A stretch of DNA of 64,000 nt, from positions 833,080-897,079 of the forward strand of contig NZ_QMDV01000001.1 of the NCBI RefSeq assembly GCF_003284895.1. The letters are read 5' to 3'. Within the stretch, counting starts at the first letter, position 1; each line of letters opens with the position of its first letter. The translations under genes and the position numbers were made by a program. Source of the stretch: Pontibacter arcticus. GTDB lineage: Bacteria; Bacteroidota; Bacteroidia; Cytophagales; Hymenobacteraceae. The notes below the pieces were generated by a model. The model worked only from the letters and a program-made list of their open reading frames with translations, ran no database searches and was not told the origin of the DNA. This document shows, in pieces, positions 1-64,000 of this stretch.

Positions 1-3000
1 GCGATGCCTTCTCCAAATGTTTTGATGCCTGCATTCCTGGTTATCAGGTGGCCGTACTGGGTGCTTTCCACTGGTTGGCTCGCACCGTAATATTCAACTG
101 TACTTGCAGGAGCCAACGCATATACATCTAGTTGCGGGATGTTGTTTGTTCCGCCTACTTTCAGGAAGGCGCCATCAGCTACTGTTAAGGTAGTGATTGA
201 CTCTTCTTCATCTTCCAGCGTAATTGTTTTTGTTATGGTCATTGTACCCACATCCAGTGTACCAGTTTCCACATGGAGTATCCTTACATCTTCAATGTTG
301 GCTTGTAACGTTACTGATGTTGCAGGGGCGCTTTTAGAAACCCGGAGATTTTCTATACTTACCGTATTAAGAGCGTTAGATGCATTAATGACTGATGCGC
401 CTGTGCCTGTAAAGTTTAGTTCTGATCCATTGGCATCCAGTTCTGCTCCGTTATGGGTCAGATTACCAAGTATGCTTATATTCTTGTTAATACTTATACC
501 GGCATTCGTGCCTATTGTAAGATTCCCAAATGTGGTGTTTCCTGAGCCTTCAATCGTTGCCATTGAAGCAATGTCGTTTGCCCGCCCTGCAGCGTTTGTA
601 AGTATAAAACTACCTCCGGCTCCGTTCAGCACCCCGTTATCTACAATGTTACCACCAATGTTGTAAGTAGTGCCCGGACCAGTTTTAAAGGTGGCCCCAG
701 TATTTACTTTTAAATTACCGCTCAGATTCCAGTTGGTACCCTGGAGCGGTAATGCAGGCGACAGCGACAGTGTTGCTACCCCATTCGGGTGCGTGTTGGC
801 TATTTCGAGGTTATTTAATGACGTCGGCACAACGCCCGCTAATGCTATTGGTAAGTTTCCGCCTATGTAAAGTGTACCCGTACTTTGAAAGGCAGTAGGC
901 AGCAGCCCAAATTTAAGCGGGAAAACCTGTAACCCCTGGCCTAATTGTTCCGGGCTGAAATTTAAGGTTCCGGAGCTAATAATGGTACCACTGTTATCAA
1001 TAGCCGTCGAGAAGTTATGCGTATAAGGGCCACCATCAAACTTTGCTCCGTTTAACACATAGAAACCTAATTTAACCGTCCAGCCTACGCTTGTACGTAT
1101 CCCAAGAGGATCTTTATTATCTATAATTACCGTACCAAACGTTGGCTCAGAGCTAGAATTAAAAATTGGTGCTACAGAACCCCTGAACTCTATTGTAACA
1201 GGTAGTGGCTCAACCGAAGCCCTTAATGACTCCTGAAGCTGAATCTTTTGCAGGCGGGTGCCGGCAAATGTTGCAATGCCACTGCTTTTTAAGGTAGCTC
1301 CCGGTACATTTAAAAAATTACCTTCTATTACTACCTTATGTGTGCCACGGTCTATCTTTCCATTATTGGTTAAATTGCCCCTGATTACCAAGCCAGGCGT
1401 TGTTATTACATTGTCCACTTTAATATCAGCGTTTTGTAACAGGTAATCAGCCCCGGTTTCTACCAACAGGTTATTTATAGTTAACGGGTTTCCTGAAAAT
1501 GTTTTAACAGTTCCTCCGCTATTTGCCAGCACCAGGGTACCCAAAGTATAATCTGTATAGGCCTGGTATATGCCATTGTTGATGAAATTACCGCTCAGGG
1601 TTAACACCTGCCCCTCGCCACTTAGCGTAGCGCCGGTTTCTGTTGTGAGGTCTCCTTTTACAGAGGTTGCTCCCTGTAATTTTTTTGCATTCCCTGCCCC
1701 ATTCCGGAGTATCAGATGACTATAAACAACAGGAGCCACAGCTTGTATACCTGCGCCATTATACACCACTGTACTGTTTGCTTCCAGTGTATTGGTATTA
1801 AAATTTGCCGGAAAGTTTGAGGCACCTAGTAGTAGCTTAGCTCCATTACCTACAGTAAATATACCACCTGCGGCGCTACGGTTCATGGTAAAAGTCCCCA
1901 GGTTCAGCTCACCGCTTCGTAAGGTTAAACCAGCATTTACAATTACATTACCTGAGGCAGTAAGTGTTGTTCCTGCAGTTTTGGTAATACTCAGGTGGTT
2001 AAAAGTGGATGCGCTTATTGTCTGCGGGTTGCTTCCTATAAAATTTACCGTACTTGTGCCCGGAATAAAGCTCCCGCCGCCCGATACATTCCAGTTGCCT
2101 TTCACGCTTACAATAGCCCCTCCCGCTTCCAGTGTTCCACCGGTTACATTCACGTTACCATCTACGTTAAGTGTGGCCAGCGCAAACATTTTGGTACCCG
2201 CGCCCATCATTGTTAAGTTGCCTGTTACGGATAAGGCTGCGCCGGTAAGTGTTGCCACACCAGATGTTTTATTTGAAGTCAGGTGATGGTATGGCAGCAC
2301 TGCTACTGCCTGTGCGCCAGTGCCGTTATAAATTACTGTACCTGTACCAGCTGTAAAAGTACCTGTACTTATACCAGGCTTACTATAATTGCCTCCAACT
2401 TCAAGTGTACCGTTGGTGCCTAAGTTTACAGCGCTTGTTCCGTTTTGCTCTACATGCCCGGCTACTGCAACTTTTCCAGTCGTCAGGTTTAAGTTGATGC
2501 TGTTACCGATACTTCCGTCATTCAGAATCAAGGACCCACCAACCGTAAGGGTTCTGTCATTTACATTTATCTGATGATTGGTAGCAGAACCTGCACCGGT
2601 GGTCGATAAATTTCCTCTTACATCAAGTGAGCCTGTATCAAAAATAAGTGTATAAGGTGTACTTCCTTTAAACTGAACAGCCTTTATAGCTCTTGCATCA
2701 GTTAACCACGGGTCTCTTGTAAAGGGGCCATTAAATTCCACAATATCCAGTGAACCGGGCACCTGGGAGGCAGGAGAAGTGGTATTGTCTGAATTTACAA
2801 CAAGCCAGTTTTCTTTTGTTCCCCAAAGATTGCTGACAATACCGTTCCAACGATAAAGACCTGCTGCCTCGGATAGGGTCCAGCTCCCGGATACATCGCC
2901 CAGAGCATTCTTACTTACAAAATTATTGGTACTGTTACGCGTTGTAAAGCCGCTCACTGCCCATGGGCCCGCACTTGTGTTAGCTCTGTATAGTTGCAGC

Positions 3001-5756
3001 CCACCTTCTGAGTTCCCATTCAGATCGGCATCGTTATACTGCAGTTGCATCGTGCCTCCGTATGTGGAGCCCGCCGGTATTGCTTCTATACTTACATCAT
3101 ATCTCCTGTTTATGGCGCCGCTATTTGCGAAAGAGCTTACAATACCGGATGTATTTGTTACAGTTATAGCAGTTATGCCGGTTACGATGGGTAAATTAAT
3201 TGTATTATACTTTCCTGCAAAAGTATAGTCAGTTGCAGCATTAAAGCTATGCTTGCGCTCGATGGTACCATATACCCAGCCATCACCCGACCTATCGTTG
3301 GTAATGGTTATTTTATTGGTTCCTGTTATAAGCGAAGCGGCTGTTGTGAAATCAAGATTAGCGGCTTCTACATTATGGCGTAACGTTACGTTGTTGGCAG
3401 CAGCTTTACTTATAACCAGGTTATTGAAAATAGTAGCACCCTCTATGGTTGCATCAGAAGTGCCTGCAAATGTAATATTTCCAGTGCCTGTTCCCTTTGC
3501 AAATGTGCCATTGTTTATCCAGTTACCATTTATAGTATGTATCAGATTGTTACCCGCATTGAAGTTAGCCCCATTGTTTATAGTTAGATCGCCATTAACA
3601 GTTAAGGCTCCTCCAGCTGTTTTTGGGCCTGCATTGGCGAAAATCAGGTTGTTGTATACACGCCCTAATACCGTCTGAGCAGCAGAAGTATGATTGTAAA
3701 TTACTGTATTGGGCACATTGGCCGTTACATTCATAGTGCCCGGCGTAGCAAGTGCACCGGCTATACCCATGTTAGCGTTCGCTGCCATGGTCAGGCTTTT
3801 TGTAGAAGCAACTGTAACATTAAATAAATCGTGATTACCGGCAAAAGTAGAGGTACCCCCAAATGTAATCGTGCCGTTTGAGGCTGTTAACTTTCCTAAG
3901 CCACTAAAATCAGAGTTGATGTTAAAGGAACTGGATGTATTAGTAGGAGCTGCTATATTTAAACCAAACAGCGTTAAAGAGCCGTCAGCATAAATGTTTT
4001 TGCCAGCACCTGCCATTGTAACCGTACCTGCTGTAGCAGTAAAGGTTCTACCGCTGTTCGTTGTAAAATCTCCGTTTACAGTAAATACCGCAGTAGAATT
4101 GGTTTGGCCGTCAGCAACAAAATTAGAGAGGGTGATATTTAAACCACTCATATCTCTACCTGATCCCGACATTGTTAGCGTACCAGTGCTCTGAGCAAGC
4201 GCGCCGTTGCCGGATGTAACCAGGTTACCGCCAATTGTTATGTTCGCCGCTGTTGTTATCGTACCCCCTGTTATGCTCAGGTTATTAAAAGTGGCAGCGC
4301 CGGTAGTTCTGTTAATTTGTTTTGCTGCACCGTTAAGTACAACTGTGCTGGCGTTACCTGTAAATGTGGCATTGTCTGTCCAGTTTCCGCCAACGGTATG
4401 TGTCCATCCCATCCCTCCGTTAAAATTGGCAGTATTGCTTAATGTAACATCTCCACTTACTGCAATATTTGCCATTGCTGTAAACGATGCTGCACCACTG
4501 CCCGTAAAGTTCCCGGCTACGGTCATGGCTGCAGAAGGCATTACTTTGCTCCCGGAACCACTTAAAACCAGGTTACCGTAGAGCGGATTGGCAACAGCTT
4601 GGTTTGTACCATAATATTCTACTGTGCTAGTTAGCCCTAAGTTGTTGGAAGCAAAGCCTCCCGGAAAAGTACCTGAGCCGCCAATACGCAGTACAGCTCC
4701 ATTAGCTACGGTTATTGTACCGCCACCTGCATTTGTACCACCTGTTCTGTCTAATGAGTAAGTTTTAAGATCCAATACCCCTTTCTCGACTATCAACTGC
4801 GTTAGTGTTGAACTATTCGCAATAGTAGTAGTGCCAGTTCCGGATAATTCTTTTATGCCTCCTCCGCTGATCTTAAGGATGCCATATACCCTTGGAAGAA
4901 TTGTTTGTGTAACGCCATCTCCGGCAGCATAATCTATGGTGCTGTTTACGTATAAGGTAGAGGGTTGCCTGGAGTAATTCCCTACGTAGGTGGTAGCTTT
5001 TACTTTTATGGTAGCATTGGGATCTACAACAAACCCGCCTAAACCAGCATAGGCATCGCTTTCAGTACTAGGCACACCTGCTGAAGTAGGATCTATCGTA
5101 ACAAGATGTGTAGCTGGGTCTAAAGTACCTTTAACAAAAAGACCTGAATAGGCATTCGGATCCAGTAGCTTAATTGTTATGGGCGCCAATAAATTGATAC
5201 TACCGCTTATTACAGCGTAATTAAATGTATTCGTGCCGCTTATTGTTTTGCCCGTTCCGGAAAAATCTATTGTAGGGTAATAATACGTTCTTTTAGACCC
5301 GTTACCATTCCCGTTAGTTGTCAGATAAATTTCCTCTCTCAGTATACCATTATTTGTCCAGTTACCGCCAACACGAATATCACCCCCTCTGTTTCTTAGC
5401 GTACCATTACTGGTTATGGAAACATCGTTTGCAATTTCAAAAGTATAGGTATCTATAAATAACGAAGCTGTTTTGCTTTCTCCTATTACTAAAGAGTAGC
5501 ATCCCACATAGCTGGTAGTTTGATTAACCGTAGGCTGGAAACTACCTCTAAAATCAACATCCCCTATAACAACTGCCGTTCCTGCATCAGGTATTCTGCC
5601 ATCAGACCAATTCGAAGCAGTAGTCCAGTTTGTGCTGGTGCCCCCTCGCCAATAAGCAGTTCTTGTTTGCGCTGTTACCTGCACAGACTGCAGCAAAAGA
5701 AACAAGAGCAGGAGCTTAACTGTAAGTGAATTCCTGGTAAGCGTAAAAATTTCCAT
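1..5756 (-). CDS. Giant secreted beta-strand repeat protein (N-terminal part, runs off left edge)
   Basis: From an ATG at 5756 the minus-strand frame stays open for 1918 codons to the window edge, so the C-terminus is not seen. Residues 1-28 form a signal peptide (basic start, Leu-rich core, end near VTAQT). The rest is Gly/Thr/Asn/Ser-rich with almost no Cys. It carries many imperfect repeats built on phrases such as GGNWTNNGTF, GDLTI and STVEYYG followed by a YxxL strand; clear copies of the last lie near nt 28-105, 1710-1780, 2283-2345, 3650-3715 and 4560-4630. This pattern suits a long parallel beta-helix adhesin or surface protein. In this phylum such proteins usually end in a type IX secretion sorting domain, which would lie beyond the edge; that is inference. 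No enzyme motif was recognised. The small plus-strand ORFs across this stretch are antisense shadows. Confidence 0.85.
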   Translation of the reverse strand, partial: MEIFTLTRNSLTVKLLLLFLLLQSVQVTAQTRTAYWRGGTSTNWTTASNWSDGRIPDAGTAVVIGDVDFRGSFQPTVNQTTSYVGCYSLVIGESKTASLFIDTYTFEIANDVSITSNGTLRNRGGDIRVGGNWTNNGILREEIYLTTNGNGNGSKRTYYYPTIDFSGTGKTISGTNTFNYAVISGSINLLAPITIKLLDPNAYSGLFVKGTLDPATHLVTIDPTSAGVPSTESDAYAGLGGFVVDPNATIKVKATTYVGNYSRQPSTLYVNSTIDYAAGDGVTQTILPRVYGILKISGGGIKELSGTGTTTIANSSTLTQLIVEKGVLDLKTYSLDRTGGTNAGGGTITVANGAVLRIGGSGTFPGGFASNNLGLTSTVEYYGTNQAVANPLYGNLVLSGSGSKVMPSAAMTVAGNFTGSGAASFTAMANIAVSGDVTLSNTANFNGGMGWTHTVGGNWTDNATFTGNASTVVLNGAAKQINRTTGAATFNNLSITGGTITTAANITIGGNLVTSGNGALAQSTGTLTMSGSGRDMSGLNITLSNFVADGQTNSTAVFTVNGDFTTNSGRTFTATAGTVTMAGAGKNIYADGSLTLFGLNIAAPTNTSSSFNINSDFSGLGKLTASNGTITFGGTSTFAGNHDLFNVTVASTKSLTMAANANMGIAGALATPGTMNVTANVPNTVIYNHTSAAQTVLGRVYNNLIFANAGPKTAGGALTVNGDLTINNGANFNAGNNLIHTINGNWINNGTFAKGTGTGNITFAGTSDATIEGATIFNNLVISKAAANNVTLRHNVEAANLDFTTAASLITGTNKITITNDRSGDGWVYGTIERKHSFNAATDYTFAGKYNTINLPIVTGITAITVTNTSGIVSSFANSGAINRRYDVSIEAIPAGSTYGGTMQLQYNDADLNGNSEGGLQLYRANTSAGPWAVSGFTTRNSTNNFVSKNALGDVSGSWTLSEAAGLYRWNGIVSNLWGTKENWLVVNSDNTTSPASQVPGSLDIVEFNGPFTRDPWLTDARAIKAVQFKGSTPYTLIFDTGSLDVRGNLSTTGAGSATNHQINVNDRTLTVGGSLILNDGSIGNSINLNLTTGKVAVAGHVEQNGTSAVNLGTNGTLEVGGNYSKPGISTGTFTAGTGTVIYNGTGAQAVAVLPYHHLTSNKTSGVATLTGAALSVTGNLTMMGAGTKMFALATLNVDGNVNVTGGTLEAGGAIVSVKGNWNVSGGGSFIPGTSTVNFIGSNPQTISASTFNHLSITKTAGTTLTASGNVIVNAGLTLRSGELNLGTFTMNRSAAGGIFTVGNGAKLLLGASNFPANFNTNTLEANSTVVYNGAGIQAVAPVVYSHLILRNGAGNAKKLQGATSVKGDLTTETGATLSGEGQVLTLSGNFINNGIYQAYTDYTLGTLVLANSGGTVKTFSGNPLTINNLLVETGADYLLQNADIKVDNVITTPGLVIRGNLTNNGKIDRGTHKVVIEGNFLNVPGATLKSSGIATFAGTRLQKIQLQESLRASVEPLPVTIEFRGSVAPIFNSSSEPTFGTVIIDNKDPLGIRTSVGWTVKLGFYVLNGAKFDGGPYTHNFSTAIDNSGTIISSGTLNFSPEQLGQGLQVFPLKFGLLPTAFQSTGTLYIGGNLPIALAGVVPTSLNNLEIANTHPNGVATLSLSPALPLQGTNWNLSGNLKVNTGATFKTGPGTTYNIGGNIVDNGVLNGAGGSFILTNAAGRANDIASMATIEGSGNTTFGNLTIGTNAGISINKNISILGNLTHNGAELDANGSELNFTGTGASVINASNALNTVSIENLRVSKSAPATSVTLQANIEDVRILHVETGTLDVGTMTITKTITLEDEEESITTLTVADGAFLKVGGTNNIPQLDVYALAPASTVEYYGASQPVESTQYGHLITRNAGIKTFGEGI

Positions 5757-6383
5757 AAAGGAGTTAGTATAAAATTGACTTATGCATTTCTTATATTATT
5801 AAAGCTTTCTGTTAAAAAAACTTTATCACTTTTCTGATTTTACAAATCTTCGGTAATTAACCAAAAATTGCATTTAAGCAATACTACTTATTCAAACCCT
5901 TGAATTAGACTTTAGCCAACGCTAATAATTAGTTGCATTATGAAGCATATTTCAATGGTTTTATGATTATTAATATAATTTATACAACCTTTCTAGAGAA
6001 AACAAGTAAACTATATTATATAATAAAAATAGTCTAGTATATAATATAAAAAGTTATAAAATTGGGATGATTTTTATAATTAAGGCTTTTTATTATAATT
6101 TTATAATCCTAAAATACCTTTCTATAAACGCTTTTATATTAAGAAACCCGAATTGTAACAATAGTAGATTTATAGCAATTAGTATTCTATAAATCAATTA
6201 ATTACGGAAACCCAGGCATACTTTAGGGTTTCCATTTAATGTTTACACGATGTTGTAATGCTAAGGGATTTTACTGGATGTGTGGGAAAGTAGTATCATG
6301 CGTAACCTGATTACAGGAAAAGTTACAAAACGCACAAGGCGCTACCTAAAATTGCACTAAAGATTAGATTAAAGAAAGGAGAA
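5757..6383. other. AT-rich intergenic region with one weak hairpin
   Basis: About 630 bases separate the start of the giant repeat gene from the end of the acetyltransferase gene; both are on the minus strand. The stretch is very AT-rich, with runs of TATAATATAA type. It should hold the giant gene's promoter, but I see no convincing TAnnTTTG box. An 8-bp inverted repeat (GGAAACCC 6206-6213, GGGTTTCC 6226-6233, loop 12) lies downstream of the acetyltransferase and may be a weak terminator. No coding region was recognised. Confidence 0.5.
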
Positions 6384-7322
6384 TCAAGAAAGGCTCAACG
6401 TATAAAAATCATGCACTACCGAGCGGGCACCATAGCTTTCTTTATTCGCAACCAGATTCTCGTTAAGTACCTGCCCCTGCTGTTCCGTTGAAATCCCAAA
6501 ACTCAAATACTCTTTATGGCAGTATACTGCTGTTAGCAGGTAATGGATCAACATATCCAGGCCTCCGATATCGCGGCCGCGCTGGCTGGTACCAATATAC
6601 TGGCAATGAGCTACTGCAGGGGTTTCATAAAGCAGAACGCCTGCAAGTATATCCCCTGTTTCAGTAGCCATGTAAAGCTTGATGTTATCAGGAAATGAGG
6701 CCGCAAGATTACTGATCTCTGCTGCTGTGTGCACCGGGCTTACCCTATACTTTTGTTGCAGCAATTCCTGCTCCAGTGCCATAAAGGATGCAAAATCTGT
6801 GCTCTGGCCAAGGCTGATGTGGTAGCGCTCTGCAGCTTTCAGTTTGCGTTTACGGAGGGTGTTGTAGGCGAGAGGCTGGTTTAAGGCAACTACAGAAGCC
6901 AGGTCGCGGCGGCAAAGTATGGCATCGTTCCTGAACAAGGCGTATAGGTCCTCCTCGGCAGGTGCCTGGTGGTAAATAGAAGGTATAGCTTTATAGTGGA
7001 GCTTCAGAAAGCCCAGCTTCTGAAAGTATAAACGCAACTGCCCGATTATCTCCAGCATGATGGCAGCTCTCATCTGCCTATCACTTACGATGCCGCCATA
7101 CGTTAAGCCGCCATGCGACTCGATATGGTTGCCGGCTTCGTTGGCGGGCAGCAGCGCTATCAGTTTGCCTTTGCGGTAAAATAGCAGCGAGTGGTCTGTA
7201 AACCGGTCTGCGTGGTAGGCCATGTAATCCCTGAAAAATAAAAAAGTACCGTTCTTAGAGGCGGCCACAAAGGCATCCCATACTTCTTTATGCTCCGGTT
7301 TATACTTTACAATTTCTACCAC
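6384..7322 (-). CDS. GNAT/FemAB-like acyltransferase, 312 aa
   Basis: A soluble protein of 312 residues resembling the BioF2/FemAB-like branch of the GNAT acyltransferase superfamily, which transfers acyl or aminoacyl groups from CoA or tRNA donors. The central part (about 125-290) holds the fold's characteristic segments: a basic RKRKLKAAERY helix, then strands around GDILAGVLLYE and a final conserved stretch around LSFGISTE. There is no signal peptide or membrane segment. It starts 36 bases after the stop of the sensor kinase gene, so the two are probably cotranscribed. The substrate cannot be read from the sequence; a role in cell-surface or polysaccharide modification is only inferred from relatives. 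Confidence 0.7.
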   Translation of the reverse strand: MVEIVKYKPEHKEVWDAFVAASKNGTFLFFRDYMAYHADRFTDHSLLFYRKGKLIALLPANEAGNHIESHGGLTYGGIVSDRQMRAAIMLEIIGQLRLYFQKLGFLKLHYKAIPSIYHQAPAEEDLYALFRNDAILCRRDLASVVALNQPLAYNTLRKRKLKAAERYHISLGQSTDFASFMALEQELLQQKYRVSPVHTAAEISNLAASFPDNIKLYMATETGDILAGVLLYETPAVAHCQYIGTSQRGRDIGGLDMLIHYLLTAVYCHKEYLSFGISTEQQGQVLNENLVANKESYGARSVVHDFYTLSLS

Positions 7323-7358
7323 GCGCTCAAATCAACTATCAGCAATCAAACAATTAGG

Positions 7359-8534
7359 TTACCTGTTCAGTACAATTCTGAAGGTAGTGCCTTTGCCCAC
7401 TTCAGACCATTTCACGTTTAGCTTGCCATCATGATAATTATCAATAATGCGTTTAGCTAGTGCGAGCCCCAGGCCCCAGCCACGCTTTTTGGTAGTAAAA
7501 CCCGGCAGAAAAACAGAATCCAGTTTACTTTTCGGAATACCTTTTCCGGTATCTGTTATATCTACGCCAATGTGGCTTTTGCCCAACAGCATAATTTTGA
7601 TGTTTATACTTCCGCGGCCTTCCATGGCATCAACAGCATTTTTGCAGATGTTCTCTATCACCCAATCGTAAAGCGGCACATTAACTTTGGCCGTAATTTC
7701 TGCCGGAAAATCTGAGGTAACCGAAAAAACAACTTTGCTCGAGATGCGGTTTTGCAGATAGTTGATCGCATTTTGCGTAACCTGCAGTATGTTTTCGTCG
7801 CGGAGCAGCGGTACAGATCCGATGTTGGAAAAGCGTTCTGTAATGATCTCGAGCCGCCGGATGTCTTTGCCCAGTTCTTCTACAATAGATTCGTTTTCAA
7901 ATTTCGGGCTTGCTTTCATGTACTCCTGCCACGCCATCAGCGATGATAGCGGTGTACCCAGTTGGTGGGCTGTTTCTTTGGCCAGGCCTACCCATACCCT
8001 GTTCTGTTCGGCGCGGCGCGAGTAGCTAAAGGCAAAATAGGCCATCAGGGCAAAACAGGCAATTACTATAAGCTGTATGTAGGGGTAAAAGCGTAGCTGC
8101 GAGAGCAAAGCCGAATCTTTATAAAACACGTAATTGACCGAACCTTCGGCCCAGGGCACCTCAATGGGTTGGTGCTGCGCTTTCATCTTTTCTATTTCGC
8201 GGCGCAGCAGTTTATTTACACGCTCCTCTGAAATGTTTTCAGGCAGATCAATGTTCTTAGAATCGAGGATATTTTCGTTTTCGTCGGTAAGTATAACCGG
8301 CACCGTATGGTTGGAAGACAGGATCTCTTCCTCGATAAATACGATGTTATCATCGCTGGAAGCGTTTATCATGTACCGGAGGCCTTTAGCGTACAATTGT
8401 ACCAGTTCCTGCTCCCGCTCCGATAACCTGCTGACCAGCACATTAGTATAGGTGATAGTAGCTGCCCCAATAATTAAGGCTATTACAACAACCAGTAGTT
8501 TTATCCTGTTCTTTTGGGCGTAGATGGCTATCAT
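7359..8534 (-). CDS. Membrane sensor histidine kinase, 391 aa
   Basis: A two-transmembrane sensor kinase. The first hydrophobic segment is near residues 12-34 and the second near 150-168, enclosing about 115 extracytoplasmic residues as the likely sensor. The cytoplasmic part has an H-box (KETAHQLGTPLSSL, phospho-His near residue 190), an N-box (ENICKNAVDAMEG), a G1 box (DTGKGIPKS) and a G2 box (GWGLGLALAKR), so autophosphorylation looks intact. No response regulator is adjacent, so its partner must be elsewhere. It is divergent from hemA across a 277-base gap and lies 36 bases upstream of the acyltransferase gene. The signal sensed is unknown. Confidence 0.88.
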   Translation of the reverse strand: MIAIYAQKNRIKLLVVVIALIIGAATITYTNVLVSRLSEREQELVQLYAKGLRYMINASSDDNIVFIEEEILSSNHTVPVILTDENENILDSKNIDLPENISEERVNKLLRREIEKMKAQHQPIEVPWAEGSVNYVFYKDSALLSQLRFYPYIQLIVIACFALMAYFAFSYSRRAEQNRVWVGLAKETAHQLGTPLSSLMAWQEYMKASPKFENESIVEELGKDIRRLEIITERFSNIGSVPLLRDENILQVTQNAINYLQNRISSKVVFSVTSDFPAEITAKVNVPLYDWVIENICKNAVDAMEGRGSINIKIMLLGKSHIGVDITDTGKGIPKSKLDSVFLPGFTTKKRGWGLGLALAKRIIDNYHDGKLNVKWSEVGKGTTFRIVLNR

Positions 8535-8756
8535 GCAGTGTACACGAAATTAATTTAGAATTAGTATGAGAGCCTGTGTAAACTTTATACTTTGATTTAC
8601 AAAAATGTGTCTTTTAAGCCAGTCAGCAGCCATTTATGTAACAAAAATACTGTTGTTACCCTTAAAATGAGCTTTGAAGGTAGCTCAAATCACGACTTTT
8701 TGTATGCAAAAACAAAATTTTTACACACGCTAAAGTAAACATTAACGCCAAGTAAG

Positions 8757-8787
8757 TTTCTTTTTACAGATATGCGCTTTAAATTTG
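8757..8787 (+). promoter_or_regulatory. Probable Bacteroidota promoter of hemA
   Basis: TAAATTTG at 8780-8787 matches the Bacteroidota -7 consensus TAnnTTTG. TTTC at 8757-8760, 19 bases upstream, is one base from the -33 TTTG. It would start transcription about 15-20 bases before the ATG at 8812. It overlaps the longer TTG-initiated frame starting at 8785, which favours the ATG at 8812 as the true hemA start. Confidence 0.5.
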
Positions 8788-8811
8788 CGCTTTAGTATTC
8801 CATATAATATT

Positions 8812-10083
8812 ATGCTTCAGAATTTTAAAGCAATCAGCCTGTCGTACAAGAAAGCGCCGCTGGATATCAGGGAACTGATTGCCTTAGATGAAACCTCTTG
8901 CAGGCAGTTCTTACAGACACTCAAAGGCTTTATACAAGCTTCTGATATTCTTGTTCTGTCGACCTGTAACCGCACAGAAGTATACTATAATGCTGACACC
9001 GACCATAGCGGCGCCATCATCAAGTTACTGGGTATCACCAAAGGCATCGATAACATAACACAGTATTTTGATTTTTTCACTATCCTGAACGAGCATAACG
9101 ATGCTGTAAAGCATTTGTTTGAGGTTTCGATGGGGCTGGAGTCTCAGGTGGTGGGCGATATGCAGATATCAAACCAGGTAAAAGTTGCCTACCAGTGGGC
9201 TGCCGATAACGATACGGCCGGTCCGTTTCTGCACCGCCTGATGCACACGATCTTTTACACCAATAAGCGTGTAGTACAGGAAACTTCTTTCAGAGATGGC
9301 GCGGCTTCTACTTCTTATGCTGCCATCGAACTGATCAACGAATTAACAGCTGATATAGCAGAACCTAAAATACTGGTGGTTGGCCTTGGCGAAATTGGTG
9401 CCGATGTTTGCCGTAACCTGAAAGACAAAGGCTTTAAGAACGTAAAAATCACCAACCGTACCTTAGCCAAAGCAAAAAGTATAGCCGATGAGTGTGAGCT
9501 GGAAATGCTCCCTTTCGAGGAAATTGTGCAAGGTCTGAAAGAAGCCGATGTAATTATATCTTCTGTTGCCCGCGAAACACCTTTCTTTACAAAAGAAATG
9601 GTAACCCGCCTGAACGTACTGACCTACAAATTCTTTATCGACCTTTCGGTGCCACGCAGTGTGGAGGCAGAAGTAGAGAACATACCGGGTGTATTGGTTT
9701 ACAACATCGATACGATCCAGAACAAAGCCTCAGAAGCGCTTCAGCGCCGCATAAATGCCATCCCAAAAGTAAAGCAGATCATTGTAGAATCCACGGAGCA
9801 GTTTAACGACTGGTCGAAGGAAATGATCGTTTCGCCAACTATTAACCGTTTAAAGAACGCGCTGGAAACTATCCGGCAGGAAGAGCTGGCGCGCTACGTT
9901 AAGAAACTGGATACCAAAGAAGCACAACTGGTAGATAATATTACCAAGTCGATGATGCAGAAAGTGATCAAGCTACCGGTGTTGCAACTTAAAGCCGCCT
10001 GCAAACGCGGCGAAGCCGAAACGCTGATCGATGTATTAAACGACCTGTTCGACCTCGAAAATCAACCGGTAGACTCGCATTAA
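8812..10083 (+). CDS. hemA: Glutamyl-tRNA reductase
   Basis: Reduces glutamyl-tRNA(Glu) with NADPH to glutamate-1-semialdehyde, the first step of C5-pathway tetrapyrrole (heme) synthesis. The 423-aa protein has the catalytic-Cys motif STCNRTEVY (Cys52 from this start), the GLGEIG nucleotide-binding turn and TNRT strand of the NADPH domain, and a C-terminal helical dimerisation domain. The open frame extends nine codons upstream to a TTG at 8785, but a promoter box covers that TTG and the ATG at 8812 begins the family's usual N-terminus, so 8812 is preferred. No other heme gene is adjacent, and a strong terminator follows 25 bases after the stop. Confidence 0.95.
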   Translation: MLQNFKAISLSYKKAPLDIRELIALDETSCRQFLQTLKGFIQASDILVLSTCNRTEVYYNADTDHSGAIIKLLGITKGIDNITQYFDFFTILNEHNDAVKHLFEVSMGLESQVVGDMQISNQVKVAYQWAADNDTAGPFLHRLMHTIFYTNKRVVQETSFRDGAASTSYAAIELINELTADIAEPKILVVGLGEIGADVCRNLKDKGFKNVKITNRTLAKAKSIADECELEMLPFEEIVQGLKEADVIISSVARETPFFTKEMVTRLNVLTYKFFIDLSVPRSVEAEVENIPGVLVYNIDTIQNKASEALQRRINAIPKVKQIIVESTEQFNDWSKEMIVSPTINRLKNALETIRQEELARYVKKLDTKEAQLVDNITKSMMQKVIKLPVLQLKAACKRGEAETLIDVLNDLFDLENQPVDSH

Positions 10084-10107
10084 GCCACAGTCATACTTTA
10101 TCAAAAT

Positions 10108-10140
10108 AAAAAAGAGCCGACATTATGCCGGCTCTTTTTA
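10108..10140 (+). terminator. hemA terminator
   Basis: AAAAGAGCCG (10110-10119) pairs with CGGCTCTTTT (10129-10138) around a nine-base loop and ends in a T-run, 25 bases after the hemA stop. The A-run on the other side could also make it work on the minus strand. Confidence 0.85.
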
Positions 10141-10141
10141 T

Positions 10142-10163
10142 TTTATACTTGCGCAAGTATAAA
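10142..10163. repeat. 22-bp perfect palindrome of two AAGTATA words
   Basis: TTTATACTTGC (10142-10152) is followed directly by its exact reverse complement GCAAGTATAAA (10153-10163). There is no loop, so this looks more like a dimer-binding site or an inverted word pair than a transcript terminator. Confidence 0.85.
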
Positions 10164-10364
10164 CAGAAGCTGTTTATGCTTTCAGATTTTTTGCCTAAGT
10201 CAACAGTTATTAGTGTTCGCACCAACCATTATACTTTCACCTCTGTGTGCTTCCCGGAGGGTAAGAACAGCTAAAACGAGTCAATTAGAAACGCTGAACA
10301 GTTACATCGTGCTTGTTTATACTTTAAGCTGCTAAATACCTGATATATTTTAACAGCTACAGCA

Positions 10365-10411
10365 AAGCCTAAGACTCTCCGGATCATTTAAATCAAAAGG
10401 GTCTTAGGCTT
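10365..10411. repeat. Inverted repeat downstream of the ArsR-type gene
   Basis: AAGCCTAAGAC (10365-10375) and GTCTTAGGCTT (10401-10411) are exact reverse complements separated by 25 bases. It lies 30 bases after the minus-strand ArsR-type stop. No T-run follows on that strand, so it is either an unusual terminator or a protein-binding or repeat site. Confidence 0.6.
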
Positions 10412-10441
10412 AACTATACTAAAATGCGCGAAACCTGTTTC

Positions 10442-10750
10442 TTAGATATCCAGGCAACACTCTTCCAGGCAATCGATCACATCGATCAGCTTCGGAATAG
10501 CCAGCGAGTAATAAATCTTGGTTCCTACTTTAAAGGAAGACAAAACGCCTTTATCTTTTAGGGTAATAAGATGCTGGGAAGCAATTGCCTGCGGAAGGTC
10601 CAGGTATTTATAGATCTCGGTAACCGTCATTTTATCTTCTTTCCCAAGCAAGTCCACTATTGCCAGCCTTTTTGGGTGAGCCAGCACTTTAAGCATTGCA
10701 GCCGCCTTATCTATCTTTTTCGATTCAATTCTCGATAATAAACTTTTCAT
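10442..10750 (-). CDS. ArsR-family winged-helix transcriptional regulator, 102 aa
   Basis: A small DNA-binding repressor. Residues 17-95 form an ArsR-type winged helix: KVLAHPKRLAIVDLLG, recognition helix around LPQAIASQHLITLKDKGVL, and a wing around FKVGTKIYYSLA. The C-terminus ends with a Cys pair (ECCLDI, residues 97-102) that could bind a metal or act as a redox switch. The classical CxCxxC metal site of the ArsR alpha-3 helix is absent; the equivalent position reads YLDLPQA. No transporter or detoxification gene is adjacent, so the regulated genes are unknown; autoregulation through the AT-rich upstream region is likely. Its own promoter was not identified. Confidence 0.8.
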   Translation of the reverse strand: MKSLLSRIESKKIDKAAAMLKVLAHPKRLAIVDLLGKEDKMTVTEIYKYLDLPQAIASQHLITLKDKGVLSSFKVGTKIYYSLAIPKLIDVIDCLEECCLDI

Positions 10751-11426
10751 AATTTTAAGTAATAATACCTGCTAGGTTTTACATTTCATTTAACATCCCT
10801 ATTCACAATCATATATATACGGCATCTGCAGTATTTGGCTGACGTTGTATAGAATTATTTTATTTCTTTTTGTATTCTGGTAATAGCTGTTAAAAAACAA
10901 TGATTGTTGTCATACTCCCCTTAAAATATAACACAAGCTTAACGTACGCAAAAACCGGAAATTGGATATATAATATACTAAATACTCTTTCTATTATATA
11001 ACTGTAATCTATGGGATGTTCCTTATTTTTACCTTAAGATGCTGTTGAATCACTTTAAAATGGCCTTTTTACTGCTTCAAAAGTTAATTTATACTTTACA
11101 GGTACCAATTAATTACAATTAGGCTACTGCCCTGATCAAATTCATCTATACATAATTATATGGCACTTTTGCTATTTTTGTAAATCTTCTTAAAAAACTT
11201 CCTAAAACATTTCAACCGATGCCTGTTTGGTTGCTTAACTCCTTATTTTCTGCGTTTCATTTACTCATCTTTTCTCATTTCCGGAAGGCGTGGATTTTAT
11301 ACTTGCTGAGGCAGCCTGAATAAAAGTATGATTACATAGTAGTTATGCAACAGAAATTACGCAGTGGTTCTATGCTACAAGCTAATTGTATACCTTTGCA
11401 GTATTAGCTTAACCAACATTACAAAC
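10751..11426. other. Divergent intergenic region, about 675 bases
   Basis: AT-rich spacer between the ArsR-type gene (minus) and the glutamate dehydrogenase-family gene (plus). It holds at least two TATACTT words (near 11095 and 11293) and the likely promoter of the downstream gene at 11391-11398. No ORF with recognisable coding character and no RNA structure was found in the rest. Confidence 0.5.
11391..11398 (+). promoter_or_regulatory. Probable -7 box of the glutamate dehydrogenase-family gene
   Basis: TACCTTTG matches TAnnTTTG exactly and lies 28 bases before the ATG at 11427. The -33 element is weak. It overlaps the upstream extension of the open frame (from 11364), which argues for the ATG at 11427. 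Confidence 0.45.
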
Positions 11427-12656
11427 ATGAAAGAGTTACTTGAGAAATTTGAGAATAAACGCCCTGAGATAGTTTTTGAGTGGAAAGATGCCGAAACTGA
11501 AGCTGAAGGATGGGTTGTTATAAATTCGTTGCGAGGCGGTGCTGCCGGCGGTGGAACACGTATGCGCAAAGGCCTGGATAAACGTGAAGTAGAATCGCTT
11601 GCCAAAACCATGGAAGTGAAATTTACTGTGTCTGGCCCAGCCATTGGCGGCGCAAAATCCGGTATCAACTTCGACCCGGCCGACCCAAGAAAACGTGGCG
11701 TACTGGAGCGCTGGTACAAAGCGGTTATTCCGTTGCTTAAAAACTACTATGGCACCGGCGGCGACCTGAACGTGGATGAGATTCATGAAGTAATTCCGAT
11801 CACAGAAGAGTACGGCTTGTGGCACCCGCAGGAAGGTGTGGTGAAAGGCCATTTTAACGCATCTGAGCCCCAGAAAATAAACAAGATCGGGCAGTTGCGC
11901 CAGGGTGTTGTTAAAGTAATAGAAGATGCGCATTTCACGCCATCTACCAGCCGCAAGTATACTATTGCAGATATGATAACCGGTTACGGTGTGGCACAGG
12001 CTGTTGTGCATTATTATCAACTCTGGAGTAATACTAACCTGGAAGGCAAACGTGCTGTTATACAGGGCTGGGGAAATGTTGGCGCAGCTGCTGCGTATTA
12101 CCTGTCTTCCAAAGGCGTTAAAATAGTTGGGATCATTGATCGTGCCGGCGGCTTGTTAAACCCGGAAGGTTATACTTTTGAAGAGATCACAGGCTTGTTC
12201 CTGAACCGCCAGGGCAACGCGCTAAACCCACAAGGGCTACTTTCTTTTGAGGAAGTGAACAACCGGATCTGGTCTATGGGCGCTGAGATTTTTATTCCGG
12301 CGGCTTCCTCCCGTTTGGTAACGCGCGGGCAACTGGAGCAAATGATCGGCAGCGGCCTGGAGGTAATTTCATGCGGCGCAAACGTTCCTTTCCAGGATCC
12401 TGAGATTTTCTTTGGCCCTACCGGCGAGTTTGCCGATCAGAACATTGCCATTATCCCTGATTTTATTGCGAACTGTGGCATGGCCCGTGTTTTTGCTTAC
12501 CTGATGGAGAGCGAAGTAGAGATTACCGACGAAGCCATCTTTACCGATATTTCCAACACCATCCATGCTGCGCTGGAGAAAGCCTATAACAAGAGCTCCC
12601 AGAAAACAGAGATCGCTAAAACCAGCTTTGAGATTGCGCTTAGCCAGCTACTTTAA
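11427..12656 (+). CDS. Glu/Leu/Phe/Val dehydrogenase family enzyme, 409 aa
   Basis: An NAD(P)-dependent amino-acid dehydrogenase of the glutamate dehydrogenase superfamily, catalysing reversible oxidative deamination to a 2-oxo acid and ammonia. Visible signatures are the substrate-domain glycine-rich segment GGAAGGGTRM, the catalytic-lysine segment PAIGGAKSGI, and a Rossmann motif GWGNVGAAAAYYLSSKG. The frame begins at 11364, but 21 extra residues there overlap the promoter and look non-conserved, so the ATG at 11427 (MKELLEKFENK) is chosen. At about 409 residues it fits the family. Glutamate is the likeliest substrate but is not proven. A paralogue of the leucine-dehydrogenase type lies at 22461-23561. 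The MscS gene follows 12 bases downstream and may be cotranscribed. Confidence 0.88.
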   Translation: MKELLEKFENKRPEIVFEWKDAETEAEGWVVINSLRGGAAGGGTRMRKGLDKREVESLAKTMEVKFTVSGPAIGGAKSGINFDPADPRKRGVLERWYKAVIPLLKNYYGTGGDLNVDEIHEVIPITEEYGLWHPQEGVVKGHFNASEPQKINKIGQLRQGVVKVIEDAHFTPSTSRKYTIADMITGYGVAQAVVHYYQLWSNTNLEGKRAVIQGWGNVGAAAAYYLSSKGVKIVGIIDRAGGLLNPEGYTFEEITGLFLNRQGNALNPQGLLSFEEVNNRIWSMGAEIFIPAASSRLVTRGQLEQMIGSGLEVISCGANVPFQDPEIFFGPTGEFADQNIAIIPDFIANCGMARVFAYLMESEVEITDEAIFTDISNTIHAALEKAYNKSSQKTEIAKTSFEIALSQLL

Positions 12657-12668
12657 CATCAACTGCTT

Positions 12669-13838
12669 ATGCTTTGGAAAGACTTTTTAGCGTATGAGTA
12701 CCTGGGCAACAGCATCAGCAACTACCTTTGGTTTGCAGGCATTCTGTTGTTTGGCTTTCTTTTTAAAACGATACTCTCCAAACTGCTTTCAGGCATATTA
12801 TTCAGGGTAGTAAAACACTTTTCGCAGGAAGATAACCTGCCAGCTTTCCGGCGGCTACTGATACAGCCGCTGGAAATGCTGCTTTTCCTGGTGTTTTTAT
12901 ACTTTGCTTTTGAAGTGCTCGAACCGCCTCTTAATCTAACAGAAGCTGCTTCGGCAAAAGAGCCATTCCTGAAACGCCTTGCTTACCGCACCTACCAGAT
13001 ATTTGTGCTGGTAGCTGCCACCTGGGTTATCACGCGCTTCGTTGATTTTTTCGGGTTGATCTTTACGCACCGCGCAAGCAAAACGGCTTCTAAGCTCGAT
13101 GATCAGCTCATCCCGTTCTTCAAGGATTTCACGAAGGCACTTATCTGGATATTTGCCTTTATGATCATACTTGGTTCTGTGTTTGGTGTAAACGTAGCCG
13201 GACTTGTGGCAGGTCTGGGAGTGGGTGGTTTAGCCATTGCTTTCGCCGCCAAAGAGAGCCTTGAAAACCTGCTAGCCTCCTTCACCATTTTCCTGGACCA
13301 TCCCTTTGTAATAGGCGATTTGGTAGAAGTAAATGGTATAACCGGCGTTATCGAAAAGATTGGCTTTAGAAGTACACGTATCCGGACCCTCGAGAAAACG
13401 TTTGTTACCGTACCTAACAAGAACATGATCGATAAGCCGCTCAACAACCTTTCGTTGCGCACGTTCCGGCGGGTAAATTTCGATCTTGACCTGACTTACG
13501 ATACGACATCAGAACAAATCCGGGCGGTTACCCGCGATGTACAGGCCTTGTTAGATAGCCACCCACGCACAAATCAAGACGGGCGTGTTCGCTTCCATCA
13601 TCTGGGGCCGCATTCTAAAGTGGTGATGGTGCTATACTTTATAGATACGATGGACTGGAATGAGTACATCGATATCCGTGAGGAGATCACTTACAAATTA
13701 GTAGATATTGTAGAGCGGCATGGTGCTTCGTTTGCTTATCCAACCCAATCGCTTGTGCTGCAGCAACCCGGGCAACAGCATACTAATCTCCAAAAGCAAC
13801 CTATGCCTGCCCCACTGGATAACACAGACCTGAAATAA
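12669..13838 (+). CDS. MscS-family mechanosensitive ion channel, 389 aa
   Basis: An inner-membrane channel that opens under membrane tension to release solutes on osmotic downshock. There are hydrophobic segments near residues 18-40, 72-92, 105-128 and 155-175, then the pore-lining TM3 with its Gly/Ala pattern (VAGLVAGLGVGGLAIAFA, near 178-195). The cytoplasmic beta domain follows (FVIGDLVEVNGITGVIEKIG ... VPNKNMIDKPLNN). The C-terminal 30 residues are Gln/Pro-rich and variable. It is 12 bases behind the dehydrogenase gene and followed by a strong terminator. Confidence 0.92.
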   Translation: MLWKDFLAYEYLGNSISNYLWFAGILLFGFLFKTILSKLLSGILFRVVKHFSQEDNLPAFRRLLIQPLEMLLFLVFLYFAFEVLEPPLNLTEAASAKEPFLKRLAYRTYQIFVLVAATWVITRFVDFFGLIFTHRASKTASKLDDQLIPFFKDFTKALIWIFAFMIILGSVFGVNVAGLVAGLGVGGLAIAFAAKESLENLLASFTIFLDHPFVIGDLVEVNGITGVIEKIGFRSTRIRTLEKTFVTVPNKNMIDKPLNNLSLRTFRRVNFDLDLTYDTTSEQIRAVTRDVQALLDSHPRTNQDGRVRFHHLGPHSKVVMVLYFIDTMDWNEYIDIREEITYKLVDIVERHGASFAYPTQSLVLQQPGQQHTNLQKQPMPAPLDNTDLK

Positions 13839-13846
13839 GTATAAAT

Positions 13847-13876
13847 AAAAAAGCCGGAGAAACTCCGGCTTTTTTT
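13847..13876 (+). terminator. Terminator after the MscS gene
   Basis: GCCGGAG (13853-13859) pairs with CTCCGGC (13863-13869) around an AAA loop, with an A-run before and seven T's after. An AAGTATA word lies directly upstream, next to the stop codon. Confidence 0.9.
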
Positions 13877-14224
13877 CACCCTTATATTTTTGAAATTTTC
13901 TAAAACGTCTTCAGGATCTTGATAAACTACTGTCGTAATATAACCTTATCCGGAATATCATGCTAGAACAAATCTTAATTCCATTAAACTATGCCTTCAA
14001 TAATTTGTAGTTTTGATTTCTTTAACGCGATAATACAATATCAGTTACATAATAAGTACAAATATTATGATTAAAGTTAAATTTTTTAACGTAAAAGCGT
14101 AGTAGGCATCCGTTAACTTTATATATAACTTTGCCGATACAAGATTTATACTTAAAGCTAGGTATGGTCAGAAACCGGAATAGATTCTATTCAATTAAAA
14201 GCGCCCAGGTAATGCGTGCACACG
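13877..14224. other. Convergent intergenic region, about 350 bases
   Basis: AT-rich spacer between the MscS terminator and the 3' end of the AsmA-family gene. A 15-base odd palindrome (GAATAGATTCTATTC, 14178-14192) and one TATACTT word near 14150 are the only structure seen. No gene was recognised. Confidence 0.5.
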
Positions 14225-16762
14225 TTAATTGCCATCGCCGAAATCAAAATACTCATCTTCTTCCAGCTGAATCTGCTTTTCTTTTGCTTCCGGCTTTTTA
14301 CCTCTGAAAATATCCCGTATTTCGCGGCCTTCTTTTTTAAGGTCCGTTTTGATTTTCTGGGTTACGCGCTCTTTATCGTAAGCAATTTTAAAGTTATTCT
14401 CTTTGCCTTTCAGCGTCAGGAACAGTGAACTGTTTCCGGCGTTCTGATCTTCGGCCACCACGCCGAAAACAGCATCTCTGTCTGGTCGTTTCGAGCTGAA
14501 CAATGGTAGCTTGATCCTGTAATCCATTGTCTGATCGAATGTATGCGTACCAGATATGGAAACCACAGGCGCCGCCGACAGGTTGGTGCGGATATCCATC
14601 TCCGGTATAAAAATGGTGCCTTCCTGTATCCAGAAACTATTGTGCAGCTCTGCAAAGCGCATATTGGCCAGTTCAGAACGCTTCACGAACCGCGACATCT
14701 TTTGCATTGGCTCGAAATTGATCAGTTGCCCGTTCCGGATGGTGGCTACTATTTCGGCCTGCAGCAAGTCAGTTTTCGGGTTAAGCTGGCTATCAAAGTA
14801 TACATCCGAAACAATATTTGCCGTGAGCTGCCCTTTCAGGTGCTTATCCGAAATAAACTGTTGCTGGAAATTTTCGAAAACATAAAACAGGCCGTCTACA
14901 CTCATGTTATTGAGTTTTGTGGTTGTGCTTACCACCACATGGTTGCGGTTGCGGGCATTGAGGGTACCTTTCACAGCAAAATTACCGCCTATGGCGTTAA
15001 AAGAGATGTTAGGACTAGATACCACCTGGTTGCGAAGCGATACTTCTCCTTTTATGTTTTCGCCGGTAAAACGCCTGAATTTTACTTTGCTGATAGAAGC
15101 GCTTAACTGAAACGCAATGTTGGGTGCCACAATGAACCTGTAATCCGAATCAGCGCCTTTGCGATCCGCTTCCGGGGTATTTTGCTGCTGGCTCAGAAGC
15201 TGATCAAAATTGAGGTAATTGCTTTTAAAATCGGCTTCTACCACCAGGCTCTGCTTACTAAGCAGCAACCAGGATACCACATTCCGAAACATCCCGTTCA
15301 CCACAAAATCAGATTCTCCCAGCCTGCCTTTAAAATCAGAAACGGCCACATCGTTGCGCTTAAACATGAAGTTACCATTCAGGTTTGTAAACGGCATGGG
15401 TACTTCTTTAAAAGCCATGGTTACGTTGTGCAGCGTTACATCTCCGGAGGTTTGCAGGGTACTATTGCCTGGTTTGGCGGTAAACTCTTTTACATTGCCC
15501 GCAAAAGCGACCTTCACATCGGCCAGGCCACTGCCGCTTTTTATTTGTTCCAGTTTAGCCAGGCCCAGTACGTACCCGACATCCAGCATACCGCTCACAT
15601 CAAACGCAATGTAAGGGTTATTAAAATTACGGTACAACAGGTTTCCTTTAAACGCCCGCCCGCTAAGTATACCCGATAAGTTTTTAAGCTCCAGTACCGA
15701 TGAGTTCGCATTTCGGTTCGCTCCGTTTGTAAAGCTCCCGGCCAGGCTGAGTTTGGTTATTTTCTGTTTTACATCCGGATGATAGAAAGACGCATTACGG
15801 CAGCCAAAGCTAACTTGCACAGCAGGGTTCTTTGCCGAAGACATTTCGCCTTTTATAGTGCCGTTAAAGTATATATCGCCTTCGCTACGGTACTCCTTCA
15901 CTTTCTCTACCATTTCCTGGGGCAACAGCGAGAGCATCGATTGTAATGTGGTATTCTTACCTGTCAGGGTAAGATCTAAGTTTGTAGGGCCGTTATACGC
16001 TATTGTTCCGGCCACATCATAGGCGGCCTGCTGTACCTGCACCACTGATGGCTGTAACTGTATCAGGCGCGTATCCCGATTTATACTTAGCGCCGTGCTT
16101 AACGTGATGGCTTTGTTCTTGAAATACTCGGCCTCCCCTATTTTCAAAGTATGAATAGTGACTTCTCCGGTAGTCTGGACATCTATTACCGGGCCGTTAA
16201 TGGCCAAGGCTGCCTTTAACTGGTGGGCAGTGGTCTGATAGGTCTGGTTCAGTTGCTCGTCGGTATACTGGATGGCTACCTGCTTCAGGTTAATTTTCTG
16301 GAGGTCGAATGCAAAGTCCTCGTTGCTGGCGGTGGTATCTTCTGCAATGATGTGGTAGTTTACATCGCCGCTTGGCAACACTCTGATGTATACTTCCCCG
16401 TTTTCCAGGTGTACCTCTTTTAAAGTATACTTACCACGGATTACATCCAGCAGGTTAAAAGTAAAGTATAGTTTCTGGGTGCGGGCCAGTGATGCTTTGC
16501 TGTCCGGAATAGCTTCCAACACATTCACATCCTGCAAGGCAACGGCCACCTGCGGAAATTTATCGAAAAGCGAAAGTGAGATAGTGCCTACTTCTACCTT
16601 CGTTTTGATGTGTTTATTAGCTTCTGTTACAAAAAGCTCAATTATTTTATCCTGGTACAAATACACTGCGCCCGCAGCAAGGCTAATAACAGCTACCACC
16701 CCGGCTACCAAATAAAATAGTATTTTTTTCACAAGACCTTTCTTCACGGGGCGAAACTTCAC
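14225..16762 (-). CDS. AsmA-family membrane-anchored protein, 845 aa
   Basis: A large envelope protein of the AsmA/TamB-like group, whose members span the periplasm and are linked to phospholipid transport and outer-membrane assembly. It has one N-terminal transmembrane anchor (about residues 14-36, after KKGLVKK), then an AsmA N-terminal domain (VEVGTISLSLFDKFPQVAVALQ and LENGEVYIRV type strands). A long beta-rich body follows and then an AsmA C-terminal-like region (about 600-790). The C-terminus is charged and ends in a Glu/Asp-rich tail. It appears monocistronic. Function in this organism is inferred from the family. Confidence 0.85.
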   Translation of the reverse strand: MKFRPVKKGLVKKILFYLVAGVVAVISLAAGAVYLYQDKIIELFVTEANKHIKTKVEVGTISLSLFDKFPQVAVALQDVNVLEAIPDSKASLARTQKLYFTFNLLDVIRGKYTLKEVHLENGEVYIRVLPSGDVNYHIIAEDTTASNEDFAFDLQKINLKQVAIQYTDEQLNQTYQTTAHQLKAALAINGPVIDVQTTGEVTIHTLKIGEAEYFKNKAITLSTALSINRDTRLIQLQPSVVQVQQAAYDVAGTIAYNGPTNLDLTLTGKNTTLQSMLSLLPQEMVEKVKEYRSEGDIYFNGTIKGEMSSAKNPAVQVSFGCRNASFYHPDVKQKITKLSLAGSFTNGANRNANSSVLELKNLSGILSGRAFKGNLLYRNFNNPYIAFDVSGMLDVGYVLGLAKLEQIKSGSGLADVKVAFAGNVKEFTAKPGNSTLQTSGDVTLHNVTMAFKEVPMPFTNLNGNFMFKRNDVAVSDFKGRLGESDFVVNGMFRNVVSWLLLSKQSLVVEADFKSNYLNFDQLLSQQQNTPEADRKGADSDYRFIVAPNIAFQLSASISKVKFRRFTGENIKGEVSLRNQVVSSPNISFNAIGGNFAVKGTLNARNRNHVVVSTTTKLNNMSVDGLFYVFENFQQQFISDKHLKGQLTANIVSDVYFDSQLNPKTDLLQAEIVATIRNGQLINFEPMQKMSRFVKRSELANMRFAELHNSFWIQEGTIFIPEMDIRTNLSAAPVVSISGTHTFDQTMDYRIKLPLFSSKRPDRDAVFGVVAEDQNAGNSSLFLTLKGKENNFKIAYDKERVTQKIKTDLKKEGREIRDIFRGKKPEAKEKQIQLEEDEYFDFGDGN

Positions 16763-16862
16763 ATTTATAGTTACTTATAAAAACCTAAAGGTACTGTAGT
16801 ATTCACATGCACACAATAGACAGCACATCCCGAAAAAAAATATCTAATTTTTTTTTCAAAAG

Positions 16863-16894
16863 TTTTGCAGTTACAAAAAAACCGCCCATATTTG
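16863..16894 (+). promoter_or_regulatory. Probable promoter of tRNA-Val
   Basis: TTTG at 16864-16867 is followed after exactly 19 bases by CATATTTG (16887-16894), one mismatch from TAnnTTTG. The tRNA begins 41 bases downstream. Confidence 0.5.
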
Positions 16895-16935
16895 CATCAT
16901 CAAACAGGGACAAAAGGTCTCCAAAAGATAAAAAA

Positions 16936-17010
16936 GGGATGTTAGCTCAGCTGGTTCAGAGCACCTGCCTTACAAGCAGGGGGTCACTGGTTCGAATCCA
17001 GTACGTCCCA
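16936..17010 (+). tRNA. tRNA-Val (anticodon UAC)
   Basis: A complete cloverleaf can be folded. Acceptor GGGATGT pairs with ACGTCCC (one G-U), the D-arm is GCTC/GAGC, the anticodon stem CCTGC/GCAGG carries loop CTTACAA (anticodon UAC), and the T-arm is ACTGG-TTCGAAT-CCAGT. It ends with discriminator A and no encoded CCA. It is a single tRNA with its own terminator. Confidence 0.97.
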
Positions 17011-17011
17011 C

Positions 17012-17041
17012 AAAAGGACAACGTAAAAGTTGTCCTTTTTT
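17012..17041 (+). terminator. tRNA-Val terminator
   Basis: AAAAGGACAAC pairs with GTTGTCCTTTT around a GTAAAA loop, followed by more T's, starting two bases after the tRNA. Confidence 0.9.
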
Positions 17042-17104
17042 TATGTCCATACCTTTTTAAAAAGGTATTTTCCTCTCCTTTTAAATCCCTGATTCTGTTT
17101 CATT

Positions 17105-17184
17105 TATACTTATAAAGCGGGCTGTTTATACTTTACAAGGTGCCATAAAGTATACATTTCAGTAAACTTAGAAGCTTTATACTT
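17105..17184. repeat. Cluster of four AAGTATA words at the coaE 3' end
   Basis: Four copies in about 80 bases: TATACTT near 17106 and 17128, AAGTATA near 17150, and TATACTT at 17178-17184. The last forms the coaE stop region. The cluster lies between the tRNA-Val terminator and coaE. Confidence 0.7.
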
Positions 17185-17770
17185 TTGAAATGAAATAGGT
17201 ATGAAGTTCTAAAACCTGCGGTATAAGCAAGGTCTGCTCGTCGTTGTAAATAATATGCTGGGCGCGTTTCATCTTTTCGTCTTCGCTCAGCTGCTTTTCT
17301 ATAATTGCTTTTATTTCTTCTTCGGAGCGGTGCGCATCGCGTTGCTGCAGCCTTTTCATCCGGACCTCCATTGGCGCGAATACAGTGATGATTTCATCCA
17401 TCTGTTTCCAGGCGTCAGATTCATACATCAGGGCTGCTTCTTTCAGTATATACGGCTTATTGGTGTGCAACGCTGTCCATACTTCAAAATCGGCACGCAC
17501 ACGCGGGTGCACGATCGCGTTTAACGCTGCCAGGCGTTCGGGGTTATTAAAGACAATGCTGGCCAGGTAGGGCCGGTTTAAATCGCCTTGTGCGGTAAAA
17601 GCATCGGGTCCATAAGCTGCTATCAGTTCCTGCCGAAGTATAGCATCGTGATGCATTACCCATTTGGCACGCGCATCAGAGTCATAAACGGGCACACCAA
17701 GCAAAGCGAAGATACGGGTAACAATTGTTTTGCCTGTGCCGATTCCGCCGGTAATTCCTATCTTAAGCAT
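17177..17770 (-). CDS. coaE: Dephospho-CoA kinase
   Basis: Phosphorylates the ribose 3'-hydroxyl of dephospho-CoA, the last step of coenzyme A synthesis. The 197-aa protein has a P-loop (GGIGTGKT, residues 8-15), the YDSDARAKWVMH acceptor-site segment and a lid region rich in Arg/Glu (MKRLQQRDAHRSEEE). It is the last gene of the nusB-to-coaE minus-strand operon, 8 bases after ybbR. Its last codons and stop, AAA GTA TAA, are formed by one copy of the AAGTATA word (17178-17184). Four copies of that word lie in the 80 bases around its 3' end. Confidence 0.93.
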   Translation of the reverse strand: MLKIGITGGIGTGKTIVTRIFALLGVPVYDSDARAKWVMHHDAILRQELIAAYGPDAFTAQGDLNRPYLASIVFNNPERLAALNAIVHPRVRADFEVWTALHTNKPYILKEAALMYESDAWKQMDEIITVFAPMEVRMKRLQQRDAHRSEEEIKAIIEKQLSEDEKMKRAQHIIYNDEQTLLIPQVLELHTYFISKV

Positions 17771-17777
17771 ACTTGCT

Positions 17778-18752
17778 TTATTTTAGAATGACCTTTACAC
17801 GCCCAGGCATCACCGTTACTTTGCGTACACCAGCTGGTTTCCGGATTATGTCTGGTATGATGGTAGAATCTGCAGGATTATACTTGGCGTAATCTAAACC
17901 GATATTAAAACTATCACGGTGTAGTGAGGCTGCAGAGTCTTCCAGAAACTGGTAGCGAAGCAATACTGTAGACGGCTGAATGGTTACTTCTTTATCTTCA
18001 GGCATATTTACCAGCACAGGTTGTGCCTGGCGTTCTTCCTGTAACAGTCCTTCAATGTTAATAGCCACGATCACTTTCGGCTCATTCACCTGGATCAGCT
18101 CTTTAAACTCATATTCGAGAGGTACTTCGATGTTTGCTGAAGCTGTCAGGTTCTGGGTTGGAAGCTTCAGCAGCAGTGGATCAGGAATCTTATTTACCAT
18201 GGTAGCAGGCCCTACAAAAGTTACGGTGTCCGGCAAAAGGCGAACAGGCGCTACCAGTGCATGCTTTGGGGCTACAAAATTCTGATTTGGCTCTAGTGCT
18301 AAAGCAACCGTTCTCCTGACCTTCGTATCGAAATCAAAATGCAGCGTATCGGTTACTACAAACCTGAGTTCCAGGCCATCCATCGCATTTACCAAAGCAG
18401 GGCGCAGCGAAGAACCTAACAGATATTTATTCGAAGGCAGGCTGCGGATATAAATTTCGGCAGGTTTTACATCTACGCGCAGGGCTTTGCGGAGTAATTT
18501 CCAACCTCTGCCTACAACGTTAATGGATACTTCCTCGGGGAGAGGTTTGGTGGGAATAAGTTGATTTTCGTTGTAAACGAACTTGATCGGGTACGTTGTC
18601 TGGGTAGTATAGCTTTTATTGAGCGCATTTAGCAGCCAGAATGTAGAAGCCGCCACGAAACACAGCAATACTACTCTCCAGTATTGCTGTGTTTGCGGCC
18701 TTAATGGCTTTACAAACCATGAAATTATATTTTTTACGTTCTCAAATGGCAA
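17778..18752 (-). CDS. YbbR/CdaR-like membrane protein, 324 aa
   Basis: A protein with one N-terminal transmembrane segment (about residues 24-42) and an extracytoplasmic region of tandem YbbR-type beta domains, seen in repeated phrases such as PEEVSINVVGRGWKLL, PDTVTFVGPATMVNKI and EVTIQPSTVLLRYQFL. In Gram-positive bacteria the homologue CdaR modulates the diadenylate cyclase CdaA; no cyclase gene is next to it here. It sits between yajC and coaE, 12 and 8 bases from each, an arrangement I recall as conserved in Bacteroidota. Its precise role is unknown. Confidence 0.82.
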   Translation of the reverse strand: MPFENVKNIISWFVKPLRPQTQQYWRVVLLCFVAASTFWLLNALNKSYTTQTTYPIKFVYNENQLIPTKPLPEEVSINVVGRGWKLLRKALRVDVKPAEIYIRSLPSNKYLLGSSLRPALVNAMDGLELRFVVTDTLHFDFDTKVRRTVALALEPNQNFVAPKHALVAPVRLLPDTVTFVGPATMVNKIPDPLLLKLPTQNLTASANIEVPLEYEFKELIQVNEPKVIVAINIEGLLQEERQAQPVLVNMPEDKEVTIQPSTVLLRYQFLEDSAASLHRDSFNIGLDYAKYNPADSTIIPDIIRKPAGVRKVTVMPGRVKVILK

Positions 18753-18764
18753 TGTTTCTTATTT

Positions 18765-19067
18765 TTACTGCACTTTAGATGTTGCTTCTACTGAGATAGC
18801 ACTTTTATCAAAGGTGAGCCGGATACCTTTATCTACTTCTATGGTAACTGTGGCATCTTCTATTGCAACAAGTTTGCCATGCAAACCGCCGATTGTTACC
18901 ACATTCATTCCTTTTGTTAACTCATCTCTGAATTTTTTCTGGTCGCTCGCTTTTTTCTGCTGCGGCCGGATCATAAAGAAGTAAAATACAAGTATGATGG
19001 CACCGAACATGAGTACCTGCGGCAGAATGCCACCGTCTCCGGTTGCCTGTAAAAATATAGTTTGCAT
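18765..19067 (-). CDS. yajC: Preprotein translocase accessory subunit YajC
   Basis: A small single-pass membrane protein of the SecDF-YajC complex that assists Sec-dependent export. The 100-aa product shows the family layout: a hydrophobic segment near residues 18-36 (LMFGAIILVFYFFMIRPQQKK), the basic RPQQKK border, then a cytoplasmic beta-rich domain with KGMNVVTIGGLHGKLV. It lies in the nusB-coaE operon between the DUF1573 lipoprotein and ybbR. secDF is not in the window. Confidence 0.93.
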   Translation of the reverse strand: MQTIFLQATGDGGILPQVLMFGAIILVFYFFMIRPQQKKASDQKKFRDELTKGMNVVTIGGLHGKLVAIEDATVTIEVDKGIRLTFDKSAISVEATSKVQ

Positions 19068-19106
19068 ATAAATAAAAATCTCTGGTAAAGCAGTAGCAAC
19101 TGCTTA

Positions 19107-19658
19107 TTAGTTAGTACGTAAAGGTCCGTTAGCGTTTGCAGGCACACCGCTTGGCTCTACAGTACCTTTCATCTGAACCTGCATAATATTAGGCTCAGTA
19201 TTGGCACGTACGGTAATAATTGGCGCCTGCTGGCCTACTTTGCCAGTAGTGTTGAACTGTACCTTAATCTCGCCGGTTTCGCCTGGTGCAATTGGTCCTT
19301 CAGGTTTCTGCGGAACTGTACAGCCGCATGTAGCCGATGCACTTTCGATGATAAGTGGTGATTTACCGGTGTTGGTAAACTTGAATGTATGGTCAATTAC
19401 TTTGCCTTGCGTTACAGAACCAAAATCATACTCTGTTTCTGCAAAAGTGATAACAGGCGCGTTTGGGTTTGCCGGCGTAGTAGCCGATGCATCACCAGAT
19501 GTTTGTACCACATTCGGGTTTTCCACTACCGGTTGTGTTTGATCTGATGATATTACAGTAGCGTCCGCAGTAGCTTCGCTTTCTGTTGTTTTAGAGTCGC
19601 AGCTGGCTGTAAAAACAGCAACCGCCATACTTGCTATGAGGATCAGATTCTTCTTCAT
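19107..19658 (-). CDS. DUF1573-family lipoprotein, 183 aa
   Basis: The N-terminus is a lipoprotein signal with a lipobox ending TASC (Cys20), followed by a Ser/Thr/Ala-rich linker. The mature part is one DUF1573 domain, an immunoglobulin-like beta fold, with the hallmark phrases FGSVTQGKVIDHTFKFTN, the Cys-Gly-Cys turn SASATCGCT and PGETGEIKVQFNTTGK. Such proteins are abundant in Bacteroidota envelopes; their biochemical role is not established. It lies between the isocitrate dehydrogenase and yajC genes in the same operon. Confidence 0.88.
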   Translation of the reverse strand: MKKNLILIASMAVAVFTASCDSKTTESEATADATVISSDQTQPVVENPNVVQTSGDASATTPANPNAPVITFAETEYDFGSVTQGKVIDHTFKFTNTGKSPLIIESASATCGCTVPQKPEGPIAPGETGEIKVQFNTTGKVGQQAPIITVRANTEPNIMQVQMKGTVEPSGVPANANGPLRTN

Positions 19659-19680
19659 TTCTAAATATATTAAATTATAA

Positions 19681-20679
19681 CTATAATTTGGCGATTATAT
19701 TTTGTGCAAACTCCATTGTGCTTGCTTTTCCGCCTAAATCACCGGTACACTCTGCACTATTGGCAAGTGTAGCTTCCAGCGCTTTTTCTATTCTGTTTGC
19801 TTCATCTTTCAGATCGATGTGGTGCAACATCATGATCGCCGAACGCAATAAAGCTGTTGGGTTAGCAATTCCTTTGCCGGCAATATCCGGAGCGGAACCG
19901 TGTACGGCTTCAAAAATGGCCATGTTATCGCCAATATTTGCGCCTGCTACTACGCCAAGGCCACCTACTAAACCTGCACAAAGGTCAGAAAGTATATCCC
20001 CGAACAGGTTAGTTGTAACCACTACATCAAATTGCTCCGGTTTCATCACCAACTGCATACACATGTTGTCGATGATCTTATCTTCCATCTGGATCTCCGG
20101 ATAGTCTTTTGCTATCTCGCCGGCTACTTTTAAGAACAGCGCACCTGCACTTTTTAGTATGTTTGCTTTGTGCGCAACCGTTACTTTTTTGCAACCATGC
20201 TTTTTAGCGTACTCAAAAGCGGCACGAATAATTTTCTCGCTTCCGGTACGGGTAATGCGTGCAATAGAGTCTGAAATCTGTAAACGCTCATCCCACATTT
20301 CCAAGCCTGCATATAAGCCTTCGGTGTTTTCGCGGAACAGCACCAGGTTTACGTTCTCGTAGCGCGAGTTTACGCCTTTGGTGGTTTTGGCAGGGCGCAC
20401 ATTCGAGTACAGATCAAACATCTGGCGCAGCTGCACATTTATACTTTTAAAGCCTTTGCCAACCGGTGTTGTGATCGGGCCTTTTAAAGCTACTTTATTT
20501 TTTTCGAGTGAGGCAATAAGTGTGGCAGGAATCAACTCTCCGATAGAATCGAAGGTTGTTTGTCCGGCGTTTTCTTCTTCCCAGGTTACAGGTACGTTAG
20601 CGGCGGCAAAAATAGCTTTTACTGCTTCTGTAATTTCCGGCCCAATGCCGTCGCCGGGGATAAGGGTAACTTGTGTCAT
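19681..20679 (-). CDS. NAD-type isocitrate/isopropylmalate dehydrogenase family enzyme, 332 aa
   Basis: A beta-decarboxylating dehydrogenase, most likely NAD-dependent isocitrate dehydrogenase of the TCA cycle. Motifs include the start ITLIPGDGIGPE-like segment, LFRENTEGLYAGLE (Ser/Glu substrate-binding region of isocitrate rather than isopropylmalate enzymes), the catalytic Lys/Tyr segment VTVAHKANILK, and HGSAPDIAGKGIANPTALL, where the Asp fits NAD preference. At 332 residues it fits the short, IDH3-like subgroup. It sits inside the nusB-coaE operon, where it is not functionally expected, 22 bases before the DUF1573 gene. No leu genes are nearby, which makes isopropylmalate dehydrogenase less likely. 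Confidence 0.85.
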   Translation of the reverse strand: MTQVTLIPGDGIGPEITEAVKAIFAAANVPVTWEEENAGQTTFDSIGELIPATLIASLEKNKVALKGPITTPVGKGFKSINVQLRQMFDLYSNVRPAKTTKGVNSRYENVNLVLFRENTEGLYAGLEMWDERLQISDSIARITRTGSEKIIRAAFEYAKKHGCKKVTVAHKANILKSAGALFLKVAGEIAKDYPEIQMEDKIIDNMCMQLVMKPEQFDVVVTTNLFGDILSDLCAGLVGGLGVVAGANIGDNMAIFEAVHGSAPDIAGKGIANPTALLRSAIMMLHHIDLKDEANRIEKALEATLANSAECTGDLGGKASTMEFAQNIIAKL

Positions 20680-20681
20680 GC

Positions 20682-20987
20682 TTATAGTTCTCTTCTGCTG
20701 TTTATCTCGTTAATAAGTAAGTCTACATCGCCAAGCAGTTTGTCGGCTTTGTCTTTCGCATCCTGAATAACACGCTGGCCTTCTGATTTTGCAGTAGAGG
20801 GCATATTGTCGCGGCTTGCCACTAATTGCTCTGCTAAATCTGATAGGGTATCTCTATACTTTTCTAAGCGGTAGCTTAACCAGCTACGTGTTTCTCTTCC
20901 TTTTTCGGGTGCGAATAGCAGACCAGCTACAGCACCAACGGCCGCGCCGGAAACAAAAGCCAGTAAGGTTGTTGTTTTCTTACTCAT
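20682..20987 (-). CDS. YtxH-domain small membrane protein, 101 aa
   Basis: A short protein with one glycine/alanine-rich transmembrane segment (residues 6-26, ending LLFAPEKGRETR, the YtxH/gas-vesicle-GvpP-like signature), followed by a long amphipathic, coiled-coil-prone tail. Family members are often stress-associated, with no known mechanism. The stop is two bases from the dehydrogenase start, so translation is probably coupled. It follows nusB in the operon. Confidence 0.82.
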   Translation of the reverse strand: MSKKTTTLLAFVSGAAVGAVAGLLFAPEKGRETRSWLSYRLEKYRDTLSDLAEQLVASRDNMPSTAKSEGQRVIQDAKDKADKLLGDVDLLINEINSRREL

Positions 20988-21068
20988 GGGTTTCTATTTG
21001 AAGTTTGTCAGGTACATTTTCCCCCTTTTACGGGTAATTAAGATTCGCGGCCGCTTTATCCAAAAGGC

Positions 21069-22241
21069 CTATTTGTTATCTATTAAACCTCTGCCCGATT
21101 TACGGATCTCGCCTTTATCGGCCAGGTCCTGCGCCATCTTATCCAGCACCCCGTTTATAAACTGTTTACTTTTAGGAGTACTGTATAATTTCGAAATTTC
21201 GATGTACTCGTTGATGGTAACTTTAACCGGAATGCTACGGAAGATGTGCATCTCGCAAAGCGCCATCTTCAATATGATCTTATCAAGCAGGGCCACACGT
21301 TCTACATCCCAGTTCTTTACACTACCGGATATAAGCGCTTCATACTTCTCGTCTTCCTTGATCGTTTCGCGGTAAAGCTCTTCAAAGAACGCTTTATCAT
21401 CTTCCCAGTTGGCAGACAGATCCAGCAAAATAGGTTCTTCTTCGGTTTCTTCGCCAAAGATCTTTACCGTCTTGTTTACTAAGCTCCGAACGATGGATTT
21501 GTTTTCTACCCAGTTCAGATCCTGCTCTTCAAACAAAGATTGTAAGTTTTTTTCTTTAAAGATAATGTTTTTAAAAATATGTTTCACCACTTCCAGGTCC
21601 TCTTCCAGGGTTGGTTCAGCCACATCAAGGTAAGCTAAAAAGGCCTCGTCCTGCTTCAGAATAGCTCTGTACACATTGCGTATCTCACTGATGTCGGAAC
21701 CCCAGCTGATGTTGCGGCGAATAATGTTATCCTGATAAGATTTACTGTTGAGCAGGCGTTGCACGACACGGTTGCGCAGGAAAAGCTTTACGTTCGGGCC
21801 TGTAGACGCGGTAAATCTTTTTTCCTTTTTCTCTTCCTCCTCCTCTATCAGGCTCATGATAACCTGCAGAATTTGAAGGGTGCCCAAATAATGATCGTAG
21901 ATGCGTTCTACGGCGGCCATCATCTGGTTGTAGTAGTGGTTGTAGTCTTTTTTGAGGGTATTCTGATAGTAGAGAGCTGCTCTGTTTACCGCATCCAGTA
22001 TCTCTTTATCTGTTTCTTCGGTTTCGAACTGGCGTGTTTCGAACCATTCTTTGAAGAGTAACTGGGAAATCTGCTTTTTGCCTTCCAGCATCTTTTTATC
22101 CTGTACTTCCATCGAGTTCAGGTTGGGGGCAAAATCATCGCTGATCTGGTCTAACGCCAGCAGATAATCTGAACCTTCGGCCTGCATATAGGCATAGATT
22201 GCTTGCATTGCCTTGATCCGTAGTGTTCTGCGGTTGAGCAT
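21069..22241 (-). CDS. nusB: Transcription antitermination factor NusB, long Bacteroidota form, 390 aa
   Basis: Binds boxA RNA with NusE (S10) during rRNA transcription and assembly. The C-terminal 130 residues carry the NusB fold: NWDVERVALLDKIILKMALCEM, IPVKVTINEYIEISKLYSTPKSKQFINGVLDKM. The N-terminus (LNRRTLRIKAMQAIYAYMQAEG) is also typical of the family. In between is a roughly 230-residue charged helical insertion, giving 390 residues against about 140-150 in proteobacteria; a long form is usual in this phylum as far as I recall. It is the first gene of the operon that ends with coaE. No AAGTATA copies were seen inside it. Confidence 0.92.
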   Translation of the reverse strand: MLNRRTLRIKAMQAIYAYMQAEGSDYLLALDQISDDFAPNLNSMEVQDKKMLEGKKQISQLLFKEWFETRQFETEETDKEILDAVNRAALYYQNTLKKDYNHYYNQMMAAVERIYDHYLGTLQILQVIMSLIEEEEEKKEKRFTASTGPNVKLFLRNRVVQRLLNSKSYQDNIIRRNISWGSDISEIRNVYRAILKQDEAFLAYLDVAEPTLEEDLEVVKHIFKNIIFKEKNLQSLFEEQDLNWVENKSIVRSLVNKTVKIFGEETEEEPILLDLSANWEDDKAFFEELYRETIKEDEKYEALISGSVKNWDVERVALLDKIILKMALCEMHIFRSIPVKVTINEYIEISKLYSTPKSKQFINGVLDKMAQDLADKGEIRKSGRGLIDNK

Positions 22242-22460
22242 ATTCTTATTTTAAAGAGCGTGTTGTTGGTAAATCTGAAAACGGCGCTTGGCCAAAGTAT
22301 AAACAAACGGGTTGCCTGTACGGCAGGGCCGGTTTACTGTTCTTTAAATGCAGGGCAGCTAAAGTATAGTTCCGGTAAGTATAAAATCTGTAAGAACACA
22401 AACGCTGCTGTGTTTGGCAGCGCCTGTGTTTTAACAGTAAAGTATTAATTAAGCAAATGC

Positions 22461-23561
22461 TTAGAAAGTAGATTTTACTTTTCCGATGCTCTGGATACGC
22501 TGCTCTGCCATTTTAGTAGCAGCCAGCTGGGTATAAATACCTTCTTTCTCAGCAAGCTCGAAAATATCCAGTGTATAACCGTAGATACGCTCTGTCTGGG
22601 CGTAAGCGCTTTCGCGGTTGTAGCCTTGCAGCTCAGAGTATACGTTTATCAAACCACCTGCATTAATCAGGAAATCCGGTGCGTATACAATGCCACGCTC
22701 AATTAAAGCTGGTCCGTGTACTGTTTCATCGCGCAACTGGTTGTTAGCACAGCCTGCAATTACCTGGCACTTTAAACGGTTAATGGTGTCGTTGTTGATG
22801 GTACCACCCAGCGCGCACGGAGAATAGATATCTACATCTAGGTCGTAGATTTCATCCATGGTTACTGTTTTGGCGCCATACTTTGTAGAGATCTCACGCA
22901 GACGGTCTTCGTAAATATCGGTGATAAAGATCTCTGCATTTTCTTTTGCAAGAAGCTCTACCAGGTAACCACCTACGTGGCCAACACCCTGTACCGAAAT
23001 CTTTTTACCTTCAAGAGAATCAGAGCCATATGCTTTTTTAGCAGCCGCTTTCATACCCATATACGTACCATAAGCTGTTACCGGAGAAGGGTCTCCGCTA
23101 CCGCCCATAGACTCAGGCAGACCAGACACGTGCTCCGTTTCCATGCGGATATACTCCATGTCTTTTGTAGTCATCCCAACGTCTTCCGCTGTGATGTAAG
23201 CACCGTTCAGGTTTTTAACGAAACGACCGAAACGACGCAGCAAGGCTTCATTCTTGTCTTTTTTAGCATCTCCGATAATAACTGCTTTACCACCACCCAG
23301 GTTAAGGCCCGAGATAGCAGCTTTATAGGTCATTCCTCTCGAAAGACGCAGCACATCTTCCAACGCCTCGGCGTCTGAAGCGTAAGACCACATACGCGTA
23401 CCACCCAAAGCTGGGCCAAGTACCGTATTGTGTATACCGATGATGGCCTTTAAGCCTGTTTCCTGGTCGTGACAGAAAACCACTTTCTCATGATTGTATT
23501 CTGAAATCTGACCAAAAATCGACTTGTCTTTCTTCAGTTCTACTTCTTTAATTTCGACCAT
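22461..23561 (-). CDS. Leucine dehydrogenase-like Glu/Leu/Phe/Val dehydrogenase, 366 aa
   Basis: NAD-dependent amino-acid dehydrogenase that deaminates branched-chain amino acids to 2-oxo acids. Motifs are LGPALGGTRMW, the catalytic-lysine segment TYKAAISGLNLGGGKAV, ITAEDVGMT, Rossmann motif GVGHVGGYLVELL, and CALGGTINNDTI plus GCANNQL from the cofactor domain. This matches the Leu/Phe dehydrogenase subgroup and its usual length (about 360) better than glutamate dehydrogenase. It appears monocistronic. It is distinct from the 409-aa paralogue at 11427-12656. Confidence 0.9.
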   Translation of the reverse strand: MVEIKEVELKKDKSIFGQISEYNHEKVVFCHDQETGLKAIIGIHNTVLGPALGGTRMWSYASDAEALEDVLRLSRGMTYKAAISGLNLGGGKAVIIGDAKKDKNEALLRRFGRFVKNLNGAYITAEDVGMTTKDMEYIRMETEHVSGLPESMGGSGDPSPVTAYGTYMGMKAAAKKAYGSDSLEGKKISVQGVGHVGGYLVELLAKENAEIFITDIYEDRLREISTKYGAKTVTMDEIYDLDVDIYSPCALGGTINNDTINRLKCQVIAGCANNQLRDETVHGPALIERGIVYAPDFLINAGGLINVYSELQGYNRESAYAQTERIYGYTLDIFELAEKEGIYTQLAATKMAEQRIQSIGKVKSTF

Positions 23562-23711
23562 TGATGAAATTGATTAAGGGTTATCCTATATTTGTGAAGG
23601 TGAGGCATATTAATCCTCTCCGTTCGAGGCACAAAATTAATTCTTTTTTCGAGTAATTCAATTTGTACTTTGTAAGTCTACGTAAAAGTCTCTTAGCTTT
23701 CCGATTCAGCT

Positions 23712-25496
23712 GTGAAATCATTAAAATATCTTAATAAATATCTGCTCAAGTATAAGTACAGGCTCTTGCTGGGCATTGTATTTACAATCATATCCAACTT
23801 CTTCCAGATTTTGCCGGCGCAGGTCGTGCGCCACTCTTTTAATTTAATTAAGGAGGGCATCAGCCTGCACAACCTCTACGAAGGAATGGACCAGCAAAGC
23901 CTGGTTTATGATATTTTCGCGAATAGCATCCTGGTGTATGGCGTTGTTATACTTGTAATGGCGCTGCTGCGTGGCGTTTTCCTGTTTTTTGTGCGCCAGA
24001 CGCTTATCGTGATGAGCCGCCTGATCGAGAACGATCTGAAGAACGAAATCTATACCCATTACCAGAGCCTGCCGCTTAGCTTTTACCGCAAAAACAACAC
24101 CGGCGACCTCATGTCGCGCATTTCGGAAGACGTGAGCCGCGTGCGTATGTACATTGGCCCGGCTATTATGTATGGCTTAAACCTGGTGGTGCTCTTCCTG
24201 ATGGTGATCCCCTACATGCTGTCGGTAAACGTGAAACTGACGCTTTATACGTTGATTCCGTTGCCTATACTTGCCATCAGCATTTATTATGTGAACAACA
24301 TCATCGAGCGCAAATCAGACGAAATACAGCGCAGCCTGTCCGGTATTACCACATTTGTGCAGGAAGCTTTTTCAGGCATACGCGTACTAAAATCTTTTGT
24401 GCGCGAAGACGACTCGCACAATAATTTTACTACGGCCAGTAATAACTATAAAGACAAATCGCTGGATCTCAACTTTGTAAATTCGCTGTTCTTCCCGCTG
24501 GTTTTATTTCTGGTGGGTCTCAGCACTATTATTACGGTATACATTGGCGGCCAGGAAGTTATCAACGGAAGTATAACTACCGGTAACATTGCCGAGTTTA
24601 TTATCTACGTGAACATGCTGACCTGGCCGGTTATGTCATTGGGCTGGACGGCAAGTTTAGTACAGCGGGCAGCAGCTTCGCAGGCACGCATCAACGAATT
24701 TCTGCACACCAAAAACGATATTATTTCGCAGAAAGACATCCGCAAGCCGATTGAAGGCGACATTACCTTCGAGAACGTGGATTTCGTTTATCCTGACACT
24801 AATATTCATGCGTTGCGCAACGTCTCTTTCACGATTAAACACGGCGAAACGCTGGCAGTAATTGGCAATACAGGCTCCGGCAAAAGTACGATCGCTACCC
24901 TGCTTCCGCGCATGTATGATGTAAGCAGCGGCCGTATTCTGATTGATGGCATCGATATAAAAGATTATAACATCGAGAGTTTGCGCAGCCAGATCGGTTA
25001 CGTGCCACAGGATGTATTTTTGTTCTCTGACACGATCCGCAACAACATCGGCTTTGGCTTGCCAAGTATAACCGAGGAACAAATGATCCAATCGGCGAAG
25101 GATGCAGATGTGTACGAAAATATCATGCGTTTCCCGGAGCAGTTTGATACTAAATTGGGCGAGCGCGGCATTACACTTTCGGGTGGGCAAAAGCAGCGCG
25201 TTTCGATTGCAAGGGCGTTGGTGCGCGAACCAAGTATACTGATCATGGATGATTCGCTGTCGGCGGTGGATACCAAAACCGAAAATGCCATCCTGAACAG
25301 TTTGCGCCGCATCATGGCCAACCGTACTTCTATTATTATTTCGCACAGGGTATCGTCTGTAAAACTGGCCGACCGTATTCTGGTGCTGGATGATGGCCTT
25401 ATTGTGCAGCATGGCAGCCACAGCGAGCTTATCCAGGTAGATGGTTTGTACAAAACTTTGTATGAGCGCCAACTACAAACCGAGGATCAGAATTAA
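23712..25496 (+). CDS. ABC exporter half-transporter with degenerate Walker B (YheI/BmrC-like), 594 aa
   Basis: A fused permease-ATPase. Six transmembrane segments occupy about residues 15-330 and the nucleotide-binding domain follows, with Walker A GNTGSGKST (near 385), signature LSGGQKQR (near 488) and Walker B LIMDDSLSAVD (near 512). The catalytic Glu after the Walker B Asp is Asp here, a change typical of the degenerate half of heterodimeric multidrug exporters such as Bacillus YheI/BmrC. The likely partner with intact site is the gene at 27254-29065. The start codon is GTG at 23712. Three AAGTATA copies lie in its ATPase half. The substrate is unknown. Confidence 0.9.
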   Translation: MKSLKYLNKYLLKYKYRLLLGIVFTIISNFFQILPAQVVRHSFNLIKEGISLHNLYEGMDQQSLVYDIFANSILVYGVVILVMALLRGVFLFFVRQTLIVMSRLIENDLKNEIYTHYQSLPLSFYRKNNTGDLMSRISEDVSRVRMYIGPAIMYGLNLVVLFLMVIPYMLSVNVKLTLYTLIPLPILAISIYYVNNIIERKSDEIQRSLSGITTFVQEAFSGIRVLKSFVREDDSHNNFTTASNNYKDKSLDLNFVNSLFFPLVLFLVGLSTIITVYIGGQEVINGSITTGNIAEFIIYVNMLTWPVMSLGWTASLVQRAAASQARINEFLHTKNDIISQKDIRKPIEGDITFENVDFVYPDTNIHALRNVSFTIKHGETLAVIGNTGSGKSTIATLLPRMYDVSSGRILIDGIDIKDYNIESLRSQIGYVPQDVFLFSDTIRNNIGFGLPSITEEQMIQSAKDADVYENIMRFPEQFDTKLGERGITLSGGQKQRVSIARALVREPSILIMDDSLSAVDTKTENAILNSLRRIMANRTSIIISHRVSSVKLADRILVLDDGLIVQHGSHSELIQVDGLYKTLYERQLQTEDQN

Positions 25497-25629
25497 GCAC
25501 AGGTGTCAAGTATAAATACAATTTAAACTTAGTACTGTTATTAATTTTATAGCTTCTGGAATCTTTTAGGATAGATTGTGTTATAGCACGTATAAGCACT
25601 CTAATTATTCACCTTAAAAAATTCTGTAT

Positions 25630-26043
25630 ATGGCTATTGACTTACAACAAATCGGCAAAAGATTCAGATTCTATACACACCTGAAAGAAATAGAAATGGA
25701 CGAGTTGGTATCCCTTACAGGCAGCGACGAACAAACCCTTTCTAATATAATTTCTGGTCAGAATTACTTACTGGATGATTTGGTAGGTATTGTAAAGCAC
25801 TTTACAGACCTGAACTCGCAATGGCTTATATACGGGGAAGGCAGTATGTTTAAACCGATGGATGAAGATGGCAACTGCCATGATAACCCTAATAAGAACT
25901 GCCTGAAAAAAGACCGCTCGGCTTACCTGAAACAAATGCAGAACATGTTGGTAGAACTGGACGCTGCCGAGGTAGCCAAAGGCCACTCGCCTGATGTGGA
26001 TGCACTGAAAGCTAAATTAGAAGAATACAAAGCGACACTTTAG
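25630..26043 (+). CDS. Small XRE/HTH-like protein, 137 aa
   Basis: The first 75 residues resemble an XRE-type helix-turn-helix: IGKRFRFYTHLKEIEMDELV, SGSDEQTLSNIISGQ-like recognition region and a C-terminal phrase NSQWLIYGEGSMFKP, common in Bacteroidota HTH proteins. The rest is a charged linker and a helix. It probably binds DNA, but no target is apparent. Its stop overlaps the stop of the convergent TetR gene by two bases (26041-26042), so the two transcripts run into each other. The gene sits between the ABC exporter and TetR genes and could take part in controlling them; this is inference from position. Confidence 0.65.
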   Translation: MAIDLQQIGKRFRFYTHLKEIEMDELVSLTGSDEQTLSNIISGQNYLLDDLVGIVKHFTDLNSQWLIYGEGSMFKPMDEDGNCHDNPNKNCLKKDRSAYLKQMQNMLVELDAAEVAKGHSPDVDALKAKLEEYKATL

Positions 26044-26660
26044 TCGCTTTTTTCTTTTCGGGCAATGCCGTTCAGGATCAGGTTAACGGTGTAAAGCACG
26101 TCTTCCTCTATTTTTTCGAAGTTGATGGAAGGCAGATTATAGAACTGCGCCCGCTCAAACTCCTCGAACTGGATCAGGTCTTTTACCACCATCACAGAGT
26201 AACCAACGCGCTCGGCCTCGCAAGGTATAAATACGCCTTTCTCAATGCCTTCTTTTATAACAGCCGCATAATAGTTGGTTTCTTTGGCCCGCGACTCCTT
26301 AAACAATTCCTGGAAAAGTATGCGCGTTTCGATCAGTACCTTAATAGAGATGGTGTGTTGCGTTACAATTTCCTGGTAGTACTTTAAAGACGACCGGATA
26401 TAACGCTGCAAACGCTCGTGTGGGTTGCGCTCTTCTTCGGCAATGCGCTTGATATGCGAGAGGCTTTGCTTCCACTCCTGCGAGAAGGCTTCGATAAAAA
26501 GCACTTCTTTGCTTTTGTAGTAATAATACAGCGATGGCTTTTTAAGGCCGATAGCCTGGGCAATATCATCCAGTGTGGCTTTGCTGTAACCCAGCTTGCC
26601 AAACACCGATTTCGCTGCAGCCAGAATCAGTTCTTTTTTAGCCTCTGCTTTCTTGCCCAA
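26040..26660 (-). CDS. TetR/AcrR-family transcriptional repressor, 206 aa
   Basis: A ligand-responsive repressor. The N-terminal helix-turn-helix is clear: KELILAAAKSVFGKLGYSKATLDDIAQAIGLKKPSLYYYYKSKEVLF (residues about 9-55, the start of the AcrR signature). The remaining all-helical domain would bind the ligand and form a dimer. Lying between two ABC exporter genes and upstream of neither in an obvious operon, it is a plausible regulator of drug or lipid export; this is inference. A good promoter is seen 43-72 bases upstream (26703-26732). Confidence 0.88.
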   Translation of the reverse strand: MGKKAEAKKELILAAAKSVFGKLGYSKATLDDIAQAIGLKKPSLYYYYKSKEVLFIEAFSQEWKQSLSHIKRIAEEERNPHERLQRYIRSSLKYYQEIVTQHTISIKVLIETRILFQELFKESRAKETNYYAAVIKEGIEKGVFIPCEAERVGYSVMVVKDLIQFEEFERAQFYNLPSINFEKIEEDVLYTVNLILNGIARKEKSD

Positions 26661-26702
26661 AAGTATGTGGATGTGGTGTTGGAAGTATAAATATTATCTA
26701 CC

Positions 26703-26732
26703 CAAATATAGCTGTTAATTCTATACTTGCAA
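26703..26732 (-). promoter_or_regulatory. Probable promoter of the TetR-family gene
   Basis: On the minus strand, TTG (26732-26730) is followed after exactly 19 bases by TATATTTG (26710-26703), a full match to TAnnTTTG. The TetR start is at 26660. A TATACTT word lies inside the spacer region. Confidence 0.6.
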
Positions 26733-26738
26733 GGGTGA

Positions 26739-27257
26739 TTACTTCTTAACAGGTACTTCTACAATGCCACGGTTATCAGCAGGAAACCACTCTACATAAA
26801 AGTCATCCAGCTTCAGCTTATTCTCCTTGGCGTAATCAAAAACAGCGGTATAGAGTTTTTTGGGAAGTATGGTAATGTTGGCTTCGGTTTCGGCGCGTAC
26901 TACCTGTCTCCCTCCAGGCACAGTGCGCAATTCATAACCTTCCGGAAGCGTTATACTTGAATCCGGCACTATCACGCCTATAAATGCCCGCAGGCTATCG
27001 CCGCTGGTTTCGGGGTTATTGTAATAAATATTGCCCAGCGTGCCTTCCAGTTTTTTGCTTTTCACCAGTTCACCAGCCTTCTGAAAAGCTTCGCCCAGTT
27101 GTTTATCCTGCATGGCGCCTTCAAATGGCACACCGGCCACATACATTGTTTTTGAAGTAGTAACCTGCACATCAGAAGCAGAAAAGCCACCGATAAACGT
27201 ATATGTTACCAGGAAAATAGTCGCCAGCGCAGCCAGCACATACAAGAACTTTCTCAT
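26739..27257 (-). CDS. GyrI-like (effector-binding) domain protein with N-terminal membrane segment, 172 aa
   Basis: Residues 5-25 form a hydrophobic signal or anchor (FLYVLAALATIFLVTYTFIGG). The remainder resembles a GyrI-like small-molecule-binding fold: YVAGVPFEGAM, a YYNNP segment, LPEGYELRTVPGGRQVVRAE and a final VEWFP strand pattern. Members bind hydrophobic ligands, for example in AraC-type regulators. Its start overlaps the stop of the ABC exporter gene by four bases, so the two are translationally coupled and it may act as an accessory or periplasmic ligand-binding partner of that exporter. This pairing is inference. Confidence 0.65.
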   Translation of the reverse strand: MRKFLYVLAALATIFLVTYTFIGGFSASDVQVTTSKTMYVAGVPFEGAMQDKQLGEAFQKAGELVKSKKLEGTLGNIYYNNPETSGDSLRAFIGVIVPDSSITLPEGYELRTVPGGRQVVRAETEANITILPKKLYTAVFDYAKENKLKLDDFYVEWFPADNRGIVEVPVKK

Positions 27258-29065
27258 AAATCGATCATATTTTTATACTGCATCTGGTACAGTTGGGCAT
27301 AATACCCGTTGTGGCGAAGCAGTTCTTCGTGGTTGCCCACTTCTTTTATTTCGCCGCGGTCCATTACAATTATTTTATCAGCTTTCTGGATAGTAGACAA
27401 GCGGTGCGCAATCACAATAGACGTACGGCCGTGCATCAACTGGTCAATCGCGTATTGTATCAGTTCTTCCGTTTCGGAATCTACACTGGAAGTGGCCTCA
27501 TCCAGAATAATAATTTCGGGACTATAAACCATGGCGCGCACAAAAGATATAAGCTGGCGTTGCCCTACTGAAAGTGTTGCGCCCCGCTCCATTACCTGGT
27601 AATGCAGGCCACCCGGCAAACGCTCTATAAACTTACGGGCGCCTACCAGGTCGGCGGCGTGCCACATTTGCTCTTCGGTAATGGCTTTATTTCCTAAACT
27701 GATGTTGTCGGCTATACTTCCGGAAAACAGGAAAACATCCTGCAAAACCACGCCAATGTGGTGGCGCAGCACACTCAGGTCATACTCTTTCAGGTCGTGG
27801 CCGTCGATCAGAATTTGTCCTTTGTTGATTTCGTAGAAGCGGTTGAGCAGGTTAATAACAGATGTTTTTCCGGCGCCGGTGGCTCCTACAAAGGCTATGG
27901 TTTCGCCGGCTTTTACCTCGAACGATACATCGCGCAGCACCCATTCTTCGTCGTTGTAAGCAAACCAAACATTCCTGAAGCTCACATCGCCTTTAATTTT
28001 TTCCGGCGCATGCGTGCCGTTATCCGGGATCATGTCTTTGCTATCGAGCAGGCGCATTAATCTTTCGGTACTTACCACGCCCAGTTGCAGGGTATTAAAA
28101 CGATCCGCGATCATGCGTATCGGCCGGAAAAACATCTGGATGTAAAGTATAAACGCCATCAGTGTGCCCAGTGAAGTATCATCATCAATTACACCGTGTG
28201 CGCCATACCACACCAGCAAACCTAAACCTGCTGCACCAATAATCTCCGCTACCGGAAAGTATACCGAATAGTAAAGCACCGATTTTACATTAGCCCTAGT
28301 ATGTTCTTTGTTGATCTCCTTGAATTTTTCCAGTTCGCGTTCTTCGTTGTTGAAGATCTGCACGATGCTCATGCCGGTGATATGCTCCTGCACAAACGAG
28401 TTTAATCTTGAGACAGCTGTTCGTACTTCCTGGAAGGTGGCTTTTATCTTTTCCTTGAAAATATAGGTACTCACCAGCATGATCGGGAACGTGGACAAAC
28501 TGATCAGGGTAAGCTCCCAGTCGATGTAGAACATGAAGCCCACAATAAACACCAGTTGCAGAATATCGCCGATCATGGCAGCCAGTCCTTCGCTGAACAC
28601 ATCCGATAGCGTTTCCACATCCGATACGTTACGGGTTACGAGCGTGCCGATAGGCGTGCGGTCGAAGAACTTAAGGCGCAAATTCAGGATATGGCGGTAG
28701 AGCTGAATGCGGATATCACGCACGACGTTCTGGCCGAGCCAACCCGCAAAATACGTATGCAGGTATTGCACCACGGCATGCACGATCAGCAACACGCCCA
28801 GTATAACGAACATTTTATTCAGCCCGTCCCAGTCGTTTTTCAGGATCTCGTTATCAACGGTATACTGTATCAGGAAAGGGCGCACCGCAGCCAGTATGGC
28901 CGAGGCAAAAGTAAGGAATACGATAAAGTAAAAGATGCGCACATACGGTTTCACAAACGTGAAAAGCCGTTTAAGTACATCTGAGTCAAATACTTTACCT
29001 GTTGATTTTGGTTTGTCTTCCAAGGGGTTGCTGCTGCTTCGTAATCGTAAAAAGTATAAACGCAA
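27254..29065 (-). CDS. ABC exporter half-transporter with intact ATPase site (YheH/BmrD-like), 603 aa
   Basis: A fused six-helix permease (residues about 35-345) and ATPase domain. Walker A GATGAGKTS (near 395), signature LSVGQRQL (near 498) and Walker B IIILDEATSSVD (near 523) are all present, with the catalytic Glu intact. The LSVGQRQL form and the longer N-terminus resemble YheH/BmrD, the canonical half of heterodimeric exporters. The degenerate half at 23712-25496 is the obvious partner, though the two are in opposite orientation with three genes between. The GyrI-like gene overlaps its 3' end by four bases. Confidence 0.9.
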   Translation of the reverse strand: MRLYFLRLRSSSNPLEDKPKSTGKVFDSDVLKRLFTFVKPYVRIFYFIVFLTFASAILAAVRPFLIQYTVDNEILKNDWDGLNKMFVILGVLLIVHAVVQYLHTYFAGWLGQNVVRDIRIQLYRHILNLRLKFFDRTPIGTLVTRNVSDVETLSDVFSEGLAAMIGDILQLVFIVGFMFYIDWELTLISLSTFPIMLVSTYIFKEKIKATFQEVRTAVSRLNSFVQEHITGMSIVQIFNNEERELEKFKEINKEHTRANVKSVLYYSVYFPVAEIIGAAGLGLLVWYGAHGVIDDDTSLGTLMAFILYIQMFFRPIRMIADRFNTLQLGVVSTERLMRLLDSKDMIPDNGTHAPEKIKGDVSFRNVWFAYNDEEWVLRDVSFEVKAGETIAFVGATGAGKTSVINLLNRFYEINKGQILIDGHDLKEYDLSVLRHHIGVVLQDVFLFSGSIADNISLGNKAITEEQMWHAADLVGARKFIERLPGGLHYQVMERGATLSVGQRQLISFVRAMVYSPEIIILDEATSSVDSETEELIQYAIDQLMHGRTSIVIAHRLSTIQKADKIIVMDRGEIKEVGNHEELLRHNGYYAQLYQMQYKNMIDL

Positions 29066-29149
29066 TTTTACCTGTACGCGGTTTTATACTTAACTATCTG
29101 TAAAGTTAATAGTTTCGGATTAAGATTTTCAGGTTTTACAGCATGATCT

Positions 29150-29216
29150 GAAAGTATAAATGAAGTATAAACTCTTGTGTAAAGTGCCTATACTTCATCT
29201 AACTTTATACTTCGGA
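29150..29216. repeat. Cluster of four AAGTATA words with nested inverted repeats
   Basis: Two AAGTATA copies, in that orientation, are followed by two TATACTT copies. Inner ATGAAGTATA pairs with TATACTTCAT. The cluster fills the gap between the PLP enzyme's end (29218) and the upstream ABC gene's leader. Confidence 0.75.
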
Positions 29217-29217
29217 A

Positions 29218-30501
29218 TTATACGTGCGCAAACGCCTGCTCTATATCCGAGATGATATCATCGGGATGCTCTACACCTACCGAAATACGCACCATACCTT
29301 CGCCAATGCCCATTACGGCACGGTCGGTTGGGTTGATATCGGAGTGCGTCATCGAAGCCGGATGCTCTGCCAGCGATTCGGTACCGCCCAAGCTAACAGC
29401 CAGTTTTATCAGTTTCAGGTTGTTCAGGAACAGGAACGCTTCTTTCTCGCCGCCTTTTATATCAAAGGCAATCATCGATCCTGCTGCGCTGCATTGTTTT
29501 TTATAGATCGCTTCCTGCTGCGGATTATCAGAAAGGTCGCCGAGGTAGTACAGTTTTTCTACTTTCGAGTGATTTTTGAGGTAAGCAGCTACCGTTTCGG
29601 CTCCACGGGCCTGACACTCCATTCTGATTTTGAGTGTTTCGAGGCTTCGCATCAGCATCCAGCCAGTCCACGGGCTCGCCATCGAACCCATAAACGTACG
29701 CATGCCTTTTACTGCTTTGATGATCTCGGCAGAACCGGCACACGCACCAGCAATCAAATCAGAGTGGCCACCGATATACTTGGTAGCAGAATAAATCACC
29801 AAATCAGCACCATGCTTTAACGGATGCGAGAATACCGGACCCAGGAAGGTGTTATCAACGGCAACAACTACTTTTTTAGCCTCTGTAGAATGCTTTTTAG
29901 CAAGGGTGGCACAAGCTTCGATATCTACGAGGTGGTTGGTTGGGTTGGCTGGCGTTTCGATGAAGATCATAGCCAGTTTCTCGCCGATGCCTTCTTTGTT
30001 CACCAGTTCTTCTACTTCTTCGGCGGTAGCGTTTGCCCGGAAGCCCATGCTGCGTATCCCGAATTTCGGAAGTATGTTTTTAATGTAGTAATCAGAACCA
30101 CCGTAAATAGGCTCGCTGTGCAGGATCACATCGCCGGGCTTTAGCAGCGCTAATAACGAGGTGCTGGTTGCGGCCATACCGCTTGCAAAAACGGCTGCTT
30201 CGTCGGCGCCATCCCAGATACGTAAGCGGTTTTCCAGAATTTCGAGGTCCGGGTTGTTCAGGCGGCTGTAGATCAGGCCAAGTTCTTCTTTTTCTTCTTT
30301 CTGACGCAGGCCGTAAGCCAGTTCAAAAAAAGCTTTCCCTTCTTCGGCGTTCTTAAAAACAAAGGTAGATGTTTGGTAAATAGGTGCTTTTACAGCCATC
30401 TCCGACCACTCGGGATTATAGCCATAACTCATCATTAAACTTTCCGGCCGCAGGTGTTTCCCGTTAAGGTGCGGCCCCAGATGGTCTTCTTCCAGTTGCA
30501 T
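29218..30501 (-). CDS. Cys/Met metabolism PLP-dependent enzyme (cystathionine gamma-synthase / methionine gamma-lyase family), 427 aa
   Basis: A type I PLP enzyme of transsulfuration. Motifs include YSRLNNP (active-site Tyr/Arg region), EAAVFASGMAATSTSLLAL, VDNTFLGPVFSHPLKHGADLV and the PLP-lysine segment SATKYIGGHSD (Lys near 241). Length fits the family. Whether it makes cystathionine or cleaves methionine or homocysteine cannot be fixed from sequence alone; the unusually long N-terminus (about 35 residues before the family start) and the KEEKEE insertion near residue 73 are odd. It is between the ABC exporter and truA genes on the same strand, 24 bases from truA. A TATACTT word encodes the PLP Lys-Tyr pair. 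Confidence 0.85.
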   Translation of the reverse strand: MQLEEDHLGPHLNGKHLRPESLMMSYGYNPEWSEMAVKAPIYQTSTFVFKNAEEGKAFFELAYGLRQKEEKEELGLIYSRLNNPDLEILENRLRIWDGADEAAVFASGMAATSTSLLALLKPGDVILHSEPIYGGSDYYIKNILPKFGIRSMGFRANATAEEVEELVNKEGIGEKLAMIFIETPANPTNHLVDIEACATLAKKHSTEAKKVVVAVDNTFLGPVFSHPLKHGADLVIYSATKYIGGHSDLIAGACAGSAEIIKAVKGMRTFMGSMASPWTGWMLMRSLETLKIRMECQARGAETVAAYLKNHSKVEKLYYLGDLSDNPQQEAIYKKQCSAAGSMIAFDIKGGEKEAFLFLNNLKLIKLAVSLGGTESLAEHPASMTHSDINPTDRAVMGIGEGMVRISVGVEHPDDIISDIEQAFAHV

Positions 30502-30525
30502 AGTGTAGTGTATTAGTTAGTTGTA

Positions 30526-31275
30526 TTAGGTGTTAAGGAACAGGTGCTCCGGATATTCTACCTTGGCTAAGTATAAACCTTCGGATGGTGCTGCGCCGCT
30601 GGCTTTGCTCCTGTCCTGGCTGGCAATTATACTTTCGAACTGGATTATACTTAGCTTGCCCCGGCCTACATCCAGCAGCGTTCCTACTATCAGGCGCACC
30701 ATCCCGCGCAGAAAGCGGTTTGCCCGGATCGTAAAAATCAATTCTTGGCCGTTTTGCTGCCAGCTGGCTTCGTGAATGGTGCAGCGGTAATGTTTGGTAT
30801 CGCCTTTTACTTTGCTGAAGGTAGTAAAATCTTCGTACTTCAGTAGTATAGCGGCCGCTTCGTTCATCAATTCTACATCCAGCGGTTTGCTTATGTAGGC
30901 AGCGTAATGGCGGTTAAAAGGGTTTTTCCGAAGGCTGATATGGTAATGGTAGGTGCGGGCAAAGGCATCAAAGCGGGCATGCGCCTCCTCCGAAACCAGG
31001 TATAAATTGTTGGCCGCAATATCGGCGGGCAGCAGGCGGTTAAATTTATAAACAGCCTGCGCGGTATCCAGCTGCTGCGCTACATCGAAATGCACAAACT
31101 GCTGGCTGGCATGTACGCCGGTATCGGTGCGTCCGCTACCGGTTGTGGCAATCGGTTGGCGTAGCACTTTGCTCAGGCAATCTTCCAGCACCTCCTGCAC
31201 ACTTAGCGCGTTGGGTTGCACCTGCCACCCATGAAACCGGGTACCGTCGTAGGCTATTTCTAAAAAATACCGCAT
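30526..31275 (-). CDS. truA: tRNA pseudouridine(38-40) synthase
   Basis: Isomerises uridines 38-40 of the tRNA anticodon arm. The 249-aa protein has the family opening YFLEIAYDGTRFHGWQVQP, the catalytic-Asp motif GSGRTDTGVHA (Asp51), the KxxxxxRTYHYHI strand and the late motif RANRFLRGMVRLIVGTLL. It is complete and of normal length. It is followed 24 bases later by the PLP enzyme gene. A nested palindromic element lies between it and the thiolase gene upstream. Confidence 0.95.
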   Translation of the reverse strand: MRYFLEIAYDGTRFHGWQVQPNALSVQEVLEDCLSKVLRQPIATTGSGRTDTGVHASQQFVHFDVAQQLDTAQAVYKFNRLLPADIAANNLYLVSEEAHARFDAFARTYHYHISLRKNPFNRHYAAYISKPLDVELMNEAAAILLKYEDFTTFSKVKGDTKHYRCTIHEASWQQNGQELIFTIRANRFLRGMVRLIVGTLLDVGRGKLSIIQFESIIASQDRSKASGAAPSEGLYLAKVEYPEHLFLNT

Positions 31276-31296
31276 CCGGCAAAGATAAAAAAATTT

Positions 31297-31460
31297 ACCA
31301 CCCCCTGCCCCCTCCTAAAAACAAGAGGGGGTGTTATTCAAAATAATACATAAAGAAATAGCCCCAGCAGGTTTCAAAAAGCTAGGGCTTTACTTCATAC
31401 TTTCAAATAAATCATACATTCTTTACCCCCTCCTGTTTTTAGGAGGGGGCAGGGGGAGGT
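31297..31460. repeat. 164-bp nested palindromic element (MITE/REP-like)
   Basis: The ends are a 26-bp inverted repeat (31297-31322 and 31435-31460) with one mismatch, of which 22 bp are perfect (core CCCCCTGCCCCCTCC). Each end is itself a hairpin; the right one is CCCCCTCCT, GTTTTT loop, AGGAGGGGG. The middle has a further imperfect inverted repeat (AGCCCCAGC ... GCTAGGGCT). The G/C-block composition differs sharply from the surroundings. The element fills most of the truA-thiolase gap, and its right arm reaches almost to the thiolase stop codon. Related sequence elsewhere in the genome could not be checked. Confidence 0.75.
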
Positions 31461-31462
31461 AC

Positions 31463-32662
31463 TTACATTTTCTCGTAGATGATCGCAACGCCCTGCCCTA
31501 CACCCACGCACATGGTGGCCAGGCCATACTTTACATCGTTGCGGCGTTTCATTTCGTGGAGCAGTGTAGCCGTGATACGCGCACCACTGGCACCAAGCGG
31601 ATGACCAATAGCAATGGAACCACCGTTTACGTTTACGATATCCGGGTTAATGCCCAACTGGTGCATACACGGCAATGCCTGCGCAGCAAACGCTTCGTTT
31701 ATTTCAGCCAGGCCGATGTCATTTATACTTAGGCCGGCACGCTTCAAAGCTTTGAGGGTTGCCGGTACAGGGCCCATGCCCATGTGTGCCGGATCTACAC
31801 CAGCCACGCCCACTGCAGCTACTCGTGCCAACGGAGTCAGGTTATAGCGTTTCAGAATTTCTTCGCTTACCATTAAAGATGCTGCAGCGCCATCATTAAT
31901 ACCGGAAGCGTTACCAGCCGTTACACTGCCGCCTTTTTTGAAAGCCGGGGCGAGTTGCGCTAATTTCTCTACTGATGATAAACGCGGATGCTCGTCTGTA
32001 TCAAAAATAATTGGTTCGGCTTTGCGCTGTGGTATACTTACCGGTACGATCTCGTCTTTAAACTTACCGGCTTCGGCGGCTGCTTTATACTTTACCTGCG
32101 ACTGGTGCGCAAACTCGTCCTGGGCTTCACGTGAAACACCTTCGCGCTCGGCTACATTTTCGGCGGTTTCGCCCATTGTAAACGGGTAGTACAGTTTGGA
32201 TAAAGTATCGTTGGTAAAGCGCCAGCCAATGGTTGTGTCGTAAATTTCGGGCGTACGGCTGAAGGCAGTTTCTGCTTTGGCCATTACAAAAGGGGCGCGG
32301 GTCATACTTTCTACGCCACCGGCAATGTATACATCGCCATCGCCGCAGGTAATTGCACGCGATGCATCCATGATAGCCTGAAGGCCTGATGCACAAAGCC
32401 GGTTAACAGTTACGCCACCTATTTCCTCGGGAAGGCCAGCCAGTAACACGGCCATACGCGCTACATTACGGTTGTCTTCGCCGGCCTGGTTGGCCGCACC
32501 CAGCACTACATCTTCTATCAAACCCGGATCTAACATTGGGTTTCGGCCCATTAACTCCTTCAGTACATGAGCCGCCAGGTCATCGGGGCGAACAGAACTA
32601 AGCGCTCCGGCAAACTTGGCAATCGGCGTTCTAACAATATCAACTATATAGGCAGTATTCAT
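31463..32662 (-). CDS. Acetyl-CoA C-acyltransferase (thiolase), 399 aa
   Basis: Condenses or cleaves acyl-CoAs in beta-oxidation or acetoacetyl-CoA formation. Thiolase motifs are intact: acylated Cys in VNRLCASGLQA (Cys90), NVNGGSIAIGHPLGASGAR with the active His, and the second Cys in ATMCVGVGQGVAI near the C-terminus. Length is typical for the degradative FadA/PaaJ type, so fatty-acid or phenylacetate breakdown is likelier than biosynthesis. No fadB is adjacent. It ends two bases from the palindromic element and is divergent from the DUF4293 gene. Confidence 0.92.
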   Translation of the reverse strand: MNTAYIVDIVRTPIAKFAGALSSVRPDDLAAHVLKELMGRNPMLDPGLIEDVVLGAANQAGEDNRNVARMAVLLAGLPEEIGGVTVNRLCASGLQAIMDASRAITCGDGDVYIAGGVESMTRAPFVMAKAETAFSRTPEIYDTTIGWRFTNDTLSKLYYPFTMGETAENVAEREGVSREAQDEFAHQSQVKYKAAAEAGKFKDEIVPVSIPQRKAEPIIFDTDEHPRLSSVEKLAQLAPAFKKGGSVTAGNASGINDGAAASLMVSEEILKRYNLTPLARVAAVGVAGVDPAHMGMGPVPATLKALKRAGLSINDIGLAEINEAFAAQALPCMHQLGINPDIVNVNGGSIAIGHPLGASGARITATLLHEMKRRNDVKYGLATMCVGVGQGVAIIYEKM

Positions 32663-32667
32663 TTATT

Positions 32668-32696
32668 TTTGTTTTACAGGTCTTTGTCTAATTTTG
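32668..32696 (+). promoter_or_regulatory. Probable promoter of the DUF4293 gene
   Basis: TAATTTTG at 32689-32696 matches TAnnTTTG; TTTG at 32668-32671 lies 17 bases upstream, slightly short of the usual 19. The coding start is at 32727. Confidence 0.45.
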
Positions 32697-32726
32697 CATT
32701 GCTTTGCAAGTTAAACCAACCACTTT

Positions 32727-33227
32727 ATGATACAAAGAATTCAATCCGTATTTCTATTCCTGTTAGCTGCCGCCATGGTTGCGATGTTGTTCCTGCCGCT
32801 TTGGTCTAAGGCAAACCCTGCTACCGGCGAAACACTTGTTTTATCGGCGTGGAACCTAAAAACCGTTATTCTGAGTGCTGAAGGGGACGTGACCGGTGCC
32901 GGTTCTATGGCACAACGCGGCACAATCGCGATTGGCCTGCTGGCTATTTTTACCGCTGTAATTGCCGTGTATGAGATATTCCAGTTTAAGAACCGCCTCA
33001 CCCAAATGAAATTAGGCTTACTGAACACGCTTGTGCTGGCTGCTTTGGCTGGTACTACTGTTTATTACGCTTTATATGTAGGCTCGGCGATGGTGCCGGT
33101 AAACAACAACGGCGAATACCAGGCTGGTTTTTACATGCCGCTGCTTGCCCTTTTTGTAAATGCGCTGGCCAACCGCTTCATCCGTAAAGACGAAAACCTG
33201 GTGCGCTCTGTAGACAGACTAAGGTAA
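32727..33227 (+). CDS. DUF4293-family four-helix membrane protein, 166 aa
   Basis: A small integral membrane protein with hydrophobic segments near residues 6-26, 72-92, 104-124 and 135-155 and an opening MIQRIQSVFLFLLAAAM that is typical of DUF4293, a family I know only from Bacteroidota. No catalytic residues are apparent and no function is established. It is monocistronic, divergent from the thiolase gene, and ends in a clear terminator. Confidence 0.82.
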   Translation: MIQRIQSVFLFLLAAAMVAMLFLPLWSKANPATGETLVLSAWNLKTVILSAEGDVTGAGSMAQRGTIAIGLLAIFTAVIAVYEIFQFKNRLTQMKLGLLNTLVLAALAGTTVYYALYVGSAMVPVNNNGEYQAGFYMPLLALFVNALANRFIRKDENLVRSVDRLR

Positions 33228-33301
33228 TGTGCTGATTAGTTAATGTTTTAATGTGGTAATTCGTTTTTCAATTAAATAATTAGAACAGCCAAGTATAAAC
33301 A

Positions 33302-33338
33302 AAAACTGCCCCGGACCAAGTATGGCCGGGGCAGTTTT
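33302..33338 (+). terminator. Terminator after the DUF4293 gene
   Basis: AAAACTGCCCCGG (33302-33314) pairs with CCGGGGCAGTTTT (33326-33338), a 13-bp stem with an 11-base loop. A/T flanks on both sides could let it serve the convergent DUF4476 gene too. An AAGTATA word is directly upstream. Confidence 0.9.
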
Positions 33339-33410
33339 GGTATATACTTTAAATAATTTAACAGATTAAGTCGCTTTCATGTAGTATTAGCACATTAAAA
33401 AATTAGCATA

Positions 33411-34172
33411 TTACCTTCTGTTTGCGCTGTAACGTTCTAGTTCCTGCACACTGCTATCGTACCGGAACACATCGTAAATATAGTAGAAATGCTCACGGTC
33501 GCAGAGGTAATCGTAGGCAAACTTAGCGAACTCTACCTGGGTACTTTCATAGTCGAATTCCTTTATAAGGCGCTTCAGGTCTTCGGCCATGATGCTGCCG
33601 TTGCGCACGGCTTCGCGGGCTATACTTAGTTTGGTGCTTTCGAAGTCGCGGGCATCCATGGCTTGCAGTACACGGTCTATTTCGCGGGGAGTTAGCAGGT
33701 TGCGGCAGTTATCGTTGTAGCGTGGCTGGTCGCGGTCGTATCGGTCATTATTATATCTCTCATTCTCATACATATCGTCGTTATAGTTGTCGCGTGGGTA
33801 ATCCGGGTAACGTGGCGTTGGTATAATTACGGGCGGCGCTAACGGTGCTTCACTCATCAACCTTAGGAACGCTTTGCCACTCCGGCCTGCCGTACGCACT
33901 ATGTAGTTGGCTTCGGTGCCACGGCGCACTTCTACTTTCTGGCCTATGGTATAAACGCCTTGCCTGCTCCTGATCTTAAACTCCACGAAATGCCTGCCCG
34001 GCTTCAGGTTAGCGACGCGTACAAAGTTGGAAGCGGCATGGTTTATAGTGCGGCCATCGAGTTTTACCTGAAACAACTCGCCGCGCTCAGCAGTGAAAGT
34101 AAGTACAGAAGCTTGCGCCAGTACCGGCAATACCAGCAGCGCAAACAGGAACGGAAGTAGAAGCTTTCTCAT
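33411..34172 (-). CDS. DUF4476-domain secreted protein, 253 aa
   Basis: Signal peptide at residues 1-21 (LLLPFLFALLVLPVLAQA). A beta-rich N-terminal region (22-105) is followed by a Pro/Tyr/Asn/Asp/Arg-rich linker of low complexity (about 110-155). A helical DUF4476 domain then spans 156-250: LTPREIDRVLQAMDARDFESTKLSIAREAV and FAKFAYDYLCDREHF. Periplasmic or surface location is expected. The family is frequent in Bacteroidota and its function is unknown. It stands alone between two terminator-bounded units. Confidence 0.8.
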   Translation of the reverse strand: MRKLLLPFLFALLVLPVLAQASVLTFTAERGELFQVKLDGRTINHAASNFVRVANLKPGRHFVEFKIRSRQGVYTIGQKVEVRRGTEANYIVRTAGRSGKAFLRLMSEAPLAPPVIIPTPRYPDYPRDNYNDDMYENERYNNDRYDRDQPRYNDNCRNLLTPREIDRVLQAMDARDFESTKLSIAREAVRNGSIMAEDLKRLIKEFDYESTQVEFAKFAYDYLCDREHFYYIYDVFRYDSSVQELERYSANRR

Positions 34173-34263
34173 CGAAGTATAGGTTTTTGCTTATACTTGC
34201 GAGAAACCAATTTTTATGCCAGAAGTTAGAGCTAGATATAAAAGGCGTTTCCTGCTGCTATCT

Positions 34264-34959
34264 TTAAAGTTTGTAGTTTATCCCAACACCAAGCGATTTA
34301 TAAAATCGCCGCCCTCTGGAGGCGTACTGTTCCCAGTCATAGTCGAATGAGTTTTTTCCTGTTAAGTTCTGTTTGAAAGCCAGCCACTCTACATAGCCAT
34401 AAAGCTGCTTACTTACTTTATAGTTAAACCCTATACCTGCTGTTGCAAACAGGTTAATGCCATGCTCCTTTTCATGTTGGGAAGTAGTTACGCCATGCAG
34501 CGTTTCACTTAGCTCAGCTTTCGTAGTACCTAAAGCAGTAAGGGCGGTGCCTGTCACATATACCGGGAAACGGTTAAATGCTTTGAGCACGATGACCTGA
34601 ACGGTCAGGGGAACAGCTACCACATGCGTTTTAGTGGAAATGCTGTATTTTATAGTATCTGTATCCTTATAATTAGGCGACCACTCCAGCTTGTCTTTGC
34701 CGCTGCCATAGCCTATACCTGTAAATAATCGAACTCTACTCGTTGCTTCATAACCTAAATTTAAAAACACAGGAGTAAAGTAACCAGACTTCACATCTTT
34801 TGGCAACCTGGAATCAGTATAGTAAATATGATAGGTTACAGTTGTAAGCCCAAGTCCAATATATAACCTATCATTTCTACTAAAAGCCGAATCTGCATTT
34901 TGCGCCATTACAGTTGATGACAAGCAGAACACCAGCGCGAACAGATAAAAGATTTTCAT
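34264..34959 (-). CDS. Outer-membrane beta-barrel family protein, 231 aa
   Basis: Signal peptide (residues 1-19, ending VMAQN) followed by alternating strands typical of an eight-to-ten strand porin-like barrel: LYIGLGLTTVTYHIYY, RVRLFTGIGYGSG, THVVAVPLTVQVIVL, INLFATAGIGFNYKVS, and a last strand ending SLGVGINYKL with terminal aromatic/hydrophobic pattern. It is likely in the outer membrane. The ligand and role are unknown. No close operon partner. Confidence 0.72.
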   Translation of the reverse strand: MKIFYLFALVFCLSSTVMAQNADSAFSRNDRLYIGLGLTTVTYHIYYTDSRLPKDVKSGYFTPVFLNLGYEATSRVRLFTGIGYGSGKDKLEWSPNYKDTDTIKYSISTKTHVVAVPLTVQVIVLKAFNRFPVYVTGTALTALGTTKAELSETLHGVTTSQHEKEHGINLFATAGIGFNYKVSKQLYGYVEWLAFKQNLTGKNSFDYDWEQYASRGRRFYKSLGVGINYKL

Positions 34960-35069
34960 GGCTCACTTTCTTTTGTTGATTAAGTATCTTGCTTAGCATT
35001 ATACTTTTAACATAACTAGTATAACCATTTTATTATAAATAATAGCCAACGCGATAACACAATTACAAC

Positions 35070-35099
35070 AAAAAAGCCACAGGCGCTTAACCTGTGGCT
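35070..35099 (-). terminator. purM terminator
   Basis: On the minus strand AGCCACAGG pairs with CCTGTGGCT (35075-35083 with 35091-35099), loop seven bases, followed by a T-run (A's at 35070-35074). It lies 25 bases beyond the purM stop; two AAGTATA words fill the gap. Confidence 0.85.
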
Positions 35100-35123
35100 C
35101 TGAAGTATAAAGTATAATTGTGT

Positions 35124-36293
35124 TTATCCCTGGTAATAGAACTCGCCATACTTGCTGCGGATGGTGAGTTCGTTTGTTTTGCTGGCTTCCACGCGGCCAA
35201 TGATCTGGGCATTTACATTAAAGGATTTCGAAATGTCGATCAGACTTTGCGCGTAAGCCTCTGGTACATACATTTCGAGGCGGTGGCCCATATTGAAGAC
35301 CTTGTACATTTCCTTCCAGTCGGTGTGGCTTTGCTCCTGAATAATACGGAACAACGGCGGCACCGGGAACAGGTTATCTTTGATGATGTGTACGTTCTCA
35401 GTGAAGTGCAGTACTTTGGTTTGCGCGCCTCCGCTGCAATGTACCATGCCGTGCAGGTGCTGGCGGTGTTGTTCTAAAATAGCCTTTACAATAGGCGCGT
35501 AGGTGCGTGTCGGTGATAAAACCAATTTCCCTATTTCCAGGCCGGTTTCCTCGTTTACGTCTGTTAGCTTGTAATTTCCGGTGTATACCAGATCAGCGGG
35601 CAGTTCAGGGTCGTAGCTTTCGGGGTAAGAAGCCGATAAATACTTATGGAACACATCGTGGCGCGCAGAAGTAAGGCCGTTGCTGCCCATGCCGCCGTTA
35701 TACTCTGTCTCGTACGTTGCCTGCCCCGAAGACTCGAAGCCAACAATTACATCGCCTGCCTGTATGGTGTGGTTTGATATGACCTGGTCGCGGCGCATGC
35801 GGGCTGTAACGGTGCTGTCTACAATAATGGTGCGTACCAGATCGCCTACATCAGCAGTTTCGCCGCCGGTGCTGTAAATACCGATGCCGTTATCGCGGAG
35901 CATCTGCAGCACTTCTTCGGTGCCGTTGATGATGGCGGCAATCACTTCGCCGGGTATATGGTTTTTGTTACGGCCAATGGTAGAAGAAAGCAGGATATTA
36001 TCAGTTGCGCCTACGCACAGCAGATCATCCGTATTCATGATCACGGCATCCTGCGCTATGCCTTTCCAAACGCTCAGGTCGCCGGTTTCTTTCCAGTACA
36101 TGTAGGCCAGCGATGATTTGGTACCTGCCCCATCGGCGTGCATAATAGCACAGTATTCCGGATCGCCGGTTAATATATCAGGAATTATTTTGCAGAAAGC
36201 TTTCGGGAAGAGGCCCTTGTCAATGTTTTTGATGGCGTTGTGCACATCTTCTTTTGAGGCTGAAACGCCACGACGCAAATATCTGTTTTCCAT
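35124..36293 (-). CDS. purM: Phosphoribosylformylglycinamidine cyclo-ligase (AIR synthase), 389 aa
   Basis: Closes the imidazole ring in purine synthesis (FGAM to AIR, ATP-dependent). It shows the PurM/HypE-superfamily fold with HADGAGTKSSLAY (ATP/substrate loop), DAVIMNTDDLLCVGA, STGGETADVGDL and MVHCSGGAQTKVLHF. At 389 residues it is longer than the proteobacterial enzyme (about 345); the long form is common in this phylum as far as I recall. It is monocistronic; no other pur gene is in the window. A TAAATTTG box on the minus strand at 36319-36312 is a likely promoter element. Confidence 0.9.
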   Translation of the reverse strand: MENRYLRRGVSASKEDVHNAIKNIDKGLFPKAFCKIIPDILTGDPEYCAIMHADGAGTKSSLAYMYWKETGDLSVWKGIAQDAVIMNTDDLLCVGATDNILLSSTIGRNKNHIPGEVIAAIINGTEEVLQMLRDNGIGIYSTGGETADVGDLVRTIIVDSTVTARMRRDQVISNHTIQAGDVIVGFESSGQATYETEYNGGMGSNGLTSARHDVFHKYLSASYPESYDPELPADLVYTGNYKLTDVNEETGLEIGKLVLSPTRTYAPIVKAILEQHRQHLHGMVHCSGGAQTKVLHFTENVHIIKDNLFPVPPLFRIIQEQSHTDWKEMYKVFNMGHRLEMYVPEAYAQSLIDISKSFNVNAQIIGRVEASKTNELTIRSKYGEFYYQG

Positions 36294-36311
36294 AGCCGGG
36301 TGATTTGCCTA

Positions 36312-36319
36312 CAAATTTA
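36312..36319 (-). promoter_or_regulatory. Probable -7 box of purM
   Basis: Minus-strand TAAATTTG (36319 to 36312) matches TAnnTTTG, 19 bases upstream of the purM start. No good -33 element was found. Confidence 0.4.
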
Positions 36320-36438
36320 ACAAAGCCCACGGGTTTTGTGCAGAAATAACCTTAATTAAAAATATATTTTACACGACGCCAATGCAACCCTTCTACCTGA
36401 AGAGGGCTCCTAAAGTATAGAAACCCATCTGTAACATT

Positions 36439-36993
36439 ATGAAAATCATCACGAAAAAATCCGCCATTTTGGTGCCGGCACTGCTATGCCTTATTCTAAA
36501 CAGTTACGCCCAGGATGCTCCCACTTCCGAACCCGGAGCCACTGCCCCTTACAAAACAGCCATCGGTTTCCGGACAACCTTTGGCGGTCCTTCCGGACTA
36601 ACGTCCAATCTTAGCATAAAACACTTTTTCTGGAAAGAAGCTGCGCTTGAGCTACAGGCAGGGCAGACAGGCAACAGAAATACTTACCATACTACGTTAT
36701 CTTTTATTTGGCAACCACAATTGATCAGTGTCAGCCGTTTGCGTCCTTTTGCCGGTGCCGGAATAGGAGTTGCAGGCACTAACCGTGATGCTTTTGGTGA
36801 AAGGCAGAATTTTGAAGTAAGGCCAGTCTTAACAGGAGTTGTAGGCATAGAGTATACTTTCCCGAAGGCTCCAATTTCGATTTCTGCCGATTATCGGTTT
36901 CACATACTTGGGGTGAACACCCATAATTACGGAGCTTTCCAGGGTGGCCGGGCCAATGATTTTGGAATAAGCCTTAAATATACTTTTAGATGA
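36439..36993 (+). CDS. Outer-membrane beta-barrel protein, 184 aa
   Basis: Signal peptide (residues 1-24, ending NSYAQ), then a short barrel of amphipathic strands: TAIGFRTTFGGPSGLTSNLS, AALELQAGQTGN, LRPFAGAGIGVAG, VRPVLTGVVGIEYTF, ISISADYRFHI and a last strand DFGISLKYTFR with the C-terminal Phe/Arg typical of outer-membrane proteins. Function is unknown. It is convergent with the PorE-like gene and shares a bidirectional terminator with it. Confidence 0.75.
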   Translation: MKIITKKSAILVPALLCLILNSYAQDAPTSEPGATAPYKTAIGFRTTFGGPSGLTSNLSIKHFFWKEAALELQAGQTGNRNTYHTTLSFIWQPQLISVSRLRPFAGAGIGVAGTNRDAFGERQNFEVRPVLTGVVGIEYTFPKAPISISADYRFHILGVNTHNYGAFQGGRANDFGISLKYTFR

Positions 36994-37023
36994 GGCTAGT
37001 ATGATTCCGAAGTTTAAATTCAC

Positions 37024-37063
37024 AAAAAAAGCCTTCGAAAGTATAAATATCGAAGGCTTTTTT
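37024..37063. terminator. Bidirectional terminator with AAGTATA in the loop
   Basis: AAAAAAAGCCTTCGA (37024-37038) pairs with TCGAAGGCTTTTTT (37050-37063); the loop is AAGTATAAATA, a copy of the window's recurrent word. It serves the barrel gene on the plus strand and the PorE-like gene on the minus strand. Confidence 0.92.
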
Positions 37064-37079
37064 ATGCACAAGTAAATAA

Positions 37080-39035
37080 TTACTCCTGAATACGGACCAC
37101 TTTAAACTCGGTGCGGCGGTTGCGCTGGTGCTGTGCTTCGGTTTTGGCATTACGCACCACAGGCCGTGTTTCGCCGTAGCCTTTTGCCGTAATGCGGGCC
37201 TTGTCTATACCTTTCGAAATAATATACTTTACAGCCGATTCGGCGCGGCGCTGCGACAGGTCGAGGTTGTAAATATCCTTTCCACGGGCATCGGTATGTG
37301 AGCTCAGTTCAATCGAAATGCGTGGATTATCTTTTAAGATCTCTACCAGTTTATCCAGTTCTACAGCGGCATCCGGACGAATAGCAGCCTTATCGAAATC
37401 GTAGAATATATTCTCCAGCACAATTGCCTTCTCTTTTACGATCTGGTTCAGAACAAGTGTAGCCGTCAGTCGTATTTCGTTTTGCTGTTGCGGTAACTGG
37501 TCTTGCGTTGGGGTTTTGCCAACCGTAGTTATACTTTGGCGCGCCGTAAAGAAGCCGCTTTTCTCTGCTAAAAGCGCGTAAGCAGATGCTGTATCGAGGG
37601 CAAATGTAAACTTACCGCTTGCGTCTGTGGCAGTATCACTTAAAATTTCGCCGGTTTGGCTGCGCAGTTCTACACGGTGGTTGGGTACCAGGGTGCGCTG
37701 CTTCTCTCCTTCGCGCTGCTGATACAAGGTACCATCCACAAAAAAATTAACCTGCTTGCGCATCGATTTCACAAAGCCATAGAGGTCGTCGCCTCCTTTA
37801 CCGCCTTCGCGGTTAGAAGCAAAAAAGCCGGTTGTTTCGTCTTTAAAGTATAAACCAAAATCATCGCCGGGCGAGTTTACGGGCGGCCCCATGTTTACAG
37901 GCTTCCCATCTTCTATTCTGAACAAATCCAGGTTACCTAAACCCGGCAAGCCATCCGAAGCAACATACAGTGTACCATCCGGCCCAACTGTCACAAAACT
38001 TTCGTTGCCAGGCGTGTTGATCTCCATACCTAGCGGCTCCGGAGCAGATAAGCGTCCGTTATCATCTACTGTGGATTTGTAAATATCATTGCCGCCCATA
38101 CCGCCTCTGCGGTTAGAAGAAAAGTATAACGTCTTGCCATCCGGCGAAAAAGCGGGAGAAGAATCCCAGGCGCGCGGGTCGTTGATGTTGGGAATTAATT
38201 TTGGCTCGGTCCAGGCACCGGAGCGGAAATATGAAATGTACAGATCTACGTTCTGGCGGCCTTTGCGTGTGCCTTCGTTGCCGCGGGCAAACACCATGGT
38301 ATTGCCATTATCGGTAAAGGTAGCCAGCGCCTCGTGCAGGTTTTCGGTGTTTATACCTTCCAGTTTGCGTACAGCGCCGCCCATTTCGGCGTTAGCATCC
38401 ATCAAAGTAGTCGCAAAAATATTCAGGAAGCCTTCGCCATTGCCCATGTACTCTTTGCCTGGCCCACGTGTAGAGGAGAAAATCAGTTCGTTTTCGCGCA
38501 CAGAAGGTGCAAACTCGGATGCTTCGGTGTTCAGGGCTTCCAGGTTCTGTATTTTGAAAGGCGCTGTTTTGCGAAGTATGGTGCTGAGGGTGCTGAGGTT
38601 TTGTACCTCACTGGCAGCCTGCGTTTTTAGTTGTGGGTTTGTGGCTACCTGCTCAAACTTTTGCAGTTGGTTTAATGCCTCTTCATACTTGCCGTTCGCT
38701 TTAAGCGCCAGTCCATAGTTAAAATAGGCATCCTCTCTCCGGAAACCGCCATCCAAAGCTGCTTTAAAGTATAGCTCGGCTTGCGCAATGCGGTTAGACC
38801 GGCGGTAGGCTTCTGCAATCTTATAATTTACCTCGGCGGGTTTGGCTGCTTTTGGCAACGCCTGCTTGTAATATTCGATAGCCCGCTCATACTGTTCCTG
38901 CTCAAACCGTTTATCGCCTTTGCTCAAGAACTTGCCTGAGCCACATGCCCCAAGTACAAGCATCAGCAGCAAAAGTATACCTGCAATATTAATTTTAGAG
39001 GCGGTTGGCTTTTGTAGCGTTAGGTGCATGTACAA
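37080..39035 (-). CDS. PorE-like OmpA-family lipoprotein with TPR and beta-propeller, 651 aa
   Basis: Residues 1-31 are a lipoprotein signal ending in LVLGAC (Cys31). The mature protein has tetratricopeptide repeats (about 40-150), a PD40/WD40-like propeller (about 180-400, with FSPDGKTLYFSSNRRGG-type blades), a carboxypeptidase-regulatory-like beta domain (about 425-510) and an OmpA peptidoglycan-binding domain (about 540-650: SSHTDARGKDIYNLDLSQ, AKGYGETRPV). This order matches PorE of the type IX secretion system, but paralogues with the same layout are common in Cytophagales, so the assignment is tentative. It would link the outer membrane or secretion machinery to the cell wall. The start could also be Met3. 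Confidence 0.85.
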   Translation of the reverse strand: MYMHLTLQKPTASKINIAGILLLLMLVLGACGSGKFLSKGDKRFEQEQYERAIEYYKQALPKAAKPAEVNYKIAEAYRRSNRIAQAELYFKAALDGGFRREDAYFNYGLALKANGKYEEALNQLQKFEQVATNPQLKTQAASEVQNLSTLSTILRKTAPFKIQNLEALNTEASEFAPSVRENELIFSSTRGPGKEYMGNGEGFLNIFATTLMDANAEMGGAVRKLEGINTENLHEALATFTDNGNTMVFARGNEGTRKGRQNVDLYISYFRSGAWTEPKLIPNINDPRAWDSSPAFSPDGKTLYFSSNRRGGMGGNDIYKSTVDDNGRLSAPEPLGMEINTPGNESFVTVGPDGTLYVASDGLPGLGNLDLFRIEDGKPVNMGPPVNSPGDDFGLYFKDETTGFFASNREGGKGGDDLYGFVKSMRKQVNFFVDGTLYQQREGEKQRTLVPNHRVELRSQTGEILSDTATDASGKFTFALDTASAYALLAEKSGFFTARQSITTVGKTPTQDQLPQQQNEIRLTATLVLNQIVKEKAIVLENIFYDFDKAAIRPDAAVELDKLVEILKDNPRISIELSSHTDARGKDIYNLDLSQRRAESAVKYIISKGIDKARITAKGYGETRPVVRNAKTEAQHQRNRRTEFKVVRIQE

Positions 39036-39060
39036 GTATAGTTTGAGGTTTGTAGCTCTT

Positions 39061-39543
39061 TTAGAAATACCGGGACAGCCAGCTGCTTTTGGCCTCGCGT
39101 GGCCAGTTTGCCTGCAGGTCTCCGTAATTATTCACTAACGTATCAAAGTATAAGGTGTTTTCGCTTATCTCGCCGCCTGCCACTTTATTTTTCAGTTCCT
39201 GCATCGGCACCAGTTCTACTTTGTCGTTTTTCAGAAAAGCGAGTTGAGTACGGTCGAAAAACGAAACGCCAAAGCGGCTTTCCAGCTCACGCACAAAGTT
39301 TACTGATTTATCGATTGAACAGCCACTTGCCGAGGACGCGCTCTCGTTATTGGCCAGCACCAGAAACTGATCGTGCAGCAATACTGCTGATGCGTGCAGA
39401 TCGCGGCCGTGGCTGCTCCAGTCGGCGGCGAAAGCTTTTAACAAAGGTGCCAGTTCTGCCTGCTCGCCTTCTGTTAAAGGCCTGTTTGCCTGGTAAATCC
39501 AAAGGCGGGCATGGGGCGGCAATTCATCAAATGCGATATACAT
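39061..39543 (-). CDS. Conserved protein of unknown function, 160 aa
   Basis: Acidic, soluble, with no signal peptide. The opening YIAFDELPPHARLWIYQANRPL, the middle segment DWSSHGRDLHASAVLLHDQFLVLANN and the Cys-containing SGCSIDKSVNFVRELE are conserved in Bacteroidota homologues I recall. These are often labelled ABC transporter ATPase, but no Walker A or B motif is present, so that label is not supported. It begins upstream of the PorE-like gene on the same strand, 25 bases away, and may be cotranscribed. No function is proposed. Confidence 0.7.
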   Translation of the reverse strand: MYIAFDELPPHARLWIYQANRPLTEGEQAELAPLLKAFAADWSSHGRDLHASAVLLHDQFLVLANNESASSASGCSIDKSVNFVRELESRFGVSFFDRTQLAFLKNDKVELVPMQELKNKVAGGEISENTLYFDTLVNNYGDLQANWPREAKSSWLSRYF

Positions 39544-39621
39544 AATCTGGTTTTATTTGAGAACGGGTAAGCTGATCTGTAAAGTATACTTGTGTATTCC
39601 TCCAGATCAGCCATACAACAA

Positions 39622-40440
39622 TTACTTTGTAAGTCCTTCGGCCTGCGCGATCAGCTCGGCGATATCGAAAATCTTAACGTTTTCTTCCTGGTCTTTATTT
39701 TTCACGCCATCGTTCATCATCACCATGCAAAACGGGCAAGCAGTTGCAATAATTCCGTTTCCTGCGCCCAGCGTAGCTAAGGCTTCTTCGGTTCTTTCGA
39801 TATTCACATCTTTAGTACCTGGCTCTGGCTCTTTAAACATTTGGGCACCACCGGCACCGCAGCAAAGGCCATTGGCGCGGCTACGCTTCATTTCAACTAA
39901 GTCGGCATCCAGTGCAGCCAATACCTCGCGCGGCGCTTCGTAAATATCGTTAGCGCGGCCTAAGTAGCAGGAATCGTGGAACGTGATGCGCTTGCCCTTG
40001 AACTCGCCGCCCCCCTGAATTTTTACGCGGCCTTCGTTAATAAGCTGCTGTAAAAAAGTAGAATGGTGAATTACTTCGTAGTTACCGCCCAGATTCGGGT
40101 ATTCGTTTTTGATGGTGTTGAAGCAATGCGGGCAAGCGGTAACAATCTTCTTTACATTGTAAGCATTCAGTACTTCGATGTTGGTAATAGCCTGCATCTG
40201 GAAAAGGAACTCGTTGCCGGCACGTTTGGCCGGATCGCCGGTACAGCTTTCTTCTGTACCTAAAACGGCATACTTCACGCCAACATGCTCCAGAATCTGA
40301 ACAAAGGCGCGGGTTACTCTTTTATAACGGTCGTCGAAAGAACCGGCACAGCCTACCCAAAACAGAATCTCAGGTTCTTCTCCATTGGCCATCATATCTG
40401 CCATCGTCGGCACTTTCACTAATCTTTTATTTTCTTCCAT
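39622..40440 (-). CDS. CCG-domain Fe-S oxidoreductase subunit (HdrB/GlpC-like), 272 aa
   Basis: A protein with two cysteine-rich CCG domains (PF02754 type). The first is near LFWVGCAGSFDDR ... CTGDPAKR ... ACPHCFNTI; the second is near FHDSCYLGR ... LCCGAGGAQMF ... ACPFCMVMM. Such domains bind a [4Fe-4S] or noncubane cluster in heterodisulfide-reductase-like and lactate or glycerol-phosphate oxidoreductase complexes. The adjacent upstream gene encodes the membrane ferredoxin partner. The frame opens at 40476, but the ATG at 40440 (MEENKRLVKVPT) is the better start. Confidence 0.85.
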   Translation of the reverse strand: MEENKRLVKVPTMADMMANGEEPEILFWVGCAGSFDDRYKRVTRAFVQILEHVGVKYAVLGTEESCTGDPAKRAGNEFLFQMQAITNIEVLNAYNVKKIVTACPHCFNTIKNEYPNLGGNYEVIHHSTFLQQLINEGRVKIQGGGEFKGKRITFHDSCYLGRANDIYEAPREVLAALDADLVEMKRSRANGLCCGAGGAQMFKEPEPGTKDVNIERTEEALATLGAGNGIIATACPFCMVMMNDGVKNKDQEENVKIFDIAELIAQAEGLTK

Positions 40441-40545
40441 CTTGGTATTTGTAAACGACGAAGGACTATTTGACAAATGACAAAGGAATCAAAAATAGCC
40501 TTCCCTGTATTTTATCTTTTGTCCTAAGTCTAAAAATTCTTTTAT

Positions 40546-41922
40546 CTAATTTTTACTTGGTACATACAGATCTTCGGCCCAGTTAAAGCGATCTGAAGGC
40601 GAGAATGCCCACGGCGCACCATTGTTCTCGATGTTGGTGAACATGGCATTCAGCGAAGCCGGTGCTGCTGATTCTTCCAGTACCAGGAATCGGCGCAGGT
40701 CCATGATCGTAGATACCTGGTCGATGTTTACCGGGCAGGCTTCTACGCAGGCGTTGCAGGTGGTACAGGCCCAAAGCTCTTCCGGCGTAATGTAGCCACG
40801 CAATAACGTAAGTTCCTCTTCGGCTACTTTTACACGCTCGGTACCGGCATCTTTGCCATACTTGGCCGGGTCGAAAATAGCAGGATGTTCGCCTTTTTCC
40901 TCCATGCGGTCGCGGGTATCCATTACTATCTTACGCGGAGAAAGCAGCTTGCCTGTAATGTTGGCCGGACAAACTGAAGTACAACGGCCGCACTCGGTAC
41001 AAGTATAAGCATCCATCAACTGTTTCCAGCTCAGGTCTTCCACGTCTTTTGCACCAAAACGCTGCACAACCGGGTTTCCTTCAGCATCCATTTCAGGGGC
41101 GGGCACTTCGTAAGCCGGGTCCAGCATCGCTTTTATCTCGTGCGTAATAGCCGGGTTGGTGGCAAACTTTCCTTTCGGCTCCAGCTTAGAGTAGTACACG
41201 TTCGGGAACGCCATGATAATATGGAAGTGCTTGGAACTAGGCAGGTAGTTCATAAAAGCAAGTATACCAATGATGTGAATCCACCAGCCTACGCGCTCTA
41301 TGGTATGTAAAGTAGCTTCGTTGCTTCCGAACAGATCCATAAACGCACTACTTACCGGGAAACTACCAGCTACTTCGCGGCCTTGCAACTCGGCCAGCTT
41401 CAGGTCGGCGATATTGAAGGCAAACAGCGCAAACATCAACACGATCTCTATAACCAGGATAATGTTGGCATCCATCTTAGGCCAGGCACGCATTTCTACA
41501 CCAGCAGCCAGGCGTGGCACCTTTGTTACATTACGTCTCCACAGGAACATGGCGCAGGCCACAATTACCAGTGCGGCCAGTATTTCGTTTACAAACATCA
41601 GGACATTATACAAAGGCCCCATAAAGCCCAGCACGCGGTGGGTCCCGAAAATACCATCGATCAGGATTTCCAGTACTTCGATATTGATGACTAAAAAGCC
41701 GATATAAACAAATAAATGCAGCACGGCCGGTAATGGGCGCTTAAACATTTTCTGCTGTCCGAAGGCCACCAGTAACATCTTATTTACACGCTCCGAAGGG
41801 TTATTTGCCAGCTCCAGATCGCGGCCCATGTTTATATTTTTACTGATTTTGCGTATCTGCCACACAAACAGCCCAATGCCAAGGGCAGCTACCAGCAGGA
41901 AGATAATATTCTCTAATCCCAT
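40546..41922 (-). CDS. Membrane-bound 4Fe-4S ferredoxin / HdrD-GlpC-like electron-transfer subunit, 458 aa
   Basis: The N-terminal part has about five transmembrane helices (residues 4-24, 64-86, 110-130, 155-175, 210-232) resembling the cytochrome b subunit of nitrate reductase gamma type. The C-terminal part carries two [4Fe-4S] motifs, CTECGRCTSVCP (near 304) and CTTCNACVEACP (near 386). It likely passes electrons between the quinone pool and the CCG-domain protein encoded just downstream, a membrane respiratory module common in Bacteroidota. The primary donor or acceptor is not in the window. Confidence 0.85.
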   Translation of the reverse strand: MGLENIIFLLVAALGIGLFVWQIRKISKNINMGRDLELANNPSERVNKMLLVAFGQQKMFKRPLPAVLHLFVYIGFLVINIEVLEILIDGIFGTHRVLGFMGPLYNVLMFVNEILAALVIVACAMFLWRRNVTKVPRLAAGVEMRAWPKMDANIILVIEIVLMFALFAFNIADLKLAELQGREVAGSFPVSSAFMDLFGSNEATLHTIERVGWWIHIIGILAFMNYLPSSKHFHIIMAFPNVYYSKLEPKGKFATNPAITHEIKAMLDPAYEVPAPEMDAEGNPVVQRFGAKDVEDLSWKQLMDAYTCTECGRCTSVCPANITGKLLSPRKIVMDTRDRMEEKGEHPAIFDPAKYGKDAGTERVKVAEEELTLLRGYITPEELWACTTCNACVEACPVNIDQVSTIMDLRRFLVLEESAAPASLNAMFTNIENNGAPWAFSPSDRFNWAEDLYVPSKN

Positions 41923-42027
41923 CTCAGCAATTTATTCGTTATACATACTAATTTTAATGGAAAGATAGCAGATTAATGGCAATAAATGTACGTGTGCGTA
42001 TTTTTTAAAACTTTTTTTGCCAGAAAG

Positions 42028-42058
42028 TTTGCTACTTAAAAGTTACTTGCTACTTTTG
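42028..42058 (+). promoter_or_regulatory. Promoter of tRNA-Phe
   Basis: TTTG (42028-42031), exactly 19 bases, then TACTTTTG (42051-42058): a perfect match to the Bacteroidota sigma-A consensus. The tRNA begins at 42095. Confidence 0.75.
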
Positions 42059-42094
42059 CATACCCTTACGGAAAAGGGAGACACAACAAGAGCT

Positions 42095-42167
42095 GGTGAT
42101 GTAGCTCAGTTGGTAGAGCAAAGGACTGAAAATCCTTGTGTCGTTGGTTCGATTCCAATCATCACCA
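42095..42167 (+). tRNA. tRNA-Phe (anticodon GAA)
   Basis: Perfect acceptor pairing GGTGATG/CATCACC, D-arm GCTC/GAGC, anticodon stem AAGGA/TCCTT with loop CTGAAAA (anticodon GAA), T-arm GTTGG-TTCGATT-CCAAT, discriminator A. CCA is not encoded. It is a single tRNA with its own promoter and terminator. Confidence 0.97.
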
Positions 42168-42171
42168 CAAT

Positions 42172-42204
42172 AAAACCCTCTCCTGCACAGGCGAGGGTTT
42201 TTTG
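42172..42204 (+). terminator. tRNA-Phe terminator
   Basis: AAAACCCTC (42172-42180) pairs with GAGGGTTTT (42193-42201), followed by more T's, five bases after the tRNA. Confidence 0.85.
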
Positions 42205-42342
42205 TTTTACAGCCTTCCTCTACTACTTTATTCTGGTTGAAAGGTTGTTTTTGAATGGAAGCTCAGGTAACTTAAGTTGCAGATAGGAACAAAATTTTAT
42301 ACTTTACCTAACGCTTTAACTAACCTTAGCAGCCTGACCCCT

Positions 42343-42453
42343 ATGAAAAAGCTGGAATGGAGTGCTGTTTTTGCCGGCATGTCGGCTGGTATCGGAACAG
42401 TGTTGCTACTCACTGTTTTATACTTTTATTTCTTTCAGAAAATTCAGTTTTGA
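42343..42453 (+). CDS. Possible 36-aa single-pass membrane miniprotein
   Basis: A short ORF: ATG at 42343, stop TGA at 42451-42453. Residues 1-6 are charged (MKKLEW), then one hydrophobic helix (AVFAGMSAGIGTVLLLTVLY) and an aromatic/basic tail ending QKIQF. Its stop overlaps a TTG (42450-42452) that could start the TlpA-like gene in another frame, the arrangement expected for translational coupling. Small membrane proteins of this kind are easily missed. No homologue is recognised, so coding status rests on composition and context only. Confidence 0.5.
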   Translation: MKKLEWSAVFAGMSAGIGTVLLLTVLYFYFFQKIQF

Positions 42454-42965
42454 GACGCGCAAACAGAAAAAGAACTTTTTGGCTATCGTACCTGGCCGGC
42501 TTTCTGGTGGCAAGTATAATTGCTGTATTCTCGGTAAGTATGCTCAACAAGATTGCACCGCAAAAGGTAAACTGGCAAGCCCTACAACTAACCGACCTCA
42601 ACGGCACACCCATAGTTTTAAGTGATTACAAAGGGAAAATCGTTTTGCTGAATATCTGGGCTACCTGGTCCAAAGCCAGCCTGCAGGAAATGCCCTCGTT
42701 ACAAAGGCTCCAGCAGCTGCACCCTGATAAAGTTGTTATATTTGCTATTTCTGATGAAGCGACTAATAAAGTAGAGAAATTTATTCAGGCTAACTCCTTT
42801 AACCTCCACTTTGTAAAAGCGAACACACCGCTGGCTAGTCAGCATTTAACTATGTACCCGGCTACCTATCTGCTTGCACCCAACGGCGAGCTGGAAAGCA
42901 TTTACCTGGGCGCCCAAACCTGGGACAGCGAAAAGATGCAAGCCTACCTGCTTAGCATAGATTAA
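42450..42965 (+). CDS. TlpA-like thioredoxin-fold protein lacking the CxxC motif, 171 aa
   Basis: A membrane-anchored (residues about 9-30) thioredoxin-fold protein resembling TlpA/ResA: VNWQALQLTDLNGTPIVLSDYKGKIVLLNIWATW followed by LQEMPSLQRLQ. In active relatives the next residues are C-x-x-C; here they read WSKAS, so both catalytic cysteines are gone. It is unlikely to be a disulfide reductase and may have a binding or scaffolding role. The frame opens at 42357, but the best start is the TTG at 42450, overlapping the small ORF's stop. A cytoplasmic version starting at an ATG after the anchor is possible. It ends next to the convergent DnaJ gene. Confidence 0.72.
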   Translation: MRRANRKRTFWLSYLAGFLVASIIAVFSVSMLNKIAPQKVNWQALQLTDLNGTPIVLSDYKGKIVLLNIWATWSKASLQEMPSLQRLQQLHPDKVVIFAISDEATNKVEKFIQANSFNLHFVKANTPLASQHLTMYPATYLLAPNGELESIYLGAQTWDSEKMQAYLLSID

Positions 42966-44060
42966 CTACCTGCAATTATCCCTAATCTGAAGTATAGCCG
43001 CTGAATACCCGAGGTTATAGGCTTTGTAAAGGTGCTGGCAGGCTGAGTCGGGCATTTGTTGCGCCATTTCTGCCCGGCCCAGTAAATAATAGAGCCGGCC
43101 GTTTTCTTTCTCCAATGCCAGGCCCATGCGGTAATCGTTTTCCGCAGAAGTATAATTTTGCTGCTTGTAATGCCCGAACCCACGGTAGGTTAAAGCCTCT
43201 ACTGTAGCTTTTGTACTCTGGGGCCGCTTCAGGAAAGTTGTAAAATCTGCGGTGGCGGCTTTGTATTGCTGCTTATAAAACAGCCGGACTTCCCCTCGCC
43301 TTAAATATGCCTCATTCTGGAGACTGTCTAATTCTATAGCCCTGTTCAGATCAGTCTCTGCTGCATCATACTTACCCAACTGTTTGTAACTGTAACCCCG
43401 CATAAAGTATAACTTGGCGATCGGCTCTTTAGTTGTTAAGGAAATGGCTTGGTTCAGATCGCTTATAGCGGCATCATAATCTTCGTAAAAATCCAGTTCT
43501 ATGCTTGCGCGTTGCTGGTAGGCAGCTGCATGGTCAGGTATAAAATGTATAGTTTCCGAAAACATACTATGGGCACTGGTATACTTGCCATGCTTCAGGT
43601 AAGTAAGTGCCGTTTTATAGTTATCTTCTCCGGCAATATGATCCATTACATATTTAAAGGCCAAGCTAAATAAAATAACGCCGGCAATAAAGGCAAGCGT
43701 TATCAGCCAGTCGCGCACCGAAAATTTTTGATTTTCTCGCTGAATGTTGCGGTAATAGCGCTCAGATACCGGCGCGGGTTCGCGGGTTTGCTGATAGCGC
43801 GGGTTGTAGTAAGTCGGCTGGCTTGCCAAACGGCGCTGGGCCAGTTCGTACTGCAGCTGCATATCGTAACGGGCGCGTTTGCCAGGGTTTGATAATACCT
43901 GGTAGGCTGCGTTTATTTGCTTGAACTGTTCTTCGGCCCACACGTTGCCAGGGTTGCGGTCGGGGTGGTATTTTAAGGCAAGCTGCTTGTATGCTGTCTT
44001 CACCTCCTGCGCGGTTGCAGTAGGGCTTATACTTAGAATAGTGTAATATGTCTGGCTCAA
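42966..44060 (-). CDS. J-domain (DnaJ-like) membrane protein with TPR repeats, 364 aa
   Basis: Residues 3-66 are a J domain with HPD intact ([13 protein letters not shown]), able to stimulate an Hsp70 ATPase. One transmembrane helix lies near 115-140 ([21 protein letters not shown]), and the C-terminal 200 residues are tetratricopeptide repeats ([35 protein letters not shown]). The J domain would face the cytoplasm. The usual Gly/Phe-rich and zinc-finger regions of DnaJ proper are absent, so it is a specialised co-chaperone. It is convergent with the TlpA-like gene, with adjacent stops. Confidence 0.85.
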
Positions 44061-44214
44061 GCAGGAAAACGGTGAAAAAGATTCGTTATAAATTTAACTA
44101 AATTCGGCCGGTTTTAGTGCATTCTCCGTACTACAGCTTTAACCGGTTATACTTTGCTATCTTTTTATCAATACTTCGTATACTGGTAAAGCACCAAAAA
44201 AGCTTACTAAAACT

Positions 44215-44595
44215 ATGGCATTACAAGACAACGGCTCTAAAGAAAAAAGCACCAATCTAATCGAAAACTTAATGGGGTACATAGATACCCGCATTGATAT
44301 TATCAGGCTCGAAATTCAGGAAAAGCTGAAGAGCTCTTTTGTAAGCTTGCTACACGCCGTTTTACTTGGGTTTGCAGCCTTTATGTCTCTTATTTTTCTG
44401 AGCATCTTCTTAGGCCTGCTTCTTAACCATTTACTCGATAGTTCGTTCTGGGGCTTTGGCATAATAGCCCTCGTTTACATTATCCTGTTAGTTGTATTGC
44501 TGGTTGGTTTAGATAAAAAAGTATTTAACAATGTAGCTGATAAGGCTTTCGATAACACACTTTATAAAACAGATAAACGAGAAAAATCAATATGA
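44215..44595 (+). CDS. Phage-holin-family (YqjE-like) membrane protein, 126 aa
   Basis: A short protein with two hydrophobic segments (about 45-72 and 80-102) and a basic, amphipathic N-terminus (DTRIDIIRLEIQEKLKSS), matching the Actinobacteria/Bacteroidota holin-like PF07332 family. Despite the name, these are chromosomal envelope proteins; no other phage gene is present. Its stop overlaps the start of the next gene by four bases (ATGA), so the two are cotranslated. Confidence 0.75.
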   Translation: MALQDNGSKEKSTNLIENLMGYIDTRIDIIRLEIQEKLKSSFVSLLHAVLLGFAAFMSLIFLSIFLGLLLNHLLDSSFWGFGIIALVYIILLVVLLVGLDKKVFNNVADKAFDNTLYKTDKREKSI

Positions 44596-45158
44596 GCGAG
44601 TTAAGCAACCCTTTATTCGATAACCAGCGGGAGTTTTTAGAGCGCCAGAAAGAAGAGTATAAAAATGCCTTGATGGGAGATGTGGAACAGATAAAATCCC
44701 AGGGGCAGGAAGTAGGCAAAAAAGTAGCCGTAGCCGGTGGCATCCTGTTAGCTGGTTACCTGATACGCCGCATGTTCGGTGGCAAAAAAAAAGGTAAGGC
44801 CGTAAAGGAAAATACTTCCCATACAACTTATGATGCGCCAGTTACTGCAGATGTTAACGCTTACGACTCTTTTGTGCACGAGCAGGAAGACGAATATACT
44901 TTAGCATCCGAACGCCAACATCCGATCAAAAAAAAGAAAAAAAGTGCAAAGCAATCTAAAGGCTTTCTGAAATCTGATGCAGCCAAATTCATCAAACAAC
45001 AAGCTGTGTCTATTCTGTTGGTGTATCTTGCAAAAAAGGCGGAAGAATTGATCAACAGTAACTCCGAAAATAACGATATTGCGGCTTCTCCTGCGCCTGT
45101 AGTGGTTACAGAACCAGAGACAACCACGCTTATCGTTCCGGACCCGAATGCCCTTTAA
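44592..45158 (+). CDS. Conserved basic hypothetical membrane-associated protein, 188 aa
   Basis: Not recognised as a named family. An N-terminal charged helix (FLERQKEEYKNALMGD) leads to a Gly/Ala hydrophobic segment (about 47-62) and a Lys-rich region (GGKKKGKAVKE). A second Lys cluster (near 115-125) precedes a final hydrophobic stretch (AVSILLVYLAKKAEELI). It overlaps the holin-family gene by four bases and the GGGP-synthase gene by 11 bases, so all three are one translationally coupled operon. A YtxH/YqjD-like envelope role is possible but unproven. Confidence 0.65.
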   Translation: MSELSNPLFDNQREFLERQKEEYKNALMGDVEQIKSQGQEVGKKVAVAGGILLAGYLIRRMFGGKKKGKAVKENTSHTTYDAPVTADVNAYDSFVHEQEDEYTLASERQHPIKKKKKSAKQSKGFLKSDAAKFIKQQAVSILLVYLAKKAEELINSNSENNDIAASPAPVVVTEPETTTLIVPDPNAL

Positions 45159-45909
45159 AGATTTCTATAAACAGCAACACGTTTCAGGCAGGAAGTATTT
45201 TGCCTTGCTCCTCGACCCGGATAACCTGACAGAGGAGTCCTGCCTGAACCTGCTTACCCTGAGCAAAGCACATCCTATCGATTTCTTTTTTGTTGGCGGC
45301 AGCCTCATCACCACCGATAACCAACAGCACATTATCCGGCTTCTGAAAGCAAACGCTGACACCCCGGTCATACTTTTCCCGAGCAACAGCCTGCACATCG
45401 ATAAGCAAGCTGACGGCATACTTTTACTTTCGCTTATTTCCGGGCGTAACCCCGAGTTCCTGATTGGCCAGCATATACTGGCAGCGCCCATACTTAAAGC
45501 AAGCCAACTGGCCGTTTACCCCACCGGCTACATGCTGGTAGATTGCGGCAACCAGACCACTGCCTCTTACATGAGCGGCACCACCCCGTTACCTTACAAT
45601 AAACCTGAAATTGCTGCCTGTACAGCCATGGCCGGTGAGTTGCTGGGGCTGCGGTATATATATCTGGATGGCGGTAGCGGAGCAGACAAGCCCGTTAGCC
45701 CCGAGATGGTTGCAGCTGTGCGTAAATCTGTTGAAGTACCTGTTATTGTGGGCGGCGGAATAAATACAGTAGGCAAGGCCAGAACTATACTTGATGCCGG
45801 CGCCGATGTGCTGGTAATAGGGAACCACATAGAAAAAAACCCCGGCTTTCTGGCCGAGGTTTCTGATCTTATAGCTTCGTATAATGTAAGCTTAGGAGTT
45901 AACCGCTGA
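45148..45909 (+). CDS. Geranylgeranylglyceryl/heptaprenylglyceryl phosphate synthase family, 253 aa
   Basis: A TIM-barrel prenyltransferase that joins glycerol-1-phosphate to a polyprenyl diphosphate, making an ether lipid precursor. Visible features: LLDPDNLTEES, FFVGGSLIT, VILFPSNSLHI, the LAVYPTGYMLVDCG segment, RYIYLDGGSGADKPV and PVIVGGGINTVGKA with the phosphate-binding Gly-rich loops. It resembles the group I/II GGGPS found in Bacteroidota rather than the Firmicutes PcrB; product chain length cannot be read directly. It starts 11 bases inside the previous gene. Its end overlaps the convergent AraC gene by 18 bases. Confidence 0.85.
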   Translation: MPFKDFYKQQHVSGRKYFALLLDPDNLTEESCLNLLTLSKAHPIDFFFVGGSLITTDNQQHIIRLLKANADTPVILFPSNSLHIDKQADGILLLSLISGRNPEFLIGQHILAAPILKASQLAVYPTGYMLVDCGNQTTASYMSGTTPLPYNKPEIAACTAMAGELLGLRYIYLDGGSGADKPVSPEMVAAVRKSVEVPVIVGGGINTVGKARTILDAGADVLVIGNHIEKNPGFLAEVSDLIASYNVSLGVNR

Positions 45910-46830
45910 TTCGCGACGACGCATTTTGCCGGCTGGTATACCGAACATCATCTTAAAGCGACGGCAGAAGTATGCTGTATCTTTGTAGCCTACATCTTTA
46001 CCTATCTCACGGATACTCTTCTTAGTAGTACGCAGCAGGAATACGGCACGCTCCATACGCTGGTATTCGATATAATCCTGTGGGTTTATACCTGTCAGCA
46101 TTTTGAAATACTGGCCTACGTAATCTTCTGATACGTTTGCTACATTCGAAAGCACCTTGTTTGACAGATCGCCACCCAGGTGTTCTTTAATATAGTTGAA
46201 CAGATCAATGAGGCGTGGATCTTTAAAGTAAGTACTGTTTGTAGCCAACTGCTCCACAAACATTCTGTTACGAAGTATGTGGCGAACAATTTCTACTACA
46301 ATGTTCTCCGTATAGATATTGATCAGGCGCTCTTTGCCTGGCAGGTCCTGCATGCTTTCCTCTACTACCTTAATTACAAGGTTAGCCAACTTGTTGTTGT
46401 TCGAGATCAGGAATGCCGGAAGATCAAGTGATGCAAAGAAGTTAACTGAATCGAAAACTTTTGCTTCAAAGCTCACATAACTGTGGCTCTGCTCGTCATC
46501 ACCTATCAGGTCAAGATCGTTGTTACTCTTAAAGAACTTATCTCTGTTTGTGATTAAGTCATCATTTGTAATGGTTCTGCCTTCTCCGGCAGGGCCATAC
46601 GTTATGATTGTGCTACGGCCACCGGGTACGAAAAGCAACTCCCCTTCTTCAACTTCGTGCTCTTCTTCTCCAAAGAAAATGCTGCCTTTGTGCAGCAAAA
46701 TCAAATTATTGCCTACATCATAGTAATTACGAACCTTAAAAGGCTGCTGCAATACCAGGTTTTTAGACTTGATAAAGCGCACCCCAAGCGATTCAATAAT
46801 TTTATTGTAATCTTCCATGTGTGATACCAA
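45892..46830 (-). CDS. AraC-family transcriptional regulator, 312 aa
   Basis: The C-terminal 100 residues form an AraC-type double helix-turn-helix: HLGGDLSNKVLSNVANVSED, YFKMLTGINPQDYIEYQRME and IREIGKDVGYKDTAYFCRRF. The N-terminal 130 residues are a cupin-like sensor region (ILLHKGSIFFGEEEHEVEEG). This regulator type is conserved in Bacteroidota and I do not know its target. Its 3' end overlaps the GGGP-synthase gene by 18 bases in convergent orientation, so antisense pairing of the transcripts is possible. Confidence 0.85.
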   Translation of the reverse strand: MVSHMEDYNKIIESLGVRFIKSKNLVLQQPFKVRNYYDVGNNLILLHKGSIFFGEEEHEVEEGELLFVPGGRSTIITYGPAGEGRTITNDDLITNRDKFFKSNNDLDLIGDDEQSHSYVSFEAKVFDSVNFFASLDLPAFLISNNNKLANLVIKVVEESMQDLPGKERLINIYTENIVVEIVRHILRNRMFVEQLATNSTYFKDPRLIDLFNYIKEHLGGDLSNKVLSNVANVSEDYVGQYFKMLTGINPQDYIEYQRMERAVFLLRTTKKSIREIGKDVGYKDTAYFCRRFKMMFGIPAGKMRRRESAVNS

Positions 46831-46977
46831 CTAACTTTTATACTATTAACCCTTCAATTTTGGTTTAAAGCTAAGATTAATCTTTGTAAAATTCAAATTA
46901 TTTTAAAAAATTAATTTTAATTCAAGAAAGACTATTCTTAGCCCAAACCACACAGGAACAAGGTTTTAAGCGGTTTT

Positions 46978-48117
46978 TTACTTAAGCAATTCTCTCGAAA
47001 TTACTATTTTTTGTATCTCTGAAGTACCTTCATAGATTTGTGTAATTTTGGCATCGCGCATTAAACGCTCCACATGGTATTCTTTCACGAAACCGTAACC
47101 GCCATGTACCTGCACTGCCTCTACCGTTGTTTCCATTGCTACTTTAGATGCAAATAACTTTGCCATTGCCCCTGACTTACCGTAATCCTGGTGCGTATCC
47201 TTGTCGTGGGCAGCCTGCAAACAAAGCAGACGTGCCGCCTCGATGTTAGTCGCCATATCAGCCAGTTTAAACTGGATAGCCTGGTGCTTTGCAATCTCCA
47301 CTCCGAAAGCTTTACGCTCTTTGGCATACTTCACAGCCAGCTCGTAAGCACCTGATGCAATACCTAATGCCTGGGAGGCAATACCAATACGGCCACCTGC
47401 CAGCGTAGACATCGCAAACTTAAACCCGAAGCCATCTTCACCAATACGGTTCTCTTTAGGTACTTTTACGTCAGTAAACATTAAAGAGTGCGTATCAGAG
47501 CCTCTAATTCCCAGTTTGTTCTCTTTCGGGCCTATTACAAAGCCTTCAGCGCCACGCTCTACAATAAGTGCGTTTATACCTCTGTGGCCTTTTGCAACGT
47601 CTGTCTGTGCGATTACAATGTATACAGATGCGGTGCTACCATTCGTGATCCAGTTTTTGGTGCCGTTCAGTAAATAGTAGTCGCCTTTGTCTTCGGCAGT
47701 GGTGCGCTGCGAAGTTGCATCAGAACCTGCTTCCGGCTCTGATAAGCAGAATGCACCGATGATTTCGCCGGTAGCCAATCTGGTCAGGTATTTTTGTTTT
47801 TGCTCTTCTGTGCCGTACTGCTCAATTCCCCAGCAAACAAGCGAGTTGTTTACAGACATTACTACAGAAGCAGAAGCATCTACTTTAGAGATTTCTTCCA
47901 TGGCCAGTACATAGGAAACAGCATCCATGCCGCCACCATTATACTTTGGATCTACCATCATGCCCATAAATCCAAGCTCTCCCATCTTCTTGATTTGCTC
48001 GGCCGGGAATTTCTGGTGCTCGTCGCGCTCTATTACGCCTGGCAGGAGTTCGTTTTGTGCAAACTCACGGGCGGCAGCCTGTACGGCCAAATGCTCCTCT
48101 GTTAATTGAAAGTTCAT
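46978..48117 (-). CDS. Acyl-CoA dehydrogenase, 379 aa
   Basis: FAD enzyme of fatty-acid beta-oxidation (short/medium-chain type) that introduces the alpha-beta double bond. Motifs: the FAD/substrate segment GAFCLSEPEAGSDATSQ, NGTKNWITNGSTA, LGIRGSDTHSL and the catalytic-Glu region ITQIYEGTSEIQKIV near the C-terminus. Length and motifs are complete. A well-spaced promoter lies at 48161-48192. It may feed the thiolase encoded at 31463-32662, though the genes are far apart. Confidence 0.94.
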   Translation of the reverse strand: MNFQLTEEHLAVQAAAREFAQNELLPGVIERDEHQKFPAEQIKKMGELGFMGMMVDPKYNGGGMDAVSYVLAMEEISKVDASASVVMSVNNSLVCWGIEQYGTEEQKQKYLTRLATGEIIGAFCLSEPEAGSDATSQRTTAEDKGDYYLLNGTKNWITNGSTASVYIVIAQTDVAKGHRGINALIVERGAEGFVIGPKENKLGIRGSDTHSLMFTDVKVPKENRIGEDGFGFKFAMSTLAGGRIGIASQALGIASGAYELAVKYAKERKAFGVEIAKHQAIQFKLADMATNIEAARLLCLQAAHDKDTHQDYGKSGAMAKLFASKVAMETTVEAVQVHGGYGFVKEYHVERLMRDAKITQIYEGTSEIQKIVISRELLK

Positions 48118-48160
48118 ACTTTTTTTGGTATAGGTATGGTTGATCGATATATTTCCAGTG

Positions 48161-48192
48161 CAAAATTATAAAATTCACTTGCATTTATTCAA
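48161..48192 (-). promoter_or_regulatory. Probable promoter of the acyl-CoA dehydrogenase gene
   Basis: Minus-strand TTG (48192-48190), 21 bases, then TAATTTTG (48168-48161), a full TAnnTTTG match. The gene starts at 48117. Confidence 0.55.
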
Positions 48193-48259
48193 CACGGCTT
48201 TCTAATAATTATTATGTGTGCCGAATATTTTAATTATTACTAAGGTATACTTTGTTAAA

Positions 48260-48295
48260 ACAAAAGCGCCACCTGCTTTTGCAAACAAGTGGCGC
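48260..48295 (-). terminator. Terminator of the YugP protease gene
   Basis: On the minus strand GCGCCACTTG pairs with CAGGTGGCGC (48286-48295 with 48266-48275, one mismatch) around a ten-base loop, followed by TTTTG. It lies 40 bases beyond the protease stop. Confidence 0.75.
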
Positions 48296-48334
48296 CACAT
48301 AATGTTACTTATTATCAGAATAAAATACCATTAC

Positions 48335-49015
48335 TTAATCGCGGCGGCCCATTAGGAGCGACACATAGTAAAGTAAGGTTGCCAGAGAACCAAGTGCTGC
48401 TACCACATATGTTAAAGCAGCCCATTTAAGTGCATCTTTCGACATGGTAAGTTCCTGAGAAGTTACAATACCACGTGAACTGATCCAGGCCAAGGCGCGC
48501 TTACTGGCGTCAAACTCTACAGGCAGTGTTACAAAACTGAATATGGTAGTGAGTGCAAATAATACAACCCCTATTGTTAAGGGCAGCGGTGTGGTCTGCA
48601 GCATCAAAATACCAATAATAAGAATCCACTGCATGTAACGTGAGGCTATACTTAGCGCAGGCACCATTGCCGACCTGAACTTGAGGAAGCTATAAGCTCT
48701 GGCATGCTGCACCGCGTGGCCACATTCGTGGGCCGCTACGGCCGCTGCTGCTGCGCTGCGTGCTTCGTATACATACTCGCTCAGGTTAACCGTTTTATCA
48801 GCCGGGTTGTAATGGTCGGTTAGCTTACCGGCTACAGAGATAACACGTACGTCTGTAATACCATTATCAGCCAGCATCATTTCTGCAATCTCTTTGCCAC
48901 TTAAGCCAGAGCTTAACGGAACCTGCGAATACTGCTTAAACTTACTTTTTAAACGCCAGCTCACGAGCCAGCTAATCAACATAAATAAAATACCTATTAT
49001 ATATATACCAGCCAT
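48335..49015 (-). CDS. YugP-family zinc metallopeptidase, 226 aa
   Basis: An integral membrane metalloprotease with the zinc motif HECGH (residues 96-100, within AHECGHAVQH) and four hydrophobic segments (about 3-20, 110-128, 130-155, 190-215). The family is conserved but its substrates are unknown. It lies 15 bases downstream of the heptose adenylyltransferase gene in a minus-strand run with the flippase-like protein, panD and panC. Confidence 0.88.
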   Translation of the reverse strand: MAGIYIIGILFMLISWLVSWRLKSKFKQYSQVPLSSGLSGKEIAEMMLADNGITDVRVISVAGKLTDHYNPADKTVNLSEYVYEARSAAAAAVAAHECGHAVQHARAYSFLKFRSAMVPALSIASRYMQWILIIGILMLQTTPLPLTIGVVLFALTTIFSFVTLPVEFDASKRALAWISSRGIVTSQELTMSKDALKWAALTYVVAALGSLATLLYYVSLLMGRRD

Positions 49016-49030
49016 GGTTATCTTTAATCT

Positions 49031-49522
49031 TTAAGTTAACTTAATGTTATTCTCTATCTTTTTTACAATGTTGGTAGTAGAATACCCTTTTACAAGTGGC
49101 ACCGTTTTAACTTCGCCACCTTTAGCAGTAACAATATCCTGCCCTACAATGTTCTCTACGGAATAATCATCTCCTTTTACTAAAATATCGGGTTGAACAG
49201 CCTTTATTAACTCTAACGGTGTGTCTTCGTTAAATAGTACTATGGCATCCACAAACAAAAGCGATGCCATAACCCGGGCCCGTGACATTTCGTCCTGAAG
49301 CGGGCGGCTTGGCCCTTTTATACGACTAATAGACGCATCTGTATTAAGTCCAAGTATAAGTTTATCGCCAAGTTGTCGGGCTTTCTCCAGATAATCTACA
49401 TGCCCGAGGTGCAGGATATCGAAGCAGCCATTGGTAAACACAATTTTACAACCTTGCCCGCGCCATACGTTAAGTTGTTGCTCCAAGGCAGGAAGTGCAA
49501 ATATTTTATCGTTTGAGTTCAT
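49031..49522 (-). CDS. D-glycero-beta-D-manno-heptose 1-phosphate adenylyltransferase
   Basis: Transfers AMP to heptose-1-phosphate to make ADP-heptose for the lipopolysaccharide core. The 163-aa protein is a stand-alone nucleotidyltransferase (RfaE2 type, without the kinase half of E. coli HldE): FTNGCFDILHLGHVDYLEKAR carries the HxGH motif, and the later IVLFNEDTPLELIKAVQPDILVKGDDY segment is typical. It overlaps the end of the flippase-like gene by 17 bases. Kinase and epimerase genes are not in the window. Confidence 0.88.
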   Translation of the reverse strand: MNSNDKIFALPALEQQLNVWRGQGCKIVFTNGCFDILHLGHVDYLEKARQLGDKLILGLNTDASISRIKGPSRPLQDEMSRARVMASLLFVDAIVLFNEDTPLELIKAVQPDILVKGDDYSVENIVGQDIVTAKGGEVKTVPLVKGYSTTNIVKKIENNIKLT

Positions 49523-50552
49523 GTGCAGATGCGTGGTTTTGGTAATTTAAGGCAGCGCTATTTTTCTTTTGCTGCAACATACTGATCATAAAGCTAAATA
49601 CGCCCATTATTACAACGAGCAATGTTTGCGAAGTATGAGCCAGCAAAGCATATGCCATTGCTTCCTCTTTAGGTACGCCATATAAAAGCAACGTAGCCTG
49701 TACTACCAAATGGTATACGCCAATACCACCCTGCACGGGCGCCGCCATACCCAGGCTACCTGCCACCAACACCGATAAACCGGCTCCCAAAGGCAAACTC
49801 TGTGTAGCAGGCAAGGCGTAAAACACCACCTGGCTCATGCCGTAGTACATTGCCCACACAAATACGGTATGTGCCCAGAAACTAAACTTATTTTCTATTT
49901 TGGAGATACTGAAGATGCCTTGCAACATACCCTGCACAAAGCCGACTACCTTTTTGTAGAACCTGTTACTGCGCAGCCTGTTCAGGAATACAACAATAAG
50001 TATAACGCCAACAATCAGGAGTGCAAACAGAACAGCGCCAAGGTAATAGAAGGAGTTCAGGCTTTGGGAAATGCTGCTGTACTTATCAGAAAAGAGTCCG
50101 AAAAAGAAGTCGCGGATGCGGTTGAACTCTACCAGGAAGGTAAGGCCCGTGATCAGCAACAGCATCACCATATCAATAAACCGCTCAGCTATCACAGTTC
50201 CGAAACCTGTATTTACCGGCAGGTTATCGGTTTTTTTGAGTATGCTGCACCTTACCACTTCGCCCATACGCGGCAACACCAGATTGGCTACATAACCTAC
50301 CATCATGGCATTATATGTATTAAGCAGCGATGGTGTGATGCCGGTTGGCTTTATCTGCATCTGCCAGCGATAAGCCCGGCTTACATAGGCCGCAATACCC
50401 AAAACCAGGGATAAAATAACCCAGCCATACTTTGCGCTTTGCAGCTCTGCCCACAATTTCTCGAAATCCAGCTCTTTTAAGGCGTACCACATCAAAAAGG
50501 CAGATGCGCCCAGCAACAAGCTATACTTCAGAACCGTGAGCAGGTTTTTCAT
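49506..50552 (-). CDS. Flippase-like / YbhN (UPF0104) membrane protein, 348 aa
   Basis: About eight transmembrane helices with the lysylphosphatidylglycerol-synthase transmembrane-region fold (YbhN/UPF0104): SRAYRWQMQIKPTG, YNAMMVGYVANLVLPRMGEVVRC (conserved Gly/Glu) and AAPVQGGIGVYHLVV. These proteins are thought to flip lipids or lipid-linked sugars. It lies in an operon-like run panC-panD-flippase-heptose adenylyltransferase-protease, overlapping the adenylyltransferase gene by 17 bases; with the heptose gene this suggests an envelope-sugar link, though that is inference. Confidence 0.82.
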   Translation of the reverse strand: MKNLLTVLKYSLLLGASAFLMWYALKELDFEKLWAELQSAKYGWVILSLVLGIAAYVSRAYRWQMQIKPTGITPSLLNTYNAMMVGYVANLVLPRMGEVVRCSILKKTDNLPVNTGFGTVIAERFIDMVMLLLITGLTFLVEFNRIRDFFFGLFSDKYSSISQSLNSFYYLGAVLFALLIVGVILIVVFLNRLRSNRFYKKVVGFVQGMLQGIFSISKIENKFSFWAHTVFVWAMYYGMSQVVFYALPATQSLPLGAGLSVLVAGSLGMAAPVQGGIGVYHLVVQATLLLYGVPKEEAMAYALLAHTSQTLLVVIMGVFSFMISMLQQKKNSAALNYQNHASAHELKR

Positions 50553-50559
50553 GCACAGG

Positions 50560-50907
50560 TTAGATCAGGCGGTTGTGTTGATCCGGGAAGATAACAGTAG
50601 GAACGTGTGCTTTTGCGTCTTCGAACTTAATGCTGCAGTAAGAAATCACAATAACGATATCGCCTACCTGCACTTTGCGGGCAGCCGGCCCATTTAAGCA
50701 GATAGTGCCGGTACCGCGTTCGCCTTTAATAATATAAGTCTCGAAACGCTCGCCGTTGTTGATATTTACAATGGTTACTTTTTCGTTTTCCACCATATTA
50801 GCGGCATCCATCAGATCTTCGTCTATCGTGATGCTGCCTACATAATGTAGTTCGGCCTGTGTTACTTTACAACGGTGAATTTTAGATTTTAAAACCTCAA
50901 TATACAT
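50560..50907 (-). CDS. panD: Aspartate 1-decarboxylase proenzyme
   Basis: Makes beta-alanine from aspartate for pantothenate. The 115-aa proenzyme self-cleaves at Gly24-Ser25 ([11 protein letters not shown]) to form its pyruvoyl cofactor; this site is intact. Other markers are the opening [16 protein letters not shown] and the segment [17 protein letters not shown]. It is separated from panC by about 100 bases on the same strand, and the flippase-like gene starts 7 bases later. Confidence 0.95.
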
Positions 50908-51009
50908 GGTGCGGGGCTGTAATAAAGCGCAAAGTTAGAAAATAGGAAGGTAAATAACTATCAGAAGCTATGCCTGCCTTTGTTACTGAGCGAAAACAAA
51001 TTACAGGCT

Positions 51010-51855
51010 TTATAGATTCACAAGCAAGTTATCGATCAGGCGCACCTCCCCTACAAAAGCTGCTACACAAATAGCTACTTCCTGCTGCGGATTTATACTT
51101 TGCAGCGGTTGCAGGGTAAGCACATCTACTATTTCGAAATACTCCACTTCTATTTCATTTATAGCATTTAGGTAAGCTATTGCTTCTTGCTTTATACTTT
51201 CTACTGAAGTATGGCTTAGCTGCGAGGCGGCCTGTTGCAAGGCTTTGTATAGATGTATTGCCTGTTGCCGCTGCTCAGGCGTGAGTCGTTTGTTTCTCGA
51301 TGACATAGCCAACCCGTCTGGTTCGCGTACCGTCGGGAAACAAACCAGTTCCAGGTCAAAACTCAGGCCCTGCACCAACTGCCGCAAGATGGCTACCTGC
51401 TGCAGATCTTTCTGGCCAAAATAAGCACGATGCGGCTGCACCAGATGGAAAAGCTTGCTCACTACAGTAGCTACGCCATTAAAATGCCCTGGCCGCTTCT
51501 CTCCTTCCATCACGCCCTCTAAGGCGCCAAAACCAAATTGCAACAGCGATGGCTGCGGATACATCTCCGCTGCCGTTGGTGCAAAAAGATAGGTACAGTT
51601 TATACTTTCCAGCAAGTCGCTGTCCTGCTCCAGGGTACGCGGGTAAAGGGTATAATCGTCTGGGTTATTAAACTGTGTGGGGTTTACAAAAATACTGCAA
51701 ACGGTTACATCGTTCTCCCGGCCGGATGCACGCAGAAGCTGCAGATGCCCTTCGTGCAACGCGCCCATGGTGGGCACAAACCCGATCGTTTTGCCGCTAC
51801 AGCGCAGTTCCTGTACTTTTCGGAGCATTTCCCGGGCCTGCGTAATTACTTCCAT
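51010..51855 (-). CDS. panC: Pantoate--beta-alanine ligase (pantothenate synthetase)
   Basis: Joins pantoate and beta-alanine with ATP. The 281-aa protein has MGALHEGHLQLLR (HxGH-type ATP motif), FVNPTQFNNPDD, FGQKDLQQVAILRQLV and REPDGLAMSSRNKRLTPEQR, all typical. With panD it covers the beta-alanine branch of the pathway; panB is not in the window, and coaE (the end of CoA synthesis) lies at 17177-17770. It is divergent from the glycogen-synthase-like gene. Confidence 0.95.
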   Translation of the reverse strand: MEVITQAREMLRKVQELRCSGKTIGFVPTMGALHEGHLQLLRASGRENDVTVCSIFVNPTQFNNPDDYTLYPRTLEQDSDLLESINCTYLFAPTAAEMYPQPSLLQFGFGALEGVMEGEKRPGHFNGVATVVSKLFHLVQPHRAYFGQKDLQQVAILRQLVQGLSFDLELVCFPTVREPDGLAMSSRNKRLTPEQRQQAIHLYKALQQAASQLSHTSVESIKQEAIAYLNAINEIEVEYFEIVDVLTLQPLQSINPQQEVAICVAAFVGEVRLIDNLLVNL

Positions 51856-51917
51856 ACTTTCATTGTTTTGATTTACTCTTAATAAAGGCGTGCGAATGCA
51901 AGTTATAACGCATAAAA

Positions 51918-51948
51918 TTGAAAATTAGAATAAAAAATGCTAATTTTG
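51918..51948 (+). promoter_or_regulatory. Promoter of the glycogen-synthase-like gene
   Basis: TTG (51918-51920), 20 bases, then TAATTTTG (51941-51948). It starts transcription about 35 bases before the ATG at 51991. Good match to the phylum's consensus. Confidence 0.65.
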
Positions 51949-51990
51949 CACGTCCCATTACTGTTGCTTATACATTTTTAATTCCTTATC

Positions 51991-52803
51991 ATGTCTAAAT
52001 TGCGAATTCTGTACGCTGCCACCGAGATAAATCCTTTCTTACAAACCACTAAAGTAGCTGAGTTTCTGAACACGTTACCACAGGGTATGCAGGAGCGTGG
52101 AATGGAAATCCGAATTTTTGTTCCGCGATTTGGTATTATTAATGAGCGTAAAAACCGTTTGCATGAAGTAGTTCGCCTTTCTGGTATTAACATTGCCGTT
52201 GGCGAAGACGAAAAACCACTGGTCATTAAGGTAGCTTCTATCCCAAATGCCAAGCTCCAGGTATATTTTATCGATAACGAAGACTATTTCCACAGAAAAT
52301 CCGTTTTCGTTGACAAGAATAATAAATTTCACGCGGATAACGATGAACGTGCTATCTTTTTCTGCAAAGGCGTGCTGGAAACAGTTAAAAAATTAGGCTG
52401 GGCTCCGGACATTGTGCATTGCAACGACTGGATGACAGGCCTGATCCCGATGTATCTGAAAACGACATACAAGAAGGATCCGATCTTTAAAGATGCCAAG
52501 TCGATGTTCACGGTTTATAATAACAACTATAAGCATAAATTTGATGGCGACCTGGCTGAGAAAGTAAAGATGCTGGATATTGATGATAGTATGCTGGCGC
52601 CTTTACAGTCTGCGGATACCGATGCCTTTATAAAGATTGGTATGGAGTACGCTGACTCGGTGATCAAGACGAATGAAGATTTCAGTGAAAATATCAATGC
52701 GCTTTTCAGTGAGTTTATGCAGAAAAAGAACATCAATACTGTAACTCCTGACGATACCCTTTTAGATTCATACTATAACTTATATAATGAGCTCAGCAAC
52801 TAG
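51991..52803 (+). CDS. Single-domain glycogen/starch synthase-like protein, 270 aa
   Basis: Similar only to the N-terminal Rossmann half of GT5 glycogen synthases (RILYAATEINPF, RIFVPRFGIINERKNRLHEV, PDIVHCNDWMTGLIPMYLKT, with HCNDW matching the HxHDW-like region). The usual C-terminal GT-B domain is absent (270 against about 480 residues). The N-terminal KTGGL substrate loop is replaced by QTTKVAEF, so catalysis is doubtful. I recall short proteins of this kind beside DUF4270 genes in other Bacteroidota, so this is likely a conserved non-enzymatic or repurposed form and not a fresh truncation. The next gene starts inside its last 17 bases. Confidence 0.8.
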   Translation: MSKLRILYAATEINPFLQTTKVAEFLNTLPQGMQERGMEIRIFVPRFGIINERKNRLHEVVRLSGINIAVGEDEKPLVIKVASIPNAKLQVYFIDNEDYFHRKSVFVDKNNKFHADNDERAIFFCKGVLETVKKLGWAPDIVHCNDWMTGLIPMYLKTTYKKDPIFKDAKSMFTVYNNNYKHKFDGDLAEKVKMLDIDDSMLAPLQSADTDAFIKIGMEYADSVIKTNEDFSENINALFSEFMQKKNINTVTPDDTLLDSYYNLYNELSN

Positions 52804-54163
52804 AAGACTTCTTCCTTTCTTCTTATCTATCTTCGCACTTGCCTCCTGCGAAGACCCAACTGAAATTGGTATCGAACTGCAGGATGAAAACCTGATAGGC
52901 ACCACCTATACGGAGTATGAAGTTAAAACGGGAACGGTTCTTTTATCAGATTCAATTCCTGCCTTAAGATCAGTACCGGCACTTTTAGGTAAATTTAACG
53001 ATCCTGTTTTAGGAAGCAGCGCCGCTACTACCTTTACAGAAGTTGGCCTGAATGCAGCAACTGCCCTTAAATTTGGCGATAACCCGGTTGCTACTTCTTT
53101 GGAGCTCACACTGGATTACAGCAACATTTACGGGGACAAGAGTAAGCCGCTTACGATCAATTTATACCAGTTGAAAGAAGGCTTCGATGAAAAAACATCC
53201 TACTTTAAAAACAGCAGCCTTCCTTATGAAAAACTGTTGGGTAGCGCAACTATCATCCCTGAGCTTGTAAAGAAAAAAGGTACTGTTAATGACTCTACCA
53301 TCGCCAAAACTTTTGTAAAGATCCAGCTGAGCCAGGAGTTTACGCAGTCCCTGATCAGCAAATCCGGAACCGGCGACCTTGCCTCGCAACAGGCGTTTAA
53401 CACATTCCTGAAAGGGTTAGCGATTGTACCTGCAAATGATGCAGCCAGTATGCTGGCACTTAAGCTAACTGCCGACAGCACGAAAATGGTATTGCGCTAC
53501 ATGGATGGCACAACGCCCAAGAAACATACTTTCCTGTTAGGCTCGCAGCGTTATTTTTCTAACATAACCACAAACCGCACAGGTACGGCTGTAGCAGCAT
53601 TAACTAATAACCGTGATTTTGTTTCTTCTGAAAGCACCGGCGATTTAAGTTATGTGCAAACCAACACCCAGCTATTATCCAAACTGAACTTTCCGGAGCT
53701 GGAAAAGCTTAAGGAGAAATTAGGCGATATTATTATTAACAGAGCTGAACTTATACTTCCGGTTCAGAACGGTTCTGATGCTACGTTTACGCCGGTACCG
53801 CAATTTGTACTGTATCAGACCAACAATACTAACAGAATTATCAGAAATGCTGCCGGAACAGCTCTTACTGTACAACAAGATGTTGCATATGCATTAAATG
53901 GTACAACTTCGCCTGCCACTTTACAGTATAACAGCGAGAAAAAGCAGTATTCCTTAAACATGACCTCGTATATACAGGCTATCTTATTGGGTACCAAACC
54001 GAATATGGGCTTGTTATTAGCACCGGCCCGTGTGCAGCAAGAGCAAGGCGGCGGCCTCTCTATCAGCCCAGAACCGTTGCCCTACAGAACTATTCTGAGT
54101 AACCCTGCAACCGGCACTACGAAAGCAAAACTGCTGATCTATTATTCGAAAATCGAGAAATAA
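52787..54163 (+). CDS. DUF4270-family lipoprotein, 458 aa
   Basis: Lipoprotein signal with lipobox ALASC (Cys21), then a beta-rich DUF4270 protein (LVSLTLDYSN-like strands, ITTNRTGTAVAALTNN, AELILPVQNGSDATF, LNMTSYIQAILLG). It is expected on the outer membrane or at the surface. The function of DUF4270 is unknown; as I recall, members lie next to the short glycogen-synthase-like gene, as here, where the two overlap by 17 bases and glmS follows. A role in surface polysaccharide handling is a guess from neighbours. Confidence 0.85.
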   Translation: MSSATRRLLPFFLSIFALASCEDPTEIGIELQDENLIGTTYTEYEVKTGTVLLSDSIPALRSVPALLGKFNDPVLGSSAATTFTEVGLNAATALKFGDNPVATSLELTLDYSNIYGDKSKPLTINLYQLKEGFDEKTSYFKNSSLPYEKLLGSATIIPELVKKKGTVNDSTIAKTFVKIQLSQEFTQSLISKSGTGDLASQQAFNTFLKGLAIVPANDAASMLALKLTADSTKMVLRYMDGTTPKKHTFLLGSQRYFSNITTNRTGTAVAALTNNRDFVSSESTGDLSYVQTNTQLLSKLNFPELEKLKEKLGDIIINRAELILPVQNGSDATFTPVPQFVLYQTNNTNRIIRNAAGTALTVQQDVAYALNGTTSPATLQYNSEKKQYSLNMTSYIQAILLGTKPNMGLLLAPARVQQEQGGGLSISPEPLPYRTILSNPATGTTKAKLLIYYSKIEK

Positions 54164-54245
54164 GAAATTCTAATTAACTATAAATTATTACACGATAGGT
54201 GCCTTAACGGGTGCCTATTCTGTTTTACCTGCTAAAACAAACATT

Positions 54246-56081
54246 ATGTGTGGAATTGTTGCATACGTTGGGCATAGAGAGGCTTGCCCGGTTATTCTGA
54301 AAGGCCTGAAGCGCCTGGAGTACAGAGGTTATGATAGTGCCGGTATCGCTTTAATGAATAGCGACCTGACTGTATACAAAAAAAAGGGAAAAGTTGCTGA
54401 TCTGGAAGCGCATTTAGCCGGCCAGGATATAAGCGGAAACATTGGGATGGGCCATACCCGTTGGGCTACCCACGGCGAACCAAACGATGTGAACGCGCAC
54501 CCCCATTTCTCTACTTCCCGTAACATTGCCATTATTCATAATGGTATTATCGAGAACTATGCAGCCCTTAAAACGCTTCTGGAAGAGAAAGGCCATACTT
54601 TCCAGTCCGAGACAGACTCTGAAGTTTTCATTAACCTGATCGAAGATATCCGCATCAATAACAAGTGCTCGCTGGAAGAAGCGGTACGCCTTGCCCTGCA
54701 CGAAGTAGTAGGAGCTTATGCGATCGTGGTTCTATCGAAAGATGCGCCAAATCAGCTTGTCGCTGCCCGTAAAGGTAGCCCGTTGGTAGTAGGTATCGGC
54801 GAAGGAGAGTTTTTCCTGGCGTCTGATGCAACGCCTATCATCGAGTACACAAAAGATGTTGTTTACCTGAACGATTACGAACTGGCAGTTATCAAAGATG
54901 GCCAGCTGGATATCCGCACGAAGGAAGACATTAAGCAAACGCCTTATGTGCAGCATCTTGAGATGGAACTTGAGTCTATCGAAAAAGGTGGTTTTGAGCA
55001 CTTCATGTTAAAAGAAATATACGAGCAGCCACGCTCTATTTTAGATAACATGCGCGGACGTATGGTAGCCGAGAAAGACCATTTAATGATGGGCGGTATC
55101 CGTGAGTTCGAAAACAAATTCGTAAATGCAGACCGTATTATCATTGTTGCCTGCGGTACATCATGGCACGCCGGCCTGGTAGCCGAATACCTGATCGAGG
55201 ACCTGGCCCGTATCCCGGTTGAAGTAGAATATGCATCTGAGTTCCGTTACAGAAACCCGATCGTAAACGAGCGTGATATTGTGATCGCGATCTCTCAATC
55301 AGGTGAAACCGCTGATACACTGGCTGCACTGGAACTGGCAAAATCGAAAGGTGCTACTATTTTTGGTATCTGTAACGTGGTAGGTTCATCTATCGCGCGT
55401 GCCACCGATGCTGGCGCTTATACCCACGCTGGCCCTGAAATTGGTGTAGCCAGTACAAAAGCGTTTACAGCTCAGGTTACAGTGCTTACCCTTATTGCCA
55501 TGATCATTGGTAGCAAGCGCGGTACGCTGGAGAACAGCAAGCTTCGCCAGTTAATGGTGGAAATGGAGAACATTCCTGCTAAAGTAGAAGAATGCCTGAA
55601 GCTGGATGCCCAGATTCAGCAAATTGCAGCAGTGTTTAAAGATGTAACTAACTTCCTGTACTTAGGCCGTGGTTATAATTTCCCGGTTGCATTGGAAGGT
55701 GCACTTAAACTGAAAGAGATCTCTTATATACACGCAGAAGGTTACCCGGCGGCAGAAATGAAGCACGGCCCTATTGCCCTGATTGATGCGCAGATGCCAG
55801 TTGTGGTAATTGCCACAAAAGACAGCTCTTACGAGAAAGTAGTTTCTAACATACAGGAAGTGCGCGCCCGTAAAGGACAGGTTATTGCCATTGTTACGCA
55901 AGGCGACCAGGTTATCCCATCTATGGCAGATTACGTGATCGAAATTCCGGAGACAAGCGAGCAACTGGTTCCTTTGTTATCGGTTATTCCGTTGCAGTTA
56001 CTGTCTTACCACATTGCGGTATTGCGCGGTTGCAATGTAGACCAGCCACGTAACCTTGCAAAATCAGTAACAGTAGAGTAA
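54246..56081 (+). CDS. glmS: Glutamine--fructose-6-phosphate aminotransferase (isomerizing)
   Basis: Makes glucosamine-6-phosphate, the entry to peptidoglycan and LPS amino sugars. The 611-aa protein has the N-terminal glutaminase with Cys nucleophile after Met (MCGIVAYVG), RLEYRGYDSAGIA and GHTRWATHG. Two SIS sugar-isomerase domains follow (ACGTSWHAGLVAEYLIEDLA, AISQSGETADTLAALELAKSKG, LGRGYNFPVALEGALKLKEIS). The C-terminus NLAKSVTVE is canonical. No glmS ribozyme-like leader is evident in the 82-base upstream gap. A 30-bp perfect hairpin follows the stop. I saw no AAGTATA copies inside the gene. Confidence 0.97.
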   Translation: MCGIVAYVGHREACPVILKGLKRLEYRGYDSAGIALMNSDLTVYKKKGKVADLEAHLAGQDISGNIGMGHTRWATHGEPNDVNAHPHFSTSRNIAIIHNGIIENYAALKTLLEEKGHTFQSETDSEVFINLIEDIRINNKCSLEEAVRLALHEVVGAYAIVVLSKDAPNQLVAARKGSPLVVGIGEGEFFLASDATPIIEYTKDVVYLNDYELAVIKDGQLDIRTKEDIKQTPYVQHLEMELESIEKGGFEHFMLKEIYEQPRSILDNMRGRMVAEKDHLMMGGIREFENKFVNADRIIIVACGTSWHAGLVAEYLIEDLARIPVEVEYASEFRYRNPIVNERDIVIAISQSGETADTLAALELAKSKGATIFGICNVVGSSIARATDAGAYTHAGPEIGVASTKAFTAQVTVLTLIAMIIGSKRGTLENSKLRQLMVEMENIPAKVEECLKLDAQIQQIAAVFKDVTNFLYLGRGYNFPVALEGALKLKEISYIHAEGYPAAEMKHGPIALIDAQMPVVVIATKDSSYEKVVSNIQEVRARKGQVIAIVTQGDQVIPSMADYVIEIPETSEQLVPLLSVIPLQLLSYHIAVLRGCNVDQPRNLAKSVTVE

Positions 56082-56082
56082 G

Positions 56083-56150
56083 TACTATACTTTATAAACT
56101 AAAAAGAGGAAGCTTAACGGCTTCCTCTTTTTAGTTTATAAAGTATAGTA
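56083..56150. terminator. Very long perfect hairpin terminator after glmS
   Basis: 56083-56112 and 56121-56150 are exact reverse complements (30 bp) around an eight-base loop CTTAACGG. The core AAAAAGAGGAAG/CTTCCTCTTTTT with T-run makes an intrinsic terminator. The outer half carries TATACTT on the left arm and AAGTATA on the right, so an inverted pair of the recurrent word extends the stem far beyond what termination needs. Confidence 0.9.
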
Positions 56151-56344
56151 TACCTGGAGGCTGTTTAGCGTTTTAAACAACTAAATTACAGGGGCTTTTG
56201 CTGCGTATTTTTACTAGTAAGCTGCTGTCGGTGAAAGTGTAGTTGTCGGTGAAAACACCAACAACGGCAGGTTCAGGTACTATAATTGAAAACGCTAAAC
56301 GGCTTCTTGGTTTATACGTTGAATTTATACTTCAGAAGCAGAAT

Positions 56345-57016
56345 TTATACTTCAAATGTTTCGCCTTTTAAGTACTTGGTTTTGAGCAACGGGCAGATCT
56401 TATAGCGCTCCTCACGGGTATCTTTGTAAACGGCATTCAGCAGTTTATAAACATTTTGTATTCCGATCTGGTTTGCCCACTCAAACGGCCCTTTCGGGTA
56501 GTTGGTGCCGAGTTTCATTCCTAAGTCGATGTCGGCTATACTGGCGGTGCCTTCCTGCAACGTGTAACAGGCTTCGTTAATGATCATGCAGATAACGCGT
56601 GGCGTCACCATTCCTACACGGTCTTCGACTACCTGGTAATCCGTATTCAAGGCTTTGCATACTTCGGCCATCTTATCCGCATCCTGTGCATCATACATAC
56701 TTACCTCAAGTATAGTCCTGTTGAAGAACGTAGGCAGCCCATTAAACCCAAACAAAGTACAGGCAGGTTTCTGATTTAAAGTATAAACCAGACTTGCCAG
56801 TTGTACAAACGGTGCATTGCAAAACACTACATGGTCAGCTTTGTAAGTTAAAAGGCGTTCGGGTTGCTGATGCAGTAAAAAGTCAAATATAACATCGGCT
56901 GTAGCAGCAATTTCCTCATCCGGAACGGACGTATAGGTGATACGATGAATGCCCTCGGAAATTTTCTGACCGAATTCTTCTGCCATTTCCGTACCCGACA
57001 AAACAAGTATGTTCAT
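56345..57016 (-). CDS. 3-hydroxyacyl-CoA dehydrogenase-like protein with degenerate NAD domain, 223 aa
   Basis: The C-terminal half (about 115-215) matches the helical 3HCDH domain: RVGMVTPRVICMIINEACYTLQEG, IDLGMKLGTNYPKGPFEWANQIG. The N-terminal half (about 1-110) should be the NAD-binding Rossmann domain, but the GxGxxG turn is absent (MNILVLSGTEMAEEFGQK) and it is much shorter than in the roughly 285-aa enzyme. It probably does not bind NAD normally, or acts as part of a larger assembly. It is divergent from ridA, with a likely -7 box at 57045-57052. Confidence 0.72.
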   Translation of the reverse strand: MNILVLSGTEMAEEFGQKISEGIHRITYTSVPDEEIAATADVIFDFLLHQQPERLLTYKADHVVFCNAPFVQLASLVYTLNQKPACTLFGFNGLPTFFNRTILEVSMYDAQDADKMAEVCKALNTDYQVVEDRVGMVTPRVICMIINEACYTLQEGTASIADIDLGMKLGTNYPKGPFEWANQIGIQNVYKLLNAVYKDTREERYKICPLLKTKYLKGETFEV

Positions 57017-57044
57017 ATAATTATGTAATTTGGCCTTAAAGATA

Positions 57045-57052
57045 CAAATTTA
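57045..57052 (-). promoter_or_regulatory. Probable -7 box of the 3HCDH-like gene
   Basis: Minus-strand TAAATTTG (57052 to 57045) matches TAnnTTTG, 29 bases before the start at 57016. It overlaps the leader of the divergent ridA gene. The -33 element is not clear. Confidence 0.4.
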
Positions 57053-57064
57053 AAAGAACCAACT

Positions 57065-57445
57065 ATGGCACATACCATTATCAACTCTCAAAATGCGCCG
57101 GCTCCTATCGGGCCTTACAGCCAGGCAACCATGGCAAACGGTACCCTGTATGTTTCGGGCCAGATTCCGTTGCACCCACAAACCGGTGAACTGGTAAGCA
57201 GCAGCATCGAAGACGAAACACACCAGGTCATGAAAAACCTGGAAGCTATACTTACCGAAGCGGGCATGGATTTCAGCAACGTATTGAAGTGCAGCATTTT
57301 TGTAAAGGATATGAACAACTTCGGCCGCATCAACGAAATTTATGGCAGCTATTTTACCAGCAACCCGCCTGCCCGCGAAACCGTGGAAGTTAGCCGTTTG
57401 CCAAAAGATGTGAACGTAGAGATTTCCTGCATCGCTTTTAAATAG
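57065..57445 (+). CDS. ridA: Rid-family reactive intermediate/imine deaminase
   Basis: A 126-aa trimeric hydrolase of the RidA (YjgF/UK114) family that clears enamine/imine intermediates from PLP enzymes. It has PIGPYSQATMANGTLYVSGQIPL, ILTEAGMDFSNVLKCSIFVKDM and the active-site region PPARETVEVSRLPKDVNVEISC with the catalytic Arg. A PLP enzyme of the Cys/Met family is in the same window but not adjacent. It is divergent from the 3HCDH-like gene, and a long terminator follows. Confidence 0.95.
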   Translation: MAHTIINSQNAPAPIGPYSQATMANGTLYVSGQIPLHPQTGELVSSSIEDETHQVMKNLEAILTEAGMDFSNVLKCSIFVKDMNNFGRINEIYGSYFTSNPPARETVEVSRLPKDVNVEISCIAFK

Positions 57446-57467
57446 GCTTTCCTGAAGGATTCTTGAT

Positions 57468-57513
57468 AAAAGGGCAAAAGAGGAAGGAGTTATACTTTAT
57501 CTTTTGCCCTTTT
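57468..57513. terminator. Bidirectional terminator with TATACTT in the loop
   Basis: AAAAGGGCAAAAGA (57468-57481) pairs perfectly with TCTTTTGCCCTTTT (57500-57513) over 14 bp; the 18-base loop contains TATACTT. It lies between the ridA stop and the end of the convergent BrkB-family gene. Confidence 0.85.
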
Positions 57514-57550
57514 ATACTTTATTGAGCTTCTGGAGTACCCTTCTCCAGAC

Positions 57551-58567
57551 TCAGATATTTGCTGCATTTGTTTGATCCGGAGCCTGGCCCTTTACTCCAT
57601 ACTCATCACTTCCATAAACCTCTGCTGCATGTTTGCCGGGCTCAGCGTTTACCGCTGATCTGCCCACTTCTACTTCGGTATGCACCACGCGCACCGCGTA
57701 CTCGGCCGGGTAAATGTTAAAGCCATACTTGCGCGAGTACACAAACGTAAACACCGCCCCGAAAAAGATGATCTGGGAGGTAAAGAAAACCCACGTCAGG
57801 ATTAACACCACCGAGCCGGCTGCGCCGTAAATAGATGCCATATTGCTGGTGCCCAAGTATAAACCGATAATGCCACGCCCAACAGAAAACAGCAAAGCCG
57901 TAACCAGCGCACCTACCCACACATCCCGCCACCTTATTTTGGCATCCGGTAAAAATTTGTAGATACTGGCAAACAGAAACGACATCAACAGCAAACCCGA
58001 CGCAAAATTGACCAGGTGCAGTACATACACGATCCAGCCTGTGAACTTGGCCGTCAGAAAATCACCGATGTAAACAAGTATGGTATTGGCGAGCAGCGAG
58101 ATGAGCAGAATAATAGCCAGCACCAGGATCATCCCGAAGGAAAGCAGGCGGTCTAAAAACAGTTTTAAGTACCCATGTTTCGGAACCGGTTTTACGCACC
58201 AGATCTCGTTCATAGAATCCTGTAAGGAAATAAATACGCCGGTTGCTGCTATAAAAAGTGTAACTACGCCAAGTATAGTAGCGATGCTGAGGCCGGCAAA
58301 GTTATTTATACTTTCTACCATGTCCTGCACTGCCAATGCGCCCTCCGCCCCGATCATATCCCGGATACGAAAGTAGATCTCCCCGGAAATGGCTTTCTGG
58401 CCAAAGAAATAACCCGCTGCACTAATAATAATGATCAGCATGGGAGGCAATGCAAATATGGTATAATACGCCAGTGCGGCCCCCTTCTGGAAAGAATTGT
58501 TATCGTAAAATTCCAGCCAGGTTTCCTGTAACAGGCACCACGCATCCTTTAACCGCTTACGCACCAT
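57551..58567 (-). CDS. YihY/BrkB-family inner-membrane protein, 338 aa
   Basis: Six transmembrane helices (about 30-55, 90-115, 130-160, 170-200, 210-235, 245-270) with the family phrases GAALAYYTIFALPPMLIIIIS, SLQDSMNEIWCVKP and IYGAAGSVVLILTWVFFTSQIIFFGAVFTFVYSRKYG in pieces. Once called a ribonuclease BN, it is now seen as a membrane protein of unknown function. The C-terminal 60 residues are a charged, non-conserved tail. It is divergent from gltX. Confidence 0.88.
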   Translation of the reverse strand: MVRKRLKDAWCLLQETWLEFYDNNSFQKGAALAYYTIFALPPMLIIIISAAGYFFGQKAISGEIYFRIRDMIGAEGALAVQDMVESINNFAGLSIATILGVVTLFIAATGVFISLQDSMNEIWCVKPVPKHGYLKLFLDRLLSFGMILVLAIILLISLLANTILVYIGDFLTAKFTGWIVYVLHLVNFASGLLLMSFLFASIYKFLPDAKIRWRDVWVGALVTALLFSVGRGIIGLYLGTSNMASIYGAAGSVVLILTWVFFTSQIIFFGAVFTFVYSRKYGFNIYPAEYAVRVVHTEVEVGRSAVNAEPGKHAAEVYGSDEYGVKGQAPDQTNAANI

Positions 58568-58677
58568 GTGCCAACCTTAAATAGAACATACTTAGCAGAT
58601 ACGCATTTCAGGAGTTATGTTTCCTTTCCAGTGTATAAGAGCTGCTATTTCGGTTTACAAAACCATACTTTATTTTG

Positions 58678-58685
58678 TACCTTTG
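58678..58685 (+). promoter_or_regulatory. Probable -7 box of gltX
   Basis: TACCTTTG matches TAnnTTTG and lies 26 bases before the ATG at 58711. It overlaps the 5' extension of the open frame (TTG at 58675), which supports the later start. TTTA about 20 bases upstream is a weak -33. Confidence 0.45.
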
Positions 58686-58710
58686 CCCCACAGATAACCC
58701 TAAATCCTAC

Positions 58711-60252
58711 ATGGAAAGAGAAGTTAGAGTACGCTTTGCTCCAAGCCCGACCGGGCCTCTTCATATTGGCGGTGTTCGTACGGCCTTATATAATTACCTG
58801 CTTGCCCGCAAACTGGGTGGCACCATGATTTTACGTATCGAAGATACCGACCAGAACCGTTTTGTGCCGGGTGCCGAAGACTATATCCGCGAATCGTTGG
58901 AGTGGGCTGGCATTGAGCTGGACGAAAGCCCCTGGAAAGGTGGCCCATATGCGCCTTACCGACAGTCGGAGCGCAAGCCGATGTACATGCAGTATGCGCT
59001 GCAACTAGTAGAGAGCGGCCACGCCTATTATGCCTTTGATACGGCTGAAGAGCTGGAAGAAATGCGTGAGCGCCTGAAAGCTGCCAAGGTAGCTACACCA
59101 CAGTATAACGCCATCACGCGTGCCACCATGAAAAACTCGCTGACGCTTCCGGAAGACGAAGTGAAGAAGCGCCTGGCATCCGGAGAAGCGTACGTGATCC
59201 GTTTAAAAGTACCGCGCAAAGAAGAGATCCGCCTGAAAGATATGATCCGGGGTTGGGTAATGGTACACTCTTCTTCTATTGATGATAAAGTACTGATGAA
59301 ATCTGATGGCATGCCGACTTACCACCTGGCAAACATTGTGGATGATCATCTGATGAAAATAACGCACGTAATACGTGGTGAGGAATGGTTGCCATCTGCA
59401 CCGCTGCACGTGTTGCTGTACCGCTTCCTGGGTTGGGAAGATACCATGCCGGAGTTTGCCCACTTGCCACTGCTGTTAAAGCCAGACGGCAACGGTAAAC
59501 TAAGCAAGCGCGATGGCGATAAGTTTGGTTTCCCGGTTTTCCCGCTGGAGTGGACCGACCCTATTACAGGCGATAAATCGATGGGTTACCGCGAAAAAGG
59601 CTTTATGCCGGAAGCTTTTGTTAACTTCCTGGCATTTTTAGGCTGGAACCCAGGCACGCAGCAAGAATTATTTACGATGCAGGAGCTGATCGAAGCGTTT
59701 ACAGTAGAGCGCATTGGTAAGTCAGGCACCAAATTCGACTGGCAGAAAGCCCGCTGGTTTAACGAACAATACCTGCGCGCCAAACCAGACGAAGAGCTGG
59801 CGCAATACCTTTTAAAAGCCCTGGAAGAACGCAATATTTCCTGCTCGCTGGAGAAAGCAACTAAGATAAGCGGCCTGATGAAGGAGCGTGTAACCTTGCC
59901 AAGTGATTTCTGGAACGAGGCGGTATACTTCTTCGAAGCTCCAACAACCTACAGCGAAAAGGTAGCTTCTAAAAAATGGAACAGCCAGGCAGTTGCGGTT
60001 TTCACGGCTTTTAAGGATGAGCTTGGCGGCTTAACTGAGTATAACGCTGAAAGTATAAAAGAGCTCCTGAACACGATTCTGGAGCGTAACGCCATGAAGA
60101 TCGGACAGGTAATGCAGGCGCTTCGCTTAGCTGTTACTGGCCTGGAAGCTGGCCCCGACCTGATGCAGATCATCGAGATAATTGGTGCCGCTGAAACGAA
60201 AACGCGCATCGAGCACGCCATCGAAAAGCTTGCGCCTTACGCTGCTGCTTAA
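58711..60252 (+). CDS. gltX: Glutamate--tRNA ligase
   Basis: Charges tRNA(Glu), supplying hemA's substrate as well as translation. The 513-aa class I synthetase has the HIGH-type motif as HIGG (SPTGPLHIGGVRTALYNYLL) and the KMSKS-type motif KLSKRDGDK. The open frame starts 12 codons earlier at a TTG, but that overlaps the promoter, and the ATG at 58711 (MEREVRVRFAPSPTG) is the family's normal start. It is complete and followed by a terminator preceded by an AAGTATA word. Confidence 0.95.
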   Translation: MEREVRVRFAPSPTGPLHIGGVRTALYNYLLARKLGGTMILRIEDTDQNRFVPGAEDYIRESLEWAGIELDESPWKGGPYAPYRQSERKPMYMQYALQLVESGHAYYAFDTAEELEEMRERLKAAKVATPQYNAITRATMKNSLTLPEDEVKKRLASGEAYVIRLKVPRKEEIRLKDMIRGWVMVHSSSIDDKVLMKSDGMPTYHLANIVDDHLMKITHVIRGEEWLPSAPLHVLLYRFLGWEDTMPEFAHLPLLLKPDGNGKLSKRDGDKFGFPVFPLEWTDPITGDKSMGYREKGFMPEAFVNFLAFLGWNPGTQQELFTMQELIEAFTVERIGKSGTKFDWQKARWFNEQYLRAKPDEELAQYLLKALEERNISCSLEKATKISGLMKERVTLPSDFWNEAVYFFEAPTTYSEKVASKKWNSQAVAVFTAFKDELGGLTEYNAESIKELLNTILERNAMKIGQVMQALRLAVTGLEAGPDLMQIIEIIGAAETKTRIEHAIEKLAPYAAA

Positions 60253-60273
60253 TCATCATACTTACTAAAGTAT

Positions 60274-60305
60274 AAAAGGCTAACCCGCAACGGTTAGCCT
60301 TTTTG
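60274..60305 (+). terminator. gltX terminator
   Basis: AAAAGGCTAACC (60274-60285) pairs with GGTTAGCCTTTT (60292-60303), then T. The left arm begins within an AAGTATA word, 22 bases after the gltX stop. Confidence 0.88.
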
Positions 60306-60546
60306 TTTGCCCTAAAAGTATGGTTATGTAACCATTTATACTTCTTCCGCTTATACAACATTAAGAGCATGTTTAAAATTTATATTTTACGCTGCAAACT
60401 GATCATAAAAGAACCTGACTTCACGTTTTCCTCGCCCCATAGCGCTGCTATGAATCTCAGAAACCGTTTCGCCAGAACCTTTTCTGCCCAATTTTCGCTT
60501 GTAAAAATAAAATTTAAATATGCTCTAAGTATAAACCCACACAGCT

Positions 60547-60903
60547 ATGGCAAAGGATAAGAAAGAAAGCGATAAAAGTAAAAAGAAATCGAAGGTGCAT
60601 AAAGACCTGGAAGGCTTCGAAATAAAAGTAAACCAGCACGGCGAAATCGTTTCCAACTACAGCATCGACCGCATAAACGAGTTTCTGGATGATAACGTGG
60701 AAGACAAGAAGCTGGTAAAACGTGACGCTGCCGAGAAAGCCAAACGCGAAGAAGAAGAATTCCATATAGAGGAAGGCGAAGAAGCAGAAGAGACCGACGA
60801 GGATTTTGTACGCAACACAAATGCTGTTACCGATAAAGAAGACGACCTGCCGGTAAAACTCCCCGCTAAAAAGGGCAAGCGAAATAAGGATGAAGAAGAG
60901 TAA
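60547..60903 (+). CDS. Highly charged hypothetical protein, 118 aa
   Basis: Not recognised. It is Lys-rich at both ends (KDKKESDKSKKKSKVHK and the AKKGKRNKDEEE tail) and Glu-rich in the middle (AKREEEEFHIEEGEEAEETDED), with one more ordered segment around DLEGFEIKVNQHGEIVSNYSIDRINEFLDD. The rest is probably disordered. It lies 41 bases before the AIM24-like gene and may be cotranscribed with it. The ordered core and consistent coding pattern suggest a real gene; function unknown. Confidence 0.6.
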   Translation: MAKDKKESDKSKKKSKVHKDLEGFEIKVNQHGEIVSNYSIDRINEFLDDNVEDKKLVKRDAAEKAKREEEEFHIEEGEEAEETDEDFVRNTNAVTDKEDDLPVKLPAKKGKRNKDEEE

Positions 60904-60943
60904 AATCTTATCTTGCTTTTATTAGCAACCTTATCAAAACACT

Positions 60944-61711
60944 ATGAGAAACTCGCATGAAATAGATTACAGGATTTTTGGTAACGACATACAGGTACTC
61001 GAAATTGAGCTTGATCCGCAGGAAACCGTTATCGCTGAAGCCGGCGCTATGGTATACATGGAAGAAGGCATCGATTTTGAAACCAAAATGGGCGATGGCT
61101 CTAATCCGAACCAGGGCTTTTTTGGGAAGCTGGTATCGGTTGGTTCGCGTATGATAACCGGCGAATCATTGTTTATGACGCATTTTACGCACCGTGGTTA
61201 TGGCAAAAGTCGTGTTGCTTTTTCGGCGCCTTACCCCGGCACTATTCTTCCGATCGACCTCACAACTATTCGTAACAATAGCATTATAGCGCAGAAAGAT
61301 GCTTTCCTGGCGGCGGCGCTAGGCACAAAACTCAGCATTCATTTTAACCAGCGTTTAGGGGCCGGTTTTTTTGGCGGCGAAGGTTTTATACTGCAGCGAA
61401 TACAAGGCGATGGCATGGCGTTTATACATGCAGGCGGCACTGTAGTAGAGAAGCAGTTAAACAACCAGGTATTGCGCGTGGATACGGGTTGCGTTGTGGC
61501 GTTTGAAGAGGGAATTGATTTTAGCGTGGAACGTGCCGGTGGCCTTAAATCGATGATTTTTGGTGGCGAAGGAATTTTTCTGGCAACGTTGCGCGGTACT
61601 GGCCGGGTGTGGTTACAGTCTATGCCGGTTAAGAAACTGATCGAGGCCTTGATGCCGCATGGACAGAACGCGAGAAAAGAAGGCGGTATGTTCAGCGGCA
61701 TGCTGGAATAA
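60944..61711 (+). CDS. AIM24/TIGR00266-family protein, 255 aa
   Basis: A soluble beta-rich protein of the AIM24 family: [85 protein letters not shown] and [21 protein letters not shown] in pieces. Homologues are widespread in bacteria and one acts in mitochondrial inner-membrane organisation in yeast; the bacterial role is unknown. It follows the charged 118-aa protein and precedes a cluster of AAGTATA words. Confidence 0.88.
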
Positions 61712-61743
61712 GGGTCGCTGCGCTCCAAATTAAGAATTACGAA

Positions 61744-61812
61744 TGGGTTATACTTAAAAGTATAAGTATCTCATTTTGAAAGTATAAACAGAACACGTAT
61801 TTTTAAGTATAA
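61744..61812. repeat. Cluster of four AAGTATA words
   Basis: Four copies of AAGTATA/TATACTT lie within about 70 bases between the AIM24-like gene and the small membrane protein gene, including a TATACTTAAAAGTATA inverted pair near 61749-61764. No hairpin with a T-run is formed, so this is not a simple terminator. Confidence 0.7.
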
Positions 61813-61824
61813 ACAACCTGACCA

Positions 61825-62025
61825 ATGACGTTAAAAATTGCGCATATCTGGCACGCTATCAATAAGATCCTGACTCTTATTAATGTGATATTGTTTGGCA
61901 TCGTAACCGGCAATGTACTTGGGGTTAAAGCTACCCAGGAGAAAAACATTCCTGTTATAGCCAATGTGCTCTTACTGCTAGTTCTGGGGTTAGGCTTGTT
62001 TGCTGCAATTTATTCTTTCAGGTAA
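61825..62025 (+). CDS. Two-helix small membrane protein, 66 aa
   Basis: Two hydrophobic segments (about 15-33 and 43-62) around a short charged loop (KATQEKNIP) and a basic start (MTLKIAHIWHAINKIL). No family was recognised. It is followed 25 bases later by a strong terminator, which supports a real transcription unit. Function unknown. Confidence 0.55.
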   Translation: MTLKIAHIWHAINKILTLINVILFGIVTGNVLGVKATQEKNIPVIANVLLLLVLGLGLFAAIYSFR

Positions 62026-62050
62026 GGCTTTCTTAGATAGACCAAATAAT

Positions 62051-62089
62051 AAAAAAGCCCCGGCAGTTTATACTTGCCGGGGCTTTTTT
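62051..62089. terminator. Bidirectional terminator with TATACTT in the loop
   Basis: AAAAAAGCCCCGGCA (62051-62065) pairs with TGCCGGGGCTTTTTT (62075-62089); the nine-base loop GTTTATACT plus the first stem base gives TATACTT. It serves the 66-aa gene and the convergent GH3 gene. Confidence 0.92.
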
Positions 62090-62124
62090 ACTTTAACTCG
62101 TCACTCAGAACGCTTAACTCAGAA

Positions 62125-63645
62125 CTAACTCAGTCCGTTTACCTGCATAATTTCTTCGAGGTACTCTCTGGAGTTGCTTAACCTTGGCACTTTGTTCTGC
62201 CCGCCCAGCTTGCCTTTGTGGCGCAGCCAGTTTGTAAACGTGCCTGGCTGTGTGGCGTGCACGATCGGCTCCTGCAGGGCAATATCCTGCTGGCGTTTGG
62301 CATCATAATCTGAGTTAATCTCCCGTAAGGTTTCATCTAATACCTGTGTGAAACGGGCCAGGTTATCTGGTGCTTTTTCAAACTCGATCAGCCACTCGTG
62401 GCCACCGCGTTTGCCGCTTTCCATAAAAACGGGTGCCGCCGTAAAATTAGTGATGATAGCGCCGGTTTGCTGCGAAGCTCTGGTAATAGCCTCTTCGGCA
62501 TTCTCAACAATTACTTCTTCGCCAAACGCGTTGATGAAGTGTTTTGTACGTCCGGAAATTTTAATTCTGTAAGGATCTATACTTGTAAACCGGATGGTAT
62601 CGCCGATTTTGTAGCGCCACAGGCCCGCATTAGTCGAAATAACCAGTGCATAGTTCTTGCCTACTTCTACCTGGTCCAGTGTCAGGGTTGTGGGTTGCTC
62701 GGCTTCAAACTGGTCCATGGGGATAAACTCGTAATAAACGCCATAATCCAGCATCAGCAACATTTCATCTTCTGTATCGCGCTGGTCCTGTATCCCGAAA
62801 AAGCCTTCGGAAGCATTGTATACTTCCATATAATGCATTTTATCGGTCGGGATAATTTCTTTGAACAGTTGGCGGTACGGGCCAAAAGCTACAGCGCCGT
62901 GCGTGAACAACTCCAGGTTAGGCCATACTTCGGTAATGTCTTTTTTGCCTGTAACTTCCAGAATGCGCTTAAACAAAAGGTAGGTCCAGGTGGGTACGCC
63001 GCTCATGCTGGTTACATTCTCGTTCACGGTTAGCTCCACCATCTTCTCTATCTTCTCATCCCATTTATCCATGAGCGCCACTTTTAGCGGAGGCGTACGC
63101 ATGGCTTCGGCCCAGATAGGCAGGTTCTGCATAATTACTGCCGATACATCGCCACAGGACACTTTTGCATTATACTCGCTGGGGCGATGGCTGCCGCCAA
63201 TAGAAAGGCCTTTGCCCGTAAATAGTTTGGTATCCGGGTAATTATTAACGTAGATCGACAGCATATCTTTGCCGCCTTTGTAATGGCAGTCTTCCAAGGA
63301 CTCGGGGCTTACCGGAATATACTTGCTGCGCGCATTAGTGGTACCTGATGATTTGGCATACCAGTCTATCTTCGTAGGCCAAAGTATGTTTTGCTCCCCT
63401 TTCAGGCCGCGTTCTATGTATGGAAAAAGGTCTTCGTACGTAGAAATGGGCACCCGTTCCTGAAATTCGCGCACAGAAAGGGTATCGCCGTAGCCATACT
63501 TTTTACCCCACTCTGTTCCCTTTGCTGTATGCAGCAGGTTCTGAAAAAGCTCCTGCTGTACATCATGCGGGTATTTGCGAAACAGGTCGATGTCGTGGAT
63601 CCGCTTTTTGATGACCCACGTTACGATTGAGTTTATTATTTCCAA
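62125..63645 (-). CDS. GH3-family acyl-adenylate/amido synthetase-like protein, 506 aa
   Basis: A member of the GH3 branch of the adenylate-forming (ANL) superfamily, best known in plants for conjugating amino acids to auxin and jasmonate. The ATP motif is seen as AKSSGTTNARSKYIPVS, with later GVPTWTYLLFKRILEV, YNASEGFFGIQDQ and LWRYKIGDTIRFTS segments and the C-terminal FGEEVIVENAEEAI region. Length fits bacterial GH3 (about 500). The acid and amine substrates are unknown; hormone function is not implied. No pathway partner is adjacent. Confidence 0.88.
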   Translation of the reverse strand: MEIINSIVTWVIKKRIHDIDLFRKYPHDVQQELFQNLLHTAKGTEWGKKYGYGDTLSVREFQERVPISTYEDLFPYIERGLKGEQNILWPTKIDWYAKSSGTTNARSKYIPVSPESLEDCHYKGGKDMLSIYVNNYPDTKLFTGKGLSIGGSHRPSEYNAKVSCGDVSAVIMQNLPIWAEAMRTPPLKVALMDKWDEKIEKMVELTVNENVTSMSGVPTWTYLLFKRILEVTGKKDITEVWPNLELFTHGAVAFGPYRQLFKEIIPTDKMHYMEVYNASEGFFGIQDQRDTEDEMLLMLDYGVYYEFIPMDQFEAEQPTTLTLDQVEVGKNYALVISTNAGLWRYKIGDTIRFTSIDPYRIKISGRTKHFINAFGEEVIVENAEEAITRASQQTGAIITNFTAAPVFMESGKRGGHEWLIEFEKAPDNLARFTQVLDETLREINSDYDAKRQQDIALQEPIVHATQPGTFTNWLRHKGKLGGQNKVPRLSNSREYLEEIMQVNGLS

Positions 63646-63783
63646 TTTGATTGTTGGTTGCTAATTGTTGATTGTTTGAGATTAACTCTTCTGGTTATCG
63701 TTCATCAGTTTGATCAGGCTTTTAACCATTTTTAGCAATTTTGTAGTATACAGAGCACTATTAAAAGGAATTATGCATAATTT

Positions 63784-64000
63784 CTATTCCTCTATCAAGT
63801 TGTGAGATTCTATTGTAACAATACCTGCATCTTTGCTTTCTAATTCTTTTATCAAATCCATAAAACATTCAACAGGAGCTGTGCCAAAATCAACAGTAAA
63901 TTTTAGTATGTTTTTCGACTGCTCAGGAATTGATACACTATGAATTGCTCCCGTTAATCCTTCATTATTCATTTTAAAGGTATCCTCTTCGTCAATCCAT
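63784..64000 (-). CDS. Fragment of an unrecognised gene, right edge
   Basis: The minus-strand frame runs open from the window edge to a stop at 63784, giving the C-terminal 72 or so residues (WIDEEDTFKMNNEGLTGAIH at its visible start). An ATG at 63972 could start a 62-aa protein, but the frame continues upstream past the edge without a stop, so a longer gene is likelier. The visible part is acidic and mixed alpha/beta (ILKFTVDFGTAPVECF, IVTIESHNLIEE). No family is recognised. Confidence 0.55.
   Translation of the reverse strand, partial: WIDEEDTFKMNNEGLTGAIHSVSIPEQSKNILKFTVDFGTAPVECFMDLIKELESKDAGIVTIESHNLIEE

Follow-up and report, generated by a model that had tools for sequence, protein, structure and literature searches.

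What is the palindromic sequence that separates truA from a thiolase gene in the Pontibacter arcticus genome, and how did it come to lie there? The window, the whole 64,000-nt stretch of DNA that was analysed, contains at 31297-31460 a sequence that a sequence-only reading had described as a nested palindromic element with a 26-bp, one-mismatch terminal inverted repeat, possibly a non-autonomous mobile or REP-type repeat. Our analysis confirms the nested structure, which consists of an inverted pair of hairpin ends around a non-coding interior (Table 1). The terminal inverted repeat is also real but longer than first described: its arms (31296-31332 and 31425-31461) are 37 nt each and complementary at 35 of 37 positions (2 mismatches). 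Each end combines a C-rich tail of 11 nt with a hairpin of 24 nt and so folds on itself, as had been noticed: tail ACCACCCCCTG and hairpin CCCCCTCCTAAAAACAAGAGGGGG on the left, hairpin CCCCCTCCTGTTTTTAGGAGGGGG and tail CAGGGGGAGGT on the right. We refer to such ends as type A. The third, internal inverted repeat was located as well; given the T-rich stretch that follows it on the minus strand, it may be the terminator of the thiolase transcript. The right tail does reach to within two bases of the thiolase stop codon (tail end 31460, stop start 31463), and the base composition is unlike that of the surroundings: the GC content is 0.61 and 0.62 in the arms and 0.29 in the interior, whereas the 500 bp on either side have 0.51 and 0.53. 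Folding of the element as single-stranded DNA gives -46.2 kcal/mol, compared with a mean of -18.6 (sd 3.1) for 200 dinucleotide-preserving shuffles (z = -8.8). The hairpin pattern, allowing up to three mismatches, is matched twice in the window and never in 100 shuffles. Thus the structure is not a product of chance.

Table 1. Parts of the palindromic element and its neighbouring genes (window coordinates)
Feature	Position	Strand	Remark
Whole element: inverted pair of type-A hairpin ends around non-coding interior	31297..31460	.	
Left tail ACCACCCCCTG	31297..31307	+	tail ACCTCCCCC retained in other copies
Left hairpin	31308..31331	.	1 mismatch to family consensus
Interior, AT-rich, 94 nt	31332..31425	.	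no similarity found to those of the eight further short type-A pairs in the genome
Internal inverted repeat	31360..31389	-	arms 31360-31368/31381-31389, 9 nt, one T/C difference
Right hairpin	31426..31449	.	identical to consensus
Right tail CAGGGGGAGGT	31450..31460	+	two bases short of thiolase stop codon
truA (tRNA pseudouridine synthase), neighbour	30526..31275	-	start codon 21 nt left of element
Thiolase, neighbour	31463..32662	-	stop codon abuts element, begins at 31463

The element is dispersed in multiple copies. The P. arcticus genome (3.77 Mb, 7 contigs) exhibits 36 BLAST matches to it, including the window copy, and 21 matches to the 24-nt hairpin with at most three mismatches, against none for the pattern written in reverse. 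The type-A pairs in minus/plus orientation include nine short ones, that of the window among them, with 108-122 nt from one hairpin start to the next, and a tenth, longer one around a DUF559 (PF04480) gene; a few type-A hairpins stand single. With at most two mismatches the hairpin is present in 28 of the 59 genomes searched (P. arcticus included), all of one genus. An exact scan of named genomes, with 80 of 83 stretches listed, gave 75 from Pontibacter, two from Rudanella and three from metagenome-assembled Bacteroidota. No Rfam family matched at gathering scores over 11 loci of P. arcticus. The layout fits a non-autonomous, REP-type element, and the earlier view of a dispersed repeat of this nature is right.

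A query made of truA and the thiolase matches all 50 genomes of the genus (50/50). We classified 32 truA-thiolase spacers by eye and recognized a type-A pair in only two of them (P. arcticus and G013); the other 30 are native-looking (one is just 7 nt long) or contain an extra gene or other repeats. The element is therefore far from being a lone copy that every relative conserves here. The flanks of G013, which has the element, are 90-91% identical to those of G062, which lacks it, and no counterpart of the 139-nt G062 spacer was found in G013: the native spacer is replaced, without a clean insertion. For this reason the interior as native sequence of the locus, despite its terminator-like internal repeat, is unsupported in G013. 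No target-site duplication was seen by eye in the copies read for it, and the genomes compared offered no clean intergenic empty site. Other palindromes, some of them resembling those near RAYT genes, are nested inside the spacers of loci L157 and L158 and inside the type-A element L043, as judged by eye.

The longer type-A pair of P. arcticus (C4:151203-151704) encodes a DUF559 protein (E-value = 8.1e-34) in an open frame of 122 aa; the DUF559 match in a relative's copy (L079) has an E-value of 2.2e-35. Within this genome, short pairs and coding elements have their ends in common, both for type A (L017 and L123) and for another end family, type C (L124 and L192). DUF559 was found in 46 of 50 Pontibacter genomes and in 170 of 296 genomes sampled from the Bacteroidota, the best-scoring match, one per genome, being taken as the locus in both surveys. 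An inverted repeat scoring at least 20 flanks the gene (within 260 bp of the match) at 27 of 31 Pontibacter loci, with a contig-edge locus (L132) counted as a miss; the score was at most 10 in 60 control draws from the same 31 loci. Forty further loci, picked from the Pontibacter survey to cover genomes with and without type-A hairpins, reached at least 20 in 32 cases and at least 12 in 38, the 60 controls belonging to the 31-locus set. Loci below 20 thus number four of 31 and eight of 40.

The ends of these elements form several families: A (tail ACCTCCCCC), A2 (ACCTTCCCC, in which tail and stem are altered together), C (TCCAACCACCCC), and further families whose outermost part is the hairpin. 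A tree of 30 DUF559 proteins was built from the PF04480 match of 30 of the 31 loci (L132 excluded; motif-based finding had missed 13 of 60 loci); on it the seven end-type labels require six changes, the fewest possible. Shuffled labels require 14.8 on average, and none of 200 shuffles was as low as six. Type A is not a single clade, the A protein L134 grouping with A2. At an orthologous DUF559 locus of many species, type-A ends occur with A-clade proteins, and in G064 type-C ends occur with a C-clade protein. One intergenic spot contains a 93-nt type-A pair in P. arcticus (L014) and a type-C DUF559 element in G019 (L143). Exceptions are found too. Four genomes (G011, G013, G016 and G034) possess type-A hairpins with no type-A DUF559 among the typed loci, and two (G005 and G009) possess them with no DUF559 match at all. 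An element with a type-A left end and a type-B right end is retained in four species, a pair of DUF559-like length (L120) encloses a different ORF, and a hydrolase-like ORF lies between the ends at L099. A genome-level match of type-A DUF559 with type-A hairpins was dropped as circular, since the ends of a DUF559 copy themselves count as hairpins. In two type-C DUF559 elements (L145 and L297) the inverted repeats extend well past the hairpin, to a length of about 80 nt or more. We conclude that the repeat is partnered by a DUF559 nuclease whose gene has hairpin ends that match, and not by a RAYT; this is the new part of the picture, and its mechanism is one that we infer.

The DUF559 protein is presumably an active nuclease. 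Sixteen positions are invariant in 22 diverse members (L123 numbering): R20, T24, E27, W31, F44, Q47, D56, F57, E67, D69, G70, H73, D82, R85, R98 and N101. A profile search of the PDB returned 3hrl (E-value = 1.4e-37) and the homing endonuclease I-Bth0305I (3r3p, E-value = 1e-6). The best solved matches to the predicted structure of the L079 protein (pLDDT 84) were again 3hrl and 3r3p, with Vsr further down; the fold match to I-Bth0305I has an E-value of 1.9e-4. DUF559 is thus related to this homing endonuclease by sequence and predicted fold, and exhibits the conserved acidic residues of the EDxHD homing endonuclease family. PADLOC gave weak matches, one of them named homing endonuclease, and the DUF559 model of NCBIfam scores below its cut-off.

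The interiors of 71 pairs from fetched loci, several places being included twice under two locus ids, are mainly 12-26, 83-117 or 422-484 nt long, others being 35-71 and 146-257 nt. Those of 422-484 nt that were translated encode DUF559, with the exception of L120. Among the nine short type-A interiors of P. arcticus, none of the 36 pairwise comparisons rises above the 97th percentile of shuffles, so that recent transposition of whole short type-A copies is unsupported. Window-type interiors exhibit no similarity to DUF559 interiors among the matches listed, and the derivation of the window interior by internal deletion of a DUF559 element was rejected on the same matches. Against one type-C interior the window interior scored 25, with a 100-shuffle maximum of 24, a difference too weak for use; the other eight type-A interiors fell inside the shuffle range. 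Type C is represented in P. arcticus by one DUF559 copy and several short DUF559-less pairs, some of which are of type C at the left end and of type B at the right. Compared with L253, six of eight short type-C interiors score higher than each of 200 shuffles, the exceptions being L255 and L258. Because type-C interiors are alike and type-A interiors are not, type C looks like a younger MITE family, and type A, including the window copy, looks like older remains in which the ends have outlasted the interior. One locus has retained its tails and hairpins across four species, while its interior and the two bases separating tail from hairpin vary. The interiors of L054, L055, L062 and L086 (83-257 nt), from different species, resemble each other, which those of the short type-A pairs of P. 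arcticus do not.

The association of DUF559 with palindromic ends extends beyond the genus. We considered 30 of 34 outside loci (26 from Bacteroidota and four plasmid loci chosen from 41 plasmid records), excluding the contig-edge loci L201, L210, L214 and L221. Hairpins of at least 8 bp are present on both flanks at 19 of them against 1 of 120 controls, and an inverted repeat of 12 or more at 18 against 3 of 120 controls. Strong hairpins on both sides are missing at the remaining 11, which include the two leucyl-tRNA synthetase copies and the HsdM copy described below. Among the four plasmid loci, the two-sided hairpins were found at the Deinococcus locus alone and the inverted repeat at three. 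Three relatives occur on viral contigs. Several Bacteroidota copies lie within an open frame of a host gene, as confirmed by Pfam: methionine synthase (MetH; L205), leucyl-tRNA synthetase (LeuRS; L197 and L200), HsdR (L208) and HsdM (L216). L205 has strong hairpins left and right of DUF559, L208 does too but with a slightly shorter one on one side, L216 has one on a single side, and the LeuRS copies have none. The MetH site is filled in G305, G365 and G367 and empty in G366 of the same genus, the two remaining genomes of the six compared having matched weakly; in the filled alleles, tail-hairpin ends flank DUF559 on both sides. Further loci resemble in-frame copies by eye. At L195 and L196, also by eye, DUF559 and hairpins lie inside frames resembling DNA methyltransferases.

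The ends tend to coincide with gene boundaries. In P. arcticus an end lies no more than 2 nt from the stop end of an ORF in six of nine pairs examined, in addition to the window pair. Of 111 type-A ends in hairpin-fetched loci, 69 face a stop, 29 face a start and 13 face neither within 400 nt, as counted on mechanical ORFs of at least 100 aa with orthologous copies counted separately. On this count 50 of the 69 stop-facing ends lie at -1 to +2 nt from the stop codon; 32 type-A ends overlap its last base (21 TAA, 11 TGA). Eleven of the 29 start-facing ends lie at 3-5 nt, placing GGAGGT before the ATG. GGAGGT is a Shine-Dalgarno-like string, and the ACCTCC of the tail is identical to the anti-Shine-Dalgarno core. 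Stop-facing type-B ends behave similarly (12 of 17 at -2 to +3), and the 17 stop-facing type-C ends in DUF559 loci are all 12-275 nt away. Additional type-A ends, also in DUF559 loci, are found 1, 58, 59 and 65 nt from the stop, mostly at one orthologous locus. Outside the tail no clear sequence motif was found beyond the stop/start codon bias. We read the flush ends as reflecting either a loss of native DNA that stopped at the conserved ends or a target preference; we know of no target mechanism that accounts for a pattern flush with stop codons.

We consider it probable (roughly 0.6) that the window element belongs, as an old member without DUF559, to a palindrome-ended mobile family whose full form, of about 0.5 kb, carries a DUF559 gene. 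In the full form the DUF559 (Vsr/EDxHD-type) nuclease gene lies between a pair of inverted ends that each combine a hairpin with a short C-rich tail. The nuclease would recognise its own hairpin and tail and nick or cut DNA there or at a target, and repair or replication would copy the element. Short copies with the ends alone could then spread in trans, like MITEs or REPINs. Old copies would lose the gene, and their interior and the surrounding native DNA would erode; the ends would finish flush with gene boundaries, where they may by now act as mRNA-end structures. The observed basis of this reading is the dispersal, the presence of DUF559 between the ends, the end type following the nuclease tree, and the presence/absence at the window locus and in methionine synthase. 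Counting against it are the dissimilar short type-A interiors of P. arcticus, the genomes with type-A hairpins but no type-A DUF559 among their typed loci, the replaced spacer of G013, the element with mixed type-A and type-B ends, the DUF559 loci with weak flanking repeats or hairpins, the other ORF of L120, and the flush position at stop codons.

The layout of the pairs would also suit a REPIN mobilised in trans by one of the RAYT (IS200-like) proteins of the genome, which has four RAYT-like genes (four Y1_Tnp matches over the cut-off; loci L024-L027 at C3:114297, C1:280008, C3:126697 and C3:193602). REPINs are inverted REP pairs with preferred spacings and a less conserved spacer (Bertels and Rainey 2011, PMC3116915). 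The nine type-A pairs are likewise inverted doublets of short palindromes at a near-constant distance (108-122 nt) with a less conserved spacer, and the intergenic location and a nuclease gene with cognate palindromes elsewhere in the genome are further points in common. Cognate palindromes flanking a RAYT gene are nevertheless missing: at all four RAYT loci the window hairpin is absent within 6 mismatches, and different palindromes occur there, clearest at L025, L026 and L027. A RAYT partner for the window hairpin is therefore rejected in P. arcticus, and the gene found between these ends is DUF559, in place of the RAYT-type transposase that the earlier reading had suggested looking for. The nuclease, of Vsr/EDxHD-like type, differs from the tyrosine HUH transposase of the REPIN/RAYT systems; the C-rich tail ACCTCCCCC and the ability of long forms to sit in frame inside genes are further differences. 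The GTAG tag of REPINs is absent from the window element as we read it, the right tail GGGGGAGG containing GGAG. Mobilisation by RAYT proteins appears very improbable.

Two other explanations deserve somewhat more weight, each still unlikely. The hairpins may be primary and spread by another route, with DUF559 as a passenger that inserts between them or hitch-hikes. Short pairs do outnumber DUF559 copies in P. arcticus, the interior varies from 12 to 484 nt and may hold other sequence (the ORFs of L099 and L120), and G005 and G009 have hairpins without a DUF559 match; against this, the end type follows the DUF559 tree over 30 proteins without a single change more than the minimum, and in MetH the nuclease and the hairpins are present jointly. 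Of the alternatives we find this one the least implausible. More doubtful is the proposal that the host maintains the pairs as structures at gene boundaries (mRNA 3' ends, terminators or ribosome-binding sites) and that they are no longer mobile. The 50 stop-facing ends next to stop codons, the 11 start-facing ends with GGAGGT 3-5 nt before ATG, and the tails and hairpins kept in four species over a differing interior all speak for it, although the counts include orthologous copies. Against it stand the rarity of the pair at the window locus (2 of 32 genomes read), the dispersal of near-identical ends and their association with DUF559. Old copies may serve at gene boundaries today without having arisen in that way.

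Among known elements, MITEs are short and non-coding and have terminal inverted repeats in common with a coding element. The short pairs resemble them in being non-coding and in sharing their ends with a coding element of the same genome; an interior shared among copies is seen for type C (six of eight resemble L253) and not for type A (0 of 36). Unlike in MITEs, the ends are themselves hairpins and the partner is not a DDE transposase; no target-site duplication was visible by eye. Rickettsia palindromic elements are palindromic and inserted in frame in genes, a likeness to the in-frame copies described here; to our knowledge they have no DUF559 partner. With the EDxHD homing endonuclease I-Bth0305I (PDB 3r3p) DUF559 shares, besides the related fold and sequence, a gene that can lie inside conserved host genes. 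In contrast to EDxHD homing elements, no intron or intein was recognised, and the hairpin ends, in-frame peptides and dispersed loci are distinctive. The gene-between-repeats plan of the DUF559 element recalls that of TIRYT elements, in which a nuclease gene lies between terminal inverted repeats, some also dispersed, with a tyrosine transposase as the enzyme (PMC3733652). Judged by titles and the beginnings of abstracts, the literature on DUF559 contained nothing on repeats and that on palindromes and mobile elements no description of a DUF559-hairpin pairing, in a search that covered neither preprints nor most subscription papers. The dispersed ends, DUF559 carriers and in-frame copies suggest a kind of mobile DNA in bacteria that has yet to be described.

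More tentatively, and at slightly less than even odds, the widespread DUF559 family could be the enzyme of palindrome-ended mobile elements spanning the phylum, with a homing-like spread at hairpins. This would explain many anonymous C/T-rich palindromes and, in proteins of bacteria, in-frame peptides such as SPLPLGEDLGEG, and short relics would have been taken over as boundary signals placed exactly at stop codons. An anonymous repeat is now tied to a nuclease family without assigned function, which suggests that the task of REP/RAYT systems has been solved a second time by an unrelated enzyme. Where common C/T-rich palindromes come from becomes testable, natural in-frame insertion sites in essential enzymes are provided, and a very small (about 120 aa) hairpin-linked nuclease is offered for biochemistry.
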